The notes beneath the pieces are model-generated. The model saw only the letters and a program-made list of their open reading frames with translations, had not been told where the DNA came from and searched no databases. From Sphingomonas sp. (GTDB taxonomy: Bacteria > Pseudomonadota > Alphaproteobacteria > Sphingomonadales > Sphingomonadaceae), in NCBI GenBank assembly GCA_013001055.1, contig JABDNH010000007.1, positions 124,001 to 188,000 on the forward strand: a DNA stretch of 64,000 bases. Reading direction: 5' to 3'. Shown here piece by piece: positions 1 through 64,000 of this stretch (the stretch's first letter is position 1; each line of letters starts with the position of its first letter). The translations under genes were made by a program, and so were the position numbers.

Positions 1-600
1 GGCCGGTCCGTCACAGGTATTGCCCGAGGCATCGAACATCGGACGAAAATCGGGCTTGAGCCCCACCGCCCCGTCCATGTGACCCGCGGTCGTTGAAATC
101 GGCTTTCCCGCATCGATGATGCGCGGCCCCATCACGAGTCCTTCGGCGACAGCATTGGACAAGGCTTCGGTCGAGCCCGTGCCATCCCCCATGTTGCGCA
201 CCGTGGTGAAGCCTGCGCGCAGCGTCTTCATGCCGTTCACGTAGGCATTGAGCGTGAACCAGTTATCGGAGCGCACCATATCCTCGATGAGCCCGGCATT
301 GCCCGTCGTGTCGGAGGCAAGATGCACGTGGCTGTCGATCAGCCCCGGCAGAACGGTCTTGTCCGACAGGTCGATCAGGGTCGCGCCCGCCGGTGCGGGT
401 TGCAGCCCGTCGACGACGGAAACGATGCGGCCATTGTCGACCGTGATGGTCGACGGCCCGCGCACGTCCTCGCCCGGCACCGCGACCAGCCGGCCGGCAT
501 GGATGACCTGCGGCTCGGCCAGCGCCGTTCCCGCAAGCAGGCCTGCGGCCAGACCGGTGGCAAGTCCCGTGGCTATTCGTCTCTTGGTTTCAGGGCCCAT
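1..600 (-). CDS. Amidohydrolase family protein, C-terminus truncated by window edge
   Basis: Open minus frame from ATG at 600: MGPETKRRIATGLATG...VLPGLIDSHVHLASDTTGN...; signal-like N-terminus and HxH metal motif. Overlaps the upstream gene by 28 bp. Confidence 0.8.
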   Translation of the reverse strand, partial: MGPETKRRIATGLATGLAAGLLAGTALAEPQVIHAGRLVAVPGEDVRGPSTITVDNGRIVSVVDGLQPAPAGATLIDLSDKTVLPGLIDSHVHLASDTTGNAGLIEDMVRSDNWFTLNAYVNGMKTLRAGFTTVRNMGDGTGSTEALSNAVAEGLVMGPRIIDAGKPISTTAGHMDGAVGLKPDFRPMFDASGNTCDGPA

Positions 601-1883
601 GGGGTCATCTCCTCTACGGGCACTCCGCCCTTCAATACGGCCGCCGGGCTTTCGACGGTTTCGATATTCGCCAGCGGATCGCCCGCGACCACGACCATGT
701 CGGCATAGCGTCCGATCTCGATCACACCGACATCGGCTTCGCGGCCAAGCGCCTCGGCTCCATTTTTCGTACCCGCCTGGATCGCCTCCAGCGGCGTCAT
801 GCCATATTCGACCATCACGGCGAATTGGCCTGGCACCCAACTGGGCGGCATCACGCCGACATCGCTGGCAAATACCATGCGCACACCCGCTTCATGGGCT
901 TTGCGGAAGTTGTCGCGCTGCGCCTGCGCTATCTCGCGATCCTTGCGCAAGTTTTCGGGCAATGTGCCGGTGCTTGTCCCCATCGCCTGCGTATAATCGG
1001 TGTTGCGGATATCCATCGAATACCAGACGGGCTTGTCGCGATCGACCGCCATACGGATGCCTTCGTCGTCGACCAGGCTGGCATGCTCGATCGTGTCGAT
1101 CCCCGCCGCGATGGCGCGGCGAATGCCTTCTGCGCCGTGCGCATGGGCAGCAGAGCGAAGGCCCCATTGTTCGGCCTCGGATGCCACCGCGCGCAATTCA
1201 GCGACCGAGAGCTGCGGCTGCCCTGGCTCGGTATTGACAGAGAAGACGCCGCCGGTGGCACATACCTTGATGACCTCGGCGCCATACTTACGCTGGTGAC
1301 GAACCTGGTATTTGAGCTCGTCGGGAGTGTCGCCAATGCCTTCTTCCTTGCCTTCCTTGGCAAGGCTCGGCGGCAGGAAGCTGCTGTCGCAATGCCCGCC
1401 AGTCGCTCCCAGCGAATAGCCTGCGGGGACGATGCGCGGGCCGACGACATAGCCGTCCTCGATCGCCTGCTTGAGTCCTACGCCGATGCGGTCGCGGCTG
1501 CCGAGCATCCGCACGGTCGTAAAGCCGTTTTCCAGCATCGCCCGCGCCGTTGGTACCGAGGTTATGGCCCAGAAACTGTCGGTCTTCTGGTAGCGCCGAT
1601 AGCCGCGAATATTGGCGGGGGAGGAGAAATGCACATGCATGTCGATAAAGCCCGGCAGCAGCGTCATGCCGGGATAATCGATTCGCCGGTCCTCTTCGCC
1701 AAGCACCGGCATCGCACTCGTCTCGATCGAGACGATCCGTCCGTCATCGCCTACCCGAACGACTGGATCGTCGATATAGCGGCCGGTTTCCACGTCGAGA
1801 TAGCGGTCCGCTACGATGTATGTGTCGGCCAGCGCTCCGGTGGGTAACGCGACACCAAGAGCAACAAGTAAAGCAAGACGCAT
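573..1883 (-). CDS. Amidohydrolase / imidazolonepropionase-like metal-dependent hydrolase with signal peptide
   Basis: MRLALLVALGVALPTGALA...LLPGFIDMHVHFSSP...ASDVGVMPPSW..GRYADMVVVAGDPL. Confidence 0.88.
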   Translation of the reverse strand: MRLALLVALGVALPTGALADTYIVADRYLDVETGRYIDDPVVRVGDDGRIVSIETSAMPVLGEEDRRIDYPGMTLLPGFIDMHVHFSSPANIRGYRRYQKTDSFWAITSVPTARAMLENGFTTVRMLGSRDRIGVGLKQAIEDGYVVGPRIVPAGYSLGATGGHCDSSFLPPSLAKEGKEEGIGDTPDELKYQVRHQRKYGAEVIKVCATGGVFSVNTEPGQPQLSVAELRAVASEAEQWGLRSAAHAHGAEGIRRAIAAGIDTIEHASLVDDEGIRMAVDRDKPVWYSMDIRNTDYTQAMGTSTGTLPENLRKDREIAQAQRDNFRKAHEAGVRMVFASDVGVMPPSWVPGQFAVMVEYGMTPLEAIQAGTKNGAEALGREADVGVIEIGRYADMVVVAGDPLANIETVESPAAVLKGGVPVEEMTPWALKPRDE

Positions 1884-1936
1884 GAGATTCCCCTGTAACT
1901 GCGGGGCAAATTAGCGCGGCGCTGGGAAACGGCAAG

Positions 1937-2311
1937 CTATTGCCGCTTGCGTCCGAACTGCCGGATGGCGCCGACATCGGGCGGCGGCGGGTCGGTAAGG
2001 CCGGCTTTGCGCTTTTCCATGTAGCGCGACAGCGCTTCGTCGGCATCGAACTCACCCGGCTTGGTCAAAGGCTCGCCCATACTGCCGAATATCGACTGTG
2101 CCTTGTCTTGCACGATCGTGTCGACCTTGGCGTGCAGACGCCCTGCTCCTGCATGGCGCAGGAAAAGCAGCAAGCCGATAACGGAAGTGCCCAGGAGCTT
2201 GCCAAGAAGGCTTTCGCCCAGTCCGAATGCAAGCATGACGATACCGACGATGACAACGACGGCCATCGTCGTACCGACCCTTCGGATCATCCGGACGAGC
2301 GGTTCAAACAT
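1937..2311 (-). CDS. Hypothetical membrane protein
   Basis: ORF trimmed to MFEPLVRMIRRVGTTMAVVVIVGIVMLAFGLGES; hydrophobic segments. Confidence 0.6.
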   Translation of the reverse strand: MFEPLVRMIRRVGTTMAVVVIVGIVMLAFGLGESLLGKLLGTSVIGLLLFLRHAGAGRLHAKVDTIVQDKAQSIFGSMGEPLTKPGEFDADEALSRYMEKRKAGLTDPPPPDVGAIRQFGRKRQ

Positions 2312-2357
2312 GCTCGCCGCTCTAGCAGGCAATGCTTGAAGAGCCGTTACCGAAGGA

Positions 2358-3776
2358 TCAGATGTGCAGCACCCGGCCATAGGCGGCCAGCACGCTTTCG
2401 TGCATCATTTCGCTCAAAGTCGGATGCGGGAAGACCGTGTTCATGAAGTCTTCCTCGACCAGCTCGGCCTGCTTGCCGACCGTATAGCCTTGAATGAGTT
2501 CGGTCACTTCCGCGCCGATCATGTGCGCGCCGAGCAGTTCGCCCGTCTCGGCGTCGAACACGGTCTTGATGAACCCCTCGGTTTCACCCAGCGCGATCGC
2601 CTTGCCGTTGCCGATGAAGGGGAACTTGCCGACCTTGACCTTGTGCCCGGCCTCCTTGGCCTTCTTTTCGGTCAGGCCGACGCTGGCGACTTGCGGGTGG
2701 CAGTAGGTGCAGCCCGGAATGTTGTTCACGTCCATCGCATGCGGATGGACATCCTTGTTGCCGTTTTCCTGTGCGATGGCCTCGACGCAGATAATGCCCT
2801 CATGGCTGGCCTTGTGTGCGAGCCAGGGCGGCGCGGTGACATCGCCGATCGCCCAGATGCCCTTGACGTTGGTGCGGCACATGGCGTCGGTATCGATATG
2901 ACCCTTGGTGGTCTTCACGCCCAATTTGTCGATGCCGATATTCTCGGTGTTGGGGACGATGCCGATGGCTACGATGCAGTGCGAGAAGCTCTTCTCTTCA
3001 ACCTTGCCCTTGGCGTCCTTGATCTTGGCGGTGACGCCCTTTTTGTCGACCTTGAGGCTTTCGACGCCCGCCCCGGCCATGATTGTCATGCCCTGCTTCT
3101 TGAGGCTCTTGGCGAGTTCGGCGGAGATATCGTCATCCTCGACCGGCACGATGCGGTCGAGCATCTCTACGACGGTCACGTTGGCGCCCATGTCATTATA
3201 GAAGCTCGCAAACTCGATCCCGATCGCGCCCGATCCAATGACCAACAGGTCCTTCGGCATTTCCTTGGGCACCATCGCATGGCGATAGGTCCAGATCTTA
3301 TCGCCGTCGGTTTCGGCGAACGGCAGGTCGCGGGCGCGCGCGCCGGTGGCGACAATGATGTTCTTGGCGGTGAGCTGGGTCTTCTTGCCCTTGTCGTCGG
3401 TCACCGTCATCTTGCCCGCGGCATCGATATGACCGGTGCCCATGTGCACGTCGATCTTGTTCTTCTTCATCAGGCCGGTGACGCCCTGGTTGAGCTGCTT
3501 GGCCACACCCCGGCTGCGCGCCACGACCTTGTCGAGATCCATGCCGACGCTAGCCGCCTTCAGCCCGAATTTTTCGGCGTGCTGCATGTGATGCATGATT
3601 TCGCCCGAGCGGAGCAGCGCCTTGGTCGGGATGCAGCCCCAGTTGAGGCAGATACCGCCAAGGCTCTCGCGCTCGACGATCGCGGTCTTCATGCCCAATT
3701 GGCTCGCACGGATCGCCGCGACGTAGCCGCCGGGGCCCGAGCCAAGAACAATCAGATCATATGCGTTTGCCATCAA
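2358..3776 (-). CDS. lpdA: Dihydrolipoyl dehydrogenase (PDH-associated E3)
   Basis: GSGPGGYVAAIRASQLG, GGICLNWGCIPTKALL redox motif, C-terminal HPHPTLSE; adjacent to PDH E2. Confidence 0.93.
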   Translation of the reverse strand: MMANAYDLIVLGSGPGGYVAAIRASQLGMKTAIVERESLGGICLNWGCIPTKALLRSGEIMHHMQHAEKFGLKAASVGMDLDKVVARSRGVAKQLNQGVTGLMKKNKIDVHMGTGHIDAAGKMTVTDDKGKKTQLTAKNIIVATGARARDLPFAETDGDKIWTYRHAMVPKEMPKDLLVIGSGAIGIEFASFYNDMGANVTVVEMLDRIVPVEDDDISAELAKSLKKQGMTIMAGAGVESLKVDKKGVTAKIKDAKGKVEEKSFSHCIVAIGIVPNTENIGIDKLGVKTTKGHIDTDAMCRTNVKGIWAIGDVTAPPWLAHKASHEGIICVEAIAQENGNKDVHPHAMDVNNIPGCTYCHPQVASVGLTEKKAKEAGHKVKVGKFPFIGNGKAIALGETEGFIKTVFDAETGELLGAHMIGAEVTELIQGYTVGKQAELVEEDFMNTVFPHPTLSEMMHESVLAAYGRVLHI

Positions 3777-3785
3777 GATTCTCCG

Positions 3786-4013
3786 TTAGAACAGGAGCCG
3801 CGTAACCGCCCAGAGCAGGCCGAGCAAGAGGCCATGGATACAGAAGATTGCCGCCATGAAGCGGTTAGCGCGCCAATCACGTCGCCGCTTTTTGTTCAGC
3901 AGGGTCACGACGACGCCCGGAGACGCAAGCATCAGCCCCGCTGCAATGCCAGCGATGGGAAAGCGCAACCAATCGCTCGCGGGAATAATCGACGCAGCGA
4001 AACCATTCAGCAC
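3786..4013 (-). CDS. Small hypothetical membrane protein (GTG start in track; frame stays open upstream to about 4081)
   Basis: Two hydrophobic stretches, lies between lpdA and a thioesterase on the same strand. Confidence 0.5.
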   Translation of the reverse strand: MLNGFAASIIPASDWLRFPIAGIAAGLMLASPGVVVTLLNKKRRRDWRANRFMAAIFCIHGLLLGLLWAVTRLLF

Positions 4014-4082
4014 GGGCCCGAGGAAGAGTGTAGCGATCAGCGCGACGATTAGCCCGGCGCTGCCAGCAACATCGGCAATCTA

Positions 4083-4466
4083 TTACTCCCGCCCGATACG
4101 CCGCTTCGAATTGTCTGCGTTGACGGCAACGAAGGTGAAGACCCCGCTTGCCACTTGCTGTTCTTTGTCGCCGTCGCGTTCGCGGCCGACAGCGGTCGCG
4201 CGGATCGTCATCGAGGTCGTGCCTTCACGCTCCATCGCAGCAAAAACGCTCAGTTCGTCGCCAACTTCCATCGCGCCCGGAAATTCAAGATCGGTTGCGG
4301 CCACGACGACCGCCTTGCCCTTCGAATGGCGCGAGGCGAGCGAACCCGCCGCCAGCGCCATCTGGCTCATCAGCCAGCCCCCGAAAATCCCGCCATAGGG
4401 ATTGGTGTCGGCGGGCATGGCGGTGACGCGGATTAGCGGCGCGTCGTTCACCCGCCCGAATGCCAA
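4083..4466 (-). CDS. Acyl-CoA thioesterase (hotdog fold, YciA-like)
   Basis: TNPYGGIFGGWLMSQMALAAG... hotdog thioesterase pattern. Confidence 0.8.
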   Translation of the reverse strand: MAFGRVNDAPLIRVTAMPADTNPYGGIFGGWLMSQMALAAGSLASRHSKGKAVVVAATDLEFPGAMEVGDELSVFAAMEREGTTSMTIRATAVGRERDGDKEQQVASGVFTFVAVNADNSKRRIGRE

Positions 4467-4663
4467 TTGAAGAACATCCGCAGCCCGAACGAGGCAATCA
4501 GGAAGGCTGGAATGGAAAAGAGCAGCCCCGGGTTATTGGGTATGGGCGCTATGGTGCCCACGCCTGCCCAGCTTTCGCGCCACGGTCCACCCAGGCCGCC
4601 GAATGCCAGCGGCAGAACGAAGGCAATCAGAGCGCCGATCAATATGGCGGTGAACCATCGCAT
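4448..4663 (-). CDS. Small hypothetical membrane protein
   Basis: MRWFTAILIGALIAFVLPLAFGGLGG...; overlaps thioesterase start. Confidence 0.5.
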   Translation of the reverse strand: MRWFTAILIGALIAFVLPLAFGGLGGPWRESWAGVGTIAPIPNNPGLLFSIPAFLIASFGLRMFFNWHSGG

Positions 4664-4754
4664 CGTGTCATCCCCTTCAGCTTGCGTCCTTCCAGCTTGA
4701 AGACGAAAGCATAGTACAAGGTTAACAGAAACGCTCCTCCGGACCAATTGACCC

Positions 4755-6062
4755 CTACGCCACCATCCCCAGCGGGTTTTCGACAAGCTGCTTGAACACC
4801 TTCATCAGCCTTGCACCATCGGCGCCGTCGATTGCGCGGTGATCGAAGCTACCGGTGGCGCTCATCACGGTCGCGATCTGCAGGCTGTCGTCGACGACAT
4901 AAGGCCGCTTCTCGCCCGCGCTGATCGCCATGATCATCGCCTGGGGCGGATTGATGACCGCGTCGAACTGCTTGATGCCGAACATCCCCATGTTGGACAG
5001 GCTGGCCGTGCCACCCTGATATTCGTGCGGCTGGAGCTTGCCTTCCTTGGCGCGCTCGGCGAGCTCCTTCATCTCGGCCGAGATCTTCGACAGCGACTTG
5101 TCGTTGGCGCCGGCGATGATCGGCGTGATGAGGCCGTTGGGGATGCTGACCGCGACCGAAATGTCGGCGCGCTCATACTTGATCAGCTCACCATCGCCGA
5201 AACTGACATTGCATTCGGGTACTTCCATCAGCGCCACGGCGAGCGCCTTGATCAGCAGATCGTTGACCGAAAGTTTGACGCCGCGCGCCTCGAGGCCCGC
5301 GTTCATCTCGCTGCGCAGCTTAAGCAATTTGTCGAGATTGATGTCGACCGTGAGGTAGATGTGCGGGACTTGCTGCTTCGATTCCGTCAGGCGGCGCGCA
5401 ATCGTCTTGCGCATGTTGGAGAGCTTCTCGACCGTGTGCGGGATATCGCCTGGATCGACGCTGGCGGCCTGCGGCGTCGGTGCAGGCGCGCTGGCGGCGG
5501 GCGCAGCGGCAGCACCCCCGGCACCCTTGCCAAGATCGGCGCGTACGATGCGCCCACCCGGGCCAGAACCATTGATGGCGGTAAGATCGATACCTTGCGC
5601 TTCGGCAAGGCGGCGCGCCAGCGGCGAGGCTTTCACGCGCTCCCCATCCTTGACCGGCGCGGGCGGCGCCTTCACGCCTTCCGCTTCGGCCGGAACCACC
5701 TTGGTGTCGGGTTCGGGCGCTTGGTCACGGCCGTAGCCTTTGTCGGCCTTGGCCGGTGCTTCTTCCTTGGGCGCTTCCTTGGCGGGTGCGGGCGCAGCGC
5801 TCACGTCGCCAACCTCTTCGCCTTCTTCGCCGATCATCGCGATCACGGTGCCGACCGCGACATTGTCGCTGCCTTCTTCCACCAGGATCTTGAGCAGCGT
5901 GCCTTCGTCGACCGCTTCGAACTCCATCGTCGCCTTGTCGGTCTCGATCTCGGCGATGATGTCGCCCGAGTTGATCGCGTCGCCTTCCTTGACCAACCAC
6001 TTGGCCAGCGTGCCTTCCTCCATCGTCGGCGACAAAGCAGGCATCTTGAGTTCGGTCGGCAT
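4755..6062 (-). CDS. pdhC: Pyruvate dehydrogenase E2, dihydrolipoamide acetyltransferase
   Basis: Lipoyl domain [16 protein letters not shown]3-binding domain [15 protein letters not shown], catalytic [16 protein letters not shown]. Confidence 0.93.
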
Positions 6063-6187
6063 TCAGCACTCCATTGCAAAAACGTCAGGCTCTCCAACCG
6101 TAACGCGCGGGCGCGGTCAAGGGCTTCATGCCTTGCCAAGCGGGGAGCTTTCGCGCAGCGTCGCGCTTCCGTTGAGGAGAGGATGCG

Positions 6188-6646
6188 ATGTCGCAAACCT
6201 ATCTGGTGATCGTCACCGAGGCGCCCGAGGCCAAGGTCGCGCTGCGTTTCGCCGCCTTGCGCGCGCAGAAAACCGATCGCGGTGTCGAAATCCTCGCTAT
6301 CGGCGAACGCCAGGACTTCGCTGCATGGGGCGGCGTGCAGGCGGCGATGGAAGAAGAAGAGCGGCTGCGCGTGGAAGCGATGATCGCGGCCAGTGTCCAG
6401 GAGATCATCGACGCGACGGGCATCAAACCCACCATCACGGTCAAGCAGGGGGAGGCGGTCAAGGTAATAGCCGCCGAGATCAACGAACGCGAGGACGTGG
6501 CGGCGCTGGTACTCGGCGCGGCGCCGGGCAGCAATCCAGGGCCGATCGTCAAGCATTTCACGGGCGAAGGCGCAGGCGATCTCCCCTGCCCGGTCCTGCT
6601 GGTGCCCGGTGGGCTCAGCGACGAGCGGCTCGAGGAATTGAGCTAG
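6188..6646 (+). CDS. Universal stress protein (UspA-like)
   Basis: MSQTYLVIVTEAPEAKVALRFAALRAQ...LVLGAAPGSNPGPIVKHFTGEGAGDLPCPVLLVPGG. Confidence 0.75.
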   Translation: MSQTYLVIVTEAPEAKVALRFAALRAQKTDRGVEILAIGERQDFAAWGGVQAAMEEEERLRVEAMIAASVQEIIDATGIKPTITVKQGEAVKVIAAEINEREDVAALVLGAAPGSNPGPIVKHFTGEGAGDLPCPVLLVPGGLSDERLEELS

Positions 6647-7122
6647 AGCGCTTCGACCAGTATTGCGGCCAGCCGCTCACAACCCTCTTTATCCGCCGCA
6701 TCGAAACGCGCCTTGCTGGGGCTGTCGATATCGAGCACGCCGAGCAATTCGCCTTCCTTGATCAGAGGCACGACGACTTCGCTTTCGCTCGCCGCATCGC
6801 AGGCGATGTGCCCGGGAAAGGCGTGGACATCCTCGACCAGCTGGGTTTGGCGTGAGGCTGCGGCAGCGCCGCACACGCCATCACCAAACTTGATCCGGAT
6901 GCAGGCGGGGCGGCCCTGGAACGGCCCCAGCACAAGCTCGCCATCGACATTGCGGTAAAAGCCGGCCCAATTGATGTCGGGCATGGTTTGCCACAGCAAC
7001 GCCGCCGCATTGGCCATGTTGGCAATCGGATCGGGCTCGCCATGGACGAGGCCCTTCAGCGCCGAGGCGAGGTCGTCATACATCTGCGCCTTGTTCGCGC
7101 CGTCGATCTTGAAGTCGTACAT
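6643..7122 (-). CDS. GAF-domain protein, probable free methionine-(R)-sulfoxide reductase
   Basis: WAGFYRNVDGELVLGPFQGRPACIRI..GVCGAAAASRQTQLVEDVHAFPGHIACD..LGVLDIDSP. Confidence 0.85.
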   Translation of the reverse strand: MYDFKIDGANKAQMYDDLASALKGLVHGEPDPIANMANAAALLWQTMPDINWAGFYRNVDGELVLGPFQGRPACIRIKFGDGVCGAAAASRQTQLVEDVHAFPGHIACDAASESEVVVPLIKEGELLGVLDIDSPSKARFDAADKEGCERLAAILVEAL

Positions 7123-7127
7123 ATCAA

Positions 7128-7544
7128 TCAGCCGCGCGGCGGCACCTCCGGCTTGGCGCGCAGCGCCTTTTTGCGCCCGCGCACCGTCTTCTTGTCCATG
7201 CGCTTCTGCTTCGCCGACCAGCTCGGCTTCGTTTTCTTGCGCTTCTTGGGCTGCACATGGGCTTTGGCAATCATCTCCGCAAGCCGCTGGCGCGCCTCGG
7301 CGCGATTGTCGGCGCGACTGCGCGAAGCCTTGCAGGTGATAATGATTTCGCTGCGATCCTTGGTGACCTTGCTGCCCGCGATATGCTTGAGCCGATTGAG
7401 CACGCGCGGGTGAAGCCCAAGCTGCGACAAGGTCACGCGCAGCTGCACCCCGGTTTCCGACGTGTTGGCGTGCTGGCCGCCGGGGCCCGTACCCGCGAGA
7501 AAAGTCTCGTCGAGCGCGTCTTCAGGGATCTGGTCAGGCGACAT
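7128..7544 (-). CDS. arfB: Peptidyl-tRNA hydrolase ArfB/YaeJ (GGQ motif)
   Basis: AGTGPGGQHANTSETGVQLRV and basic C-terminal tail. Confidence 0.88.
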   Translation of the reverse strand: MSPDQIPEDALDETFLAGTGPGGQHANTSETGVQLRVTLSQLGLHPRVLNRLKHIAGSKVTKDRSEIIITCKASRSRADNRAEARQRLAEMIAKAHVQPKKRKKTKPSWSAKQKRMDKKTVRGRKKALRAKPEVPPRG

Positions 7545-8202
7545 CGGCCCATCCTGTGAAATGATCGGGCAGCGGCGCGGCGACTTCAAGCATCGCCCCT
7601 TTCTTGCGCGCAATTGCAATGCTCTGCGCATGGAGCATCATTTGGCCGCCGGGAAAGCCATAGACGCGATCGCCGACGATGCCGTGGCCCAACCCTTCGC
7701 GCGCGTGCACGCGGATTTGGTGCGTTCGGCCCGTCTTGGGGCGGAATTCGATCAAACTGTTTCCGTCCCTCACCGCCAGCCGATTCCACTCGGTTACCGC
7801 GCTCTTGCCTTGCTGGTCATAGGTCATGCGCCACCCCGCATCGGCGCTACTGATTTTGCCCAGAGGCATGTCGATCGTGCCGCCTTCTGCTTCGACCTCG
7901 CCGCCGACAACCGCGAGATAGCGTTTTTCCATGCGCCCTGCTTCCAGCTCGGCCTGGAACCACTTGCGCGCTGGCTTGTGCCGCGCAAATAGCAGGCATC
8001 CCGACGTATCCTGGTCGAGCCGGTGCATCGCGGTAGGCAGTTGCTTGTAGCCGCACAGCAGTTCGTGCAGGCGCCGCTCGATACTGTCGCCGCCGCGGCG
8101 CGGCGCATCGACCGGCAGGCCGGCCGGCTTGTCGAGCACGATCACATCGCCATCGATGAACAAAATACGGTCTTCTAGGGTCATATCGGCGCGCCAAAGC
8201 AC
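7534..8202 (-). CDS. RluA-family RNA pseudouridine synthase
   Basis: VLDKPAGLPV, MHRLDQDTSGCLLFAR, GRTHQIRVH motifs. Confidence 0.9.
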   Translation of the reverse strand: MLWRADMTLEDRILFIDGDVIVLDKPAGLPVDAPRRGGDSIERRLHELLCGYKQLPTAMHRLDQDTSGCLLFARHKPARKWFQAELEAGRMEKRYLAVVGGEVEAEGGTIDMPLGKISSADAGWRMTYDQQGKSAVTEWNRLAVRDGNSLIEFRPKTGRTHQIRVHAREGLGHGIVGDRVYGFPGGQMMLHAQSIAIARKKGAMLEVAAPLPDHFTGWADVA

Positions 8203-8234
8203 GCCAATCGATCAATCGCAAGCCAAACTAAAGT

Positions 8235-8248
8235 GAGTCTTTGGAGTC
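8235..8248. promoter_or_regulatory. Two CcrM-type GANTC sites upstream of ctrA
   Basis: GAGTC at 8235-8239 and 8244-8248. Confidence 0.6.
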
Positions 8249-8321
8249 ACGGTTGGCGGAAAAAGGCCTGTTTTGATCCCTTTCAAGCTTTGTTAACCTT
8301 TTCCCTTCAGACATCTCATGG

Positions 8322-8357
8322 TTAATGAACGCTTAGACGGTGTTAAGGCGATCTTAC
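8322..8357 (+). promoter_or_regulatory. Tandem CtrA-box-like sites upstream of ctrA
   Basis: TTAA-N7-TTAG at 8322-8336 and TTAA-N7-TTAC at 8343-8357; consensus TTAA-N7-TTAA. Confidence 0.6.
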
Positions 8358-8410
8358 TTTCGGAGTATGAGAGACGCGCTGCCAACACCCGCTAAACGGG
8401 GGACTGGAAT

Positions 8411-9118
8411 ATGCGAGTATTGCTGATCGAAGACGAAGCGACGATCGCCAAGAGCATCGAGCTCATGCTGTCGACTGAGGGATTCAACACCTACACGACC
8501 GATCTTGGCGAAGAAGGCCTCGATTTGGGAAAGCTGTATGATTACGACATCATCCTGCTGGACCTCAATTTGCCGGACATGCACGGCTATGATGTCCTCA
8601 AGAAGTTGCGCACCGCGAAAGTTCAGACGCCGGTCCTGATCCTGTCGGGCATCGGCGAGATGGATTCGAAGGTTCGCGCGCTGGGCTTTGGCGCCGACGA
8701 CTATGTCACCAAGCCGTTCCACCGCGATGAACTCGTTGCCCGCATCCACGCCATCGTGCGACGTTCGAAGGGCCACTCGCAATCGGTCATCCGCACCGGC
8801 AAGCTGGCGGTCAACCTCGACGCCAAGACGGTCGAAGTGGACGGCAACCGCGTCCACCTCACCGGCAAGGAATATGCGATGCTGGAGCTCTTGTCGCTCC
8901 GTAAGGGCACCACGCTCACCAAGGAAATGTTCCTCAACCACCTCTATGGTGGCATGGACGAACCCGAGCTCAAGATCATCGACGTCTTCATCTGCAAGCT
9001 GCGCAAGAAGCTCAGCCTTGCGTGCGGCGGCGACAATTATATCGAAACCGTCTGGGGTCGCGGCTATGTGCTGCGCGAACAGGAAGAAGACAAAAAGGCC
9101 GCCACCGAGGCCGCCTGA
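8411..9118 (+). CDS. ctrA: Cell-cycle response regulator CtrA
   Basis: [63 protein letters not shown]..; OmpR-type C-terminus highly CtrA-like. Confidence 0.95.
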
Positions 9119-9141
9119 CGAATTTCTCCTAGCGGGGGAGC

Positions 9142-9175
9142 AAGGGCGTCGCTTGGGGGAGCGGCGCCCTTTTTT
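9142..9175 (+). terminator. Rho-independent terminator of ctrA
   Basis: GGGCGtCGCT tggggg AGCGGCGCCC followed by TTTTTT. Confidence 0.8.
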
Positions 9176-9192
9176 GTTGCTGCTGCAATCCG

Positions 9193-10044
9193 CTAGTCGA
9201 TCTTGAGCTTGTCGCCCTTTGCTGCAGTTCGAATCCGCGCTGGCGGCGCCTTCTTGCGCAATTCGGGATCGACGTTCGGCGCCGGCGCATCCATCGAGCG
9301 CCAGCCATCACGCCCCAGGCGCTCCATCGGCCTGAACTTGGCCTTGTATGCCATGCGCTCTGATCCCTCGACCCAGTAGCCGAGATAGACATAGGGCAAC
9401 TTCGCCCGCGCCGCGCGGATGATGTGATCGAGGATGATGTAAGTGCCCAGCCCCTTGCGCGCTCCAGGGCCGCAATCGAAAAAGCTGTAGATCATCGAAA
9501 GACCGTCGGATTGCTGGTCGGTCAGGCATGCCCCGACAAGCTTGCCGGGTTTGCCGTCCACACTCGGTTCGCGATATTCGACCATGTAGGTCTGAACCGG
9601 CGTCTGTTCGACCATGTCGGCGAAATCATGTTCGTCCATCTCGGCCATGCCGCCACCGGGGTGCCGCTGCGACAGATAAGTCTGCAGGAGTTCGTATTGC
9701 TCCTCTGTGGTCCACGGCTTGCATGCCGTTACCTCGAGGTCGGCATTGGCGCGCAGCATACGACGCTGCGTTTTGCGAGCTTTAAACTGAGTCGCCTTCA
9801 CCCGCACTGACACGCAGGCCGAGCAATCGATACAGCTGGGACGGTAGGCCACCGACTGGCTGCGGCGGAACCCGATTCGTCCGAGTGCTTCGTTGAGTTC
9901 GCTCGCGTGAAGGCCGTTCAATTCAGTGAACACCTTCCGCTCCACCTTGCCTTCCAAATAAGGGCAAGGTGCCGGATTGGTGACAAAAAATTTGGGGAAG
10001 CGAAATGGTGCGCTCACCCGGCCCTCTCCTGCTTGTAGCTTCAT
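9193..10044 (-). CDS. bpt: Aspartate/glutamate leucyltransferase (arginyltransferase family)
   Basis: [56 protein letters not shown]. Confidence 0.92.
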
Positions 10045-10166
10045 TGAAACAATAGGCCGTGCGTTAAGGGTTTGGCAACGGTTTGCCACCCGGGCTTGCA
10101 GTAAAAGGAGCCCACTGTCCCGCGATAAGACAGACCAGGCTCCCAAAAAGCGCCGTTTTTCGAGCT

Positions 10167-11378
10167 TCAGATACGGGTGGTGCGATCTACAGCGAAGCCG
10201 CATTGCTCCAGCGCCTCGACCAGCCGGTCGATCGCTTCGGCGTCGCGCGCCTGGCATTCCACTTCGATCATCGTGTCCTTGGCCGGCAGCGCAGTAAAGA
10301 CCCGCTGGTGATTCGTCTCGAGGATGTTGACGCGGTGTTCATGGAACTTGGTGGTAATTGCCGCGAGCGCACCGGGACGATCCTCCGCCGCGATACGAAA
10401 ACGCGCGATCCGGCCCTGACGAACCAGTTCACGCATCAGCACATTGGCGAGCAGCGACGTGTCGATGTTTCCGCCGCACAGAACGGTGCCGACCTTCCTG
10501 CCAGCAAAGCGATCGGGATTGGCCAGCATGGCGGCCAGCCCCGCGGCCCCCGCCCCCTCGACCACGCTTTTTTCGACCGCCACCAGCAATGCGACGGCAT
10601 GTTCGATATCGTCCTCAGGCACCAGGTCGATACGGTCGACCAGATCCTTGATGATCTCGCGCGTTTTCCAGCCCGGATGCTTGACCGCGATCCCTTCGGC
10701 CAGCGTGTCGCCACCGATCTCGATCGCACTCCCCTCGATGATGTTTTTCATCGCCGGGAACATGGCGGCTTCGACGCCGACGATCTCGATGTCGGGATTG
10801 ATCGCCTTGGCAGCAGTGGCGATGCCGCTGATCAGCCCGCCACCACCGATCGGCACCACCAACATGTCCAGATGAGGCGCGGCTTCAAGCATTTCGAGCC
10901 CCACGGTTCCTTGCCCCGCGATGATGTCCTCGTCATCGAATGGATGGACGAAAACATAGCCTTTCTCGTCTTCCAGCTCGCGCGCGTAGCCGTAGGCGTC
11001 GTCGAATACCTTGCCGTGCAGGACGACATTGGCACCGTGCCCCTCGGTCTGGACGACCTTCATCGTCGGGGTGGGCTCGGGCATCACGATGGTGACGGGG
11101 ATGCCAAGTCGCGCACCATGATAGGCAACCGCCTGTGCGTGGTTGCCGGCAGAAGCCGCAATGACGCCGCGCGTCATTTCCTCTTCGGTCAGCTGGCTCA
11201 GCTTGTTGAGCGCGCCGCGCTCCTTGTATGCTGCGGTGAACTGCAAATTCTCGAACTTCAACCAAACTTCCGCGCCGATGATCTCGGACAGGGTGCGGCT
11301 GTGGTTCATGGGGGTCTTGACGACCTGCCCTTCGATGCGCCCTGCAGCGGCGCGAATATCGTCAATGGTTACGCTCAT
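10167..11378 (-). CDS. ilvA: Threonine ammonia-lyase (threonine dehydratase)
   Basis: [38 protein letters not shown] (PLP lysine), C-terminal ACT-like domain; track ORF trimmed from 11999. Confidence 0.92.
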
Positions 11379-11456
11379 GATGAAATCGCGCCTAGCCCTT
11401 CCCAAGCCTATCGACAATGCTATGCATTTGACGCACCGCAACAAGTAAGGACCACC

Positions 11457-13088
11457 ATGACCCGCCTGCTGATCGCCGCTTCCGCTCTTGCCCTGGCCGC
11501 TCCGGCACATGCCGACACGCTTTATACCAATGTAAACGGTCTGCAGGCCGACGCCGAGGGTAATCTGACGCGGTTCGCGGCGCTTCACGTCGATGACGAT
11601 GGCAAAATCATTGCGACGATCGAAGAAGGGCGCGTCCTGCCGCATGCCGACATCGCCGTGAACATGGAAGGGGCGCATGTGCTGCCCGGCCTGATCGATG
11701 CACATGGGCATGTGATGAGCCTCGGCATGGCGGCGCTGCGGCTGGACCTCGTCGGTACGACTTCGATCGAGGAATTTCAGCAGCGCCTGGCCGAATATGC
11801 CGCCGCAAATCCGGACTTGCCATGGATCCTCGGGCGCGGGTGGAACCAGGAATTGTTCGACGATCCGCGCTTCCCCACCGCTGCCGATCTCGACGCGGTC
11901 GTCAGCGACCGCCCGGTCTGGCTCGGCCGCATCGATGGCCATGCTGCAGTCGGCAATTCGAAGGCCATGGAAATTGCCGGCATCACGGCTCAAACCCAAG
12001 CGCCTGAAGGCGGCGCGATCGAGCGCCTGGCCGATGGCAGTCCCGCTGGCGTATTCGTCGATGCCGCAGAAGGATTAGTCACCAAATTTATCCCCGAACC
12101 CGATGCGCCGATGTTCGATCGCGCGCTTGCCGCGGCGCAGCAATTCGCGCTGAGCGAAGGGCTTACCGGCGTTGCCGACATGGGCACGACCGTGGACGAC
12201 TGGCTGGCGATGCGTCGCGCCGGCGACGCGGGTACGCTGAACTTGCGGATCATGAGCTATGCGGCGGGGACCGCTCCTGCGCTCAAGATCGCGGGCAATC
12301 GCCCGACGCCGTGGCTCTATGACGGCAAGCTCAGGATGGCGGGCGTAAAGCTTTACGCCGACGGCGCGCTTGGGTCGCGCGGCGCTTATCTCAAAGCGCC
12401 CTATCACGATGCGGACACGCAGGGCCTGCTATTCCAGTCGACCGAAGACCTGCTTGCGCAAGCGCGCACCGTGTCGCCCTATTTCCAGCTCGCCGTCCAC
12501 GCCATTGGCGATGGCGCCAACGACCAGGTTCTCGACGTGCTCGAGACGTTAGGCGGCGACGAGCGTCGCTGGCGGATCGAGCATGTGCAGATCCTCGATC
12601 CCGCGGACCTGCCTCGTCTCGCCGCTGCCAACGTCGTTGCCTCGATGCAGCCGGTCCACCAGACGAGCGACTGGAAAATGGCGGAAAAGCGCCTGGGTCC
12701 CGACCGGCTGGGTGCAGCCTATGCGTGGAAGAGCCTCGATGACAGCGGCGCGGTGCTGGCGTTTGGCTCCGATTTTCCGGTCGAACACCCCAACCCCTTC
12801 GTTGGCCTCAAGGTCGCGGTCAGTCGTGAAGATGCTGATGGAGAGCCCGATGGCGGCTGGATTGCGGACGAAAAAGTGTCGCTTGGCACCGCACTTGCCG
12901 GATTTACCGTAGGCGCTGCCTACGCGGGGCTGGCCGAACAGCATTTCGGCTCCCTCACCGCGGGCCGCTATGCCGACTTCATCGTCGTCGATCGCGACAT
13001 TTCCGCGATCCCGCCTGAAGCGATCGCCGATACCAAGGTGCTGGCGACCTATGTCGGCGGCAAGGAAGTCTTCCGCGCCGAGGACTGA
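11457..13088 (+). CDS. Amidohydrolase family (YtcJ-like) with signal peptide
   Basis: MTRLLIAASALALAAPAHADTLYTN...HVLPGLIDAHGHVMSLG..LAFGSDFPVEHPNPFVGL; track ORF trimmed. Confidence 0.88.
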   Translation: MTRLLIAASALALAAPAHADTLYTNVNGLQADAEGNLTRFAALHVDDDGKIIATIEEGRVLPHADIAVNMEGAHVLPGLIDAHGHVMSLGMAALRLDLVGTTSIEEFQQRLAEYAAANPDLPWILGRGWNQELFDDPRFPTAADLDAVVSDRPVWLGRIDGHAAVGNSKAMEIAGITAQTQAPEGGAIERLADGSPAGVFVDAAEGLVTKFIPEPDAPMFDRALAAAQQFALSEGLTGVADMGTTVDDWLAMRRAGDAGTLNLRIMSYAAGTAPALKIAGNRPTPWLYDGKLRMAGVKLYADGALGSRGAYLKAPYHDADTQGLLFQSTEDLLAQARTVSPYFQLAVHAIGDGANDQVLDVLETLGGDERRWRIEHVQILDPADLPRLAAANVVASMQPVHQTSDWKMAEKRLGPDRLGAAYAWKSLDDSGAVLAFGSDFPVEHPNPFVGLKVAVSREDADGEPDGGWIADEKVSLGTALAGFTVGAAYAGLAEQHFGSLTAGRYADFIVVDRDISAIPPEAIADTKVLATYVGGKEVFRAED

Positions 13089-15055
13089 GCCCGCTCGACC
13101 AGCATGTCCTGCGTGATCACTTGCGGTAACTCTTCGGCCTCCCGGCCTGAAGCGTACCATAGATAGACGGGCACCGCAGCGCGCTGCATGCCCTCAAGGA
13201 AGCGCGTGATCGCGGGATCCCCGTCGGTCCAGTCGCCGACGAACACCGCGACGTCGGCGTCCTCGAACGCATCGAGCGTGGCCTGCCGCTTGATCGCGGT
13301 GCGCTCATTCACCTTGCATGTGAGGCACCAATCGGCGGTGAAATAGACGAAGACAGGACGCCCCTCCTCGCGCGCTGCGGCAACGGCATCCTCGCTCCAC
13401 GGTTCGGCAAAGTCGGGAATGGCTGCTTCGGTCGAGGGGCGATCGGGCAGGAAGACCGCGCCCGCAATGGCAAGGCCCACGCCTACCGCGAGCGCTACCC
13501 GGCCGAGCCCCGGCCGGCGGCTGCCCATCCACAAGAAAAAGACAAGGCCGGCCATCGCGGCGATCCCGGCGATGAGCGCAGTATCGCCCGCCAACCGCCA
13601 TAGCAGCCAAAGCGCCGCAAGCGCGCTCAGCCCCATCGGGATCGCAAGCCCGCGCTGTAACTTGACCATCCAGGGGCCGGGCCGCGGTAATTTCGCGCGC
13701 AAGGCGGGCACGAACGCGATCATGATGAAGGGTATGGCAAGCCCCAGCCCCAGCATCGCGAACACGCCGATCGCAGCGACCGTCGGCAGCACCAGCGCAG
13801 TGCCAAGCGCCGCGCCGAGGAATGGTCCCGCGCACGGGGTTGCCACGAAGGCCGCCACCGCACCCGCGCCCACCGAGCCCGAAGTCTCGAGATTGCCGCC
13901 CAGCGTCGGCAAGCGAAACAGGCCGGCAAGATTTGCAGTGATCGCAGTCGCCAGCAGCAGGAGCAGGAAGATGGTGCGCGGGTCCTGCAGCTGGAAGGCC
14001 CAACCCGCGGCACTACCGCCCGCACGAATTAGCAACAGCAACCCGCCAAGGCTGGCCGTGCCCAGGACCGCACCGACGGTGTAGCCAAGCGCATCACGCC
14101 GTGCTTCCCTGGCGTCGCCACCGGCGCGAGCGAGATGGACGGCCTTCATCGCCAGCACGGGAAACACGCACGGCATCAGGTTCAAGAGCAGGCCGCCAAG
14201 CAGTGCGCCGCCCAGAGCAAGCGCGACGGCGCTCATTGCGAAGGTCCCGATGCTGTCGCCGCCGCTCGGTACGCTGCCCGGCCTCGCGGTGAAGCTCAGC
14301 GCCTGACCCGGCCCCAGCGCCATGACACCTTCGACCGTGCCGAAGTCCGTCTTGGCGGGGTCTTTCACCTGAAGATCGGCGATCAGCTGGTCGCCCTTCC
14401 GTCGGAAACTTTGCGGCGCGGCATAGTCGATCACACCGTTCTGGCCGACGAAGAATTCGGGTTCGGTGACCGTGATGCTTGCGGGTAGCGGAATGGCGAT
14501 CGACACGCGGCGATCATCGACTTCGTAGGTAGCGGCGCCCGCTAATGGGCGCGGTAGCGCACGGCGATACTGGTCGAACCTGTCGCTATGATCGGCGCCC
14601 TCCCCGACCGGTATCACCACCGAGAAACTGCCTTTTTCGGGCACGCAAATCTTGTCGGTACAGGCAAGCCAGGTGCCGTGCCCGCGGATCGGCACTGTCC
14701 CGCTGTCGATCGCCGGCAGCGTCAACGTGGTGAGGATGGCATGGTCGTCCTTGTAGACATAGTTGACGAGCCCGAACGCTTCGAGCTTGGTCGGCGTGGG
14801 AAAGCGCAATTGGCCGATCTGCGCGCCCTCGGGCAGGTCCCACTCTATATTGAGCGGCAGCCCTGCCTCGCCCGGATTGAGCCAATAGCCATGCCAGCCC
14901 GGACTGGTTTCGAACACAATCGCGAGTTCGACGCTGCCGCCGCCGGTAGGCACCGGCCCCTCGGCCTCCAGGCGCGGCACGATATTCGTCGATTGCGCCG
15001 CCGCCGGAAGCGCGGCGACCAAGGCCGCCAGAATGAGGAAAAGGCGCAGGATCAT
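13049..15055 (-). CDS. DsbD-family protein-disulfide reductase (N-terminal DsbD domain, 8-TM core, thioredoxin-like C-terminus)
   Basis: NLMPCVFPVLAMK, VATPCAGPFLGAALG, VYFTADWCLTCKVNE. Confidence 0.9.
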   Translation of the reverse strand: MILRLFLILAALVAALPAAAQSTNIVPRLEAEGPVPTGGGSVELAIVFETSPGWHGYWLNPGEAGLPLNIEWDLPEGAQIGQLRFPTPTKLEAFGLVNYVYKDDHAILTTLTLPAIDSGTVPIRGHGTWLACTDKICVPEKGSFSVVIPVGEGADHSDRFDQYRRALPRPLAGAATYEVDDRRVSIAIPLPASITVTEPEFFVGQNGVIDYAAPQSFRRKGDQLIADLQVKDPAKTDFGTVEGVMALGPGQALSFTARPGSVPSGGDSIGTFAMSAVALALGGALLGGLLLNLMPCVFPVLAMKAVHLARAGGDAREARRDALGYTVGAVLGTASLGGLLLLIRAGGSAAGWAFQLQDPRTIFLLLLLATAITANLAGLFRLPTLGGNLETSGSVGAGAVAAFVATPCAGPFLGAALGTALVLPTVAAIGVFAMLGLGLAIPFIMIAFVPALRAKLPRPGPWMVKLQRGLAIPMGLSALAALWLLWRLAGDTALIAGIAAMAGLVFFLWMGSRRPGLGRVALAVGVGLAIAGAVFLPDRPSTEAAIPDFAEPWSEDAVAAAREEGRPVFVYFTADWCLTCKVNERTAIKRQATLDAFEDADVAVFVGDWTDGDPAITRFLEGMQRAAVPVYLWYASGREAEELPQVITQDMLVERAQSSARKTSLPPT

Positions 15056-15066
15056 TGCGCCCCGCC

Positions 15067-17682
15067 CTAGCCCGAGACTGCGCTCTCGTCGAGATTGGGT
15101 GACAACCACCTTTGGGCCGTATCGAGGTCTACGTCGCGGCGCTCCGCATACTCTTCGAGCTGGTCACGACCCACGCGTGCAACGCCGAAATAATGTGCCT
15201 GCTCATGACCGAAGTAGAAGCCCGACACGGCGCTTGCGGGCCACATCGCGAAATTCTCGGTCAACGATATACCGGCTGGCTCGCTGCCGAGCATTTCGAA
15301 CAGGATCGGTTTCAAACTGTGATCGGGACAGGCGGGGTAACCCGGCGCCGGGCGAATGCCGCGATATTTCTCCGAAATCAGCGCCTCGTTGGTCAGGTTT
15401 TCCTCCGCAGCATAGCCCCACAGGTCGGTGCGGACGTGCTGGTGCAAGCGTTCGGCAAACGCCTCCGCAAGCCGATCGGCCAGCGATTTGAGCAGGATTG
15501 CCTGGTAATCGTCGCCCGCCGCCTCGAAAGCCTTGGCGCGCTCCTCGGCGCCATGAATCGCGACCGCAAAGCCGCCGAGATGGTCGTCATCGAGTACGAA
15601 ATCGGCGAGGCACATGTTGGGGCGCCCCTCGCGTTTCTTCACTTGCTGGCGCAGCATCGGGACGCGGCGGTCACCGACGATGATATCGTCGCCGTCGCGG
15701 TGCGCCGGCCAGATCGCGCAATCGGCGCGTGCTGTCAGCCACTTTTCCGCGACGATCTTTTCCAGCATCGCATCGGCATCGCGCTTCAAGTCGCGCGCGC
15801 TTTCCCCGACGACATCGTCTTCGAGGATCGCGGGATAATTACCGTGCAATTCCCAACTGCGGAAGAACGGCGTCCAGTCGATCGTCCTCACCAGGTCATC
15901 GAGTGGCCAGTCTTCAAAATGGTGCGGGCCGGGCTTGGCGGGGGCGGGTGCCCTGCCCGCCGGGTCGAGCGCAAAGCCGTTCGCACGCGCATCTTCGAGC
16001 GTCGCCAGGGAAGACTTACCCTTGCCCTCCCGGCTCTTACGGATCTTCGCGTAATCGGCAGCAATTTCGCTGGTGTACGTATCGGCATCGTCCCCTACTA
16101 GCTTGGTCGCCACGCCCACCGCACGGCTCGCGTCGGTGACATGGATGACCGGGCCCGATCGCGCCGGCGAAATCTTCAGCGCGGTATGAACGCGGCTGGT
16201 CGTCGCCCCACCGATCAGCAGCGGGATGGTCATCCCTTCGCGCTCCATCTCCGTCGCATTGTGCACCATTTCATCGAGACTGGGCGTGATAAGGCCCGAA
16301 AGGCCGATCATGTCGGCATCGTGGCGCTTGGCAGCGGCCAAGATATCCGGCCAGCCGACCATCACGCCGAGATCGATCACTTCATAGCCGTTACATTGCA
16401 GCACGACGCCGACAATATTCTTGCCGATATCGTGCACGTCCCCCTTGACGGTGGCCATGACGATGCGGCCCTTGTTGGCGTTGGCCTTGCCGACATTCTC
16501 TACTTCGATGAAGGGCAGCAGGTGCGCCACCGCCTTCTTCATGACGCGCGCCGATTTGACGACCTGCGGCAAGAACATCTTGCCCGACCCGAACAGGTCG
16601 CCGACGCGGTTCATGCCGTCCATCAACGGCCCTTCGATGACCTCGATGGCGCGGCCCGCGCTCTGCCGTGCTTCCTCGACATCGGCGACGATATGCTTGT
16701 CATTGCCCTTGACCAGCGCATGGGCAAGCCGCTCGGCGACCGGCTCGTCGCGCCATGCGGTATCGCTTGCGTTGGCCTTGGCGCCGCCCTGGTGCCGCTG
16801 CGCTAGCTCGATCAGTTTCTCGGTCGCGCCCTCATGCCGATCGAACAGCACATCCTCGCACGCATCGCGTAGCTCGGGATCGATCTCGTCATAGACGTCG
16901 AGTTGGCCGGCATTGACGATGGCCATGCCCAGACCCGCCGGGATGGCGTGGTATAGGAACACGCTGTGCAGCGCGCGGCGTACCGTTTCGTTGCCGCGGA
17001 ATGAAAAGCTGAGGTTCGACAAGCCGCCCGAGATATGCGCGTGTGGGCAGCGCTTGCGGATTTCGGTGCAGGCCTCGATGAAATCGATGCCGTATCGACG
17101 ATGCTCGTCGATGCCTGTCGCGATCGCAAAGATGTTGGGATCGAAGATGATGTCGTAGGGCGGGAAGCCGTCCTCCACCAGAAGGTCGTAAGCCCGCTTG
17201 CAAATCTCGACCTTGCGTTCCTTGGTGTCGGCCTGTCCGGTTTCGTCGAATGCCATTACGACGACCGCTGCACCGTAGCCGCGCACCTTGCGCGCAAGGT
17301 GGAGAAATTCCTCCTCGCCTTCCTTCAGGCTGATCGAATTGACGATTGGCTTTCCGGGCACGACCTTGAGCCCCGCCTCGATCACCTCCCATTTGGAGCT
17401 GTCGACCATCACCGGCACGCGCGCAATGTCGGGCTCGGCGGCGATGCGCTTCAAGAACGTGTCCATCGCGGCGACGCCATCGAGCAGCGCCTCGTCCATG
17501 TTCACATCGATGATCTGCGCGCCGTTTTCGACCTGCTGGCGGGCAACTTCCACAGCGGTGTCGTAATCGTCATTGAGGATCAGCTTCTTGAAGCGCGCAG
17601 ACCCGGTCACGTTCGTGCGCTCGCCGATCATGACGAAGCGATTGGCGAGATCGGTATTTTGTTGAGGGAGCGGAGCGTTCAT
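15067..17682 (-). CDS. metH: B12-dependent methionine synthase, pterin/B12/activation domains (split MetH C-terminal part)
   Basis: [33 protein letters not shown], activation-domain motif [16 protein letters not shown]. Confidence 0.93.
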
Positions 17683-18725
17683 CAGGCGGCCACCCGCAGC
17701 GTCTCGAGCCCCGCCAGCAGCATCGCATCGTCGCGCACGGGCAGCGCACGCGGTGATGCACCTTCGCAAGCCTTGGCGATGGCGGCGATATGCTCGGGCG
17801 TCGTTCCGCAGCAGCCGCCGACGATGTTGACGAGCCCTTCATCGAGCCATTCGCTGACCTGGCGCGCGGTATCGGCGGCGGCCTCGTCATATTCGCCCAG
17901 GTCATTGGGAAGGCCGGCATTCGGGTAGGCCATGACCAGCCCCGGCGCCTTGCCGGTAAGCGCTTTTAGGTGCGGGCGAAGCGCCTCGGCACCGAAGCTG
18001 CAATTGAGACCTACGGTGAGCGGATTGGCATGCGCGATGGTCGCCCAGAAGCCTTCGACCGTATGGCCGGACAGATTACGCCCCGACAGGTCAGTCAGCG
18101 TCATCGAAATCATGATCGGCAGTTCGCGGCCGAGCGCGGTTTCGGCTTCACGCACCGCCATGATCGCGGCCTTGGCATTGAGCGTGTCGAATATTGTCTC
18201 GATCAGGATGAAGTCTACGCCGCCTTCGGCCAGCGCCTCGACCTGCTCTCGATAGACGCCTTTTACGTGGTCGAAGGTCACTTCGCGATAGCCGGGGTCG
18301 CTGACGTCGGGGGATAACGACAATGTCTTGTTGGTGGGCCCGACGGCGCCCGCGACAAAAATGGGCTTGTCGTCAGTGCCGTGCGCATCGGCAACGCGGC
18401 GAATGATTTTCGCAGCCTCGACGTTGATCGCGCGCACCAGCTTTTCGGCACCATAGTCGGCCTGGCTGATCGCGTTGGCGTTGAACGTGTTGGTGGCGAG
18501 CAGGTCTGCGCCTGCCTTGGCAAAGCGCGCTGCAATGCTTTCGATCACCGCGGGTGCGGTGAGGTTCAACAGATCGTTATTGCCGCGCTGTTCGTGGCCC
18601 AGCGTCATGTCCCCTGCGAAGTCGGCTTCCTTGAGCAACTCGCGCTGGATCATCGTGCCGTAGGCGCCGTCCTTGACGAGCACACGCTTGGCCGCAGCCG
18701 TCCTGAAGGCTTGCGCCGCGTTCAT
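17682..18725 (-). CDS. Homocysteine S-methyltransferase domain protein (split MetH N-terminal part)
   Basis: [42 protein letters not shown] Zn-binding motif; 1-bp overlap with metH. Confidence 0.92.
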
Positions 18726-19603
18726 CGCTTCACTCCCAGCATGTGACAAATCGCCCAGCTCAACGCCGCCCGGTTGAGCGTGTAGAAATGGAAATGACGA
18801 ACCCCGCCCGCATATAGCCGTCCGCACAATTCGGCAGCGGCCGTCGCGGCGATCAGATCGCGTGCCCGCGGCACATCGTCGAGCCCTTCGAACTTCTTGT
18901 CCATCCAATCGGGAATGGCGGTGCCGCACTGCTGCGCGAACTGGCGGGTGCGTGCGACATTGGTCACCGGCAGGATGCCCGGTACCAGCTCGACCTGCCG
19001 CCCGCGCGCCGCCACCTTTTCCTGCAAGTCGAAGAAAGCGTCCGGCCTGAAGAAGAATTGCGTAATGGCGCGGTTCGCGCCGGCGTCGATCTTACGCAGC
19101 AAGTGATCGATATCACTGTCACTGCTTTGCGCTTCGGGATGCGTTTCGGGATAGGCGGCGACCGAAATGTCGAAATCGGCGACCTCCTTGAGCCCCGCAA
19201 CCAGCTCGGCTGCATTCGCATAGCCGTCCGGGTGCGGCGTGAAGCGTTCGCCATCAGGCGGATCGCCGCGCAGCGCCACGATATGCCGCACGCCGGCATC
19301 CCAATAGGCCCTGGCGATGTCCTGCACTTCATCGCGGCTCGCATTCACGCAGGTGAGGTGCGCCGCAGGGGTAAGAGGCGTTTCCTCAACGATGCGTTTG
19401 ACCGTTTCATGCGTGCGCTCACGGGTTGAACCGCCGGCGCCATACGTTACCGACACGAAGCGCGGACCGAGCGGCGCGAGTTCTCCGATAACGCTCCACA
19501 ATTTCTCCTGCGCCTTGTCGGTCTTGGGCGGGAAAAATTCGAAACTGACTTCGACGTCGCCCGCCGTATGTTCAAACAGGGGACTGGGATGCTGTACTGT
19601 CAT
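18722..19603 (-). CDS. metF: Methylenetetrahydrofolate reductase
   Basis: VSFEFFPPKTDKAQEKLW..RFVSVTYGAGGSTRERT..HLTCVNASRDEV..ITQFFFRPDAFF. Confidence 0.95.
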   Translation of the reverse strand: MTVQHPSPLFEHTAGDVEVSFEFFPPKTDKAQEKLWSVIGELAPLGPRFVSVTYGAGGSTRERTHETVKRIVEETPLTPAAHLTCVNASRDEVQDIARAYWDAGVRHIVALRGDPPDGERFTPHPDGYANAAELVAGLKEVADFDISVAAYPETHPEAQSSDSDIDHLLRKIDAGANRAITQFFFRPDAFFDLQEKVAARGRQVELVPGILPVTNVARTRQFAQQCGTAIPDWMDKKFEGLDDVPRARDLIAATAAAELCGRLYAGGVRHFHFYTLNRAALSWAICHMLGVKR

Positions 19604-20565
19604 GCCGCTTCACTTCGCGAAATTGGGGGATGGGTGGCACGCCACAGGTTGACCGATAGCTCGCCGCCATCGAGGCAAAGTGGCGTTTCGCCTTCGAGGT
19701 TGGCTGCGCTGAACCAGCGCTGCATGGCTTCATCGGCAAATCCGAGACGCTGATGTTTGAGTTGGCGCCGCAATTCCTCGCGTTCGTGCGGCGCGAAGTC
19801 GGCAATCAATAACTGGCCGCCGGGGCGCAGGATACGGGCGGCCTCGGAGATGACCTGGCCCGGCGTCGCTGCGAAGTGCAGCACCAGATGCAGGATTACC
19901 GTATCGGCATGCTCATCGGGCAGCGGCAGGGCAAACATGTCGCCTTGACGAAGGCTGGCGCCCGTCACGCCGGCCTCGTCCAGCTTGACCCGCGCGAGAC
20001 GCAGCATCTCGGGCGACCGGTCGATACCGACCGCATCGCTTGCGCGCGGCGCGAAGATTTCCAGCATCCGCCCCGTGCCCGTTCCGATATCGACCAGTCG
20101 GCCGATTGGCCGCGAACCGACCAGCCCTTCCATTGCCGCTTCGACATCGGTTTCCGAGACATGCAGCTGGCGCAGCGTGTCCCACTGTTCTGCTCGTTCG
20201 GCAAAATAGATTGCAGCGGCTTCGGCGCGCTCGCGCTGGACGGCGGCGAGGCGCGACGCATCTGCGGCGAAAACCGCTTCATCGTCCGCGGTGGCGGTGC
20301 CCGCGATGAACCCCGCAAGCAGATAGTCGGCGGTGTCGCGTGCCGGCTCGACGAACACCCAGGCACCCTCGCGGCGGCGGCGCACCAGCCCGGCTTCATC
20401 GAGAATGCGCACGTGGCGCGAAATGCTTGGCTGGCTCTGCCCCAGCACATGAGCGATCTCGCCAACCGTCAGTTCTACTTGAGCTACCAGCATCAGGATG
20501 CGCAGCCGCGTTGCATCGCCAAGCACCTGGAAGCGGTGTGTCAGGGGCAGGTTGCCGGTCATCAT
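19600..20565 (-). CDS. ArsR-family transcriptional regulator fused to class I SAM-dependent methyltransferase domain (SahR-like)
   Basis: N-terminal wHTH GDATRLRILMLVAQVELTVGEIAHVLGQSQPSISRHVRIL; C-terminal VDIGTGTGRMLEIFAPR methyltransferase motif I; first gene of the met operon. Confidence 0.9.
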   Translation of the reverse strand: MMTGNLPLTHRFQVLGDATRLRILMLVAQVELTVGEIAHVLGQSQPSISRHVRILDEAGLVRRRREGAWVFVEPARDTADYLLAGFIAGTATADDEAVFAADASRLAAVQRERAEAAAIYFAERAEQWDTLRQLHVSETDVEAAMEGLVGSRPIGRLVDIGTGTGRMLEIFAPRASDAVGIDRSPEMLRLARVKLDEAGVTGASLRQGDMFALPLPDEHADTVILHLVLHFAATPGQVISEAARILRPGGQLLIADFAPHEREELRRQLKHQRLGFADEAMQRWFSAANLEGETPLCLDGGELSVNLWRATHPPISRSEAA

Positions 20566-20570
20566 TTGCG

Positions 20571-20592
20571 CATATAAACAGTTCTTTATATG
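20571..20592. promoter_or_regulatory. Perfect inverted repeat, probable autoregulatory operator of ArsR-MTase/metF/metH operon
   Basis: CATATAAA-CAGTTC-TTTATATG, 8-bp arms, ends 5 bp upstream of the start codon. Confidence 0.75.
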
Positions 20593-20779
20593 TGGCAACC
20601 CATTTAGGTGAGAATTTCACTATCCTGCCGCGAAACTTAACCTATGTGCAGCGCAACAAAATGGACATTGCACAGTAACACGAATCCCTATATTTGAGCG
20701 CTCAGGCCCGCCCGTAAAACGGTGGGCCGTTGCCTTGTGCGCGCATGAGCGGGCACGCAATGCAAGGGATACAAGTATC

Positions 20780-21004
20780 ATGAAGAAGGTTGCACTCACT
20801 GCTGCGGTTCTGGCCCTCGGCCTCGCCGCTTGCGAAGCTGGCGACGACACGGCAGAAAACACCGTAGACGTCACCGAAAATGCGGTTGAAGAAACCGCGA
20901 TGGAAGCCGAAACCGCTGCCGACAACGCCATGGACGCCATGGAAAACGTTGCTGACGAAGCGATGGCTGAAGTCGAAGAAACGGCAAACGAAACTGCCGA
21001 ATAA
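20780..21004 (+). CDS. Small acidic lipoprotein
   Basis: MKKVALTAAVLALGLAACEAGDD... lipobox LAAC; Glu/Ala-rich amphipathic tail. Confidence 0.75.
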   Translation: MKKVALTAAVLALGLAACEAGDDTAENTVDVTENAVEETAMEAETAADNAMDAMENVADEAMAEVEETANETAE

Positions 21005-21028
21005 GCTTCTGCTTGAAGCATAAGAAAA

Positions 21029-21059
21029 GGGCCGTCCGGGAAACCGGGCGGCCCTTTTT
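21029..21059 (+). terminator. Rho-independent terminator
   Basis: GGGCCGtCCGGG aaa CCGGGCGGCCC TTTTT. Confidence 0.85.
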
Positions 21060-21072
21060 CGTTTAGGTCGGG

Positions 21073-21198
21073 ATGATCCGGATACTCGTTCCCTTCCTGC
21101 TGCTCCTCGCCGCATGCTCGAGTGATACGGTCGAGCGCCCGACGAACGAGGAGACCCAACGCCTCAACGATATCGAGAACATGCTGGACGAAGGCTAA
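21073..21198 (+). CDS. Very small putative lipoprotein (41 aa), absent from ORF track
   Basis: MIRILVPFLLLLAACSSDTVERPTNEETQRLNDIENMLDEG*; lipobox LAAC. Confidence 0.6.
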   Translation: MIRILVPFLLLLAACSSDTVERPTNEETQRLNDIENMLDEG

Positions 21199-23027
21199 TC
21201 GGCCTTCATTGCCGCCACCCACTGCCTGACGCGTTTATCAAGGATACCCAGCGGCACCGGCCCGCCGCCCAGCACCGTGTCGTGGAAACCGCGAATGTCG
21301 AAATCGTCCCCCAGTTCGCGCTCCGCCATGGCGCGCAGGTCCTGAATCTTGATCATGCCGATCTTGTAGGCCGTCGCCTGCCCCGGCCAGACAATGTAGC
21401 GGCGTACTTCGGAGCGCACCGTCGTCTCAGGCATCGGCGAATTGGCAAGGAAATAGTCGATCGCCTCTTGCTCGCTCCATCCTTTCGAATGGATACCCGT
21501 ATCGACGACGAGGCGGATCGCGCGCCACATCTCGGTCGTCAGCCGTCCGAAGTCCGAATAGGGATCTTCATAAGCGCCCATCTCCTTTGCCAGCAGCTCC
21601 GAATAGAGCGCCCAGCCTTCGCCGAAAGCCGAAATATATTCGCCCTGGCTGCGGAAATTGGGCACGCCCTCCAGCTCCTGCGCGATGCTGTTCTGCATGT
21701 GATGGCCAGGATTGCCTTCGTGATAGGCAATGACCTCTAGCGCCGGGATCGGCATGGCGCGCATGTCGCTCAAATGCGCGTAATAAACACCGGGGCGCGA
21801 TCCGTCCGGCGTACCCGGTCGATAATGCTGCGCCGCGCCATCCTGCTCGCGGAAAGGCTCGACCCGCTTCACGACCAGATCGGCTTTCGGCAAGACGCCG
21901 AAAAAGTCGGGCAGGCGCCTATTGATGAAGGCCAGGTGCTGCTCGGCCGCCTCGATATAGTCTTCTGCCCCCGCGTCATCGTTCGAGAAATAGAAGCGAT
22001 CGTCCTCGCGCATGAAGGCGAAGAATTCCTCGAGGGTGCCGTCGAAGCCCACCTGCTCCTTGATCGCCTCCATCTCGCCGCGAATGCGTACGACCTCGGA
22101 CAGTCCGATGTCGTGGATCTCTTCCGCCGTCAGCTCAGTCGTCGTCATCGCGGCCAGGCGGTTTTGATAATAAGCGCGCCCCTCGTCGAGCGCCCACACA
22201 CCGCGCGCCTCGGTATCGGCATTGGGCCGATCAGCCTCGAACCAGTCGGCGAGGCGGCGATAGGCCGGCCCCATCTGCATCAGCAAGGCATGACGCAGTT
22301 CGTTACGCAGCGCATCGGCGCGCATCGCATCGATCGTGCCGCTTTCCCGCAACGCCGCGATGTGCGCCGTGCCCGCTTCCCAAAGCGCACTGTCGCCTTC
22401 ACCGTCAAATGGAGCGCCGCTGGTGAGCTTGCGCGATTCATCGATGACCGCGTCGTAGGCGAATTGCGGCGGGCGCACGTCGCGCACCGCGTTGGCCTGC
22501 ACGCGCGCCAGGAGTTGGTCCATCGCCCGGCCGATCGCACCGACGCGCGCGATGAACGCCTGCATATCACTGTCGCCTTCGACAGCGTGCTGGCTAATCA
22601 GGAAGCTCGGCAATTGCGTATGCGTGCCGTTCATCTGATGGAGTATGTACATGCGGTCGCGATAGCGCGCGTACTGCTCCGCCTGCTCCAGCCGCCATTC
22701 GAACATTTGCCAGCTCAGCTGCGCATCAGCCGGGAGCACGTCATGGTCGAAATTGGCGCGCATCTCCGCAACGGCAGCGCGGCGCCACGCAAGTTGGCGA
22801 TCTATCGCCGCATCCGAAAAGTCGTCGATCTTGTCATAGTCGGTGCGTCGACCAAGCGCGGTCTGGCGGATGGGGGAGAATGCCAACTCCTCTTCGAACT
22901 TTTCGTCGAACCAGGCGGTGAGGCGTTCGGCCTCGCTGGCTGCGGACGCATGGTGATCGGCGGCGACGGCCGGGACGGCAACGGGCACCGCGGCAGAAGC
23001 AAGAAGAAGGGCGGCAAAGCGGAGCAT
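21195..23027 (-). CDS. DUF885 family protein (putative metallopeptidase-like), secreted
   Basis: MLRFAALLLASAAVPVAVPAVAADH..VIAYHEGNPGHHMQNSIAQ (HExxH-like) ..FGEGWALYSELLAKEMG. Confidence 0.87.
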   Translation of the reverse strand: MLRFAALLLASAAVPVAVPAVAADHHASAASEAERLTAWFDEKFEEELAFSPIRQTALGRRTDYDKIDDFSDAAIDRQLAWRRAAVAEMRANFDHDVLPADAQLSWQMFEWRLEQAEQYARYRDRMYILHQMNGTHTQLPSFLISQHAVEGDSDMQAFIARVGAIGRAMDQLLARVQANAVRDVRPPQFAYDAVIDESRKLTSGAPFDGEGDSALWEAGTAHIAALRESGTIDAMRADALRNELRHALLMQMGPAYRRLADWFEADRPNADTEARGVWALDEGRAYYQNRLAAMTTTELTAEEIHDIGLSEVVRIRGEMEAIKEQVGFDGTLEEFFAFMREDDRFYFSNDDAGAEDYIEAAEQHLAFINRRLPDFFGVLPKADLVVKRVEPFREQDGAAQHYRPGTPDGSRPGVYYAHLSDMRAMPIPALEVIAYHEGNPGHHMQNSIAQELEGVPNFRSQGEYISAFGEGWALYSELLAKEMGAYEDPYSDFGRLTTEMWRAIRLVVDTGIHSKGWSEQEAIDYFLANSPMPETTVRSEVRRYIVWPGQATAYKIGMIKIQDLRAMAERELGDDFDIRGFHDTVLGGGPVPLGILDKRVRQWVAAMKAD

Positions 23028-23119
23028 CTGGTTTCCCCTACTGGTATGCGTCCAGCATGGCCGCAATTCACTGCATTGAAAAGACTGGCTACGCGCCATT
23101 CGCAAAACGTGGAATGACG

Positions 23120-23461
23120 CTACGATATGGTCCGTTTCGACGTGCGGGCCAGCCAACCGGCAAGCAATGGCGGAATGAGGGAGATCAGGCCGAACACCAC
23201 ATTGCCGGTGGCAAAAATGACGAGCGACGACATGACGAAGCCGGCGGTGATGAGCCAAAGCCCGGTCGTTCGAAACTGCGCAGGAACGACCATCAGCGAT
23301 CCGAGGATCTGGAGTACGCCCAAAGCCAAAAGCGCGCTTGAACCAAGGCCCGCTGCCTGAAAGACATCGATCTCCTGTGGCATGAGCATGACCTTGGCAG
23401 CTCCGGCAGCGAGGCTTAGCAACGCCAGCAAAATTATCAGAATCTTCCGGAAAATAGCCAT
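23120..23461 (-). CDS. DoxX-like small membrane protein
   Basis: MAIFRKILIILLALLSLAAGAAKVM.. four hydrophobic segments; track ORF trimmed. Confidence 0.65.
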   Translation of the reverse strand: MAIFRKILIILLALLSLAAGAAKVMLMPQEIDVFQAAGLGSSALLALGVLQILGSLMVVPAQFRTTGLWLITAGFVMSSLVIFATGNVVFGLISLIPPLLAGWLARTSKRTIS

Positions 23462-23497
23462 TTCGTGCCCCCGCAATCGATCGAAGGCATAGCAAAG

Positions 23498-23527
23498 AAA
23501 AAGGCCGGGGCGAACCCCGGCCTTTTC
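23498..23527 (-). terminator. Rho-independent terminator of groESL
   Basis: GGCCGGGG cgaa CCCCGGCC; minus-strand side followed by TTTTTCTTT. Confidence 0.8.
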
Positions 23528-23555
23528 CGTTTCAGCAGTGCTGGATGATGGAGGC

Positions 23556-25226
<1,671 letters not shown>

Positions 25227-25256
25227 CTAGTTAGATTTCGTAAGAGAAAGCAGGGC

Positions 25257-25544
25257 TCAGCCAACAATGCCGAGAATGTCGCTTTCCTTCATGATGATCA
25301 GGTCTTCGCCGTCCAATTTGACTTCGGTGCCCGACCACTTGCCGAACAGGATCTTGTCGCCGGCCTTGACGTCCAGCGGCGTCACCTTGCCGTCTTCGGA
25401 CTTGGCGCCCGAACCGGCGGCGACCACTTCGCCTTCCTGCGGCTTTTCCTTTGCGCTATCGGGGATGATGATCCCGCCAGCGGTCTTTTCTTCGGCCTCG
25501 ACACGGCGGACGAGGACACGGTCGTGAAGCGGTTTGAAACCCAT
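25257..25544 (-). CDS. groES: Co-chaperonin GroES
   Basis: [42 protein letters not shown]. Confidence 0.98.
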
Positions 25545-25583
25545 GGGGCCCCTCTCTTGCTTGAGTGTTCGTTATCAAAACAC

Positions 25584-25610
25584 TTAGCACTCTTCGCACG
25601 AGAGTGCCAA
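25584..25610. promoter_or_regulatory. CIRCE element (HrcA operator) upstream of groES
   Basis: TTAGCACTC-N9-GAGTGCCAA, one mismatch to TTAGCACTC-N9-GAGTGCTAA. Confidence 0.92.
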
Positions 25611-25641
25611 GCTTGCAGCGCATTTGGTGCGCACATTCCTA

Positions 25642-27057
25642 CTAGTCAACGGGTGAGGTTGAAATTTTTTTGCTCGCCTCGTCCTCTGTCAGCCCCAGCC
25701 GCGCGCGCATCATCCATCGCCCGAGCATGAGGACGGCGACGATGGCGAGTCCAACGGCAAGCCCCGTCCAGATACCCACCCCGTCCCAGCCCGCTTCGAA
25801 TGCGAGCCAGACGCCGACCCCAATCCCGATCAGCCAATAGCCGACGAAGGTGAAAATCATCGGGACGCGCGTGTCATGGAGCCCGCGCAAGATCCCTGCG
25901 CCCACGACCTGCGCGCCGTCGACGATCTGGAAAATGGCGGCGACGACAAGAAACGACGCGCCAAGCGTCAGCACCGACGCATTTTCAGGCGTGTCGGCCA
26001 GAAACAGACCGATCAATTCTTCAGGGAAGACGAACAGGAATATCGCCATGAAGCTCATGAATCCGACACCGAGCACCCAAGCCGTCCACCCTGCCCGCGC
26101 AATGCCATCCTTGTCGCCGCGCCCCAACATGATGCCGACGCGCACCGTTGCTGCCTGCGCGATGCCCCATGGCACCATGAAGGACAGCGCCGCGATCTGG
26201 AGCGCGATCGCGTGCGCGGCAAGCGCGTCTTCGCTGACAAGTCCCATCAGGTACGCCGCGGCGGAGAAAACGCCGCCTTCGAAGCCCATCGCAAGCCCGA
26301 TCGGCAGTCCGAGCAACCACATTCGCCGGTAGCGCGCCCAATCGGGCTTCCAGAACCGCGCAAAAAGGTGAAAACGGCGAAACTGGCGGTCTGTCAGGAC
26401 AACGATGATCATGACAGCGGCGAGCAGGAACCACGTGATCGTGCTGGCAATGCCCGCGCCAAAAACGCCCAATTCGGGCGCGCCAAGCTCACCGAATATC
26501 AGCGCATAATCGAGCAGCGAATTGATCGGGATGGCGGCAGCCGAGATGACCAGGATCCAGCCCGGTCGTTCCAGCGCCGCGAGGAAATGGCGCAGCGCAT
26601 TGAACAGCAGGAATAGAAAAGTCGACCACAGATAGCCCCAGAGGAACATTTGCGCATTCGCGGCCAGCGCAGGATCCTGCCCGAGCCAGCCGATGACGGT
26701 GTCGGCGTTCATCAGCACCGCCCAAAGCGGCACGGTGACGGTCATCGCGAGCCACACCGACTGTCGGAAGCTGCGGCGTACGTCCTTTACCCGTCCCCGT
26801 CCGCGTCCCAGCGCGGTCGCCATCATTGGCGAGGCCGCCGTAATGATGCCCAATGCGATCAGGTTGAGCGCGAACGTGAGGTTCAGCGCGAGCGCGACTG
26901 CTGCCAGCTCGCTGGTGCCGTAACGCCCGATGAAGAAAGTATCGATCGCCTGCACCGACGCCATGGTCAGATTCGTGAGGATCAGCGGCCAGGCGAGCGC
27001 GAGGGTGGCGCGAAGTTCGCGCTTCCAGCTCGGCGTCGTGATCCTCTCTTGGCTCAT
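25642..27057 (-). CDS. MATE family multidrug/Na+ efflux transporter
   Basis: WPLILTNLTMASVQAIDTFFIGRYGTSELAAVALALN.. 12-TM MATE pattern. Confidence 0.9.
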   Translation of the reverse strand: MSQERITTPSWKRELRATLALAWPLILTNLTMASVQAIDTFFIGRYGTSELAAVALALNLTFALNLIALGIITAASPMMATALGRGRGRVKDVRRSFRQSVWLAMTVTVPLWAVLMNADTVIGWLGQDPALAANAQMFLWGYLWSTFLFLLFNALRHFLAALERPGWILVISAAAIPINSLLDYALIFGELGAPELGVFGAGIASTITWFLLAAVMIIVVLTDRQFRRFHLFARFWKPDWARYRRMWLLGLPIGLAMGFEGGVFSAAAYLMGLVSEDALAAHAIALQIAALSFMVPWGIAQAATVRVGIMLGRGDKDGIARAGWTAWVLGVGFMSFMAIFLFVFPEELIGLFLADTPENASVLTLGASFLVVAAIFQIVDGAQVVGAGILRGLHDTRVPMIFTFVGYWLIGIGVGVWLAFEAGWDGVGIWTGLAVGLAIVAVLMLGRWMMRARLGLTEDEASKKISTSPVD

Positions 27058-27164
27058 CGCCGCGCGGCGCTAGGCGCTAATCCGGCCACAAGTCCACCAA
27101 AATGGGACCAAGAGCGGGGTGGCGTCTACCGAAAACACGCCTATCTTGGAGGCATGAGGAGACG

Positions 27165-29009
27165 ATGATGAGTTTTGCGCGCGTAATCTGGAGATTGCTG
27201 GTCGGGGTGAAGGATGTGCTCGTGCTCATCTTCATGCTGCTCTTTTTCGGCGTGCTCTATGTAGGCCTTCGCGGAACTCCCGATCCCGTCGTCGACGGCG
27301 GCGTCTTGTGGGTCGATCTGGACGGCGTGGTGGTCGAAGAGCCATCGGCGCAGGACCCGATCGAGGCCGCATTGATGGGCTCGACGCTTGGCGAATGGCG
27401 ACTGCGTGACGTGGTCGCAGCGCTCCGGCAGGCACGAGAAGACGATCGCATCGAGGCGGTCGCGCTCGATCTTGACGGATTCCTCGGCGGCGGCACGGCG
27501 GCGCTCAGCCTCGTTGCCGACGAACTCGAAGCCATTCGTGAAGAAGGAAAACCGGTGATCGCTTTTGCCACCGGCTACTCCGACGATGCCTATCACCTAG
27601 CCAGCCACGCCAGCGAGATCTGGCTCAATCCCCTGGGCGCGGTCGCTTTTGCCGGGCCCGGCGGCAATACGCTCTACTATGGCGAATTCTTCGACCGCAT
27701 CGGCGTGACTGCCAACGTATACCGCGCCGGAACCTACAAAAGCGCAACCGAACCATACACCCTGAGCGCCATGTCTCCTGAAGCGCGCGAGGATCGCGAA
27801 CGGCTTGCCCGCGCCATGCTCGGTCATTGGCGCGAAGACGTTGAGGCAGCGCGACCCGCGGCGCAGATGGAACTGGCGCTGATGAACCCGCTCGGCATGA
27901 TCGAAGCGGCGGGCGGCAATGTCAGCGAGGCAGCGGTGCGAGCCGGTCTGGTCGACACCCTTGGAACCCGTGCCGAATGGGCCGAAAAATTGGCCGAAAT
28001 TGCCGGCGAGGACCGCGAGGACGTATTCAAGAACACTCGGCTCGAAAATTATATCGCGAGCGAAGTCGATGAGCCCGATGGGCGCGTCGGTATCGTCACC
28101 ATCGCCGGCACGCTGGCCGACGGAACCGGCGGTGAAGGCACAGCCTTCGGTTCAAGCCTTGCCGACGCCATCGAGCAAGCGCACCGCGACGACAAGTTCG
28201 ATGCGCTGGTGGTCCGGATCGATAGCCCAGGCGGATCGGTGCTTGCCTCCGAACGCATCCGGCAAGCCATTCTGGCCGTGCAGGAAGATGACATTCCGGT
28301 GGTCGCCAGCTTTGCCAACGTGGCGGCATCGGGCGGCTATTGGGTGGCCGCCGAAGCCGACGAGATTTTTGCCCAGCCTGAGACTATCACCGGCTCGATT
28401 GGCGTTTTTGCAATCCTGCCAAGTTTCGAAGGCACGCTGGAAAAAGTCGGCCTCAACGCCGATGGCGTGGCGACGACGCCGCTTTCGGGCGAACCCGATC
28501 TACTCGGCGGACCCTCGGATACGGCGGATGCCTTCCTGCAAGCGGGTGTCGATGACGTCTACGCGCGCTTCTTGACCCTGGTGTCGCAAGGGCGCGGCAT
28601 GCCCGTCGCCCGCCTCGAGCCGTTGGCGGGTGGCCGAGTCTACGATGGCGGGGAAGCGCGGCAGATCGGGCTCATCGACCGTTTTGGCGACCTGGACGAT
28701 GCCATCGCGCGGGCAGGCGAACTGGCCGAGCTGGACGACACCGAAGTCGTCTACATCACCCGCGAAAGCGATCTTGGCTGGTTGGCGTCGCTATTTGGTG
28801 CGTCGGCACGCAGCGACGTGCAGGCCGATCCCTTGGCCGCGCTCAACCCTGCGCCGCGCGCGCTGATTGAACAGGCCATCGCCGATGTCGAGCGGATGAT
28901 CGACGGGCCGGTGATGCAGGCGCGATGTCTCGAATGCGGCCCGGGCCAGCCGGTCGCCGCAAAATCGCCGCGCGCACCCACCTGGCTAGGCCGCTTGCTC
29001 GGCCTCTAG
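27165..29009 (+). CDS. sppA: Signal peptide peptidase SppA (67K type)
   Basis: VRIDSPGGSVLASERIRQAI, ASGGYWVAAEADEIFAQPETITGSIGVFA. Confidence 0.93.
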   Translation: MMSFARVIWRLLVGVKDVLVLIFMLLFFGVLYVGLRGTPDPVVDGGVLWVDLDGVVVEEPSAQDPIEAALMGSTLGEWRLRDVVAALRQAREDDRIEAVALDLDGFLGGGTAALSLVADELEAIREEGKPVIAFATGYSDDAYHLASHASEIWLNPLGAVAFAGPGGNTLYYGEFFDRIGVTANVYRAGTYKSATEPYTLSAMSPEAREDRERLARAMLGHWREDVEAARPAAQMELALMNPLGMIEAAGGNVSEAAVRAGLVDTLGTRAEWAEKLAEIAGEDREDVFKNTRLENYIASEVDEPDGRVGIVTIAGTLADGTGGEGTAFGSSLADAIEQAHRDDKFDALVVRIDSPGGSVLASERIRQAILAVQEDDIPVVASFANVAASGGYWVAAEADEIFAQPETITGSIGVFAILPSFEGTLEKVGLNADGVATTPLSGEPDLLGGPSDTADAFLQAGVDDVYARFLTLVSQGRGMPVARLEPLAGGRVYDGGEARQIGLIDRFGDLDDAIARAGELAELDDTEVVYITRESDLGWLASLFGASARSDVQADPLAALNPAPRALIEQAIADVERMIDGPVMQARCLECGPGQPVAAKSPRAPTWLGRLLGL

Positions 29010-29696
29010 CTTCTTCTTCTTCTTCTTGCGGCGGCTGGTCATTGGCAGCAGCACCAGCGCCATCAACGTGGCAATGATGCCTAGGATCGCGAAGCTCTTG
29101 ATCCACAGGTTCGACGTGTCCTCGCGCGTCTGCAGGTCCATGATGTGGAGCCCCCAGAAGAAGTCGAAGATGCGCCACCAGCCGGTGCGCCTTGCAGCGA
29201 TACTGCCGCTGGCCGGATCGACATAGAAGTGATCGCCATTGGCCATGACAATCTGCCACGCCTCGCTATTGCGCCGCCAATCCATCGGCGGATGGTTTGC
29301 ATCGGTGCGCCGAACTTCCGCTATCTTGCTGTCGCCAGTATAGCGCGCCATGAATTCGGCGGTCGCTTCATCGACCCCATAAGGTTCGATCCAGGAACCG
29401 GTCGCAGGATCGGCCAGCCGCGTTTCTTCGCCTTCCAGCGTCACCACCCAAACCGGCCCCGAAGCACGGCTTTCGAGCCGCATTGAATCCAACATCGCGC
29501 CTTCAGGTATGTCTGGGAGAGTGACAGTCTGCGTCATCGGAATTGCCGCGGCAGGCGCAACCAGATGTTCGCCGCGCACTTCCTCGATCGGCTTCCAGAC
29601 CATCACCAGACCGGATACCGTCCAGATGAGGAACGGCACGCCGATCAGCCAGCCAAGCCAGACATGCCAGCGGCGCAAATTCTTGCGATTGATCAC
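28986..29696 (-). CDS. PepSY-associated TM protein
   Basis: RRWHVWLGWLIGVPFLIWTVSGLVMVW..; poly-Lys C-terminus; overlaps sppA 3' end by 24 bp. Confidence 0.8.
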   Translation of the reverse strand: MINRKNLRRWHVWLGWLIGVPFLIWTVSGLVMVWKPIEEVRGEHLVAPAAAIPMTQTVTLPDIPEGAMLDSMRLESRASGPVWVVTLEGEETRLADPATGSWIEPYGVDEATAEFMARYTGDSKIAEVRRTDANHPPMDWRRNSEAWQIVMANGDHFYVDPASGSIAARRTGWWRIFDFFWGLHIMDLQTREDTSNLWIKSFAILGIIATLMALVLLPMTSRRKKKKKKLEAEQAA

Positions 29697-29741
29697 TCAC
29701 AATCCTCCCGCTTACTGCCTAGTAGGAGCAATGGCGGAAGC

Positions 29742-31142
29742 CTAGATGTGAATCGGCTTGCCCTGCACCGCCATCGCCGCTTCCTTGATGGCTTCCGAAT
29801 GCGTCGGGTGGGCGTGGCTGGTGTAGGCGATGTCCTCGCTGGTCGCGCCGAATTCCATCGCCTGGGCGGCTTGTGCGATCATGGTGCCCGCGGGCACCGC
29901 AATGCACCACACGCCAACCACGCGGTCGCTCTTTGCATCGGAGATGATCTTAACCGAGCCATCGCCCTCGTGATTGGTCTTGGCGCGGCTATTCGCCATC
30001 ATCGGAAACTTGCCGACCTTGACCTCGCCATATTTCTCCTTGGCCTGCGCTTCGGTCAGGCCAACGCCAGCAATCTCGGGCCAGGTATAGACGACGTTGG
30101 GAATGATATCGTGATTCACGATGCCGGTCATGCCCGCGATGTTTTCGGCAACGGCAATGCCTTCATCTTCGGCCTTGTGGGCGAGCATCGGGCCCGGCAC
30201 CACGTCACCGATCGCCCATACGCCGTCGACCTTGGTACGGAAGTCATGGTCGATCTCGATTTGTCCGCGCTCGTTGGTCTCCAATCCGATCGCGTCGAGC
30301 CCGAGGCCATCGGTATTTGGCTTGCGTCCGATCGAGACCAGCACACAGTCGGCTTCCATCGTTTCGGCATCGCCGCCCTTGGCGGGCTCGATGGTGACGG
30401 TTGCCTTCCCGTCTTTGACCTCGACGCCGGTAACCTTGCTCGACAGCTTGAACGCGATACCCTGCTTCTTGAAGATCTTGTTGGCTTCCTTGCGGATATC
30501 GTCGTCCATGCCGGGCAGGATCTGGTCGAGATACTCGACGCAGGTGACCTTGGCGCCAAGGCGGCGCCACACGCTGCCAAGCTCAAGCCCGATTACACCG
30601 CCGCCGATGACGACCATGTGTTCGGGCACCGTGGGCAGTTCGAGCGCGCCGGTGCTGTCGACGACGATATGATTGTCGTTGTCGACCTCTACGCCGGGAA
30701 GCGGCGTGACCGACGAACCGGTCGCAATCACGATATCCTTTGCCGTTACGGTCTTGCCGTCCACTTCGACGCTGTGCGCGTCCTTGAAGCTGGCGTAGCC
30801 CATTAGCCAATCGATCTTGTTCTTCTTGAACAGGAATTCGATGCCGCCAGTCAGGCCCTTTACCGCATCGCGGCGTTGGCCATGCATCTTGTCGAGGTTG
30901 AGCGTGGGCGACACTTCGACACCCAAGCTGTCCATCGTGCCGTTGGCCGCCGCATCGAAATATTCCGACGCGTGGAGCATGGCCTTGGACGGGATGCAGC
31001 CGACATTGAGACAGGTACCACCCAGCGTCTCGCGCCCTTCGGCGCACGCGGTCTTTAGCCCCAGCTGCGCCGCGCGGATCGCGGCAACATAGCCGCCGGG
31101 CCCGGCACCAATCACAAGGACGTCGTAGTCGTAGTCAGCCAT
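29742..31142 (-). CDS. lpd: Dihydrolipoyl dehydrogenase (OGDH-associated E3)
   Basis: GAGPGGYVAAIRAAQLGLKTAC..GGTCLNVGCIPSKAMLH..HAHPTHSE. Confidence 0.94.
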   Translation of the reverse strand: MADYDYDVLVIGAGPGGYVAAIRAAQLGLKTACAEGRETLGGTCLNVGCIPSKAMLHASEYFDAAANGTMDSLGVEVSPTLNLDKMHGQRRDAVKGLTGGIEFLFKKNKIDWLMGYASFKDAHSVEVDGKTVTAKDIVIATGSSVTPLPGVEVDNDNHIVVDSTGALELPTVPEHMVVIGGGVIGLELGSVWRRLGAKVTCVEYLDQILPGMDDDIRKEANKIFKKQGIAFKLSSKVTGVEVKDGKATVTIEPAKGGDAETMEADCVLVSIGRKPNTDGLGLDAIGLETNERGQIEIDHDFRTKVDGVWAIGDVVPGPMLAHKAEDEGIAVAENIAGMTGIVNHDIIPNVVYTWPEIAGVGLTEAQAKEKYGEVKVGKFPMMANSRAKTNHEGDGSVKIISDAKSDRVVGVWCIAVPAGTMIAQAAQAMEFGATSEDIAYTSHAHPTHSEAIKEAAMAVQGKPIHI

Positions 31143-31247
31143 CAAAAACTCCGTTTGCCCTCAGCTTGGTCGAGGGCCGCTAGTAATGTTTCGCCTCCAC
31201 ATAGTGAAGGAACGCGCGTCGACAAGCGCAGCCTTTGCGGGCTCGCT

Positions 31248-32513
31248 TTATAAGTCGATCAGCAGGCGCATCGGATCTTCGAGCGCTTCCTTCACCCGCA
31301 CGAGGTAGGTGACCGCCTCGCGGCCATCGACCAGGCGGTGATCGTAGCTGAGCGCAAGGTACATCATCGGGCGGATGACGACTTCGCCATTTATCGCGAC
31401 AGGGCGGTCTTCGATGCGGTGCATGCCGAGCACCGCGCTCTGCGGCGGGTTGATGATCGGGGTCGACAAGAGCGAGCCGAAGATGCCGCCGTTCGAAATC
31501 GTGAAGGTGCCGCCCTGCATCTCCTCCATCGACAACGTGCCTTCCTTGGCGCGCTTGCCGAAGTCGGCGATGGTCAGTTCGATCTCGGCAAAGCTCATCG
31601 CGTCGGCCGAGCGGATCACCGGGACGACCAGACCCTTGGGCGCGGAAACCGCAACCGAGACGTCGAGATAGTTATGATAGACGATCTCATCGCCTTCGAT
31701 CTGCGCATTGACCGCGGGCACGTCCTTTGCGGCCAGCGCGCAGGCTTTTACGAAAAAGCTCATGAAGCCCAGGCGGATGCCGTGCTTTTTGGCAAACATG
31801 TCCTTGTACTTGGCGCGCGCTTCCATGACGGCAGACATGTCCACATCGTTGAACGTGGTCAGCAAGGCTGCCGTATCCTGCGCGTCCTTGAGGCGCTTGG
31901 CGATCGTCTTGCGCATACGCGACATCTTGACGCGCTCTTGGGTTCGTTCGCTCTTGGTAGTGGCCGGCTTTGCCGCGGGCGCGGAAGTAGCCTTCTGTTC
32001 GGCCTTGGCGGCCGGAGCCGACTTGGGCGCGGCCTTCTTGGCTTCGGCAGCAGCGATCACGTCATCCTTGGTGATGCGGCCATCCTTCCCCGTGCCGCTG
32101 ATCTGCGTGGGATCGACGCCATGTTCTAGGACCGCGCGGCGCACCGCGGGCGACAAAGTCTGCACCTTCGCGCCATCGTCGCCGCCTTCGGGCGCATCCT
32201 CGACCTCGGGGCCGGGATCTTGCGCGGGCTGGGGTTCTTCTTCGGGGGTGGGCGAGGCCTGGCCGGCTTCTCCGGCATCATCACCGATCCTGGCGATCAC
32301 TGCGCCGACTTCGACCGTGTCGCCTTCTTCGAACAACCGTTCTTCCAGGATGCCAGCCACCGGCGAGGGCACATCGACCGAAACCTTGTCCGTCTCGAGG
32401 CTGGCGATCGCTTCGTCCAAAGCGACCGCGTCGCCTGGTTCCTTGAGCCATTCGCCGACAGTCGCTTCGGTGATCGATTCACCCAGCGTTGGAACCTTGA
32501 CCTCAGTGCCCAT
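31248..32513 (-). CDS. sucB: 2-oxoglutarate dehydrogenase E2, dihydrolipoyl succinyltransferase
   Basis: [15 protein letters not shown] lipoyl domain, [18 protein letters not shown]. Confidence 0.95.
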
Positions 32514-32527
32514 GCAATCCTCGTCCT

Positions 32528-35317
32528 TTACTTGGTCACGGGGCTGCTATGCCCCAATGCGTCGGCAATCAAGGCCGCTTGTTGTTTCTTGTGCCGGCTG
32601 GCGAGCCCGGTCGCAGGCGATGCCGCCGCGTCGCGGCCCGCATAAACAGGGCGCATGCCCTCGTGGCCAGCCTCGCTTAGACACGCTTCGATCAACTCCT
32701 CGACGAAGAACCAGCTTCCCTGGTTCTTGGGCTCTTCCTGCGCCCAGACACAGGTTTCGAGATTGGTCATCTCGGCCAGGCGTTTGACCAGCGGTTCGCT
32801 CGGGAAGGGATAAAGCTGCTCGATACGCACGATCTGCGTGTTCTCATCGCCGGCCTCGTCGCGCGCGGACATCAGCTCGTAGCCCACCTTGCCCGAACAC
32901 AGGACCAGCCGCTTGGTCGCTTCGGCCGACGGGGGATTGAGGTCCGACTTGATGCGGAAGAAATGTCCCGCGCCCGTAAAATCTTCCCGGGTCGAGGTCG
33001 CCCGCTTATCGCGCAGCAGCGACTTGGGCGTCATGATGACCAAGGGCTTGCGGAAATCGCGCATCATCTGGCGGCGCAGCAGGTGAAAATAGTTGGCGGG
33101 CGTCGTCACATTGGCGACCTGCATATTGTCTTCCGCGCATAGCTGCAGGAAACGCTCGAGCCGCGCCGAGCTATGCTCTGGCCCCTGGCCTTCATAGCCG
33201 TGAGGCAAGAGCATCACGAGGCCGCTGGCGCGCAGCCACTTGGCTTCGCCGCTGGCGATGAACTGGTCGATCATGATCTGCGCGCCGTTGGCGAAATCGC
33301 CGAATTGCGCTTCCCACAGAACGAGGCTCATCGGGTCGGTGAGCGAATAGCCATATTCGAAGCCGAGCACGCCATATTCGGATAACGGGCTGTCGCGCAC
33401 TTCGAAGCGCGGACCCGGTACCTTCATTTCGCGTAGCGGGATGAATTTTTCGCCGGTCTTCTGGTCCACCCAGACGGCATGGCGCTGCGAAAAAGTGCCG
33501 CGGCCCGAATCCTGCCCCGACAGGCGCACGCCCATGCCGTCGAGCAGCAGGCTGCCAAAGGCGAGCGCTTCGCCGGTCGCCCAGTCGATGCCCTCGCCCT
33601 CCTTGAGCGCCTTTTCCTTGGCCTTCAGGATGCGACCGAGCGTTCTGTGGGTATCGAGCGCGTCGGGAATGTGCGTCAGCACGTCGGTGAGCATGTCATA
33701 TTGCTCGTCCGACAAGCAGGTGGTGGTATTACGGCGCCCGGTAATTTCCTCTTTGGGCGTACGCAGGTCCTTCCAGCGGCCGCCGAACCAGTCGGCCTGC
33801 CTGGGCTCATACGCATTGCCTGCCTCGAATTCCTCGGCGAGGTGATCGGTGAACTCGGCGATCGCCTTTTCGACCCAACCGTCGTCGATCACGCCTTCTT
33901 CGACAAGGCGCCTGGCGTATAGCTCGCTGATCGGTGGATGCTGGCGGATTTCGTCATACATTAGCGGCTGGGTGAAGCTGGGTTCATCGCCTTCGTTATG
34001 CCCGAACCGGCGATAGCACCACATGTCGATCACGATGTCGCGGCCAAAGGTCTGGCGATAATCGATCGCCAGCTTGCACGCCCAGGTCACGGCCTCCGGA
34101 TCGTCAGCGTTGACGTGGAGGATCGGCGCCTGGATCGATTTGGCGATATCGCTCGGATAGGGCGATGAACGCGCGAATTGCGGGCTCGTCGTGAAACCTA
34201 CCTGGTTGTTGATGACGAAATGGATGGTGCCGCCCGTGGCATAGCCCTGCAGCCCGCTCATCATCAGGCATTCTGCGACGATGCCCTGCCCTGCAAAGGC
34301 CGCATCGCCGTGCAGCAGGATGGGCAATACGGTCTTGCCATGCTTGTCGCCGCGCAGCGTCATGACTGCGCGCACCTTGCCGAGCACGACCGGGTTCACC
34401 GCCTCGAGGTGCGAGGGGTTGGGCATGAGGCTGAGATGCACTTCATTGCCATCGAACGAACGATCGGAGCTGGTGCCCAGGTGATATTTGACATCGCCCG
34501 AACCGCCGACTTCCTCGGGGTTGGACGCACCGCCCGCGAATTCGTGGAAAATGGCGCGGTAAGGCTTGCCCATGACGTTGGCGAGGACGTTCAAACGCCC
34601 GCGGTGCGCCATGCCGATCGTCATTTCGGTGACGCCCGCCGCGCCGCCATATTTGATGATCGATTCCAAGGCGGGAATCGCGCTTTCGCCGCCGTCCAAG
34701 CCAAACCGCTTGGTGCCGACATATTTGCGGGCGAGAAATTTCTCCCACTGCTCGCCTTCGATCACCTTTTGCAGGATCGCCTGCTTGCCTTCGGGCGTGA
34801 AGTGGATTTCGGCATTCTTGCCCTCGACCCGCTCCATGATGAAGCGGCGTTCTTCGAGGTCGTTGATGTGCATGAACTCGATGCCCACCGTGCCGCAATA
34901 ATTGGCCTGCAGCACGCCAACGATCTGCTTGATCGTGGCGGTTTCGAAGCCCAGCACCCCGCCCAGCCACACTTCCTCGGACAAGTCCGTAAATCCAAAA
35001 TAGGCGGGCGTCAGTTCTTCATGGAATTCATTATGACTGAGCCCCAGCGGATCGAGGTTGGCAGCCAGATGACCGCGAACGCGGTAGGTGCGGATCAGCA
35101 TCATCGCGCGGATGGAAGCATCAGCCGCGGCGCGTACTTCCTTCTGTCCGAGCTGCGGCTGCACCTTGCCAATCGCCGCTTCGACCTTTTCGGGCGCCTG
35201 TTCGATCACCGCCAGCGTCGGATCGAGCCCGCTATTCGCGTCATCCAGTTCGGTGATTGGCCAGTTCGGCCTGGCCCAACTCGGCCCCTCTTCGCGCTCG
35301 GTCGAAATCGCGTCCAT
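32528..35317 (-). CDS. sucA: 2-oxoglutarate dehydrogenase E1
   Basis: [52 protein letters not shown]; trimmed to [11 protein letters not shown]. Confidence 0.95.
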
Positions 35318-35466
35318 TATTCCCAATCGTCCTGCCGACTTGTGTGCATGGTCAACATGGCAACCCCTAGCTTGGTTGCAATTGCGAACGCTTAAAGGGA
35401 TTGGCTTGGTCTGGCTAGGCCCGATGCGGTCTGGAAAGTGCCATTTTTGCAGGGTAGGCAGGAGCC

Positions 35467-36396
35467 ATGAAGATACAGATCCTTGCCGCCACCGCTGCAC
35501 TTGCGCTCACCGCCTGCAATGCGGCTGGAAACGCCGCCCCTGAAGCCGAAACCATTGGACTTGCGGAGCCGGCATTCCCGCTGGTGATGCCCTCGGGCGG
35601 CATGGGTCCGTTCCTGACTTGCCTGCAGGACCGCCATACCGCCATTCTCAGCGCGCATCGCGGCGGAGCAGGGCCCGACTATCCGGAAAATGCCATCGAG
35701 ACATTGGCCTGGAACGCGAGCGTCGCGCCGATGATGTTCGAAATCGACGTGCGTCAGACGTCCGACGGCGCCTACGTCCTGTTCCATGATGAGGAATTGC
35801 AGCAGGACACGGATGGCAGCGGCTTTCTCGCATATCATACGCTAGAGGAGCTCGAGAACGTCCGATACAACGGCACCGATATCGGTATTTCCACGCTCGA
35901 AGAGGTCGTCGAATGGGCGCGCGGCAAGGTGCTCCTGCAGCTCGACGTGAAGCGCGGCGTGCCGTTCGATCCGCTGATCGACTGGCTCGAAGAACGCGAT
36001 GCCACGGGCTTCACGCTCATCATCACCTATAATGTCGATGACGCCGCCACCGTGGCGCGCGCCAATGACGAGATCATGATCAGCGCGAGCGTCGACAATC
36101 CGGGCGACCTCGCGACACTCAACGCGGCGGGTGTCCCGGACGCGCGCATTGCAGCTTGGACGGGGCTCGGCACGCCGCGCATCGATTTGTGGAAGACGTT
36201 GGGCGAACGGGGAATCGGCGCCAATTACGGCGCGTTCGCAACGCTCGACGACCAGAATGCCAGCGGCGAGGCCTATCGCGCATTGGTCGAAGCCGGGCTC
36301 GATGTCGTCTCGACGGACAAGCCGCAATATGTCTTCGATGCGCTCGAGGAACGGCAGGATTTCACTGCAGCCGCCACTGCCTGCATGGCGCAATAA
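35467..36396 (+). CDS. Glycerophosphodiester phosphodiesterase family lipoprotein
   Basis: Lipobox ALTACNAAG; SAHRGGAGPDYPENAIETLAWN; FEIDVRQTSDGAYVLFHDEEL. Confidence 0.85.
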   Translation: MKIQILAATAALALTACNAAGNAAPEAETIGLAEPAFPLVMPSGGMGPFLTCLQDRHTAILSAHRGGAGPDYPENAIETLAWNASVAPMMFEIDVRQTSDGAYVLFHDEELQQDTDGSGFLAYHTLEELENVRYNGTDIGISTLEEVVEWARGKVLLQLDVKRGVPFDPLIDWLEERDATGFTLIITYNVDDAATVARANDEIMISASVDNPGDLATLNAAGVPDARIAAWTGLGTPRIDLWKTLGERGIGANYGAFATLDDQNASGEAYRALVEAGLDVVSTDKPQYVFDALEERQDFTAAATACMAQ

Positions 36397-36423
36397 AAAA
36401 GCCCCGGCGCAGCGCCGGGGCTT
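36395..36423 (-). terminator. Rho-independent terminator of mdh-sucD (minus), overlapping the 3' end of the GDPD gene
   Basis: GCCCCGGCGC a GCGCCGGGGC; minus-strand side followed by TTTTTT. Confidence 0.8.
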
Positions 36424-36441
36424 CCTGAGAAGCGCGAAGAC

Positions 36442-37326
36442 CTAGCCCTTGAGCAATGCGGTCAGCGTGGTGCCGAGTTCGCTGGGCGAGGGCGAGACGC
36501 GGATACCCGCTTCTTCCATCGCGGCGATCTTGCTGTCGGCATCGCCCTTGCCGCCCGAGACGATCGCGCCGGCATGGCCCATGCGGCGGCCCGGAGGCGC
36601 GGTCTTGCCCGCGATGAAACCGACGGTCGGTTTGCGGCGACCTTTTTTGGCTTCATCGGCCAGGAACTGCGCGGCTTCTTCTTCGGCGCTACCGCCGATT
36701 TCGCCGATCATGATGATGGATTCGGTTTCATCGTCGGCCAGGAAGAGTTCGAGCACGTCGATAAAGTTGGTGCCGTTGACCGGATCGCCGCCAATGCCGA
36801 CCGCGGTGGTCTGGCCCAGGCCTTCATTGGTCGTCTGGAACACGGCCTCATAGGTCAGCGTGCCCGAGCGCGACACGACGCCGACGCTACCTTTTTTGAA
36901 GATTTTGCCCGGCATGATGCCGATCTTGCATTCTTCGGGCGTCAGGACGCCGGGACAGTTGGGGCCGATCAGACGGCTATTCGAGCCTTCGAGCGCGCGC
37001 TTCACCTTGACCATGTCGAGCACCGGAATGCCCTCGGTAATGGCCACGATCAGCGGGATTTCCGCGGCGATGGCTTCGCAAATCGCGTCGCCCGCGAAGG
37101 GCGGCGGCACGTAGATGACGCTGGCGTCCGCACCAGTCGCCTCACGCGCCTCGCGCACCGTATCGAATTGCGGCAGGCCGAGATGCTCGGAGCCACCTTT
37201 GCCCGGCGTCACACCCGCCACCATCTGCGTTCCGTAATCGAGCGCCTGCTGGGTGTGGAACGTACCGGTATTGCCCGTCATCCCCTGCGTGATGACCTTG
37301 GTGTTCTTGTCGACGAGAATGCTCAC
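36442..37326 (-). CDS. sucD: Succinyl-CoA ligase subunit alpha
   Basis: [57 protein letters not shown]. Confidence 0.96.
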
Positions 37327-37338
37327 GCGGTGCGCTCC

Positions 37339-38394
<1,056 letters not shown>

Positions 38395-38396
38395 CT

Positions 38397-38469
38397 ATGC
38401 TTTCTCGGCATTACGCCAAGGCGTTTTCTCGGCTCGACGAAACGAATGCGCTAACGCTTCAGAAAGCAT
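38397..38469. repeat. Nested inverted/direct repeats in the mdh to RcnB-like intergenic region
   Basis: ATGCTTTCT (38397-38405) / AGAAAGCAT (38461-38469); inner ACGCCaaGGCGT (38413-38424); direct repeat TTTCTCGGC at 38401 and 38425. Confidence 0.55.
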
Positions 38470-38532
38470 GGGCTGTCAGCAACAATTCAGCCGGGCATGC
38501 GTAGCAAGGGGCAGAAGAACAGGAGTAATCCA

Positions 38533-38895
38533 ATGAAAAAACTACTCATCCTTGCTGCAGGCACGCTGGCCTTCGCCGCGACGCCCGCTGCTGCCCAACC
38601 CGCGCATGCCGGCAAAGGCAAGCATAGCACGCATGCCCATCAGGGCTGCCCTCCGGGGCTCGCCAAGAAGCGCAATGGCTGCCTGCCGCCGGGCCAGGCC
38701 AAGAAACTTTATGATGTGGGGCATCGCTTCGACCGCGAATTCAGTGGCTACACGTCCTATGACCGCCTGCCGTACGACCTGCGCCGGCGTTATGATCTCG
38801 ATCCGCGCAGCCGTTACATTTATGACGATAATTATCTTTATCGCGTTGACCCGACGACCCTGATCGTTCGCGAAGTGCTCGACGCTATTTTCTAA
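38533..38895 (+). CDS. Secreted RcnB-like hypothetical protein
   Basis: MKKLLILAAGTLAFAATPAAAQPAHAG..CPPGLAKKRNGCLPPGQAKK..YDRLPYDLRRRYDLDP. Confidence 0.7.
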   Translation: MKKLLILAAGTLAFAATPAAAQPAHAGKGKHSTHAHQGCPPGLAKKRNGCLPPGQAKKLYDVGHRFDREFSGYTSYDRLPYDLRRRYDLDPRSRYIYDDNYLYRVDPTTLIVREVLDAIF

Positions 38896-38920
38896 AGGGC
38901 AGTGCAACCGCCCTTCAGGA

Positions 38921-38956
38921 GGCCGCTTCTCCCGATGCGCGGAGAAGCGGCCTTTT
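38921..38956 (+). terminator. Rho-independent terminator
   Basis: GGCCGCTTCTCC cgatgcgc GGAGAAGCGGCC TTTT. Confidence 0.85.
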
Positions 38957-38960
38957 ATAT

Positions 38961-40076
38961 TTAACGTTCAGGATCGGCGAAACCGTGCCCCGCTTCGAGA
39001 TAATCCAGGCTCTGCATCTCCTCGAGCCGGCTGACGGTGCGGGCGAACTCGAAGCTTCCATCACCATCGGGATACAGCCCCGCAGGCTCGGCATCGGCAG
39101 CCGCCAGCAGTTTGACGCGGTGTTCGTAGAGCGCGTCGACCAGCGTGACAAAGCGGCTGGCCTCATTACGCATGTCGGGCCCCATGACGGGGATGCCGAC
39201 AATAATGACGGTGTGAAAATTTTGCGCGATGGCAAGATAATCGGCGGCGCCGCGCGGTTGCCCGCAAAGACGCCGGAAACTGAACACCGCGACGCCTTTC
39301 AGCGCCTTGGGGACATGCAGCGTGCGGCCGCCGCCGACGTCGAGAGACATGGTAGGGACAGCCTCGCGCTCGACCTCATAATCGGTCAGGCGGAAAAACG
39401 CCTCGGACAACGCCTTGGTGGCTTCGGGGCCATTGGGCACGTGCCACAGGTCGAGCCCCTTCATGCGGTCCAAGCGGTAATCCGTGGGGCCGTTCAGCTC
39501 GACCACCTGCATCTGCGCCTCGATGAGGCGGATGAAGGGCACGAAGAGCTCGCAGTTGAGGCCGTCCTTGTAGAGATCGGCTGGCGGGCGGTTGGAGGTG
39601 GTGACGATCCCCACCCCCTCATCGATCAGCGCGGTGAAAAGGCGGCCCATGATCATCGCGTCTGCGGTGTTGGTGACCTGCATTTCATCGAAGGCGAGGA
39701 AACGGGCTTCGGATGCGATCTCTTCGGCGACGCGGATCAGCGGGTCGTCCTTGCCACCGTCGCGCATCGCGCGCAGCCGCGCGTGGATGTCGAGCATGAA
39801 GGCGTGAAAGTGGACGCGGCGCTTGGGCTCGGCATTGATCGTGTCGAAGGCAAGGTCCATCAGCATCGACTTGCCGCGCCCCACCCCTCCCCACATGTAG
39901 ACGCCGCACGGCGCGGGCGTCTCGCGCCCAAACAGACGGGATATAAAGCCGGTGCGCGTATTGCCGAGGTCCTCGGCAAAGCGATCGAGCGACTTTACGG
40001 CGCGCGCCTGGTCGGCGTCGGGCTGGAGTTCGCCCGCCGCGATCAGCGCGTCATAGGCCTCACTTACGGTCGTCAT
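38961..40076 (-). CDS. zapE: AFG1-like ATPase / cell division protein ZapE
   Basis: GVYMWGGVGRGKSMLMDLAFD (Walker A), FLAFDEMQVTNTADAMIMGRLF, TTSNRPPADLYKDGL. Confidence 0.92.
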   Translation of the reverse strand: MTTVSEAYDALIAAGELQPDADQARAVKSLDRFAEDLGNTRTGFISRLFGRETPAPCGVYMWGGVGRGKSMLMDLAFDTINAEPKRRVHFHAFMLDIHARLRAMRDGGKDDPLIRVAEEIASEARFLAFDEMQVTNTADAMIMGRLFTALIDEGVGIVTTSNRPPADLYKDGLNCELFVPFIRLIEAQMQVVELNGPTDYRLDRMKGLDLWHVPNGPEATKALSEAFFRLTDYEVEREAVPTMSLDVGGGRTLHVPKALKGVAVFSFRRLCGQPRGAADYLAIAQNFHTVIIVGIPVMGPDMRNEASRFVTLVDALYEHRVKLLAAADAEPAGLYPDGDGSFEFARTVSRLEEMQSLDYLEAGHGFADPER

Positions 40077-40548
40077 CGCCCTTCCCGCGCGGATCGCGCA
40101 CGCGTTTGAGCGTACCGGTAAAGCCATAGCAGGGCGTGCCTTCTTGTTCGGCATGGCCGGTGAGGAAGGCGATGCCGCCCGGCGTCTGCCGCAGCAGCGT
40201 GACGTGCGCATCGAGCGGAACACCGGCGCGTCCGCGGTTGAGGAAACGGGTATGGCAATCGAGAGTCACGTAATGCGCGCGATCCATCCCCGCGACAAAC
40301 CCGCCTGCAAACAGCGCCATGTCGATGAAACTCATGACGCAGCCGCCATGGATCGATCCGCCGGGGTTGAGGTGTTGCTCTTCGGGAAACATGCGCACGA
40401 TCGCGGTGCCGGGCGTATCGCCGGGCTTGAATACCATGTCGCCGATCTGCGCGGCAAAACTGTCGGGATTGCGCCAGCCACCCCACCAGAACCAGCCGTC
40501 ATGGTCGGGATGCGGCTCGGCACCGTCGGGTATTGTGGGTTTGCTCAT
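40060..40548 (-). CDS. PaaI-family thioesterase
   Basis: HLNPGGSIHGGCVMSFIDMALFAG hotdog motif. Confidence 0.85.
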   Translation of the reverse strand: MSKPTIPDGAEPHPDHDGWFWWGGWRNPDSFAAQIGDMVFKPGDTPGTAIVRMFPEEQHLNPGGSIHGGCVMSFIDMALFAGGFVAGMDRAHYVTLDCHTRFLNRGRAGVPLDAHVTLLRQTPGGIAFLTGHAEQEGTPCYGFTGTLKRVRDPRGKGDDDRK

Positions 40549-40581
40549 GCTTGCCGCGCTAGGCGGCCAAAGCGCACAGCG

Positions 40582-41361
40582 TCAAGCCGCGCGTTCGGCG
40601 ATCATCTTTTTGGTCTCGGCAATCGCCTTGGCCGGGTTGAGACCCTTGGGGCAGGCGTTGGCGCAGTTCATGATCGTGTGGCAGCGATAGAGGCGGTACG
40701 GATCCTCGAGCTGGTCGAGCCTTTCGCCTGTCGCTTCATCGCGGCTGTCGGCTAGCCAGCGATATGCAGCGAGCAGGACTGCCGGTCCCAGAAACCTGTC
40801 CGAATTCCACCAATAGCTCGGGCAGCTGGTCGAGCAGCATGCACACAGGATGCATTCATATAGACCATCGAGCTTGGCGCGATCTTCGGGCGCCTGGTTG
40901 CGCTCCTTGCCTGAGGGTTCGGGCGTCTCGCTCTTCAGCCAGGGTTCGATGCTCGCATATTGCGCATAGAAATGGGTGAAATCGGGGACCAGATCCTTGA
41001 CCACCTCCATGTGCGGGAGCGGGGTGATCTGAATGGTGCCCTTATAATCCTCGATCGCGCTGGTACAGGCGAGCCCGTTCCTGCCCTCGATATTCATCGA
41101 GCAGGAACCGCAAATGCCCTCGCGGCACGAGCGACGGAAGGTCAACGTCGGATCGATCTCGTTCTTGATCTTGATGATCGCGTCGAGGACCATCGGTCCG
41201 CACTTTTCCAGATCGATCGTGTAGGTGTCGTACCGCGGGTTCTCGCCCGTGTCCGGATCGTAGCGGTAAATCTTGAAATTCTTCAGTCGGCGGCCTTCCT
41301 GGGGGGCGTGCTTCACGCCTTTTCTGGGTACGCTATTCTTGGGCAGGCTGAGTTGGGCCAC
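40582..41361 (-). CDS. sdhB: Succinate dehydrogenase iron-sulfur subunit (GTG start)
   Basis: [63 protein letters not shown]. Confidence 0.95.
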
Positions 41362-41426
41362 GTATTTTCTCCGAACTTGTCTTGGGGAGGCGCTAGCAAA
41401 AGGCGCCGCCGTCTCCAAGGGGGACT

Positions 41427-41885
41427 TTAGAGCGCCTTCACCGCTTCGAGCACCTCTTCGACATGGCCTTTCACGCGCACCTTTGGCCAGGCCTTCACGA
41501 TCTTGCCGTCGCGGTCGAGCAGGAAGGTGGCGCGGTGCATGCCCATAAACTTCTTGCCGTACATCTGTTTTTCGCCCCACGTGCCGAAACCGTCCGAAAC
41601 CTTGCCGTTCTCATCGCTCACTAGCGGCACGGTGAGATCATGCTTCGCGATGAATTTTTCGTGCCGTTCGTTGCTATCACGGCTGACGCCGATCACGCGC
41701 GCGCCTTCGGCTTCGAATTCGGCCAGATGTTCAGAGAAATCGATTGCCTCGGTGGTGCAGCCTGGCGTCATGTCCTTGGGATAAAAATAAACCACCAACG
41801 GCGCCCCGGGTGCATCGAGCCGGATGTCGTTTCCCGCAGTCGTGGTGACCTCGACGGCGGGTGCCTTGTCGCCTTCTTCAAGCAT
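41427..41885 (-). CDS. bcp: Peroxiredoxin (BCP type)
   Basis: [43 protein letters not shown]. Confidence 0.93.
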
Positions 41886-44571
41886 GTCGAACCTTCTCCC
41901 AATAGTCACTGATGCGCTGGCGCGCTTGCTGGCATGCCTCTAGCAACGCATCCCAATCGGGATAACCCGTCACTTCGGCCAATAGGTCCCGCGCCGCGCG
42001 GGCCGGTTTTTTGGTATCGGGGGCAATCAGGCGCATCACCACCAGCATAGCGGTCAGCAAACGGTTGTCGGCGGGCAGTGACTGCGGGGCGTGTCCTGCC
42101 TCGGCGAGCAGCTCGGTGGCACGTGCAAGATCGGGATCGAGGCCTTCGCGCGTGGCCAACTGCGTCACGTGGACGGCAAATTCCAGATCGACCAACCCAC
42201 CAGCACCAAGCTTGATATCGAGGGCCCCTTGCGGGGGCTTGGACACCATCATTTCTTCGCGCATGGCGGCCGCGTCCTTGCGCAGCTTCGCGACATCGCG
42301 GTCCGTGCCATAAATGTCAGCCAGAATGCCATGGACCTTCATCTGCCCCGCCTCGGTGCCAAAGATCGGTCGTGCGCGGCACAGCGCCAGATGCTCCCAT
42401 GTCCATGCTTCGCTGCGCTGGTAGGCGGCAAATGCATCCATCGACACGGCAAGACTGCCCTGCGTTCCTTGTGGCCGCAATCGGGTGTCGACCTCGTAAA
42501 GGGGTCCCCGCGCGGTCGGGACACTCAAGGCTGCGCTGATGCGACTCGCCAGCCGATTGTAGTAATCCGTGGGTCCCAGCGGACGGGGACCGTCCGATTG
42601 TTCCGCAGTCGGCATGTCGTAGAGAAAAATGATGTCGAGGTCGCTGGCATGGGTCAGTGCTTCGCCGCCCAGCCTGCCGAGGCCCACGATCACTAGCCCG
42701 TGGCCATCGAACTTGCCGTGGGTGATCTCGAACTCGCGCCGGGTGCGCTCGCCTAAAGCAAGGATTACGCCCTCGGCAACACGCGCATAGCCCTTGGCGA
42801 TGTCGAGCGGATCATGCTTGCCGTCGATCAGTTGCACGCCGAGCGCGAATCTTTTTTCGCCCACCAGCGCGCGGACGCGGTCGAGTGCCATGTCATATTC
42901 GAGCGCATCGAGCTGCTCGCCCAGTATCGCCGCGAAGGTCTCGGCATCGGGCAACGGATCGAACATAGATCGATCGAGCAGGCCATCGAGCAACGCCGGA
43001 CGCCGCGCCAACTGATGCGCCAGCGCGGGCGCGGTCGATAGAATGCGCGCCAATAACCGCGCCAATTCGGGCCGCGCCTCGAGCAGGCGATAAAAATTCA
43101 CGCCGCTGGGAATCCCGTCGACAATGTCGGCAAAGCGGTTGAGCGCGTGGCCTGGATCGGGGGCGGCCGCGATTGCTTCGATCATCGTCGGCAGCATCGC
43201 TTCGAATGCCGACCGTGCCGCGGACGAGCGCAGCGATCGAGCCCGACCGGTGCGCCATTGTGCAATCAGGCGCAGCGCCCCGTCACGTTCCTCGAGCCCC
43301 GCCCTGGCCAACGCGCGATCGAGCTTTTCGCTATCGGTCGGAAGGACTGCAACCGCGTCATTCGGCATGAGCTTGTTAAACCCGCTTGCGACTGCCTCGA
43401 CGTGCCCCCGCAACCAGTCCAGCCAGCTGGAGACCGTGTTCCAGCCGGCTAGCGCGGCGACGTTTTGCAGCGCGGCCTCGTCACGCGGTATTTCGTGCGT
43501 CTGCCTGTCATCGACCATCTGGATCCGATGTTCGGCGGTGCGCAGGCGGCGATATGCCTCCGCCAGCATTGCCGCGCCATCGCGGTCGAGGTGCCCTTTC
43601 TGGTTGAGCGCCACAATACTATCGAGCGTCGCTGCGGTACGAAGCGTCGGATCGCGCCCGCCATGGATCATCTGCAAGGCCTGCACCGAAAATTCCACTT
43701 CGCGGATGCCACCGCGACCCCGTTTGAGATCGTATCCCGGCCCGAATGTCTGACCTGACGCATAGTGATCGCGCACCCTTGCAGCGATGCTACCGATCTC
43801 CTCGATGACACCGAAATCAAGCGCGCGCCGCCAGACGAAGGGCTGCACTGCCTCGAGGAATTGACTGCCAAGCAGCGCATCCCCCGCGGCGCATCTCGCC
43901 CGAATGAAGGCGGCGCGTTCCCAACCCAAGGCCGCGCTCTCATAATGCGATATCGCCGCTGAAACCGGCAGGGCGATCGGTGTCACCTCTGACGCCGGAC
44001 GCAGGCGCAGGTCGACCCTTGCCACGTAGCCTTCGGTGGTGCGTTCCTGCAGGAGCCGAACCATCTCGCGAGAGATGCGCATGGCAGCTTGCGCGGCGTC
44101 GTCCTGGGCGCGCCGCGGCAGTCGTTCCGGATCGTACAGCAGGATGAGATCGACGTCGGACGAGTAGTTCAGCTCCCGGCTGCCCAGCTTGCCGAGCGCG
44201 ATGGCCGTGATGCCTTCCAGAGGCGCACCCGGCATACGCTCGTCGATCGCCGCTGCAAGCGCACGGTCGATGGCGCGATCGGCAAAGTCGGACAAATGGC
44301 GCGTCGAGGTCTCGAGATCGAACTGGCCCGAAAGGTCTCCAAGCGCCACGGCAAGAGCAAGTGCGTCGCGGCGGCGGCGCAATTCGACCGCCACATTTTC
44401 TTCGCTGCGCGCCAGTGCCGCAGCGACAGCGCAATCCGCCCCCTCATTGACGAAAATTTCGACGATATCGGGCGATCGCTCCATCGCACCGCGCAGGAAT
44501 GGCGCATGGTCGCGCGCGCGGCTGAGAGTGGTTTCTGCGTCGCCAGGGCGGTCCATCCCATGCCCATGCAC
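41878..44571 (-). CDS. glnE: Bifunctional glutamine synthetase adenylyltransferase/deadenylylase
   Basis: IALGKLGSRELNYSSDVDLILLYD, LKRGRGGIREVEFSVQALQ, GRLGGEALTHASDLDIIFLYD. Confidence 0.94.
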   Translation of the reverse strand: MHGHGMDRPGDAETTLSRARDHAPFLRGAMERSPDIVEIFVNEGADCAVAAALARSEENVAVELRRRRDALALAVALGDLSGQFDLETSTRHLSDFADRAIDRALAAAIDERMPGAPLEGITAIALGKLGSRELNYSSDVDLILLYDPERLPRRAQDDAAQAAMRISREMVRLLQERTTEGYVARVDLRLRPASEVTPIALPVSAAISHYESAALGWERAAFIRARCAAGDALLGSQFLEAVQPFVWRRALDFGVIEEIGSIAARVRDHYASGQTFGPGYDLKRGRGGIREVEFSVQALQMIHGGRDPTLRTAATLDSIVALNQKGHLDRDGAAMLAEAYRRLRTAEHRIQMVDDRQTHEIPRDEAALQNVAALAGWNTVSSWLDWLRGHVEAVASGFNKLMPNDAVAVLPTDSEKLDRALARAGLEERDGALRLIAQWRTGRARSLRSSAARSAFEAMLPTMIEAIAAAPDPGHALNRFADIVDGIPSGVNFYRLLEARPELARLLARILSTAPALAHQLARRPALLDGLLDRSMFDPLPDAETFAAILGEQLDALEYDMALDRVRALVGEKRFALGVQLIDGKHDPLDIAKGYARVAEGVILALGERTRREFEITHGKFDGHGLVIVGLGRLGGEALTHASDLDIIFLYDMPTAEQSDGPRPLGPTDYYNRLASRISAALSVPTARGPLYEVDTRLRPQGTQGSLAVSMDAFAAYQRSEAWTWEHLALCRARPIFGTEAGQMKVHGILADIYGTDRDVAKLRKDAAAMREEMMVSKPPQGALDIKLGAGGLVDLEFAVHVTQLATREGLDPDLARATELLAEAGHAPQSLPADNRLLTAMLVVMRLIAPDTKKPARAARDLLAEVTGYPDWDALLEACQQARQRISDYWEKVRHA

Positions 44572-44587
44572 GATTCATCGCAACGAC

Positions 44588-44612
44588 GAAACCATTGGCG
44601 CGTAATCCCGTT
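44588..44612 (+). promoter_or_regulatory. EcfG-type promoter candidate upstream of NepR-like ORF
   Basis: GAAAC-N16-CGTT (consensus GGAAC-N16/17-CGTT, one mismatch). Confidence 0.5.
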
Positions 44613-44623
44613 TGTTTAATACT

Positions 44624-44803
44624 ATGACAGATCGCAACTTCCTTGTGGCAGGGGAGAAGCAGTTTGAGGACCGACAGAAAATCATGGTCGACCCACATTC
44701 TCCCCATGCCGGTATCGTCGCCTCGCTGCGACGCGCCTTTGCGCCTGTCAACGATACCAACGATGACGACGAATTCGCGGAACTTCTAAAAAAGCTACGT
44801 TAA
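44624..44803 (+). CDS. Small NepR-like protein (candidate second anti-sigma factor); alternative start 44684
   Basis: C-terminal 29 aa IVASLRRAFAPVNDTNDDDEFAELLKKLR align without gaps to VARALRSVYDDTLREDVPTEFEDLLKKLK of NepR at 46657-46833. Confidence 0.6.
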   Translation: MTDRNFLVAGEKQFEDRQKIMVDPHSPHAGIVASLRRAFAPVNDTNDDDEFAELLKKLR

Positions 44804-44814
44804 GGGGACGTGCT

Positions 44815-45456
44815 CTACGTATCCTTGGCGAGGTTATCGACCTCACCCATGATCGCCTGCAGTGCAGAACGGTCATCCTTCGCCGAATCCTGGCGCCGGG
44901 ATGGCAATTCGTTGCTGTCGAGCAGGTTTTCTAGCGCCACGCGGCCACGCGCGACGCGGCTCTTGATCGTGCCCACCGCACAACCGCAAATCTGCGCGGC
45001 TTCTTCGTAGGCAAAACCGCCCGCGCCGACGAGAATCAGGGCCTCGCGCTGCGGCTGCGGCAACTGCATTAGCGCGCGCTGCATATCGGCAAGATCGACG
45101 TGCTTATCCTGCGCCGCAGGGGCTGCTAGAATCTTGGCCGCAGTCACATCATCCCATTCCCCCTTGAAGCGCGCGCGGCGCATTTGGCTGAGGAAAAGAT
45201 TGCGAAGGATGATAAATGTCCAGGCACGCATATTGGTGCCGGCCTGGAAGCGTTTGCGCGCTGCCCACGCTTTCAGCAGAGTCTCCTGGACAAGATCGTC
45301 CGCAGTGTCGCGATTGCCTGAGAGCGATCGTCCAAAAGCGCGCAAGTGCGGAATGACCTGTCCAAGCTGATCCTTGAATTCGTCATCGGGCAACGGGACG
45401 GGATCGGGCTTCTTACCCTCCTGGTCTGTGCTGTTCTTGGCCAAGATGATCCCCAA
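44815..45456 (-). CDS. ecfG: General stress response ECF sigma factor EcfG
   Basis: DQLGQVIPHLRAFGRSLSGNRDTADDLVQETLLKAWAARKRFQAGTNMRAWTFIILRNLFLSQMRR..ALILVGAGGFAYEEAAQICGCAVGTIKSRVARGR. Confidence 0.92.
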   Translation of the reverse strand: MGIILAKNSTDQEGKKPDPVPLPDDEFKDQLGQVIPHLRAFGRSLSGNRDTADDLVQETLLKAWAARKRFQAGTNMRAWTFIILRNLFLSQMRRARFKGEWDDVTAAKILAAPAAQDKHVDLADMQRALMQLPQPQREALILVGAGGFAYEEAAQICGCAVGTIKSRVARGRVALENLLDSNELPSRRQDSAKDDRSALQAIMGEVDNLAKDT

Positions 45457-45566
45457 AAATACCCGCCGTCCGTCACGGGCGAACGACTCATGCGCTTCCG
45501 GTTATGAAAGCGTAACGAATGTAGGAAGCAGCGGGCGGAGTAGCAACCCGCCCGCCGACTGGCCGT

Positions 45567-46364
45567 TCAGGCCGGCACGGTCGCCGCGTCGAAGAACAGC
45601 GCTTGGCTGATCGCCGCTTTCACCGTGTTGCGCTGGAACGGCTTGGTAATCAGGAACGTGGGCTCGGGCCGCGAACCTGTCAGTAGGCGTTCGGGGAACG
45701 CGGTGATGAAGATCACCGGGACCTTGAAATCGCCCAGGATGTCCTTGACCGCGTCGATACCCGAACTGTTGTCGGCAAGCTGGATGTCGGCCAGCACCAG
45801 GCTCGGGCGGTTGGCTCGCGCTTCGGCGACCGCTTCGTCGCGCGTCACCGCAACGCCGGTCACGTTATGGCCGAGGTCCCTGACGATCGTCTCGATGTCC
45901 ATCGCGATGATGGGCTCATCTTCGATGATCAGCACTTCGGCGCGGGTCTGGCGTTCTATTTCGCCGGTGGCTTCGTTCACGAGGCTCTCGACGTCTTCTT
46001 CGCTGACATCGATCAGATACGCCGTTTCCTTGGTCGAAAAGCCCTCAAGGCTGGTCAGCAACAGCGCCTGACGCGACAGCGGCGTAATTTTCGAAAGCCG
46101 GGCCTGCGCGATATTCTCGGCATTTTCGGTATTGGTCGTGGGGTCTTTGTTGTCCTCGACGTGCGCGCTCGACCAGATCGCATGAAAGGTGCGGTAAAGG
46201 CCAAGGCGCGGGTCGACGTCGCTCGGAAATTCCTCGGGATTATCGACAATCGTTTCCAACGTGGTGCGTACATAATTATCACCGTGCTGCTGGCTTCCCG
46301 TCAAAGCGCGCGCATAACGACGCAGGAACGGCAAATGCGGTGCGAGTTCTTCACCCAGCGACAT
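45567..46364 (-). CDS. phyR: GSR anti-anti-sigma response regulator PhyR (sigma-like domain + receiver)
   Basis: MSLGEELAPHLPFLRRYARALTGSQQHGDNYVRTTLE... sigma-like; VLIIEDEPIIAMDIETIV..LVLADIQLADNSSGIDAV..ITAFPERLL..TKPF receiver. Confidence 0.95.
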   Translation of the reverse strand: MSLGEELAPHLPFLRRYARALTGSQQHGDNYVRTTLETIVDNPEEFPSDVDPRLGLYRTFHAIWSSAHVEDNKDPTTNTENAENIAQARLSKITPLSRQALLLTSLEGFSTKETAYLIDVSEEDVESLVNEATGEIERQTRAEVLIIEDEPIIAMDIETIVRDLGHNVTGVAVTRDEAVAEARANRPSLVLADIQLADNSSGIDAVKDILGDFKVPVIFITAFPERLLTGSRPEPTFLITKPFQRNTVKAAISQALFFDAATVPA

Positions 46365-46485
46365 AAATATTCTCCCGTTCGGTAAGCGACCGCGTGTCAC
46401 TGCGAATCGCCCAACCCAAGTTGCGACCTCGCCCCCTCACCGTGCCCTTATGGAAACAGCGAAACGACAAAGCCTGTTCGATGAG

Positions 46486-46510
46486 GGAACAAAGCAGTCG
46501 CCCTTTGGTT
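46486..46510 (+). promoter_or_regulatory. Possible EcfG-type promoter in phyR-nepR intergenic region
   Basis: GGAAC-N16-GGTT, toward nepR. Confidence 0.35.
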
Positions 46511-46656
46511 TCAATTGCCAACCACTTGGACGAAATTGTTTTCGTTGACGTCGTCCGAGAAGGCGGCGAGATGGCCGGGAAAATGGCAGCGGCAGCGGGA
46601 CGCTTGGAGGGGATTATCCGATCACGCGTGCCCGTTCGCACAGAGAGGAAATTGGG

Positions 46657-46833
46657 TTGGGTAAAGAGAGGACCGGTTCGTCCAAGGACAAGAAGTCCGA
46701 AACGGAAGCGAACCCGCCAGCAGAAGGAAAGTCGTCCGAACAGGTCGCGCGCGCCCTGCGCTCGGTCTACGATGATACCTTGCGCGAAGATGTCCCTACC
46801 GAATTCGAGGACCTGCTGAAAAAACTGAAATAG
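46657..46833 (+). CDS. nepR: Anti-sigma factor NepR (TTG start), absent from ORF track
   Basis: MGKERTGSSKDKKSETEANPPAEGKSSEQVARALRSVYDDTLREDVPTEFEDLLKKLK*; RBS GAGAGGAA upstream; adjacent to divergent phyR. Confidence 0.82.
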   Translation: MGKERTGSSKDKKSETEANPPAEGKSSEQVARALRSVYDDTLREDVPTEFEDLLKKLK

Positions 46834-46839
46834 GCTGTC

Positions 46840-48375
46840 ATGAGCAGCCCCCCGCGCAAACCACGAATGAGTAGCCCGGTCCAGCTTCTGCTGGTCATGT
46901 CCCTGGCGCTGCTCCCGATCGGTGCGCTCCTGACGTATGGTGCGCAGCACGAAATCGCCGAATCCCACAAAGCGCGCGAAAGAGCCGCCGACGCTAGCCT
47001 CGAAACCGCCGCCAGCAATGTCGAGGCCCTGTTTTCCCGCAATGCGCTAGCGCTCCGCATCGCCGCCGGCGGCGCTTTTGGCGCGGGCGCCTCCGATCCC
47101 TGCGAAGCGGCACGTCTGTCGCTGGCTAATACACCGGGGGTGCAGCTGCCCTTTGCGATCGATACGCTCGACAACCAAAGAGTTTGCGGTGACGGCCGTA
47201 TCGACACGATCCGATCCGATCGCGCGGCTACGCCTGGTGAAATCCGGTTTCGCGTCAATGAGGACGGCGATGCCATCCTGATGCGAATAACGGTCGACGG
47301 CGGTACCGTGACCAGCATGTTGCCGGTGGCCGATATCCGCGCCGCCGTCGCCTCTGCCAGCGAAAATATAAAAGTCTTCGGGTTGATCGACACCGAAGGG
47401 CGCCGCTTGCCGGTAATGGCAAACGACGAAGCGCCATTGGACGACCGCATGCCCTATCGCAAGTCGCTGGACTTGGCGAATGAACGGATCGAGGCCGTTG
47501 CGGCGACCGACGTGAGCCAATTGAGCAATGCCGATCGCCTGCTGATCTTCCTGCCAGTCGCTATGTTTGCGCTGGCGGTGCTGGTCGCCTGGGCGATGGT
47601 CAATGGATTGTTGGTCCGGCCGCTGCGCCGCTTGCAGGGCGCGGTTCAAGCGCACGAACCCGACAAGGGCGATTTCCACGTTCCCGAAAAGCTTGGTCCG
47701 GCCAGCGAGATCAGGGATCTTGGATACGCCTTTTCGAATTCGATGCAAAAGATCGAACAGTCCGAAACCGCGATGAGCGATGCGCTCGAAGGTCAGCGCC
47801 GCCTCGTCCGCGAGGTCCACCACCGCGTCAAGAACAACCTGCAGGTCGTAGCCTCGCTCCTCAATATTCATTCGCGCGGCGCAGAAGGCGCAGAAGCGCA
47901 AGCCGCCTATGCCGGGATTGGCCGGCGCGTAGAAGCGCTCGCTGTTGTCCACCGCAACCATTTCGCGGAGGTCGAAGAAAGCCGCGGGATCCAGCTTCGC
48001 CCATTGCTGACGGAGCTGAGCGCGGGTTTGCGCGCCAGTGCAAGCGGGGAGACGTCTTCGCGGATCGAACTCGATCTCATCACGGCTTCGACGACGCAGG
48101 ATACCGCGGTCGCGGTCGCCTTTCTCGTGACCGAGGTGGTCGAGTTCATCCTGACCAATGGAAACGGTGAAACGATCGATATCCAGCTGCGCCCGTCGAG
48201 CGAGTTGACGGCCCGCCTCGAAATATCGTCAGAAGCGCTGATCGAGCGAAATCCTGTCCCGAAAGGCTTCGAGCAATTCGAGCGCATCGTCGAGGGACTG
48301 GCGCGCCAATTGCGCTCGCCGCTTGAGAAAAAAGTCGGGCGCTACGCGGTCGAACTCGCAATCTTTCCGGAATAA
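46840..48375 (+). CDS. Membrane histidine-kinase-like protein, HisKA_2/HWE type with degenerate ATPase domain (PhyP-like)
   Basis: Two TM segments, HAMP-like linker, REVHHRVKNNLQVVASLLNIHSRGA DHp motif; no recognisable G-box in ATPase region. Confidence 0.82.
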   Translation: MSSPPRKPRMSSPVQLLLVMSLALLPIGALLTYGAQHEIAESHKARERAADASLETAASNVEALFSRNALALRIAAGGAFGAGASDPCEAARLSLANTPGVQLPFAIDTLDNQRVCGDGRIDTIRSDRAATPGEIRFRVNEDGDAILMRITVDGGTVTSMLPVADIRAAVASASENIKVFGLIDTEGRRLPVMANDEAPLDDRMPYRKSLDLANERIEAVAATDVSQLSNADRLLIFLPVAMFALAVLVAWAMVNGLLVRPLRRLQGAVQAHEPDKGDFHVPEKLGPASEIRDLGYAFSNSMQKIEQSETAMSDALEGQRRLVREVHHRVKNNLQVVASLLNIHSRGAEGAEAQAAYAGIGRRVEALAVVHRNHFAEVEESRGIQLRPLLTELSAGLRASASGETSSRIELDLITASTTQDTAVAVAFLVTEVVEFILTNGNGETIDIQLRPSSELTARLEISSEALIERNPVPKGFEQFERIVEGLARQLRSPLEKKVGRYAVELAIFPE

Positions 48376-48429
48376 AATCGTGATTTTCGGGGATCGTTTC
48401 GGTTGCAGCCAAAAAAGTTTTCTTCCCTA

Positions 48430-48454
48430 GGAACCCTGCCCCGAAAAGCGCGTT
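48430..48454 (+). promoter_or_regulatory. Exact EcfG-type promoter
   Basis: GGAAC-cctgccccgaaaagcg(16)-CGTT. Confidence 0.8.
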
Positions 48455-48459
48455 TTTAT

Positions 48460-48566
48460 ATTCGGATAGTGACCTTATGCCCCCCCGCTCTCGCTATCCG
48501 AATAAATGGGCCCGCTATCGTCAACCCTCCCCCCCCCCGGTGACGATTGCGGGCCCAAATTCTTTT
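48460..48566 (+). ncRNA. Candidate GSR-controlled sRNA with two C-rich-loop hairpins (GsrN-like architecture)
   Basis: Hairpin 1: TATTCGGATAGTGA/TCGCTATCCGAATA (48459-48504), loop ccttatgCCCCCCCgctc. Hairpin 2: TGGGCCCGCtATCGTCA/TGACGATtGCGGGCCCA (48507-48557), loop aCCCTCCCCCCCCCCgg. Then aattcttttc. Predicted TSS falls at the base of hairpin 1. Confidence 0.65.
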
Positions 48567-49341
48567 CAGAATCGAGACCTTCTTCGTCAGCCGCAGCGGC
48601 GGTGCGCGCACGGCGCCAGTGAGTCACGCGAATGGCTATGATGGCAAACTCGTAAAGAGCGATCAGCGGGATCGCGAGGATGATCTGGCTGACCGCATCG
48701 GGCGGCGTCAGCACCGCAGCGAGGAAAAACGCGCCAACGACCATATAGCGCCGCCCCTTCACCAACTGGTCGCGCGTCACGATACCGGCACGCTCCAGGA
48801 TCATCATCAAAATGGGCAGCAGGAAGGCGAGCCCGAAGCCGAACATGAACTTGGTCGAAAAATCGAGATAGTTGCCGATGGCGGGCAGCGCCTCGGTCGA
48901 TACGCCCCCGACCTCGCCTTCGAAGCCCAGCAGGAAATTCAGGGCGATTGGCATGGCGACGAAATAGGCGAAGCTCGCGCCGGCCGCGAAAAAGACCGGC
49001 GTAAGCAGGAGGAATGGCAGGAACGCGCGCTTTTCTTTCTTGTAGAGCCCCGGCGCGACAAACCGCCACAGCTGCGTCGCAAAGACCGGGAAGCTCACCA
49101 TGATGGCCGCGAAGAATGCAACCTTCACCTCGACGAAGAAGGCTTCGAAGATATTGGTGAAAATGAGCTTGCCCTGCCCGGCCGCCAACAGCGGCTGCAC
49201 CAGCACCGAGAAGATGGGTTTCGCGAGGTAATAGCAGATGAAGAAAGCCGCGAAGAGCACACCCACCGACACCAGCAGGCGGCGGCGCAATTCGATCAGG
49301 TGGTCGAGCAGGGGTGCCTTGCTGTCGTCGATTTCGCTCAT
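48475..49341 (-). CDS. tatC: Sec-independent translocase TatC
   Basis: APLLDHLIELRRRLLVSVGVLFAAFFICYYLA..; C-terminal tail reads through the hairpin/C-tract region. Confidence 0.95.
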   Translation of the reverse strand: MSEIDDSKAPLLDHLIELRRRLLVSVGVLFAAFFICYYLAKPIFSVLVQPLLAAGQGKLIFTNIFEAFFVEVKVAFFAAIMVSFPVFATQLWRFVAPGLYKKEKRAFLPFLLLTPVFFAAGASFAYFVAMPIALNFLLGFEGEVGGVSTEALPAIGNYLDFSTKFMFGFGLAFLLPILMMILERAGIVTRDQLVKGRRYMVVGAFFLAAVLTPPDAVSQIILAIPLIALYEFAIIAIRVTHWRRARTAAAADEEGLDSEKNLGPQSSPGGGRVDDSGPIYSDSESGGA

Positions 49342-49691
49342 GAAGCGGGTTTCCCGTCATCGAGCGGCAGTCCGGGTTGTTCGGGCTTCTCCGGCAGCTC
49401 GGCATCGCCAGCATCGCGCGCAGGCCTTGGCGTCATCGTCGGCGTTTCATCGATCGAAGGAAATTCCTGCATGATCTTGTCGTTCTGCGCGCGCCACTCC
49501 TTCTCCATCTCTTCCAGTTCTGCCTCGCGCATCGCGGTTTCGATGCCGGCAGTGAAATGGCGCGAATAATGGCGGATTTTACCAAAGAACCGTCCAATCG
49601 CGCGCATTGCGCCCGGCAGTTCCTTAGGCCCGATAAAGATCAGCGCCGCAATCACGACGATCAGGATTTCAGAGGTGTCGATGCCGAACAT
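49338..49691 (-). CDS. tatB: Sec-independent translocase TatB
   Basis: MFGIDTSEILIVVIAALIFIGPKELPGAMRAIGRFFGKIR. Confidence 0.93.
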   Translation of the reverse strand: MFGIDTSEILIVVIAALIFIGPKELPGAMRAIGRFFGKIRHYSRHFTAGIETAMREAELEEMEKEWRAQNDKIMQEFPSIDETPTMTPRPARDAGDAELPEKPEQPGLPLDDGKPAS

Positions 49692-49701
49692 GGCGCCGTA
49701 T

Positions 49702-49935
49702 TCAGCTGGAAGACTTGTCGCGGTCCCGCGTCACTTCGCTGTCGATGACATCGTCTTCGCGCGGCAACTGCTTAGGCTCGGATTTCTTGGGCTGGTCCTC
49801 GTCGGCCATCCCTTTCTTGAAGCTTTTCAGCCCCTGCGCGACGTCACCCATAAGACTTGAAAATCGCCCGCGGCCGAACAGCAGCAGGATCAGGAAGGCA
49901 AGGATCAACAGGCCCGGAAGACCGATCTGGCTCAT
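49702..49935 (-). CDS. tatA: Sec-independent translocase TatA
   Basis: [39 protein letters not shown]. Confidence 0.93.
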
Positions 49936-49963
49936 GTGAATTTCTCCAATACTTACCCGCTAC

Positions 49964-50548
49964 TTAGGCGTCTTCGTCTTCAGTTTCCACCTCGTCGTCG
50001 CCCTCAAGTTGTAACTGGAGCGCATCGTCGTCGAGCGGATCGAGAAGGCCTGCGGCCTTGAGGTCGTCGATTCCCGGCAGGTCGCGGCGGCTCTCCAACC
50101 CGAAATGGGTCAGGAAACCCCTGGTGGTGGCATAGGTCAGCGGACGCCCAGGCGTCTCGCGCCGGGCCCCGGTGCGGACCCAGCCGGCCTCCATCAGCAC
50201 ATCGAGCGTCCCCTTGCTGATCTGTACACCGCGAATGGCTTCGATCTCGGCGCGGCTGACAGGTTCGTGGTAGGCAATGATTGCCAGCGTTTCGGTGGCC
50301 GCCCGCGACAGGCGCCGCGGCTCCTCGCGTTCGCGGCGGAGCAAATGCGCCAGATCGGAAGCGGTCTGGAAATGCCAGCGCTTCCCCCGCTCGACCAGTT
50401 CGATACCGCGCGCGTCGTAATGTGCCGCCAATTCCTCGAGCGCGGCCTTCACATCGCCATCGCCGACATGCGCCGCGATATCCTCAACGGTCAGCGGTTC
50501 ATCGCTGGCGAACAGGACAGCTTCGACAGCGCGGACAAATTCGTTCAT
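49964..50548 (-). CDS. scpB: Segregation and condensation protein B
   Basis: AVEAVLFASDEPLTVEDIA..TLAIIAYHEPVSRAEIEAIRGV..GRPLTYATTRGFLTHFGL. Confidence 0.95.
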   Translation of the reverse strand: MNEFVRAVEAVLFASDEPLTVEDIAAHVGDGDVKAALEELAAHYDARGIELVERGKRWHFQTASDLAHLLRREREEPRRLSRAATETLAIIAYHEPVSRAEIEAIRGVQISKGTLDVLMEAGWVRTGARRETPGRPLTYATTRGFLTHFGLESRRDLPGIDDLKAAGLLDPLDDDALQLQLEGDDEVETEDEDA

Positions 50549-51297
50549 CAGGCGGCCTTCACGCGCACTTCGTCGAAAGCCTCTTCCTGTTCGATATCGA
50601 GCCGCCCCTGCCGCGCCAGTTCAAGCGCCGCAAGGAAGGAGGAAGCAAGACAGGACTTTCGGTAGGCCGGATCGCTGGTAACGGGCAGGAAGGCTTCGAG
50701 TGCGATCCATTCGACCGCGATGCCCAGCATCTGCCCGACGCGGTGGATGGCATCTTCCAACGTCATCACACGGCGATCGTGCACCATATGCACGGCAGGC
50801 TGCATGCGAGCGCGAAGCTGGCCGTATGCTGCATAAAGATCGTAGGCACTCGCCCGCCACACGGCCTTGCGCTCTGTGCGCAGTCCCTCCGGCGCGGCGC
50901 GCGGGAAGACGTCACGACCCAGCCGATCGGAAGCCAGCAACCGTGCTCCCGCTTCGCGCATGGCATCGAGCCGCATGAGACGTTGCTGGAGACGAAGCGC
51001 CAGTTCCTCGGGGCTCGGGTCCTGTTCGGGATCCTTGGGCAGCAGGAGACAGCTTTTGAGATAAGCCAGCCACGCCGCCATCACGAGATAATCAGCCGCC
51101 AGCTCGAGCTTCAGCGCCGTGGCGTCCTCGATAAAGCCGAGATATTGTTCAACCAATTCGAGGATCGAGATTTGCGCGAGGTCGACCTTCTGGCCGCGCG
51201 CGAGGCTGAGCAGCAGATCGAGCGGCCCTTCCCAACCATCAATATCGAGATGCAGCGCATCTTCGTCGCGCACAGGCTGGAAAAGCAGTTCGCTCAT
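50548..51297 (-). CDS. scpA: Segregation and condensation protein A
   Basis: LDIDGWEGPLDLLLSLARGQKVDLAQISILELVEQYL. Confidence 0.95.
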   Translation of the reverse strand: MSELLFQPVRDEDALHLDIDGWEGPLDLLLSLARGQKVDLAQISILELVEQYLGFIEDATALKLELAADYLVMAAWLAYLKSCLLLPKDPEQDPSPEELALRLQQRLMRLDAMREAGARLLASDRLGRDVFPRAAPEGLRTERKAVWRASAYDLYAAYGQLRARMQPAVHMVHDRRVMTLEDAIHRVGQMLGIAVEWIALEAFLPVTSDPAYRKSCLASSFLAALELARQGRLDIEQEEAFDEVRVKAA

Positions 51298-51319
51298 GAG
51301 TCGGGAGCCTACCCGATTT

Positions 51320-52324
51320 TCAGGCCAGCGCCAGCAATTCGTCGCGCTTGGCGACGCATTCGGCAAAATCGAGCCGCTCGTCATCGACATCGATCGCCAT
51401 GGCGGCCGCAAGGCGCATTTCGGCCCTTGTGCTCATCGCCGGAATGCAGGCCGCGATCGCCTGCATTTCGTCAAGCTTGCCCGAACAATGCAGCGCCACG
51501 TCGTTTCCGGCTTTCACGGTCCTGACCGCGCGTTCTGCGGCATCGCCGTCGAGCGCTTCCATATTGATATCATCGCTCATCAGGAAACCATCGAAGCCGA
51601 TCCGTTCGCGGATGATATCCCCGATCACGGTAGGTGACTGGCTGGCTACGTTATCGGGGTCCCAGGCGGTGTAGATGACGTGGGCGACCATCCCCATCGG
51701 CGCATCGTTGAGCTGCTCGAACGGGAAAAGGTCGTCGTCGAGTTCGGGGCCGGTTGCCGTGACGGTCGGCGTTTCCTTGTGGCTGTCCACGAGCGCGCGA
51801 CCATGGCCCGGCATATGTTTGACAACGCTGACTACGCCTGTCGAATGAAGCCCGCGCATTACCGCGCGACCGAGGCTGGCCACCCACAGCGGATTGCCCG
51901 CGAGACTACGGTCGCCGACGATCTGGTCGGCACCCTGCTGGCGCACATCGAGCACGGGGAGGCAATCCACGTTGATGCCGACATCGGCGAGCATCAGGCC
52001 GAGCGCGCGGGCATTGACCCGCGCTGCTTCCAGCGCCGATGACGGTGCCTTGTCGTAAAGCGCTTCGAACACGCCCATCGGCGGAAAGTCCATCCACTCG
52101 GGCGCACGCATCCGCGCCACGCGCCCGCCCTCCTGGTCGATCAGGATGGGGACGTCATTACGTCCCGATATGTCCCGCAAGTCATCCGTAAGCGATTTTA
52201 ATTGCTCACGATTTTCGATATTGCGAGCGAACAGGATATACCCGCACGCATTGGCGTCCTTGAAGAATGCACGTTCATCGTCACTAAGCGCCGGGCCTTC
52301 CAGCCCGTAAATACAGGCCTGCAT
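51320..52324 (-). CDS. nagZ: Beta-N-acetylhexosaminidase
   Basis: ILIDQEGGRVARM, VVKHMPGHGRALVDSHKETP, LMSDDINMEAL. Confidence 0.94.
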   Translation of the reverse strand: MQACIYGLEGPALSDDERAFFKDANACGYILFARNIENREQLKSLTDDLRDISGRNDVPILIDQEGGRVARMRAPEWMDFPPMGVFEALYDKAPSSALEAARVNARALGLMLADVGINVDCLPVLDVRQQGADQIVGDRSLAGNPLWVASLGRAVMRGLHSTGVVSVVKHMPGHGRALVDSHKETPTVTATGPELDDDLFPFEQLNDAPMGMVAHVIYTAWDPDNVASQSPTVIGDIIRERIGFDGFLMSDDINMEALDGDAAERAVRTVKAGNDVALHCSGKLDEMQAIAACIPAMSTRAEMRLAAAMAIDVDDERLDFAECVAKRDELLALA

Positions 52325-52989
52325 CAGTTGACCAAGACGCAGCTTTCGCCGCCGGCTTTCACGGCATCGCAGGCCGCTATAGCAGTTGCGCGGTCGGGCG
52401 CCGCTGCACGTAGGCGATGATACAGCCGACCATTGACACGCGCCGTCGGCACATATTTGTCGAGCGCGGCAACTTCGGGGAAGCGCGACGAGAGCAGCAC
52501 CCACGCCGCCTCTGCCTGACGCGCCGAGGTATAGGCCCCCAGCTGGACCAGGACGCCGGCGGGCGCCGCAGTCTCGGCCGGGGTTTCGGCAGGCTGCGTC
52601 GCTACCGGTGGTGGAGGTGCAGGTGTCGGCTCGACCGCGATGACCGGCGTTTCCTCGACCGCCGCAGTATCGATTTCCGAGTAGGTCTCCTCTCCTGCCG
52701 AGGTTGCATAGGCGGTCTCGCTGTCGCCGGCGACATCGAGGCCGCCAGGATCGTCCGGCTGCACCTTGTAGGGGCCCTCGGGCGCGGCGATCAGCTCGGG
52801 TTCCCCACCGATCGGCCCGGCGTCGCGGCCGACGAAAAACATCGTGCCCGCTACCGCCGCCAGCGCGATCAGCACGACCGCGATAAAGGCGATCATCTTG
52901 CGCGCGGAGACGGCCGGCGGCGCGTCCTCGTCATCGACTGCTTCCAGCCAGGGCAGGTCTTCGTCGTAACCGGCGCGGGTTTCCGCCAT
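52324..52989 (-). CDS. SPOR domain-containing membrane protein
   Basis: Single TM then Pro-rich region, C-terminal VQLGAYTSARQAEAAWVLLSSRFP... Confidence 0.85.
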   Translation of the reverse strand: MAETRAGYDEDLPWLEAVDDEDAPPAVSARKMIAFIAVVLIALAAVAGTMFFVGRDAGPIGGEPELIAAPEGPYKVQPDDPGGLDVAGDSETAYATSAGEETYSEIDTAAVEETPVIAVEPTPAPPPPVATQPAETPAETAAPAGVLVQLGAYTSARQAEAAWVLLSSRFPEVAALDKYVPTARVNGRLYHRLRAAAPDRATAIAACDAVKAGGESCVLVN

Positions 52990-54728
52990 CAACGCATCTC
53001 CTCGGCGGCCTCCACCCCCATGATGGCAAGGCCGTTTTTCAGAACCTGCCCTATCGCGCGCGCCAAATAAAGCCGTGCCGCGCTGAGCTCGGGCTGCTGT
53101 TCCAATAGAAAACGCTTGGAGGGATCGTCATTGCCGCGATTCCACGCCGCGTGGAACGCTGCCGCAAGATCGTAGAGATAGAAGGCGATGCGGTGTGGTT
53201 CATGTGCCGCTGCCGCCTGTTCGACGACCCGCGGAAATTGCGCGGCGAATTTAACGACGCCCAGTTCCTCATCGTCAAGAAGCGCCGGATCGGCACCGTC
53301 GGCGCTGATGCCCGCTTCCTTTGCCTTGCGCTCGAGGCTGCAAATCCGCGCATGCGCATATTGCACGTAAAAAACGGGGTTGTCCTTCGAGGCTTCCACC
53401 ACCTTGGCGAAATCGAACTCGAGCGGCGCGTCGGCCTTGCGGGTAAGCATCATGAAACGCACCACGTCCTTGCCGACTTCCTCGACAACGTCCGCAAGGG
53501 TGACGAAATTGCCCGCGCGCTTCGACATTTTGATTGGCTCGCCCGCGCGCAGCAGCTTGACCATCTGCACGATCTTCACGTCGAGATCGACGCGGCCATC
53601 GGTCAGTGCGGTGACTGCCGACTGGATGCGCTTGACCGTCCCGGCATGGTCGGCGCCCCATATATTGACGAGATGGTCCGCCTTCTGCGCCTTTTGCAGG
53701 TGATAAGCGCTGTCGGCCCCGAAATAGGTCCAGCTGCCATCCGACTTGCGCATCGGACGATCCTGGTCGTCGCCAAATTGGGTCGACTTGAACAATGTCA
53801 ATTCAACGGGCTCCCAATCGTCGGGCGTCTCTCCCTTGGGCGCTTCGAGCATGCCGGTGTAGATCAGCCCCTTGGCCTTGAGCGTCTCGAGTGCTTCATC
53901 GACCTTGCCCGACGCCTGCAATTCGGCCTCGGAGGCGAACAGGTCATGATGGATATCAAGCGTCGCCAGGTCGGCGCGAATGCGATCCATCATCAACGCC
54001 ACTACCCGCGGCTTGAATAGCGGCAACCACTCACTCTCCGGCGCTGCCTGATAGGTGTCGCCAAATTCATCGACGAGCGCTGCGCCCACGGGTTTCAAGT
54101 AATCGCCCGGGTAGAACCCCTCGGGAATGTCGCCAATATCCTCGCCCAGCGCCTCGCGGTAGCGCAGGTGCGCCGATCGGGCGAGCGTATCGACCTGACT
54201 GCCCGCATCGTTGACATAATATTCGCGCGTGACCGCATAGCCCGCTGCTTCAAGCAGCGCGGCGAGCGCATCGCCCACGACCGCGCCGCGGCAATGTCCC
54301 ATATGCATCGGGCCGGTCGGATTGGCGCTGACATATTCGACGTTGACGCGCTGCCCGTCACCCATCGCGCTCTTGCCGAAATCGTCGCCGGCGGCATGGA
54401 TCGTCTTGAGTTCGTCCTGCCACACCCCGCAATCGAGCCGGATATTGATAAAACCCGGACCGGCGATATCGACGGTGGTCACGCCGTCCACCGCTTCCAG
54501 CTTGGGCGCGATCTTCTCGGCCAGCGCACGCGGATTGGACTTGGCGTGCTTTGCCAGCACCATCGCGGCATTGGTTGCTAGGTCGCCATGCGCAGGATCG
54601 CGCGGTGGCTCGACCGCGATATTCTTGCGATCGAGGTCATCCGGCAGGTCGCCGGCCGCGGTCAGTTCATCGAGGATGGTACCAATCGCGGCACCGAAAC
54701 GAGCATAAAGGGACACGATATTTTCCAT
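52989..54728 (-). CDS. argS: Arginyl-tRNA synthetase
   Basis: [46 protein letters not shown]. Confidence 0.96.
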
Positions 54729-54812
54729 TGAATCTGGTGTTGGCTCGGCCTCTAGCGAATGGCGCCGCCCATCGCAATTGAACCATTTGGCCAGATTGGC
54801 CCACTATAGGGC

Positions 54813-55361
54813 ATGAAAAAAGGGGCAAACCGCGACAAGACACAGGCGCTGACCGCCTACCTGGTGGTCGCGGCGCGCGATGGGAATCGCGGCGCGCTCG
54901 GTGACCTGGTGCGTCTCTGGCACCCGCGTTTCATCGCCCATGGCTGGCGGTTGACCGGGCGCCGCGAGGCTGCCGAGGATGCGGTGCAATCGGCGTGGCG
55001 CGATATCGTGCGCGGCATTGCAAAGTTGCGCGATGAAAGCGCTTTTGCCCCCTGGGCGTACCGAATCGTGACACGCGCCGCCAAGCGCCAGGCCGGACGC
55101 GAGTTGCCGGCCGCCTCCCCCGATACCGAGATCGAGGACGATCGCGATGGACCGGAGGAGGCCAGTCGACACGCCGAATTGCGCTGCGCCATCCGCGCGC
55201 TTCCCGCCGGCCAGCGCGCCGCCATCGCGCTGCACTATTTCGAGGGCCTGACCGTGGCCGAGACCGCAGTCGCCCTCTCGATTCCCGCAGGAACTGCCAA
55301 GACCCGACTCATGCATGCGCGCGCCAAGTTGCGTGCTTTTTACGAAGGAGACGAGAAATGA
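54813..55361 (+). CDS. ECF-family RNA polymerase sigma factor
   Basis: AAEDAVQSAWRDIVRGIAKLRDESAFAPWAYRIVTR..LPAGQRAAIALHYFEGLTVAETAVALSIPAGTAKTRLMHARAKL. Confidence 0.9.
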   Translation: MKKGANRDKTQALTAYLVVAARDGNRGALGDLVRLWHPRFIAHGWRLTGRREAAEDAVQSAWRDIVRGIAKLRDESAFAPWAYRIVTRAAKRQAGRELPAASPDTEIEDDRDGPEEASRHAELRCAIRALPAGQRAAIALHYFEGLTVAETAVALSIPAGTAKTRLMHARAKLRAFYEGDEK

Positions 55362-55726
55362 GCGATATCGACAAGCTGATCGATGACGCGCTCGATGCCG
55401 AAGAGCGCGACCTGATGCACCGTATCGGCGATGAACCTGACTATTTCACCCAAGTCTTCGGTATCTTCCGCGGGAAGACCGGATGGGCATCGGTTGTGCT
55501 GGTCGTTGTCCAGCTGCTGATGTTCATCGCCGGGGTGTGGATGGCGCTGCGTTTCTTCGACGCCACGAGCCCGCTCGAAGCGCTGCGATGGGGGCTGCCG
55601 GCAGCGACGCTAATCCTCATGGCGCTGATCGTGAAGATGGCCTTCTGGCCACAAATCCACATCCAGCGCCTGTCACAGGAGCTCAAACGGGTCGAACTTC
55701 AGCTTGTGCGCTTGCGGAAAGACTAG
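55358..55726 (+). CDS. Two-TM protein cotranscribed with ECF sigma factor (DUF6768-like; candidate anti-sigma)
   Basis: ATGA overlap with sigma gene; MSDIDKLIDDALDAEERDLMHRIGDEPDYFTQVFGIFRGKTGW + two TM segments. Confidence 0.7.
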   Translation: MSDIDKLIDDALDAEERDLMHRIGDEPDYFTQVFGIFRGKTGWASVVLVVVQLLMFIAGVWMALRFFDATSPLEALRWGLPAATLILMALIVKMAFWPQIHIQRLSQELKRVELQLVRLRKD

Positions 55727-56247
55727 TTCGAGGCGCCGACTGTGACGATACGAAAATCGGTCGGGCGCGGGCCTGTCGTCACCATCTGGACGGCGGGTCG
55801 CGTCTCGGTCGGGTCCGGATCGATGGCAAAGCCATTGCCGAACGCGAAATGGCTGTGATCGCCTTCGTTGAGGCTTTCGACCAACCGGAAGCCGGCGGCG
55901 CGGAAGGCGCGGTCGACCTGGCGATGTGACACGCCGGGGCGCAAAACGACATCGATCGCGCGGTTGCGCAGGTGGTAGCTGTTGCGCGCGCCGCCGACGC
56001 GTCGATTATGCGCAGGGCTACGGAAAGTCGACGTCACCCGCCCATACTGGCGCGCGATCGAAACGGCGCCATCGATCTCGAATGCGGCGTCGCGCATCGG
56101 TGTCACGATCTTGAGATTGCTGTCGGTCATGCGCCCGCCATCGACGGTCCGGATGCCGAAATCTGTCGACCGCTGCGTCGGCGCTTCCTGCGCCACTGCC
56201 GAACCGGCAACGCCAACAGTCGCTATGATCGCGAGAATCGCGCGCAT
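55723..56247 (-). CDS. Secreted M15A/YcbK-like D-Ala-D-Ala carboxypeptidase-like protein
   Basis: TSTFRSPAHNRRVGGARNSYHLRNRAIDVVL..GDHSHFAFG. Confidence 0.8.
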   Translation of the reverse strand: MRAILAIIATVGVAGSAVAQEAPTQRSTDFGIRTVDGGRMTDSNLKIVTPMRDAAFEIDGAVSIARQYGRVTSTFRSPAHNRRVGGARNSYHLRNRAIDVVLRPGVSHRQVDRAFRAAGFRLVESLNEGDHSHFAFGNGFAIDPDPTETRPAVQMVTTGPRPTDFRIVTVGASN

Positions 56248-56306
56248 ATTCCCCTCCACTGTGTGGAGCTCTGTATAATATAAGTTAACCGATTCGGGAA
56301 ACCCCG

Positions 56307-57443
56307 TCAGCCCACCAGTGTCCCGTTAAGGGCCAAGGGAGCCGTTTCGGGGAAGAGAATGCTTCCCACCCGCCGCGGATCGAGATCGAAATGCTGGCCA
56401 ATTGCAGTCGTGGCCAACGCGTCGAATCCGGTCGTCGGCAGCACGTCGCGATCCTGGTAAAGCCGCGACAGGCCGGGCCAGTTGCCGCCCACGCGGCCAC
56501 CCCTAACGCCGCCGCCCAGCAGCATCGCGAGCGCGCCGGTACCATGATCAGTCCCATTGGTACCGTTCAAGGCGGCTGTCCGCCCGAATTCGGTGGCGAC
56601 CATCACCAGCGTGTCGGTCCACTCCGCGCCAAGGCCAGCCTGCAGCGCGCCGATCAGCGAATCGATCTGACCCAACTGGCCATTGAGACGACCAGGCTGC
56701 GCGAAATGCGTGTCCCAGCCATCGCTTTCGATCATCAGCACCTTCGCGCCATCCGGGCCTGCCAGCATGCGCGCCGCCAGTTCGCCCAGCGCAGCGCCAT
56801 TGCGCGCTGCAGAGGCATCCCCCGCCATTTCGCGCGCCATCTGCGCCTCAGCCCAAAGCGGCCCCAGCTGTGCGTCTTCGGCATAAAGGCTGCCGATCCG
56901 GCTCATCAGGTCGTAGCTGGCATCAGGCAGGCGTGAGGGTGCATAGCTTGCTACCGGCACGTCGCCGCGCAGTGCCAGCGGCACGGTGGGCGCCAACGCA
57001 AGCCCGCGTCCGCCCAGCAGGCCCACGGTTCGGTTCAGCCAGCCATCCTTCAATTGGTAGGCCTTGGCACCGCCCGTCTCGATGACGTTCTGGGCATCGA
57101 AGTGCGACCGGTCGCGATACGGCGTGGCCACTGCCGGTATGAACAGCGCTTGTCCGGCATCGCTGAGCGCGGCGACATTCGTCATCGCTTCATGGAGCCG
57201 GAAGTTGCCATCGACCTTGTGACCCGCCATCGCGGCTTCGCCTTGCTCTCGTCGCAAGGCCGTCCAGCGCGGATCGGTCACCGGTGCCAGCGTGGCAAGG
57301 CCGTCGGCGGCACCGCGTTGCAGGATGAAGACAAATCGCTTGTGGGTGTCGGCGTTGGCGCTGCCGGCTACGGCGAGGCCCGGCACAGCAAATGCTCCAA
57401 GCCCGACAGCCCCGCTCTTGAGTATCGTTCTACGATTAAACAT
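56307..57443 (-). CDS. DUF1501 protein with Tat-type signal
   Basis: MFNRRTILKSGAVGLGAFAVPGLAVAG; FILQRGAADGLATLAP; ATEFGRTAALNGTNGTDHGTG. Confidence 0.88.
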   Translation of the reverse strand: MFNRRTILKSGAVGLGAFAVPGLAVAGSANADTHKRFVFILQRGAADGLATLAPVTDPRWTALRREQGEAAMAGHKVDGNFRLHEAMTNVAALSDAGQALFIPAVATPYRDRSHFDAQNVIETGGAKAYQLKDGWLNRTVGLLGGRGLALAPTVPLALRGDVPVASYAPSRLPDASYDLMSRIGSLYAEDAQLGPLWAEAQMAREMAGDASAARNGAALGELAARMLAGPDGAKVLMIESDGWDTHFAQPGRLNGQLGQIDSLIGALQAGLGAEWTDTLVMVATEFGRTAALNGTNGTDHGTGALAMLLGGGVRGGRVGGNWPGLSRLYQDRDVLPTTGFDALATTAIGQHFDLDPRRVGSILFPETAPLALNGTLVG

Positions 57444-57444
57444 T

Positions 57445-58845
57445 TTATCTCCGCAACATTTCCGGGCTTGCAAGAAAGAGGGCCAGACCGGTAGCCGGGC
57501 TCTCGGCGCGACGGATGGCTTGGGCGCTATTTTCGCTCAGCCTTTCGCCCAGGATGGCAGGCGCGAGCTGACGTGCATCGACCCCTCTCGCGGCCAGATC
57601 GGCCACCCGCTGTGCGACTTCCACGCGGCGCACCAATGCATCGGGTGCTGCCCACGCCGCCGCCTTGTCGTCCCAACCGGCCGGGCTGGGCGGTTGCCAG
57701 ACAGGCTGGGCGAGTTCGTTCAGCGCGCCGAACATCACCCGCCCTTCGATCTCGCGTGCGCCCACCGCGCGCAGCGACGCAATCGTCCAGTCCCACGGAT
57801 CGCGAAATTTTGGCGTTTCGGTATTCCAGGCTTCAGGGCTGTCGATGATCGCCCGATAAACGGTCGGCAGGTGCCCGTTGCTGTCGAGAAAAGCGCGCTC
57901 CAATCGCGCCACCATGCTTGCCGGCGGGTCATCGGCAGCAAAGTGCCGCGCCAGCTTGGTCGCGATATGCCGAGCCGTCGCAGGATGACGCGCCAGCATT
58001 TTCAGCATTGCCTCGCCTTGTTCACGCCCGTCACTTGCGTAGCCATTACCAAGCAGCGTGCGCGTGCCGGGCTCGTGCATGCCGGCAATGAAGGTGAAGT
58101 CGCCGGGTTCGTCTTGGGAGAAGCGCTGCAACGGCCCGCGCAGCAGTCCTGCCACCGTCCATCCGGTGAGCGCCCGCGCAAGCTCGGTTACATCATCCTG
58201 GCTGTATCCCGACCGCACACCCAGCGTGTGCAACTCTAGGATTTCGCGCGCCAGGTTTTCGTTCAGCCCGCGTTCCTGCCCGCGCCGCCGCGCAAAGCGT
58301 GCAAAACGGCTATTGGGGCCGAGCGAGAATGACTGGTCGAGATAAATCAGCATCGCCGGATGCTGTTCGGCCGCCAATAACAAGTCCTCGAAGCGCCCTA
58401 GGACATTGGGGCGGATGGCATCGAACTCCATCACCCCCGCCATACCGAAGACCCCGACCTTACGGGCCGAGGTAGCGAAATGGTTCGACCAGAAATGTAC
58501 CATCCGTTCGATAAAGGGGGTCTGGGTCGTTAGCGCCGAAGCGGTGCGGCTCTCGATCAGCGCCATGCCGTCGGTCAACATGTTTTGCCGTGCTTGCCGC
58601 CGCACTACCTGTTCGGGATCGTCCATCCCGGTCCCGCTTTCGCGCTCGCGGCGCAGCCTTTCCAGCGTGGCGTAAAAGCTCGCGATCTTGTCCGCGACCT
58701 GCCGCCGCGTCGGCGGAGTTCCGGGCACGGTGGGCTCGAACCAGTCGAGCTGCGCCGCGAGCCATTCGCGCGCATCGCCGTTGGCCTCTTCATCGCCGCG
58801 GGGGCCGAGCCCAAAGCGGCCCATTGCATGTAGCAACTCGGACAT
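57445..58845 (-). CDS. DUF1800 protein
   Basis: FIERMVHFWSNHFATSARK..LNENLAREILELHTLGVRSGYSQDDVTELARALTGWT. Confidence 0.9.
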   Translation of the reverse strand: MSELLHAMGRFGLGPRGDEEANGDAREWLAAQLDWFEPTVPGTPPTRRQVADKIASFYATLERLRRERESGTGMDDPEQVVRRQARQNMLTDGMALIESRTASALTTQTPFIERMVHFWSNHFATSARKVGVFGMAGVMEFDAIRPNVLGRFEDLLLAAEQHPAMLIYLDQSFSLGPNSRFARFARRRGQERGLNENLAREILELHTLGVRSGYSQDDVTELARALTGWTVAGLLRGPLQRFSQDEPGDFTFIAGMHEPGTRTLLGNGYASDGREQGEAMLKMLARHPATARHIATKLARHFAADDPPASMVARLERAFLDSNGHLPTVYRAIIDSPEAWNTETPKFRDPWDWTIASLRAVGAREIEGRVMFGALNELAQPVWQPPSPAGWDDKAAAWAAPDALVRRVEVAQRVADLAARGVDARQLAPAILGERLSENSAQAIRRAESPATGLALFLASPEMLRR

Positions 58846-58906
58846 TATCGTCTCCTGTTGCTGCCCTTATGACTGGAAATGGCGGATTTACGCCAGTTTC
58901 AAGCTG

Positions 58907-59404
58907 TCACAAAATGTCGCCGTCGGGGCCGGTGCGCTCGTCCCATTCACCCTCGGCTGCGCGACGCGCGCCATCGACGATGCGCCACTGCCGTTCGAAC
59001 CACCAGAAAGCGAGGCCTACGGAGGCGCCGATGATCACCCCGGGGTCCGCCCAAACGAACCCGCCTGGCGGCATCAACCGCTGCCACAACAGGAATAGCA
59101 GCATCGAATAGAGGAGGCGTCCGGCGATCGCCCCCATGATAACCGCGGCAATCGGCACCCACCAGGCGCGCCAGCTGTCCCCGACCGCTTCGGCTGCGGG
59201 CAGGCCGAACAGGACGATCCCAATCGCCGCGATGGGTGTGATGAAAGCAGCGGCCACCAAGTAACCGAGCGCAATCCCCGCCGGGCCACCGAAAAAGAAC
59301 GTGCCGCCCAGCATGGCCATGCCAAGCCAGATCGCGGATCCCAGAAAACTTCCGGCCATCGCGGCCATGATGATGGGGCGCTTGGCGGAAAAGGGTCGGG
59401 TCAT
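58907..59404 (-). CDS. Hypothetical membrane protein
   Basis: Four hydrophobic segments, ATGA overlap with downstream partner. Confidence 0.65.
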   Translation of the reverse strand: MTRPFSAKRPIIMAAMAGSFLGSAIWLGMAMLGGTFFFGGPAGIALGYLVAAAFITPIAAIGIVLFGLPAAEAVGDSWRAWWVPIAAVIMGAIAGRLLYSMLLFLLWQRLMPPGGFVWADPGVIIGASVGLAFWWFERQWRIVDGARRAAEGEWDERTGPDGDIL

Positions 59405-60069
59405 ACCCCGTTGACCCTCGCCGGCTTGGCAGCGCGGGCGCGAAGGTCGCGGTTATGATGCACGCGCGTTCCCGGCTTGCTCCAACTCAACATCTTGGCC
59501 ATCGCCTCGGCAACGACCGAGGCATCGATCGCCTGAAATTTCTCGAGCGGCCCGCGCAGCAACAGGTTTGTCACCGGCGAGATTAAAATCCCCAACCTCT
59601 CCTTGAACCGCCGCTCGGGCCCACGATCTCCGCGCAGCAGGCCCGGCCGAACGATATCAAGCCGCTGGAACCCGAGCGCCTTCAAATCCTCTTCCATCAG
59701 CCCCTTTATCTTGAGGTAGCGGTTGGAAGAGCCGGCGTTTGCCATACTGGAGGAGACGACGATCAGGTGCCGCGCTCCCGCGGCCTTGGCCGCGCGCGCA
59801 AAATTCACCACCGCGTGACGATCGATCGCTTCATAGGCCTCCCAGTCGGGTGTCTTGGCCCTGGTTGTTCCGATGGTAGCAATCGCGACATCAATGCGCT
59901 CGCCTGCAAGCATCGCCGGCCACTCTTCCATGCTACCCAACTTCTCGCGCCAACCGTCGCGCTCGGGCAGCGTTGCGCGACGCGACAGGCTCAGCAGCTC
60001 GTGCTTGCCAAGATGGCCCAGCAAGTGCGAACCGATCAGACCCGAAGAACCAATGAGCGCGATGCGCAT
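59401..60069 (-). CDS. NAD(P)H-binding epimerase-like protein (atypical SDR)
   Basis: MRIALIGSSGLIGSHLLGHL; HLIVVSSSMANAGSSNRYLKIKGLMEEDLKALGFQRLDIVRPGLLRG. Confidence 0.82.
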   Translation of the reverse strand: MRIALIGSSGLIGSHLLGHLGKHELLSLSRRATLPERDGWREKLGSMEEWPAMLAGERIDVAIATIGTTRAKTPDWEAYEAIDRHAVVNFARAAKAAGARHLIVVSSSMANAGSSNRYLKIKGLMEEDLKALGFQRLDIVRPGLLRGDRGPERRFKERLGILISPVTNLLLRGPLEKFQAIDASVVAEAMAKMLSWSKPGTRVHHNRDLRARAAKPARVNGV

Positions 60070-60070
60070 G

Positions 60071-61273
60071 CTAGAACCGGTCCTCCAGATCGGTCTTGCC
60101 GATCCATTCTTCGTGGCGGGCGATGGCGAAGGGATCCGTCATGCCGGCAATATAGTCGATGATCCCGCGAAGACGAGCCTCCTCGCCTTCCCCGCGCTGC
60201 CAGCCATCGGGAAGTTCGCCAGGGTTCTCGATAAGATAGTCGGCGAGGTTGGCGATGATGCGATGCGCCTCCACGCGCACCGGCTTGAGCGGCGGGCTGT
60301 CGTACAGATTGTCGTAGAGATGGCGCTTCAACGCACGTTCCTCGTCGCGCATCCGGTCCGAAAAACCGACAAGCTGGCGGCCCGCTTCGCGCACGTCCGC
60401 TGCGGTTTCCACTCCTGCATACGTCACGCGCCGCCGCGTTTCGGCGAGCACGTCACCGACCATCGTACCGATCATGTCGCGCACGAGCGCCGCGCGTTTG
60501 CGATCGATGTCCAGCCCCGGATGACGCGCTTCGATGGCGTCCCAGTGGCGTCTTGGCAATGGCAGTTCGAGCAGAGCATCAAGATCGAGGATCCCGGCGC
60601 GCAGACCATCGTCGATGTCATGATTGTCGTAGGCAATATCGTCAGCGATCGCCGCCAATTGTGCTTCCAGGCCTGGCCACTTCTGGAGATCGAGCGGATA
60701 CGCCGCATCGGCCTCGGCGAGCGCCCAGTGCGGGATGATGACCGGCCCGTTATGCTTGGCGAGACCCTCCAGCATCTCCCATGACAGGTTCAGCCCATCG
60801 AAGCCGGGATACGGGCATTCGAGCAAGCTCAGCAGCCGGATCGAATGCGCATTATGGTCGAACCCGCCAACCGCGACGAGCTTTTCCTCAAGCGCGTCTT
60901 CGCCGGCATGACCGAAGGGCGGATGGCCGAGGTCATGGGCGAGGCACAGCGCTTCGGTCAGGTCCTCGTTCAGCTCCAGCGCGCGGGCCATGGCGCGGCC
61001 GATCTGCGCAACTTCCAGGCTGTGGGTGAGGCGGACCCGGTAGTGATCGCCATCGGGCGCGATGAATACCTGCGTCTTATGGCGCAGGCGGCGAAAGCTG
61101 GCCGAATGAATGATGCGATCACGATCGCGCTGGAAAGCGTCGCGCGGCCCACGCGGGCCCCGGTCATCTTCGCAATAAAGGCGCCCGCGCGATGCCGCGG
61201 GATCAGACGCCAGCCCCCCAAGCGCCACGTTTACAGTTCTTCGATCTTCAATCGCGCCGGGTTTCGCTGCCAT
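60071..61273 (-). CDS. dgt: dGTP triphosphohydrolase-like HD protein
   Basis: RDRIIHSASFRRLRHKTQVF..RLTHSLEVAQIGRAMAR..LCLAHDLGHPPFGHAGE. Confidence 0.93.
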   Translation of the reverse strand: MAAKPGAIEDRRTVNVALGGLASDPAASRGRLYCEDDRGPRGPRDAFQRDRDRIIHSASFRRLRHKTQVFIAPDGDHYRVRLTHSLEVAQIGRAMARALELNEDLTEALCLAHDLGHPPFGHAGEDALEEKLVAVGGFDHNAHSIRLLSLLECPYPGFDGLNLSWEMLEGLAKHNGPVIIPHWALAEADAAYPLDLQKWPGLEAQLAAIADDIAYDNHDIDDGLRAGILDLDALLELPLPRRHWDAIEARHPGLDIDRKRAALVRDMIGTMVGDVLAETRRRVTYAGVETAADVREAGRQLVGFSDRMRDEERALKRHLYDNLYDSPPLKPVRVEAHRIIANLADYLIENPGELPDGWQRGEGEEARLRGIIDYIAGMTDPFAIARHEEWIGKTDLEDRF

Positions 61274-62859
61274 GCAAAACTGTCGACGCCCTGCGCTTTG
61301 AGCTTGTTGACCATCTCCTGCGCCTGCGCGCGGTTATCGAACGGACCAACCAGCAGCCGGAAGAATTCGACGCCTTGCGTCACGTGCCCCTTTTGCCCGT
61401 CGAGCGCGCCATTGGCAGCGCGGCGGAGGCGACGCCATTCATAGGACATTGCATCCTGACGGCCACCCGCAAGCTGCACCCAATGCGTGCCCGTGACGCC
61501 GATGTCAGGCGCGGCGGCACGCTGCGGCGGCGCGGTCTCGACCTTGGGCTGGGGCGCTGGCGGCGCCTCGTACTTTGGTCGCGGCGCCGGCGGCGGCAGG
61601 TTCGATAGCGTTTCGTCGATGCTGGCCAGACGCGTCTGCTCGGTCCGCGCGTCGGTTTCCAATTCGGGCGGCGTTGCAGGTGGCAGGTCGACCCTGTCGA
61701 CGCGGCTTTCGCGCGCCGTTTCGCCCGAAGGCAGGCTGAAGCCGGGCGCTTGGGCCGGTCGTTGAGTCTCATCGCGTTCGCCGAGCGACGGGCGCGGCGC
61801 GAGCGCATCGCGCGCGTCGCCGGGCGCTTCGGGTTTACCCGCATCGGTGATTTCCACCAGCTCGTAACGGCGATCGACCCCGTGCGGCGTCGGGCGTTCG
61901 ATCGTGATCTCCTTGAAGACACGGCGAGGACGCGTCGACGACGATTGCGCAGGTGGATCGCTGCGTTCGGCGGTACGCTCGGGCGCACGCTGCGCACGCG
62001 TGGGCGAACTGCGGCGCGGCGCGGGCGGCGGGGTCGGTGTCGCCTCTGCGACGCGTGTTTGCGTCCGCGGCGGCGTCGGCGGTGTCGTGTTGCCTTGGTC
62101 GGCGCTGCGGTCGGCGGTGGTCGGGAAACGACCCAAATGCACGGCCGCGGCCTTTTGGGCGCTGCCAAGCGAAGGGAGCATGCGCAAGAACGGGTCGATC
62201 TGGTCGCCCGTGCCGGGCATGGCATAGTCGATCGCCCGACGCGCGCCGTCGAGATCGCCGGTCAGTGCGAGCACAAAGGCGCGGCTACGCTGCGCGCCGC
62301 TATCACCCTTGTTCAGCAAGGGTTGGAGAAAGGCGATCGCGGCGGTGCGTTCGCCTTGCATGGCAAGGTTCAGCGCCAAGCGACGCCGCGCGTCAGCATC
62401 GCGTTCGCGGCCAAGGCCCGCGCGATACTCCGCTTCGGCGGCTTTCAGATTGCCCCGAAGGTCGTAGGCTAACCCGCGATCGACGCCGAATTGCGACGGT
62501 GTGCCACCTCGTTCTTCAGCAGCAGCAAAATAGGCCAGCGCGCGTTCGGCTTCACCAGCCTGCGCCATAGCGGCGCCCATGCCGGCCTGGGGCCTTGGAT
62601 CATCGGGCCTGAGATCAGCAGCGCGGCCGAAAAAGCCGCCCGCAGCCTGTAGGTCGCCCAGCGTCACCGACGCCTGACCAGCCTTCATCAACGCATCGAA
62701 ATCGCGCGGATTGGATGCAAGCACCTGCAGCGCTTCCTTCAGCGCATCAGGCGCAGTCTGCTGTGCGAGGGTTGCAGCTGCGGGGACAGAAAAAGTCGTG
62801 GCCGGAAGAAGCGCGGCCAGCGCGGCTCCGGCAAGGGATGGGAAGATTAATCTATGCAT
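61231..62859 (-). CDS. TPR + SPOR domain secreted protein
   Basis: Signal peptide, TPR-like repeats, Pro-rich linker, C-terminal HWVQLAGGRQ...FFRLLVGPFDNRAQAQEMVNKLKAQGVDSFAW. Confidence 0.85.
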   Translation of the reverse strand: MHRLIFPSLAGAALAALLPATTFSVPAAATLAQQTAPDALKEALQVLASNPRDFDALMKAGQASVTLGDLQAAGGFFGRAADLRPDDPRPQAGMGAAMAQAGEAERALAYFAAAEERGGTPSQFGVDRGLAYDLRGNLKAAEAEYRAGLGRERDADARRRLALNLAMQGERTAAIAFLQPLLNKGDSGAQRSRAFVLALTGDLDGARRAIDYAMPGTGDQIDPFLRMLPSLGSAQKAAAVHLGRFPTTADRSADQGNTTPPTPPRTQTRVAEATPTPPPAPRRSSPTRAQRAPERTAERSDPPAQSSSTRPRRVFKEITIERPTPHGVDRRYELVEITDAGKPEAPGDARDALAPRPSLGERDETQRPAQAPGFSLPSGETARESRVDRVDLPPATPPELETDARTEQTRLASIDETLSNLPPPAPRPKYEAPPAPQPKVETAPPQRAAAPDIGVTGTHWVQLAGGRQDAMSYEWRRLRRAANGALDGQKGHVTQGVEFFRLLVGPFDNRAQAQEMVNKLKAQGVDSFAWQRNPARLKIEEL

Positions 62860-62928
62860 CGCGTGCTCATGCCAGATGCTTGCTGTCGATGGGATGACCA
62901 ATTGCCCGGTAACGCCAACCCGTGTGAC

Positions 62929-62956
62929 GAAAGGGACGAGCCGAGGCCCGTCCCTA
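62929..62956 (-). terminator. Rho-independent terminator of ftsZ
   Basis: Minus strand GGGACGggcctcggctCGTCCC followed by TTTC. Confidence 0.6.
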
Positions 62957-62964
62957 TCATGGTT

Positions 62965-64000
62965 CTACTGGTTATTCTGTCGATTAAGAAAGCTTGGAAT
63001 ATCAATTGGTTCGCGGCGGAAACCAGGCCCATCGGTGGCACCCGATTCGGTTTCGTCCGCGCCCTTGGCGATATTGCTCATCCGCTCGAACAAAGTGCCA
63101 CCTGAGGCGGCGCCAGCGGCGGGCTCTTCAGCCGTAACTCCACCCTCGGCGTCGTCTTCGTCCGGCAGGTCGTCGGCTTCCGGTGCAATGAAGGGCGGCT
63201 TGCTGACCGGCGGGGTCAGCACGTCCTCATTGTCGAGCACCAGTTCATCAGCTTCGTCTTCAGCCGTCAGGTCGAGAATTTCCTCTTCCTCATTGGCCGT
63301 TTCGGGGACGCTGACCTGTGTCGGCGTGTCGTCGATTCCGGCGGGCGCCGTCTTGGGCGTCGGGAAGGTAAAGACCTTGCCCGGCTGCGATGCTGCAGTG
63401 GTCGTTGCCGCGGGCTTGTGCATGGCCGCCTCTTCGCCATCTATACCCGTCGCCACCACGCTGACGCGGATCTGGCCTTCCATGTCCTGGTTGAACGCGC
63501 TGCCCCAGATGATGTTGGCGTCGTCGTCGACCAATTCCTTGATGTGGCTGGCGGCCTCGTCGACCTCCATCAGCTTCATGTCTTCGCCGCCAACGATCGA
63601 GATGATGACGCCCTTCGCGCCCTTCATGCTGACGCCGTCGAGCAGCGGGTTCGAGATGGCCTTTTCGGCGGCTTCGATGGCGCGATTGTCGCCCGAGGCC
63701 TCGCCCGTGCCCATCATTGCCTTGCCCATTTCGCCCATGACCGAACGAACATCGGCAAAGTCGAGGTTGATGAGACCCGGCATGACCATGAGATCGGTGA
63801 TCCCGCGGACGCCCTGCTTCAGCACCTCGTCCGCCATTTCGAACGCTTCCTTGAACGTCGTGTCGGCATTGGCGAGACGGAACAGATTCTGGTTCGGAAT
63901 GACGATCAGCGTGTCGACATGCTGCTGCAATTCCTCGATGCCCGCGTCAGCCGACCGCATGCGGCGCGATCCTTCGAAGGCAAACGGCTTGGTTACCACG
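62965..64000 (-). CDS. ftsZ: Cell division protein FtsZ, N-terminus beyond window edge
   Basis: [59 protein letters not shown]..; conserved C-terminal peptide DIPSFLNRQ. Confidence 0.97.

Follow-up and report, generated by a model that had tools for sequence, protein, structure and literature searches.

The short open reading frame (ORF) between glnE and ecfG in a Sphingomonas sp. genome is very probably nepR2, a syntenic ortholog of the nepR2 gene of Sphingomonas melonis Fr1, and its product would exert EcfG-driven negative feedback on the general stress response through PhyR. The window, i.e., the whole stretch of DNA analysed here, comprises 64,000 nucleotides of a genome of 2.08 Mb. We assign the feedback role through PhyR because of the orthology with Fr1 NepR2 (PMC6599016), which supports the proposal of the preliminary description that the ORF encodes a stress-induced NepR paralogue acting in negative feedback. 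A NepR2-type brake is already known from Fr1 (PMC6599016); the putatively leaderless arrangement of the gene and its link to glnE are the parts that specialists may not expect. Collectively, the results show that a gene studied experimentally in a single strain is a conserved part of the stress-response locus of Sphingomonadaceae.

Genomic context of nepR2

The 59-codon ORF noted previously between glnE and ecfG, convergent with the latter, was confirmed directly from the sequence (Table 1), with 11 bp separating the stop codons of nepR2 and ecfG. The neighbouring phyR product matches the Pfam families PhyR_sigma2 and PhyR_sigma-like and is the presumed binding partner of NepR2. The kinase gene downstream of canonical nepR occupies the same position as phyT of S. 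melonis Fr1 (PMC6599016). The stretch separating this kinase gene from a tatC-like gene convergent with it contains a full-consensus EcfG-type site, GGAAC-N16-CGTT (positions 48430-48454, plus strand), with no obvious gene behind it.

Table 1. Features of the nepR2 region, in window coordinates
Feature	Coordinates	Strand	Remarks
glnE, glutamine-synthetase adenylyltransferase	41878-44571	-	Pfam GlnE, E 7.5e-97; divergent from nepR2
EcfG-type promoter of nepR2	44588-44612	+	GAAAC-N16-CGTT, read from sequence
nepR2 ORF	44624-44803	+	59 codons/aa from ATG; 63 aa from TTG 44612
ecfG, general stress response ECF sigma factor	44815-45456	-	Pfam Sigma70_r2, Sigma70_r4_2; convergent with nepR2
phyR, anti-anti-sigma response regulator	45567-46361	-	NCBIfam NF006623, 383 bits (cutoff 240)
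canonical nepR, anti-sigma factor	46657-46833	+	Pfam NepR PF18557, 35 bits (cutoff 25.7)
HisKA_2/HWE-type kinase	46840-48375	+	Pfam HisKA_2, E 3.9e-17

Conservation of nepR2 and its link to glnE

When 301 family genomes were searched with the single sequence, only the nearest relatives matched clearly, and relatives were instead recovered by synteny around ecfG. Loci were anchored on ecfG in a sample of 121 family genomes, and the Fr1 PhyR domain (PDB 2LFW) served as anchor for 80 named loci from the GTDB collection; 28 further loci of the window's genus were also collected. A profile of the convergent ORF matched in 97 of the 150 loci of the family sample and named set, and six more Sphingomonas loci carry nepR2 with another stretch between it and ecfG. 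The arrangement shared with the named Sphingomonas loci also places the genome of the window in Sphingomonadaceae. The preliminary description had tied its reading to conservation in related genomes, and this is what we found: the ORF is present in 29/30 loci of the window's genus and in 77/80 named Sphingomonas loci, the other 3 being loci in which glnE was not found on the fetched stretch. No nepR2 was found beside ecfG in loci with an EcfG about 67% identical or less, several of which have glnE behind ecfG after only a short gap. Among 196 genomes sampled from the class, 2 had a match to the NepR2 profile at E<=1e-6, both of them Sphingomonadaceae.

It is glnE, and not ecfG, that nepR2 consistently accompanies. 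glnE was detected in every one of the 125 loci that carry nepR2 or belong to the genus set, and where nepR2 is found away from ecfG (G022, G096, G059, and G119), it still adjoins glnE. Within 44560-44620 of the window, the nepR2 promoter and the annotated start of glnE are about 17 bp apart; therefore, the glnE promoter would either overlap it or sit within the nepR2 coding region, and transcriptional interference between the two promoters is possible. This spacing, along with the persistence of nepR2 beside glnE even when ecfG is elsewhere, would suit a highly improbable reading in which the transcript or promoter matters rather than the protein, e.g., if transcription towards glnE or ecfG acted as antisense or interfered with these genes. 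However, such a role is at odds with the strong constraint at the protein level (see below) and with the lowered activity of Fr1 NepR2 carrying single alanine changes (PMC6599016). For the protein-coding nepR2 gene, the fixed link to glnE raises the question of a coupling to nitrogen control.

Several loci depart from the common arrangement. In the S. paucimobilis/sanguinis group (L106, L107, L111, L115, L116, and L119), ecfG and nepR2 are about 1.1 kb apart. The ORFs convergent with ecfG in L053 and L174 look nearer to canonical NepR than to NepR2, and that of L053, TLNEPLDDEFKDLLDKLK, has a GGAAC promoter 9 nt before its ATG; these ORFs possibly represent intermediates or replacements. Genomes G001 and G097 (loci L211 and L214) contain a further NepR-like ORF (RQARIGRSLREVYDGVADSP.PDQFDALLSEL) near a second, more distant EcfG paralogue. 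In Sphingomonas aracearum (L137:4526-4660), near the position of canonical NepR, the NepR core apparently occurs twice in tandem (VYQKTVDEDVP...LLDKLKDVYDSTLLEEVP).

Coding evidence and start codon

Comparison with the nearest relative (G079) over the 59 codons gave pS of 0.54 and pN of 0.073, with 23 of the 33 nucleotide differences in third positions; the contrast between pS and pN was weaker in every other frame. Across 24 loci of the window's genus, the conserved core showed mean pS of 0.63 and pN of 0.25. Judged by substitution pattern, the nepR2 ORF is under purifying selection. When the 1291 open frames of the window were ranked with a profile built from other genera, the nepR2 ORF came first (E 0.0016), and with a second profile that left out the window's genus, it ranked second behind canonical NepR (E 4.8e-7). 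Taken on its own, the sequence of the ORF is only weakly similar to NepR, as might be expected of a chance ORF or of a functionless, decayed remnant of a nepR copy, but it is kept in 29/30 genus loci and in the majority of loci whose EcfG is closely related, under selection and behind a conserved promoter. On these sequence grounds, a chance ORF is excluded, and the alternative as a whole, vanishingly improbable, is refuted by conservation, promoter, and selection.

As for the start codon, TTG 44612 is not plausible because it overlaps CGTT, the -10 box. ATG 44624 is favoured over the start at 44684, the choice that the preliminary description had left to experiment, since both residues 1-20 and the promoter-to-start spacing are conserved.

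Relationship to NepR

The previously described gapless alignment of the C-terminal 29 residues with canonical NepR holds, with 9/29 positions identical by eye. By contrast, the Pfam NepR profile, which had been proposed as a check, left the window protein unmatched: a search with the single protein returned 0 families at E<=10, the gathering score of NepR PF18557 not being reached, and searches of NCBIfam and of PDB sequences gave no match either. The protein shares 16-32% identity with family members beyond the nearest relative. Of the 51 NepR2 family members, 12 matched PF18557 weakly (best E 4.8e-4), and a NepR profile built from the same genomes had no NepR2 match. Comparison of the NepR2 and NepR alignments with hhalign, in turn, yielded a probability of 97.1% (E 6.8e-11) over the C-terminal 32 columns. 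At the level of profiles, the C-terminal core of NepR2 is homologous to NepR, whereas the linker is much more variable in NepR2.

The NepR-like C-terminus of two helices suggested earlier is also predicted by AlphaFold, with modest confidence (mean pLDDT 62.5; about 51-54 over the first 20 residues), the helices spanning residues 29-39 and 49-57. A Foldseek comparison of the model with the PDB gave nothing significant, as expected for two short helices.

Promoter and leader length

The EcfG-like promoter reported in the preliminary description was found in place, followed by 11 nt and the ATG; its -35 box is one base off GGAAC, and relative to G079 both boxes are kept while the spacer has diverged. 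The pattern [GC][GCA]AAC-N16/17-[CG]GTT precedes the nepR2 ORF in 92/97 loci, compared with 7% of random same-strand windows of equal length. In 90 of the 92 loci, the first in-frame start follows 5-12 nt after the pattern, the gap being 8 nt in 44 loci, 9 nt in 43, 11 nt in 2, and 5 nt in 1. Among these 90, the start codon is ATG in 87 and the -35 box is GCAAC or GAAAC in 89. Gaps of 10-12 nt are typical of the window's genus, and 3 relocated nepR2 copies retain a gap of 8-9 nt. For canonical nepR of the same loci, the GGAAC promoter usually lies some 30-150 nt from the start (in the window, GGAAC-N16-GGTT at 46486-46510), so that this gene mostly has a longer leader than nepR2.

Transcription from ECF promoters starts some 5-10 nt past the -10 box. 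A promoter-to-ATG gap of 8-12 nt thus leaves no room for a Shine-Dalgarno sequence, and the nepR2 mRNA is probably leaderless or near-leaderless, with at most a few nt of leader. The base preceding the ATG is mostly C, which fits a pyrimidine-purine start site. From such near-constant spacing, a feedback inhibitor is expected to be translated from a leaderless message. In the literature searched, we found nothing relevant on leaderless mRNA in connection with EcfG or in Sphingo- lineages, and no mention of the short nepR2 spacing or of the constant glnE link. A more far-reaching idea, which we consider quite unlikely, is that of a dedicated leaderless brake, whose spacing would be kept for translation without a Shine-Dalgarno sequence, possibly favoured under stress; because its promoter adjoins glnE, a stress response that fires could additionally disturb glnE transcription and thereby link stress to nitrogen assimilation.

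The arrangement also provides a rule for finding nepR2 where Pfam misses it: G[CA]AAC-N16-CGTT, 8-12 nt, ATG, divergent from glnE and usually convergent with ecfG.

Proposed mode of action

Gene #1448 of S. melonis Fr1, named NepR2, adjoins ecfG (#1447) and belongs to the EcfG regulon; an EcfG reporter went up upon its deletion and down upon its overexpression, and the protein co-precipitated PhyR (PMC6599016). Its activity was lowered by L31A and F35A, though not by R32A and M46A (PMC6599016). According to alignment A1, in which row L024 is shifted by one codon, L35, R36, and F39 of the window protein correspond to L31, R32, and F35 of Fr1 NepR2, and the 2 residues that Fr1 NepR2 requires for activity are thus present in the window as L35 and F39. 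Locus L094, with a PhyR 99% identical to that of Fr1 (PDB 2LFW), encodes MNADAQPVEKSRQGDYVVRRPRSTDALGHSLRGTFGCSDLPEDFAMLLKRIDRATH at the nepR2 position and carries all 4 residues mutated in Fr1 (L31, R32, F35, and M46). We note that L094 and L125, titled Arthrobacter sp. TPD3018 and Microvirga sp. SRT01, are Sphingomonas-type loci, the PhyR domain of L125 being 84% identical to that of Fr1, and their names look wrong.

In the proposed mechanism, phosphorylated PhyR would remove NepR from EcfG under stress, and EcfG, once free, would transcribe nepR2 into an mRNA with little or no leader. NepR2 would then bind PhyR through its two helices, competing with NepR, and the freed NepR would return onto EcfG, so that the stress response would be damped or switched off. 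The same feedback model has been proposed for Fr1 (PMC6599016) and, for a paralogue whose expression is EcfG-dependent, in Methylobacterium extorquens (PMC4814048).

The preliminary description had named either EcfG or PhyR as the target, and the Fr1 data favour PhyR over EcfG (PMC6599016). As a second anti-sigma factor, NepR2 would, in the manner of canonical NepR, bind and inhibit EcfG itself instead of working via PhyR; the helix signatures of canonical NepR are retained in NepR2, and two NepR paralogues of S. meliloti bind the sigma factor (PMC4814048). We nevertheless regard direct action as unlikely, because in two-hybrid experiments co-expression left both Fr1 NepR2 and EcfG unstable, an effect not seen for NepR with EcfG, and the authors suggest that no complex is formed (PMC6599016). 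Two paralogues of M. extorquens likewise appear to bind PhyR and no EcfG (PMC4814048), and the far greater variability of the NepR2 linker also speaks against direct inhibition of the sigma factor.

Comparison with known systems

Canonical NepR (PF18557) shares with NepR2 a C-terminal core, predicted to form two helices in NepR2, and an upstream EcfG-type promoter, but differs in gene position, -35 box, and leader length. In Sphingopyxis granuli TFA, the name nepR2 has also been given to a gene whose product resembles NepR and whose expression is driven by an EcfG promoter (PMC7083833). That gene is located upstream of ecfG1, in one operon with it and behind a GGAAC promoter (PMC7083833), and by this position we rejected it as a syntelog of the window gene.

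The precedent put forward in the preliminary description was Methylobacterium, where NepR paralogues do exist. However, those of M. extorquens belong to a different lineage, and a separate origin from NepR2 is likely, given that no NepR2-profile match at E<=1e-6 was found outside Sphingomonadaceae among the 196 class genomes.

The closest precedent is found in Sphingomonas itself, in the syntenic nepR2 of Fr1 (PMC6599016). Fr1 nepR2 is likewise next to ecfG (PMC6599016), and the near-Fr1 loci L093 and L094 share the order glnE-nepR2-ecfG. Similar size, an L-R-x-x-F helix, and an EcfG-type promoter are further features common to the Fr1 and window genes. The two have nevertheless diverged considerably: the near-Fr1 protein of L093 is 19% identical to that of the window, the stretch before helix 2 reads as an acidic DDDE in the window protein as opposed to P-D/E-D in the Fr1 type, and the gap between promoter and start measures 11 nt in the window against 9 nt in the Fr1 type.
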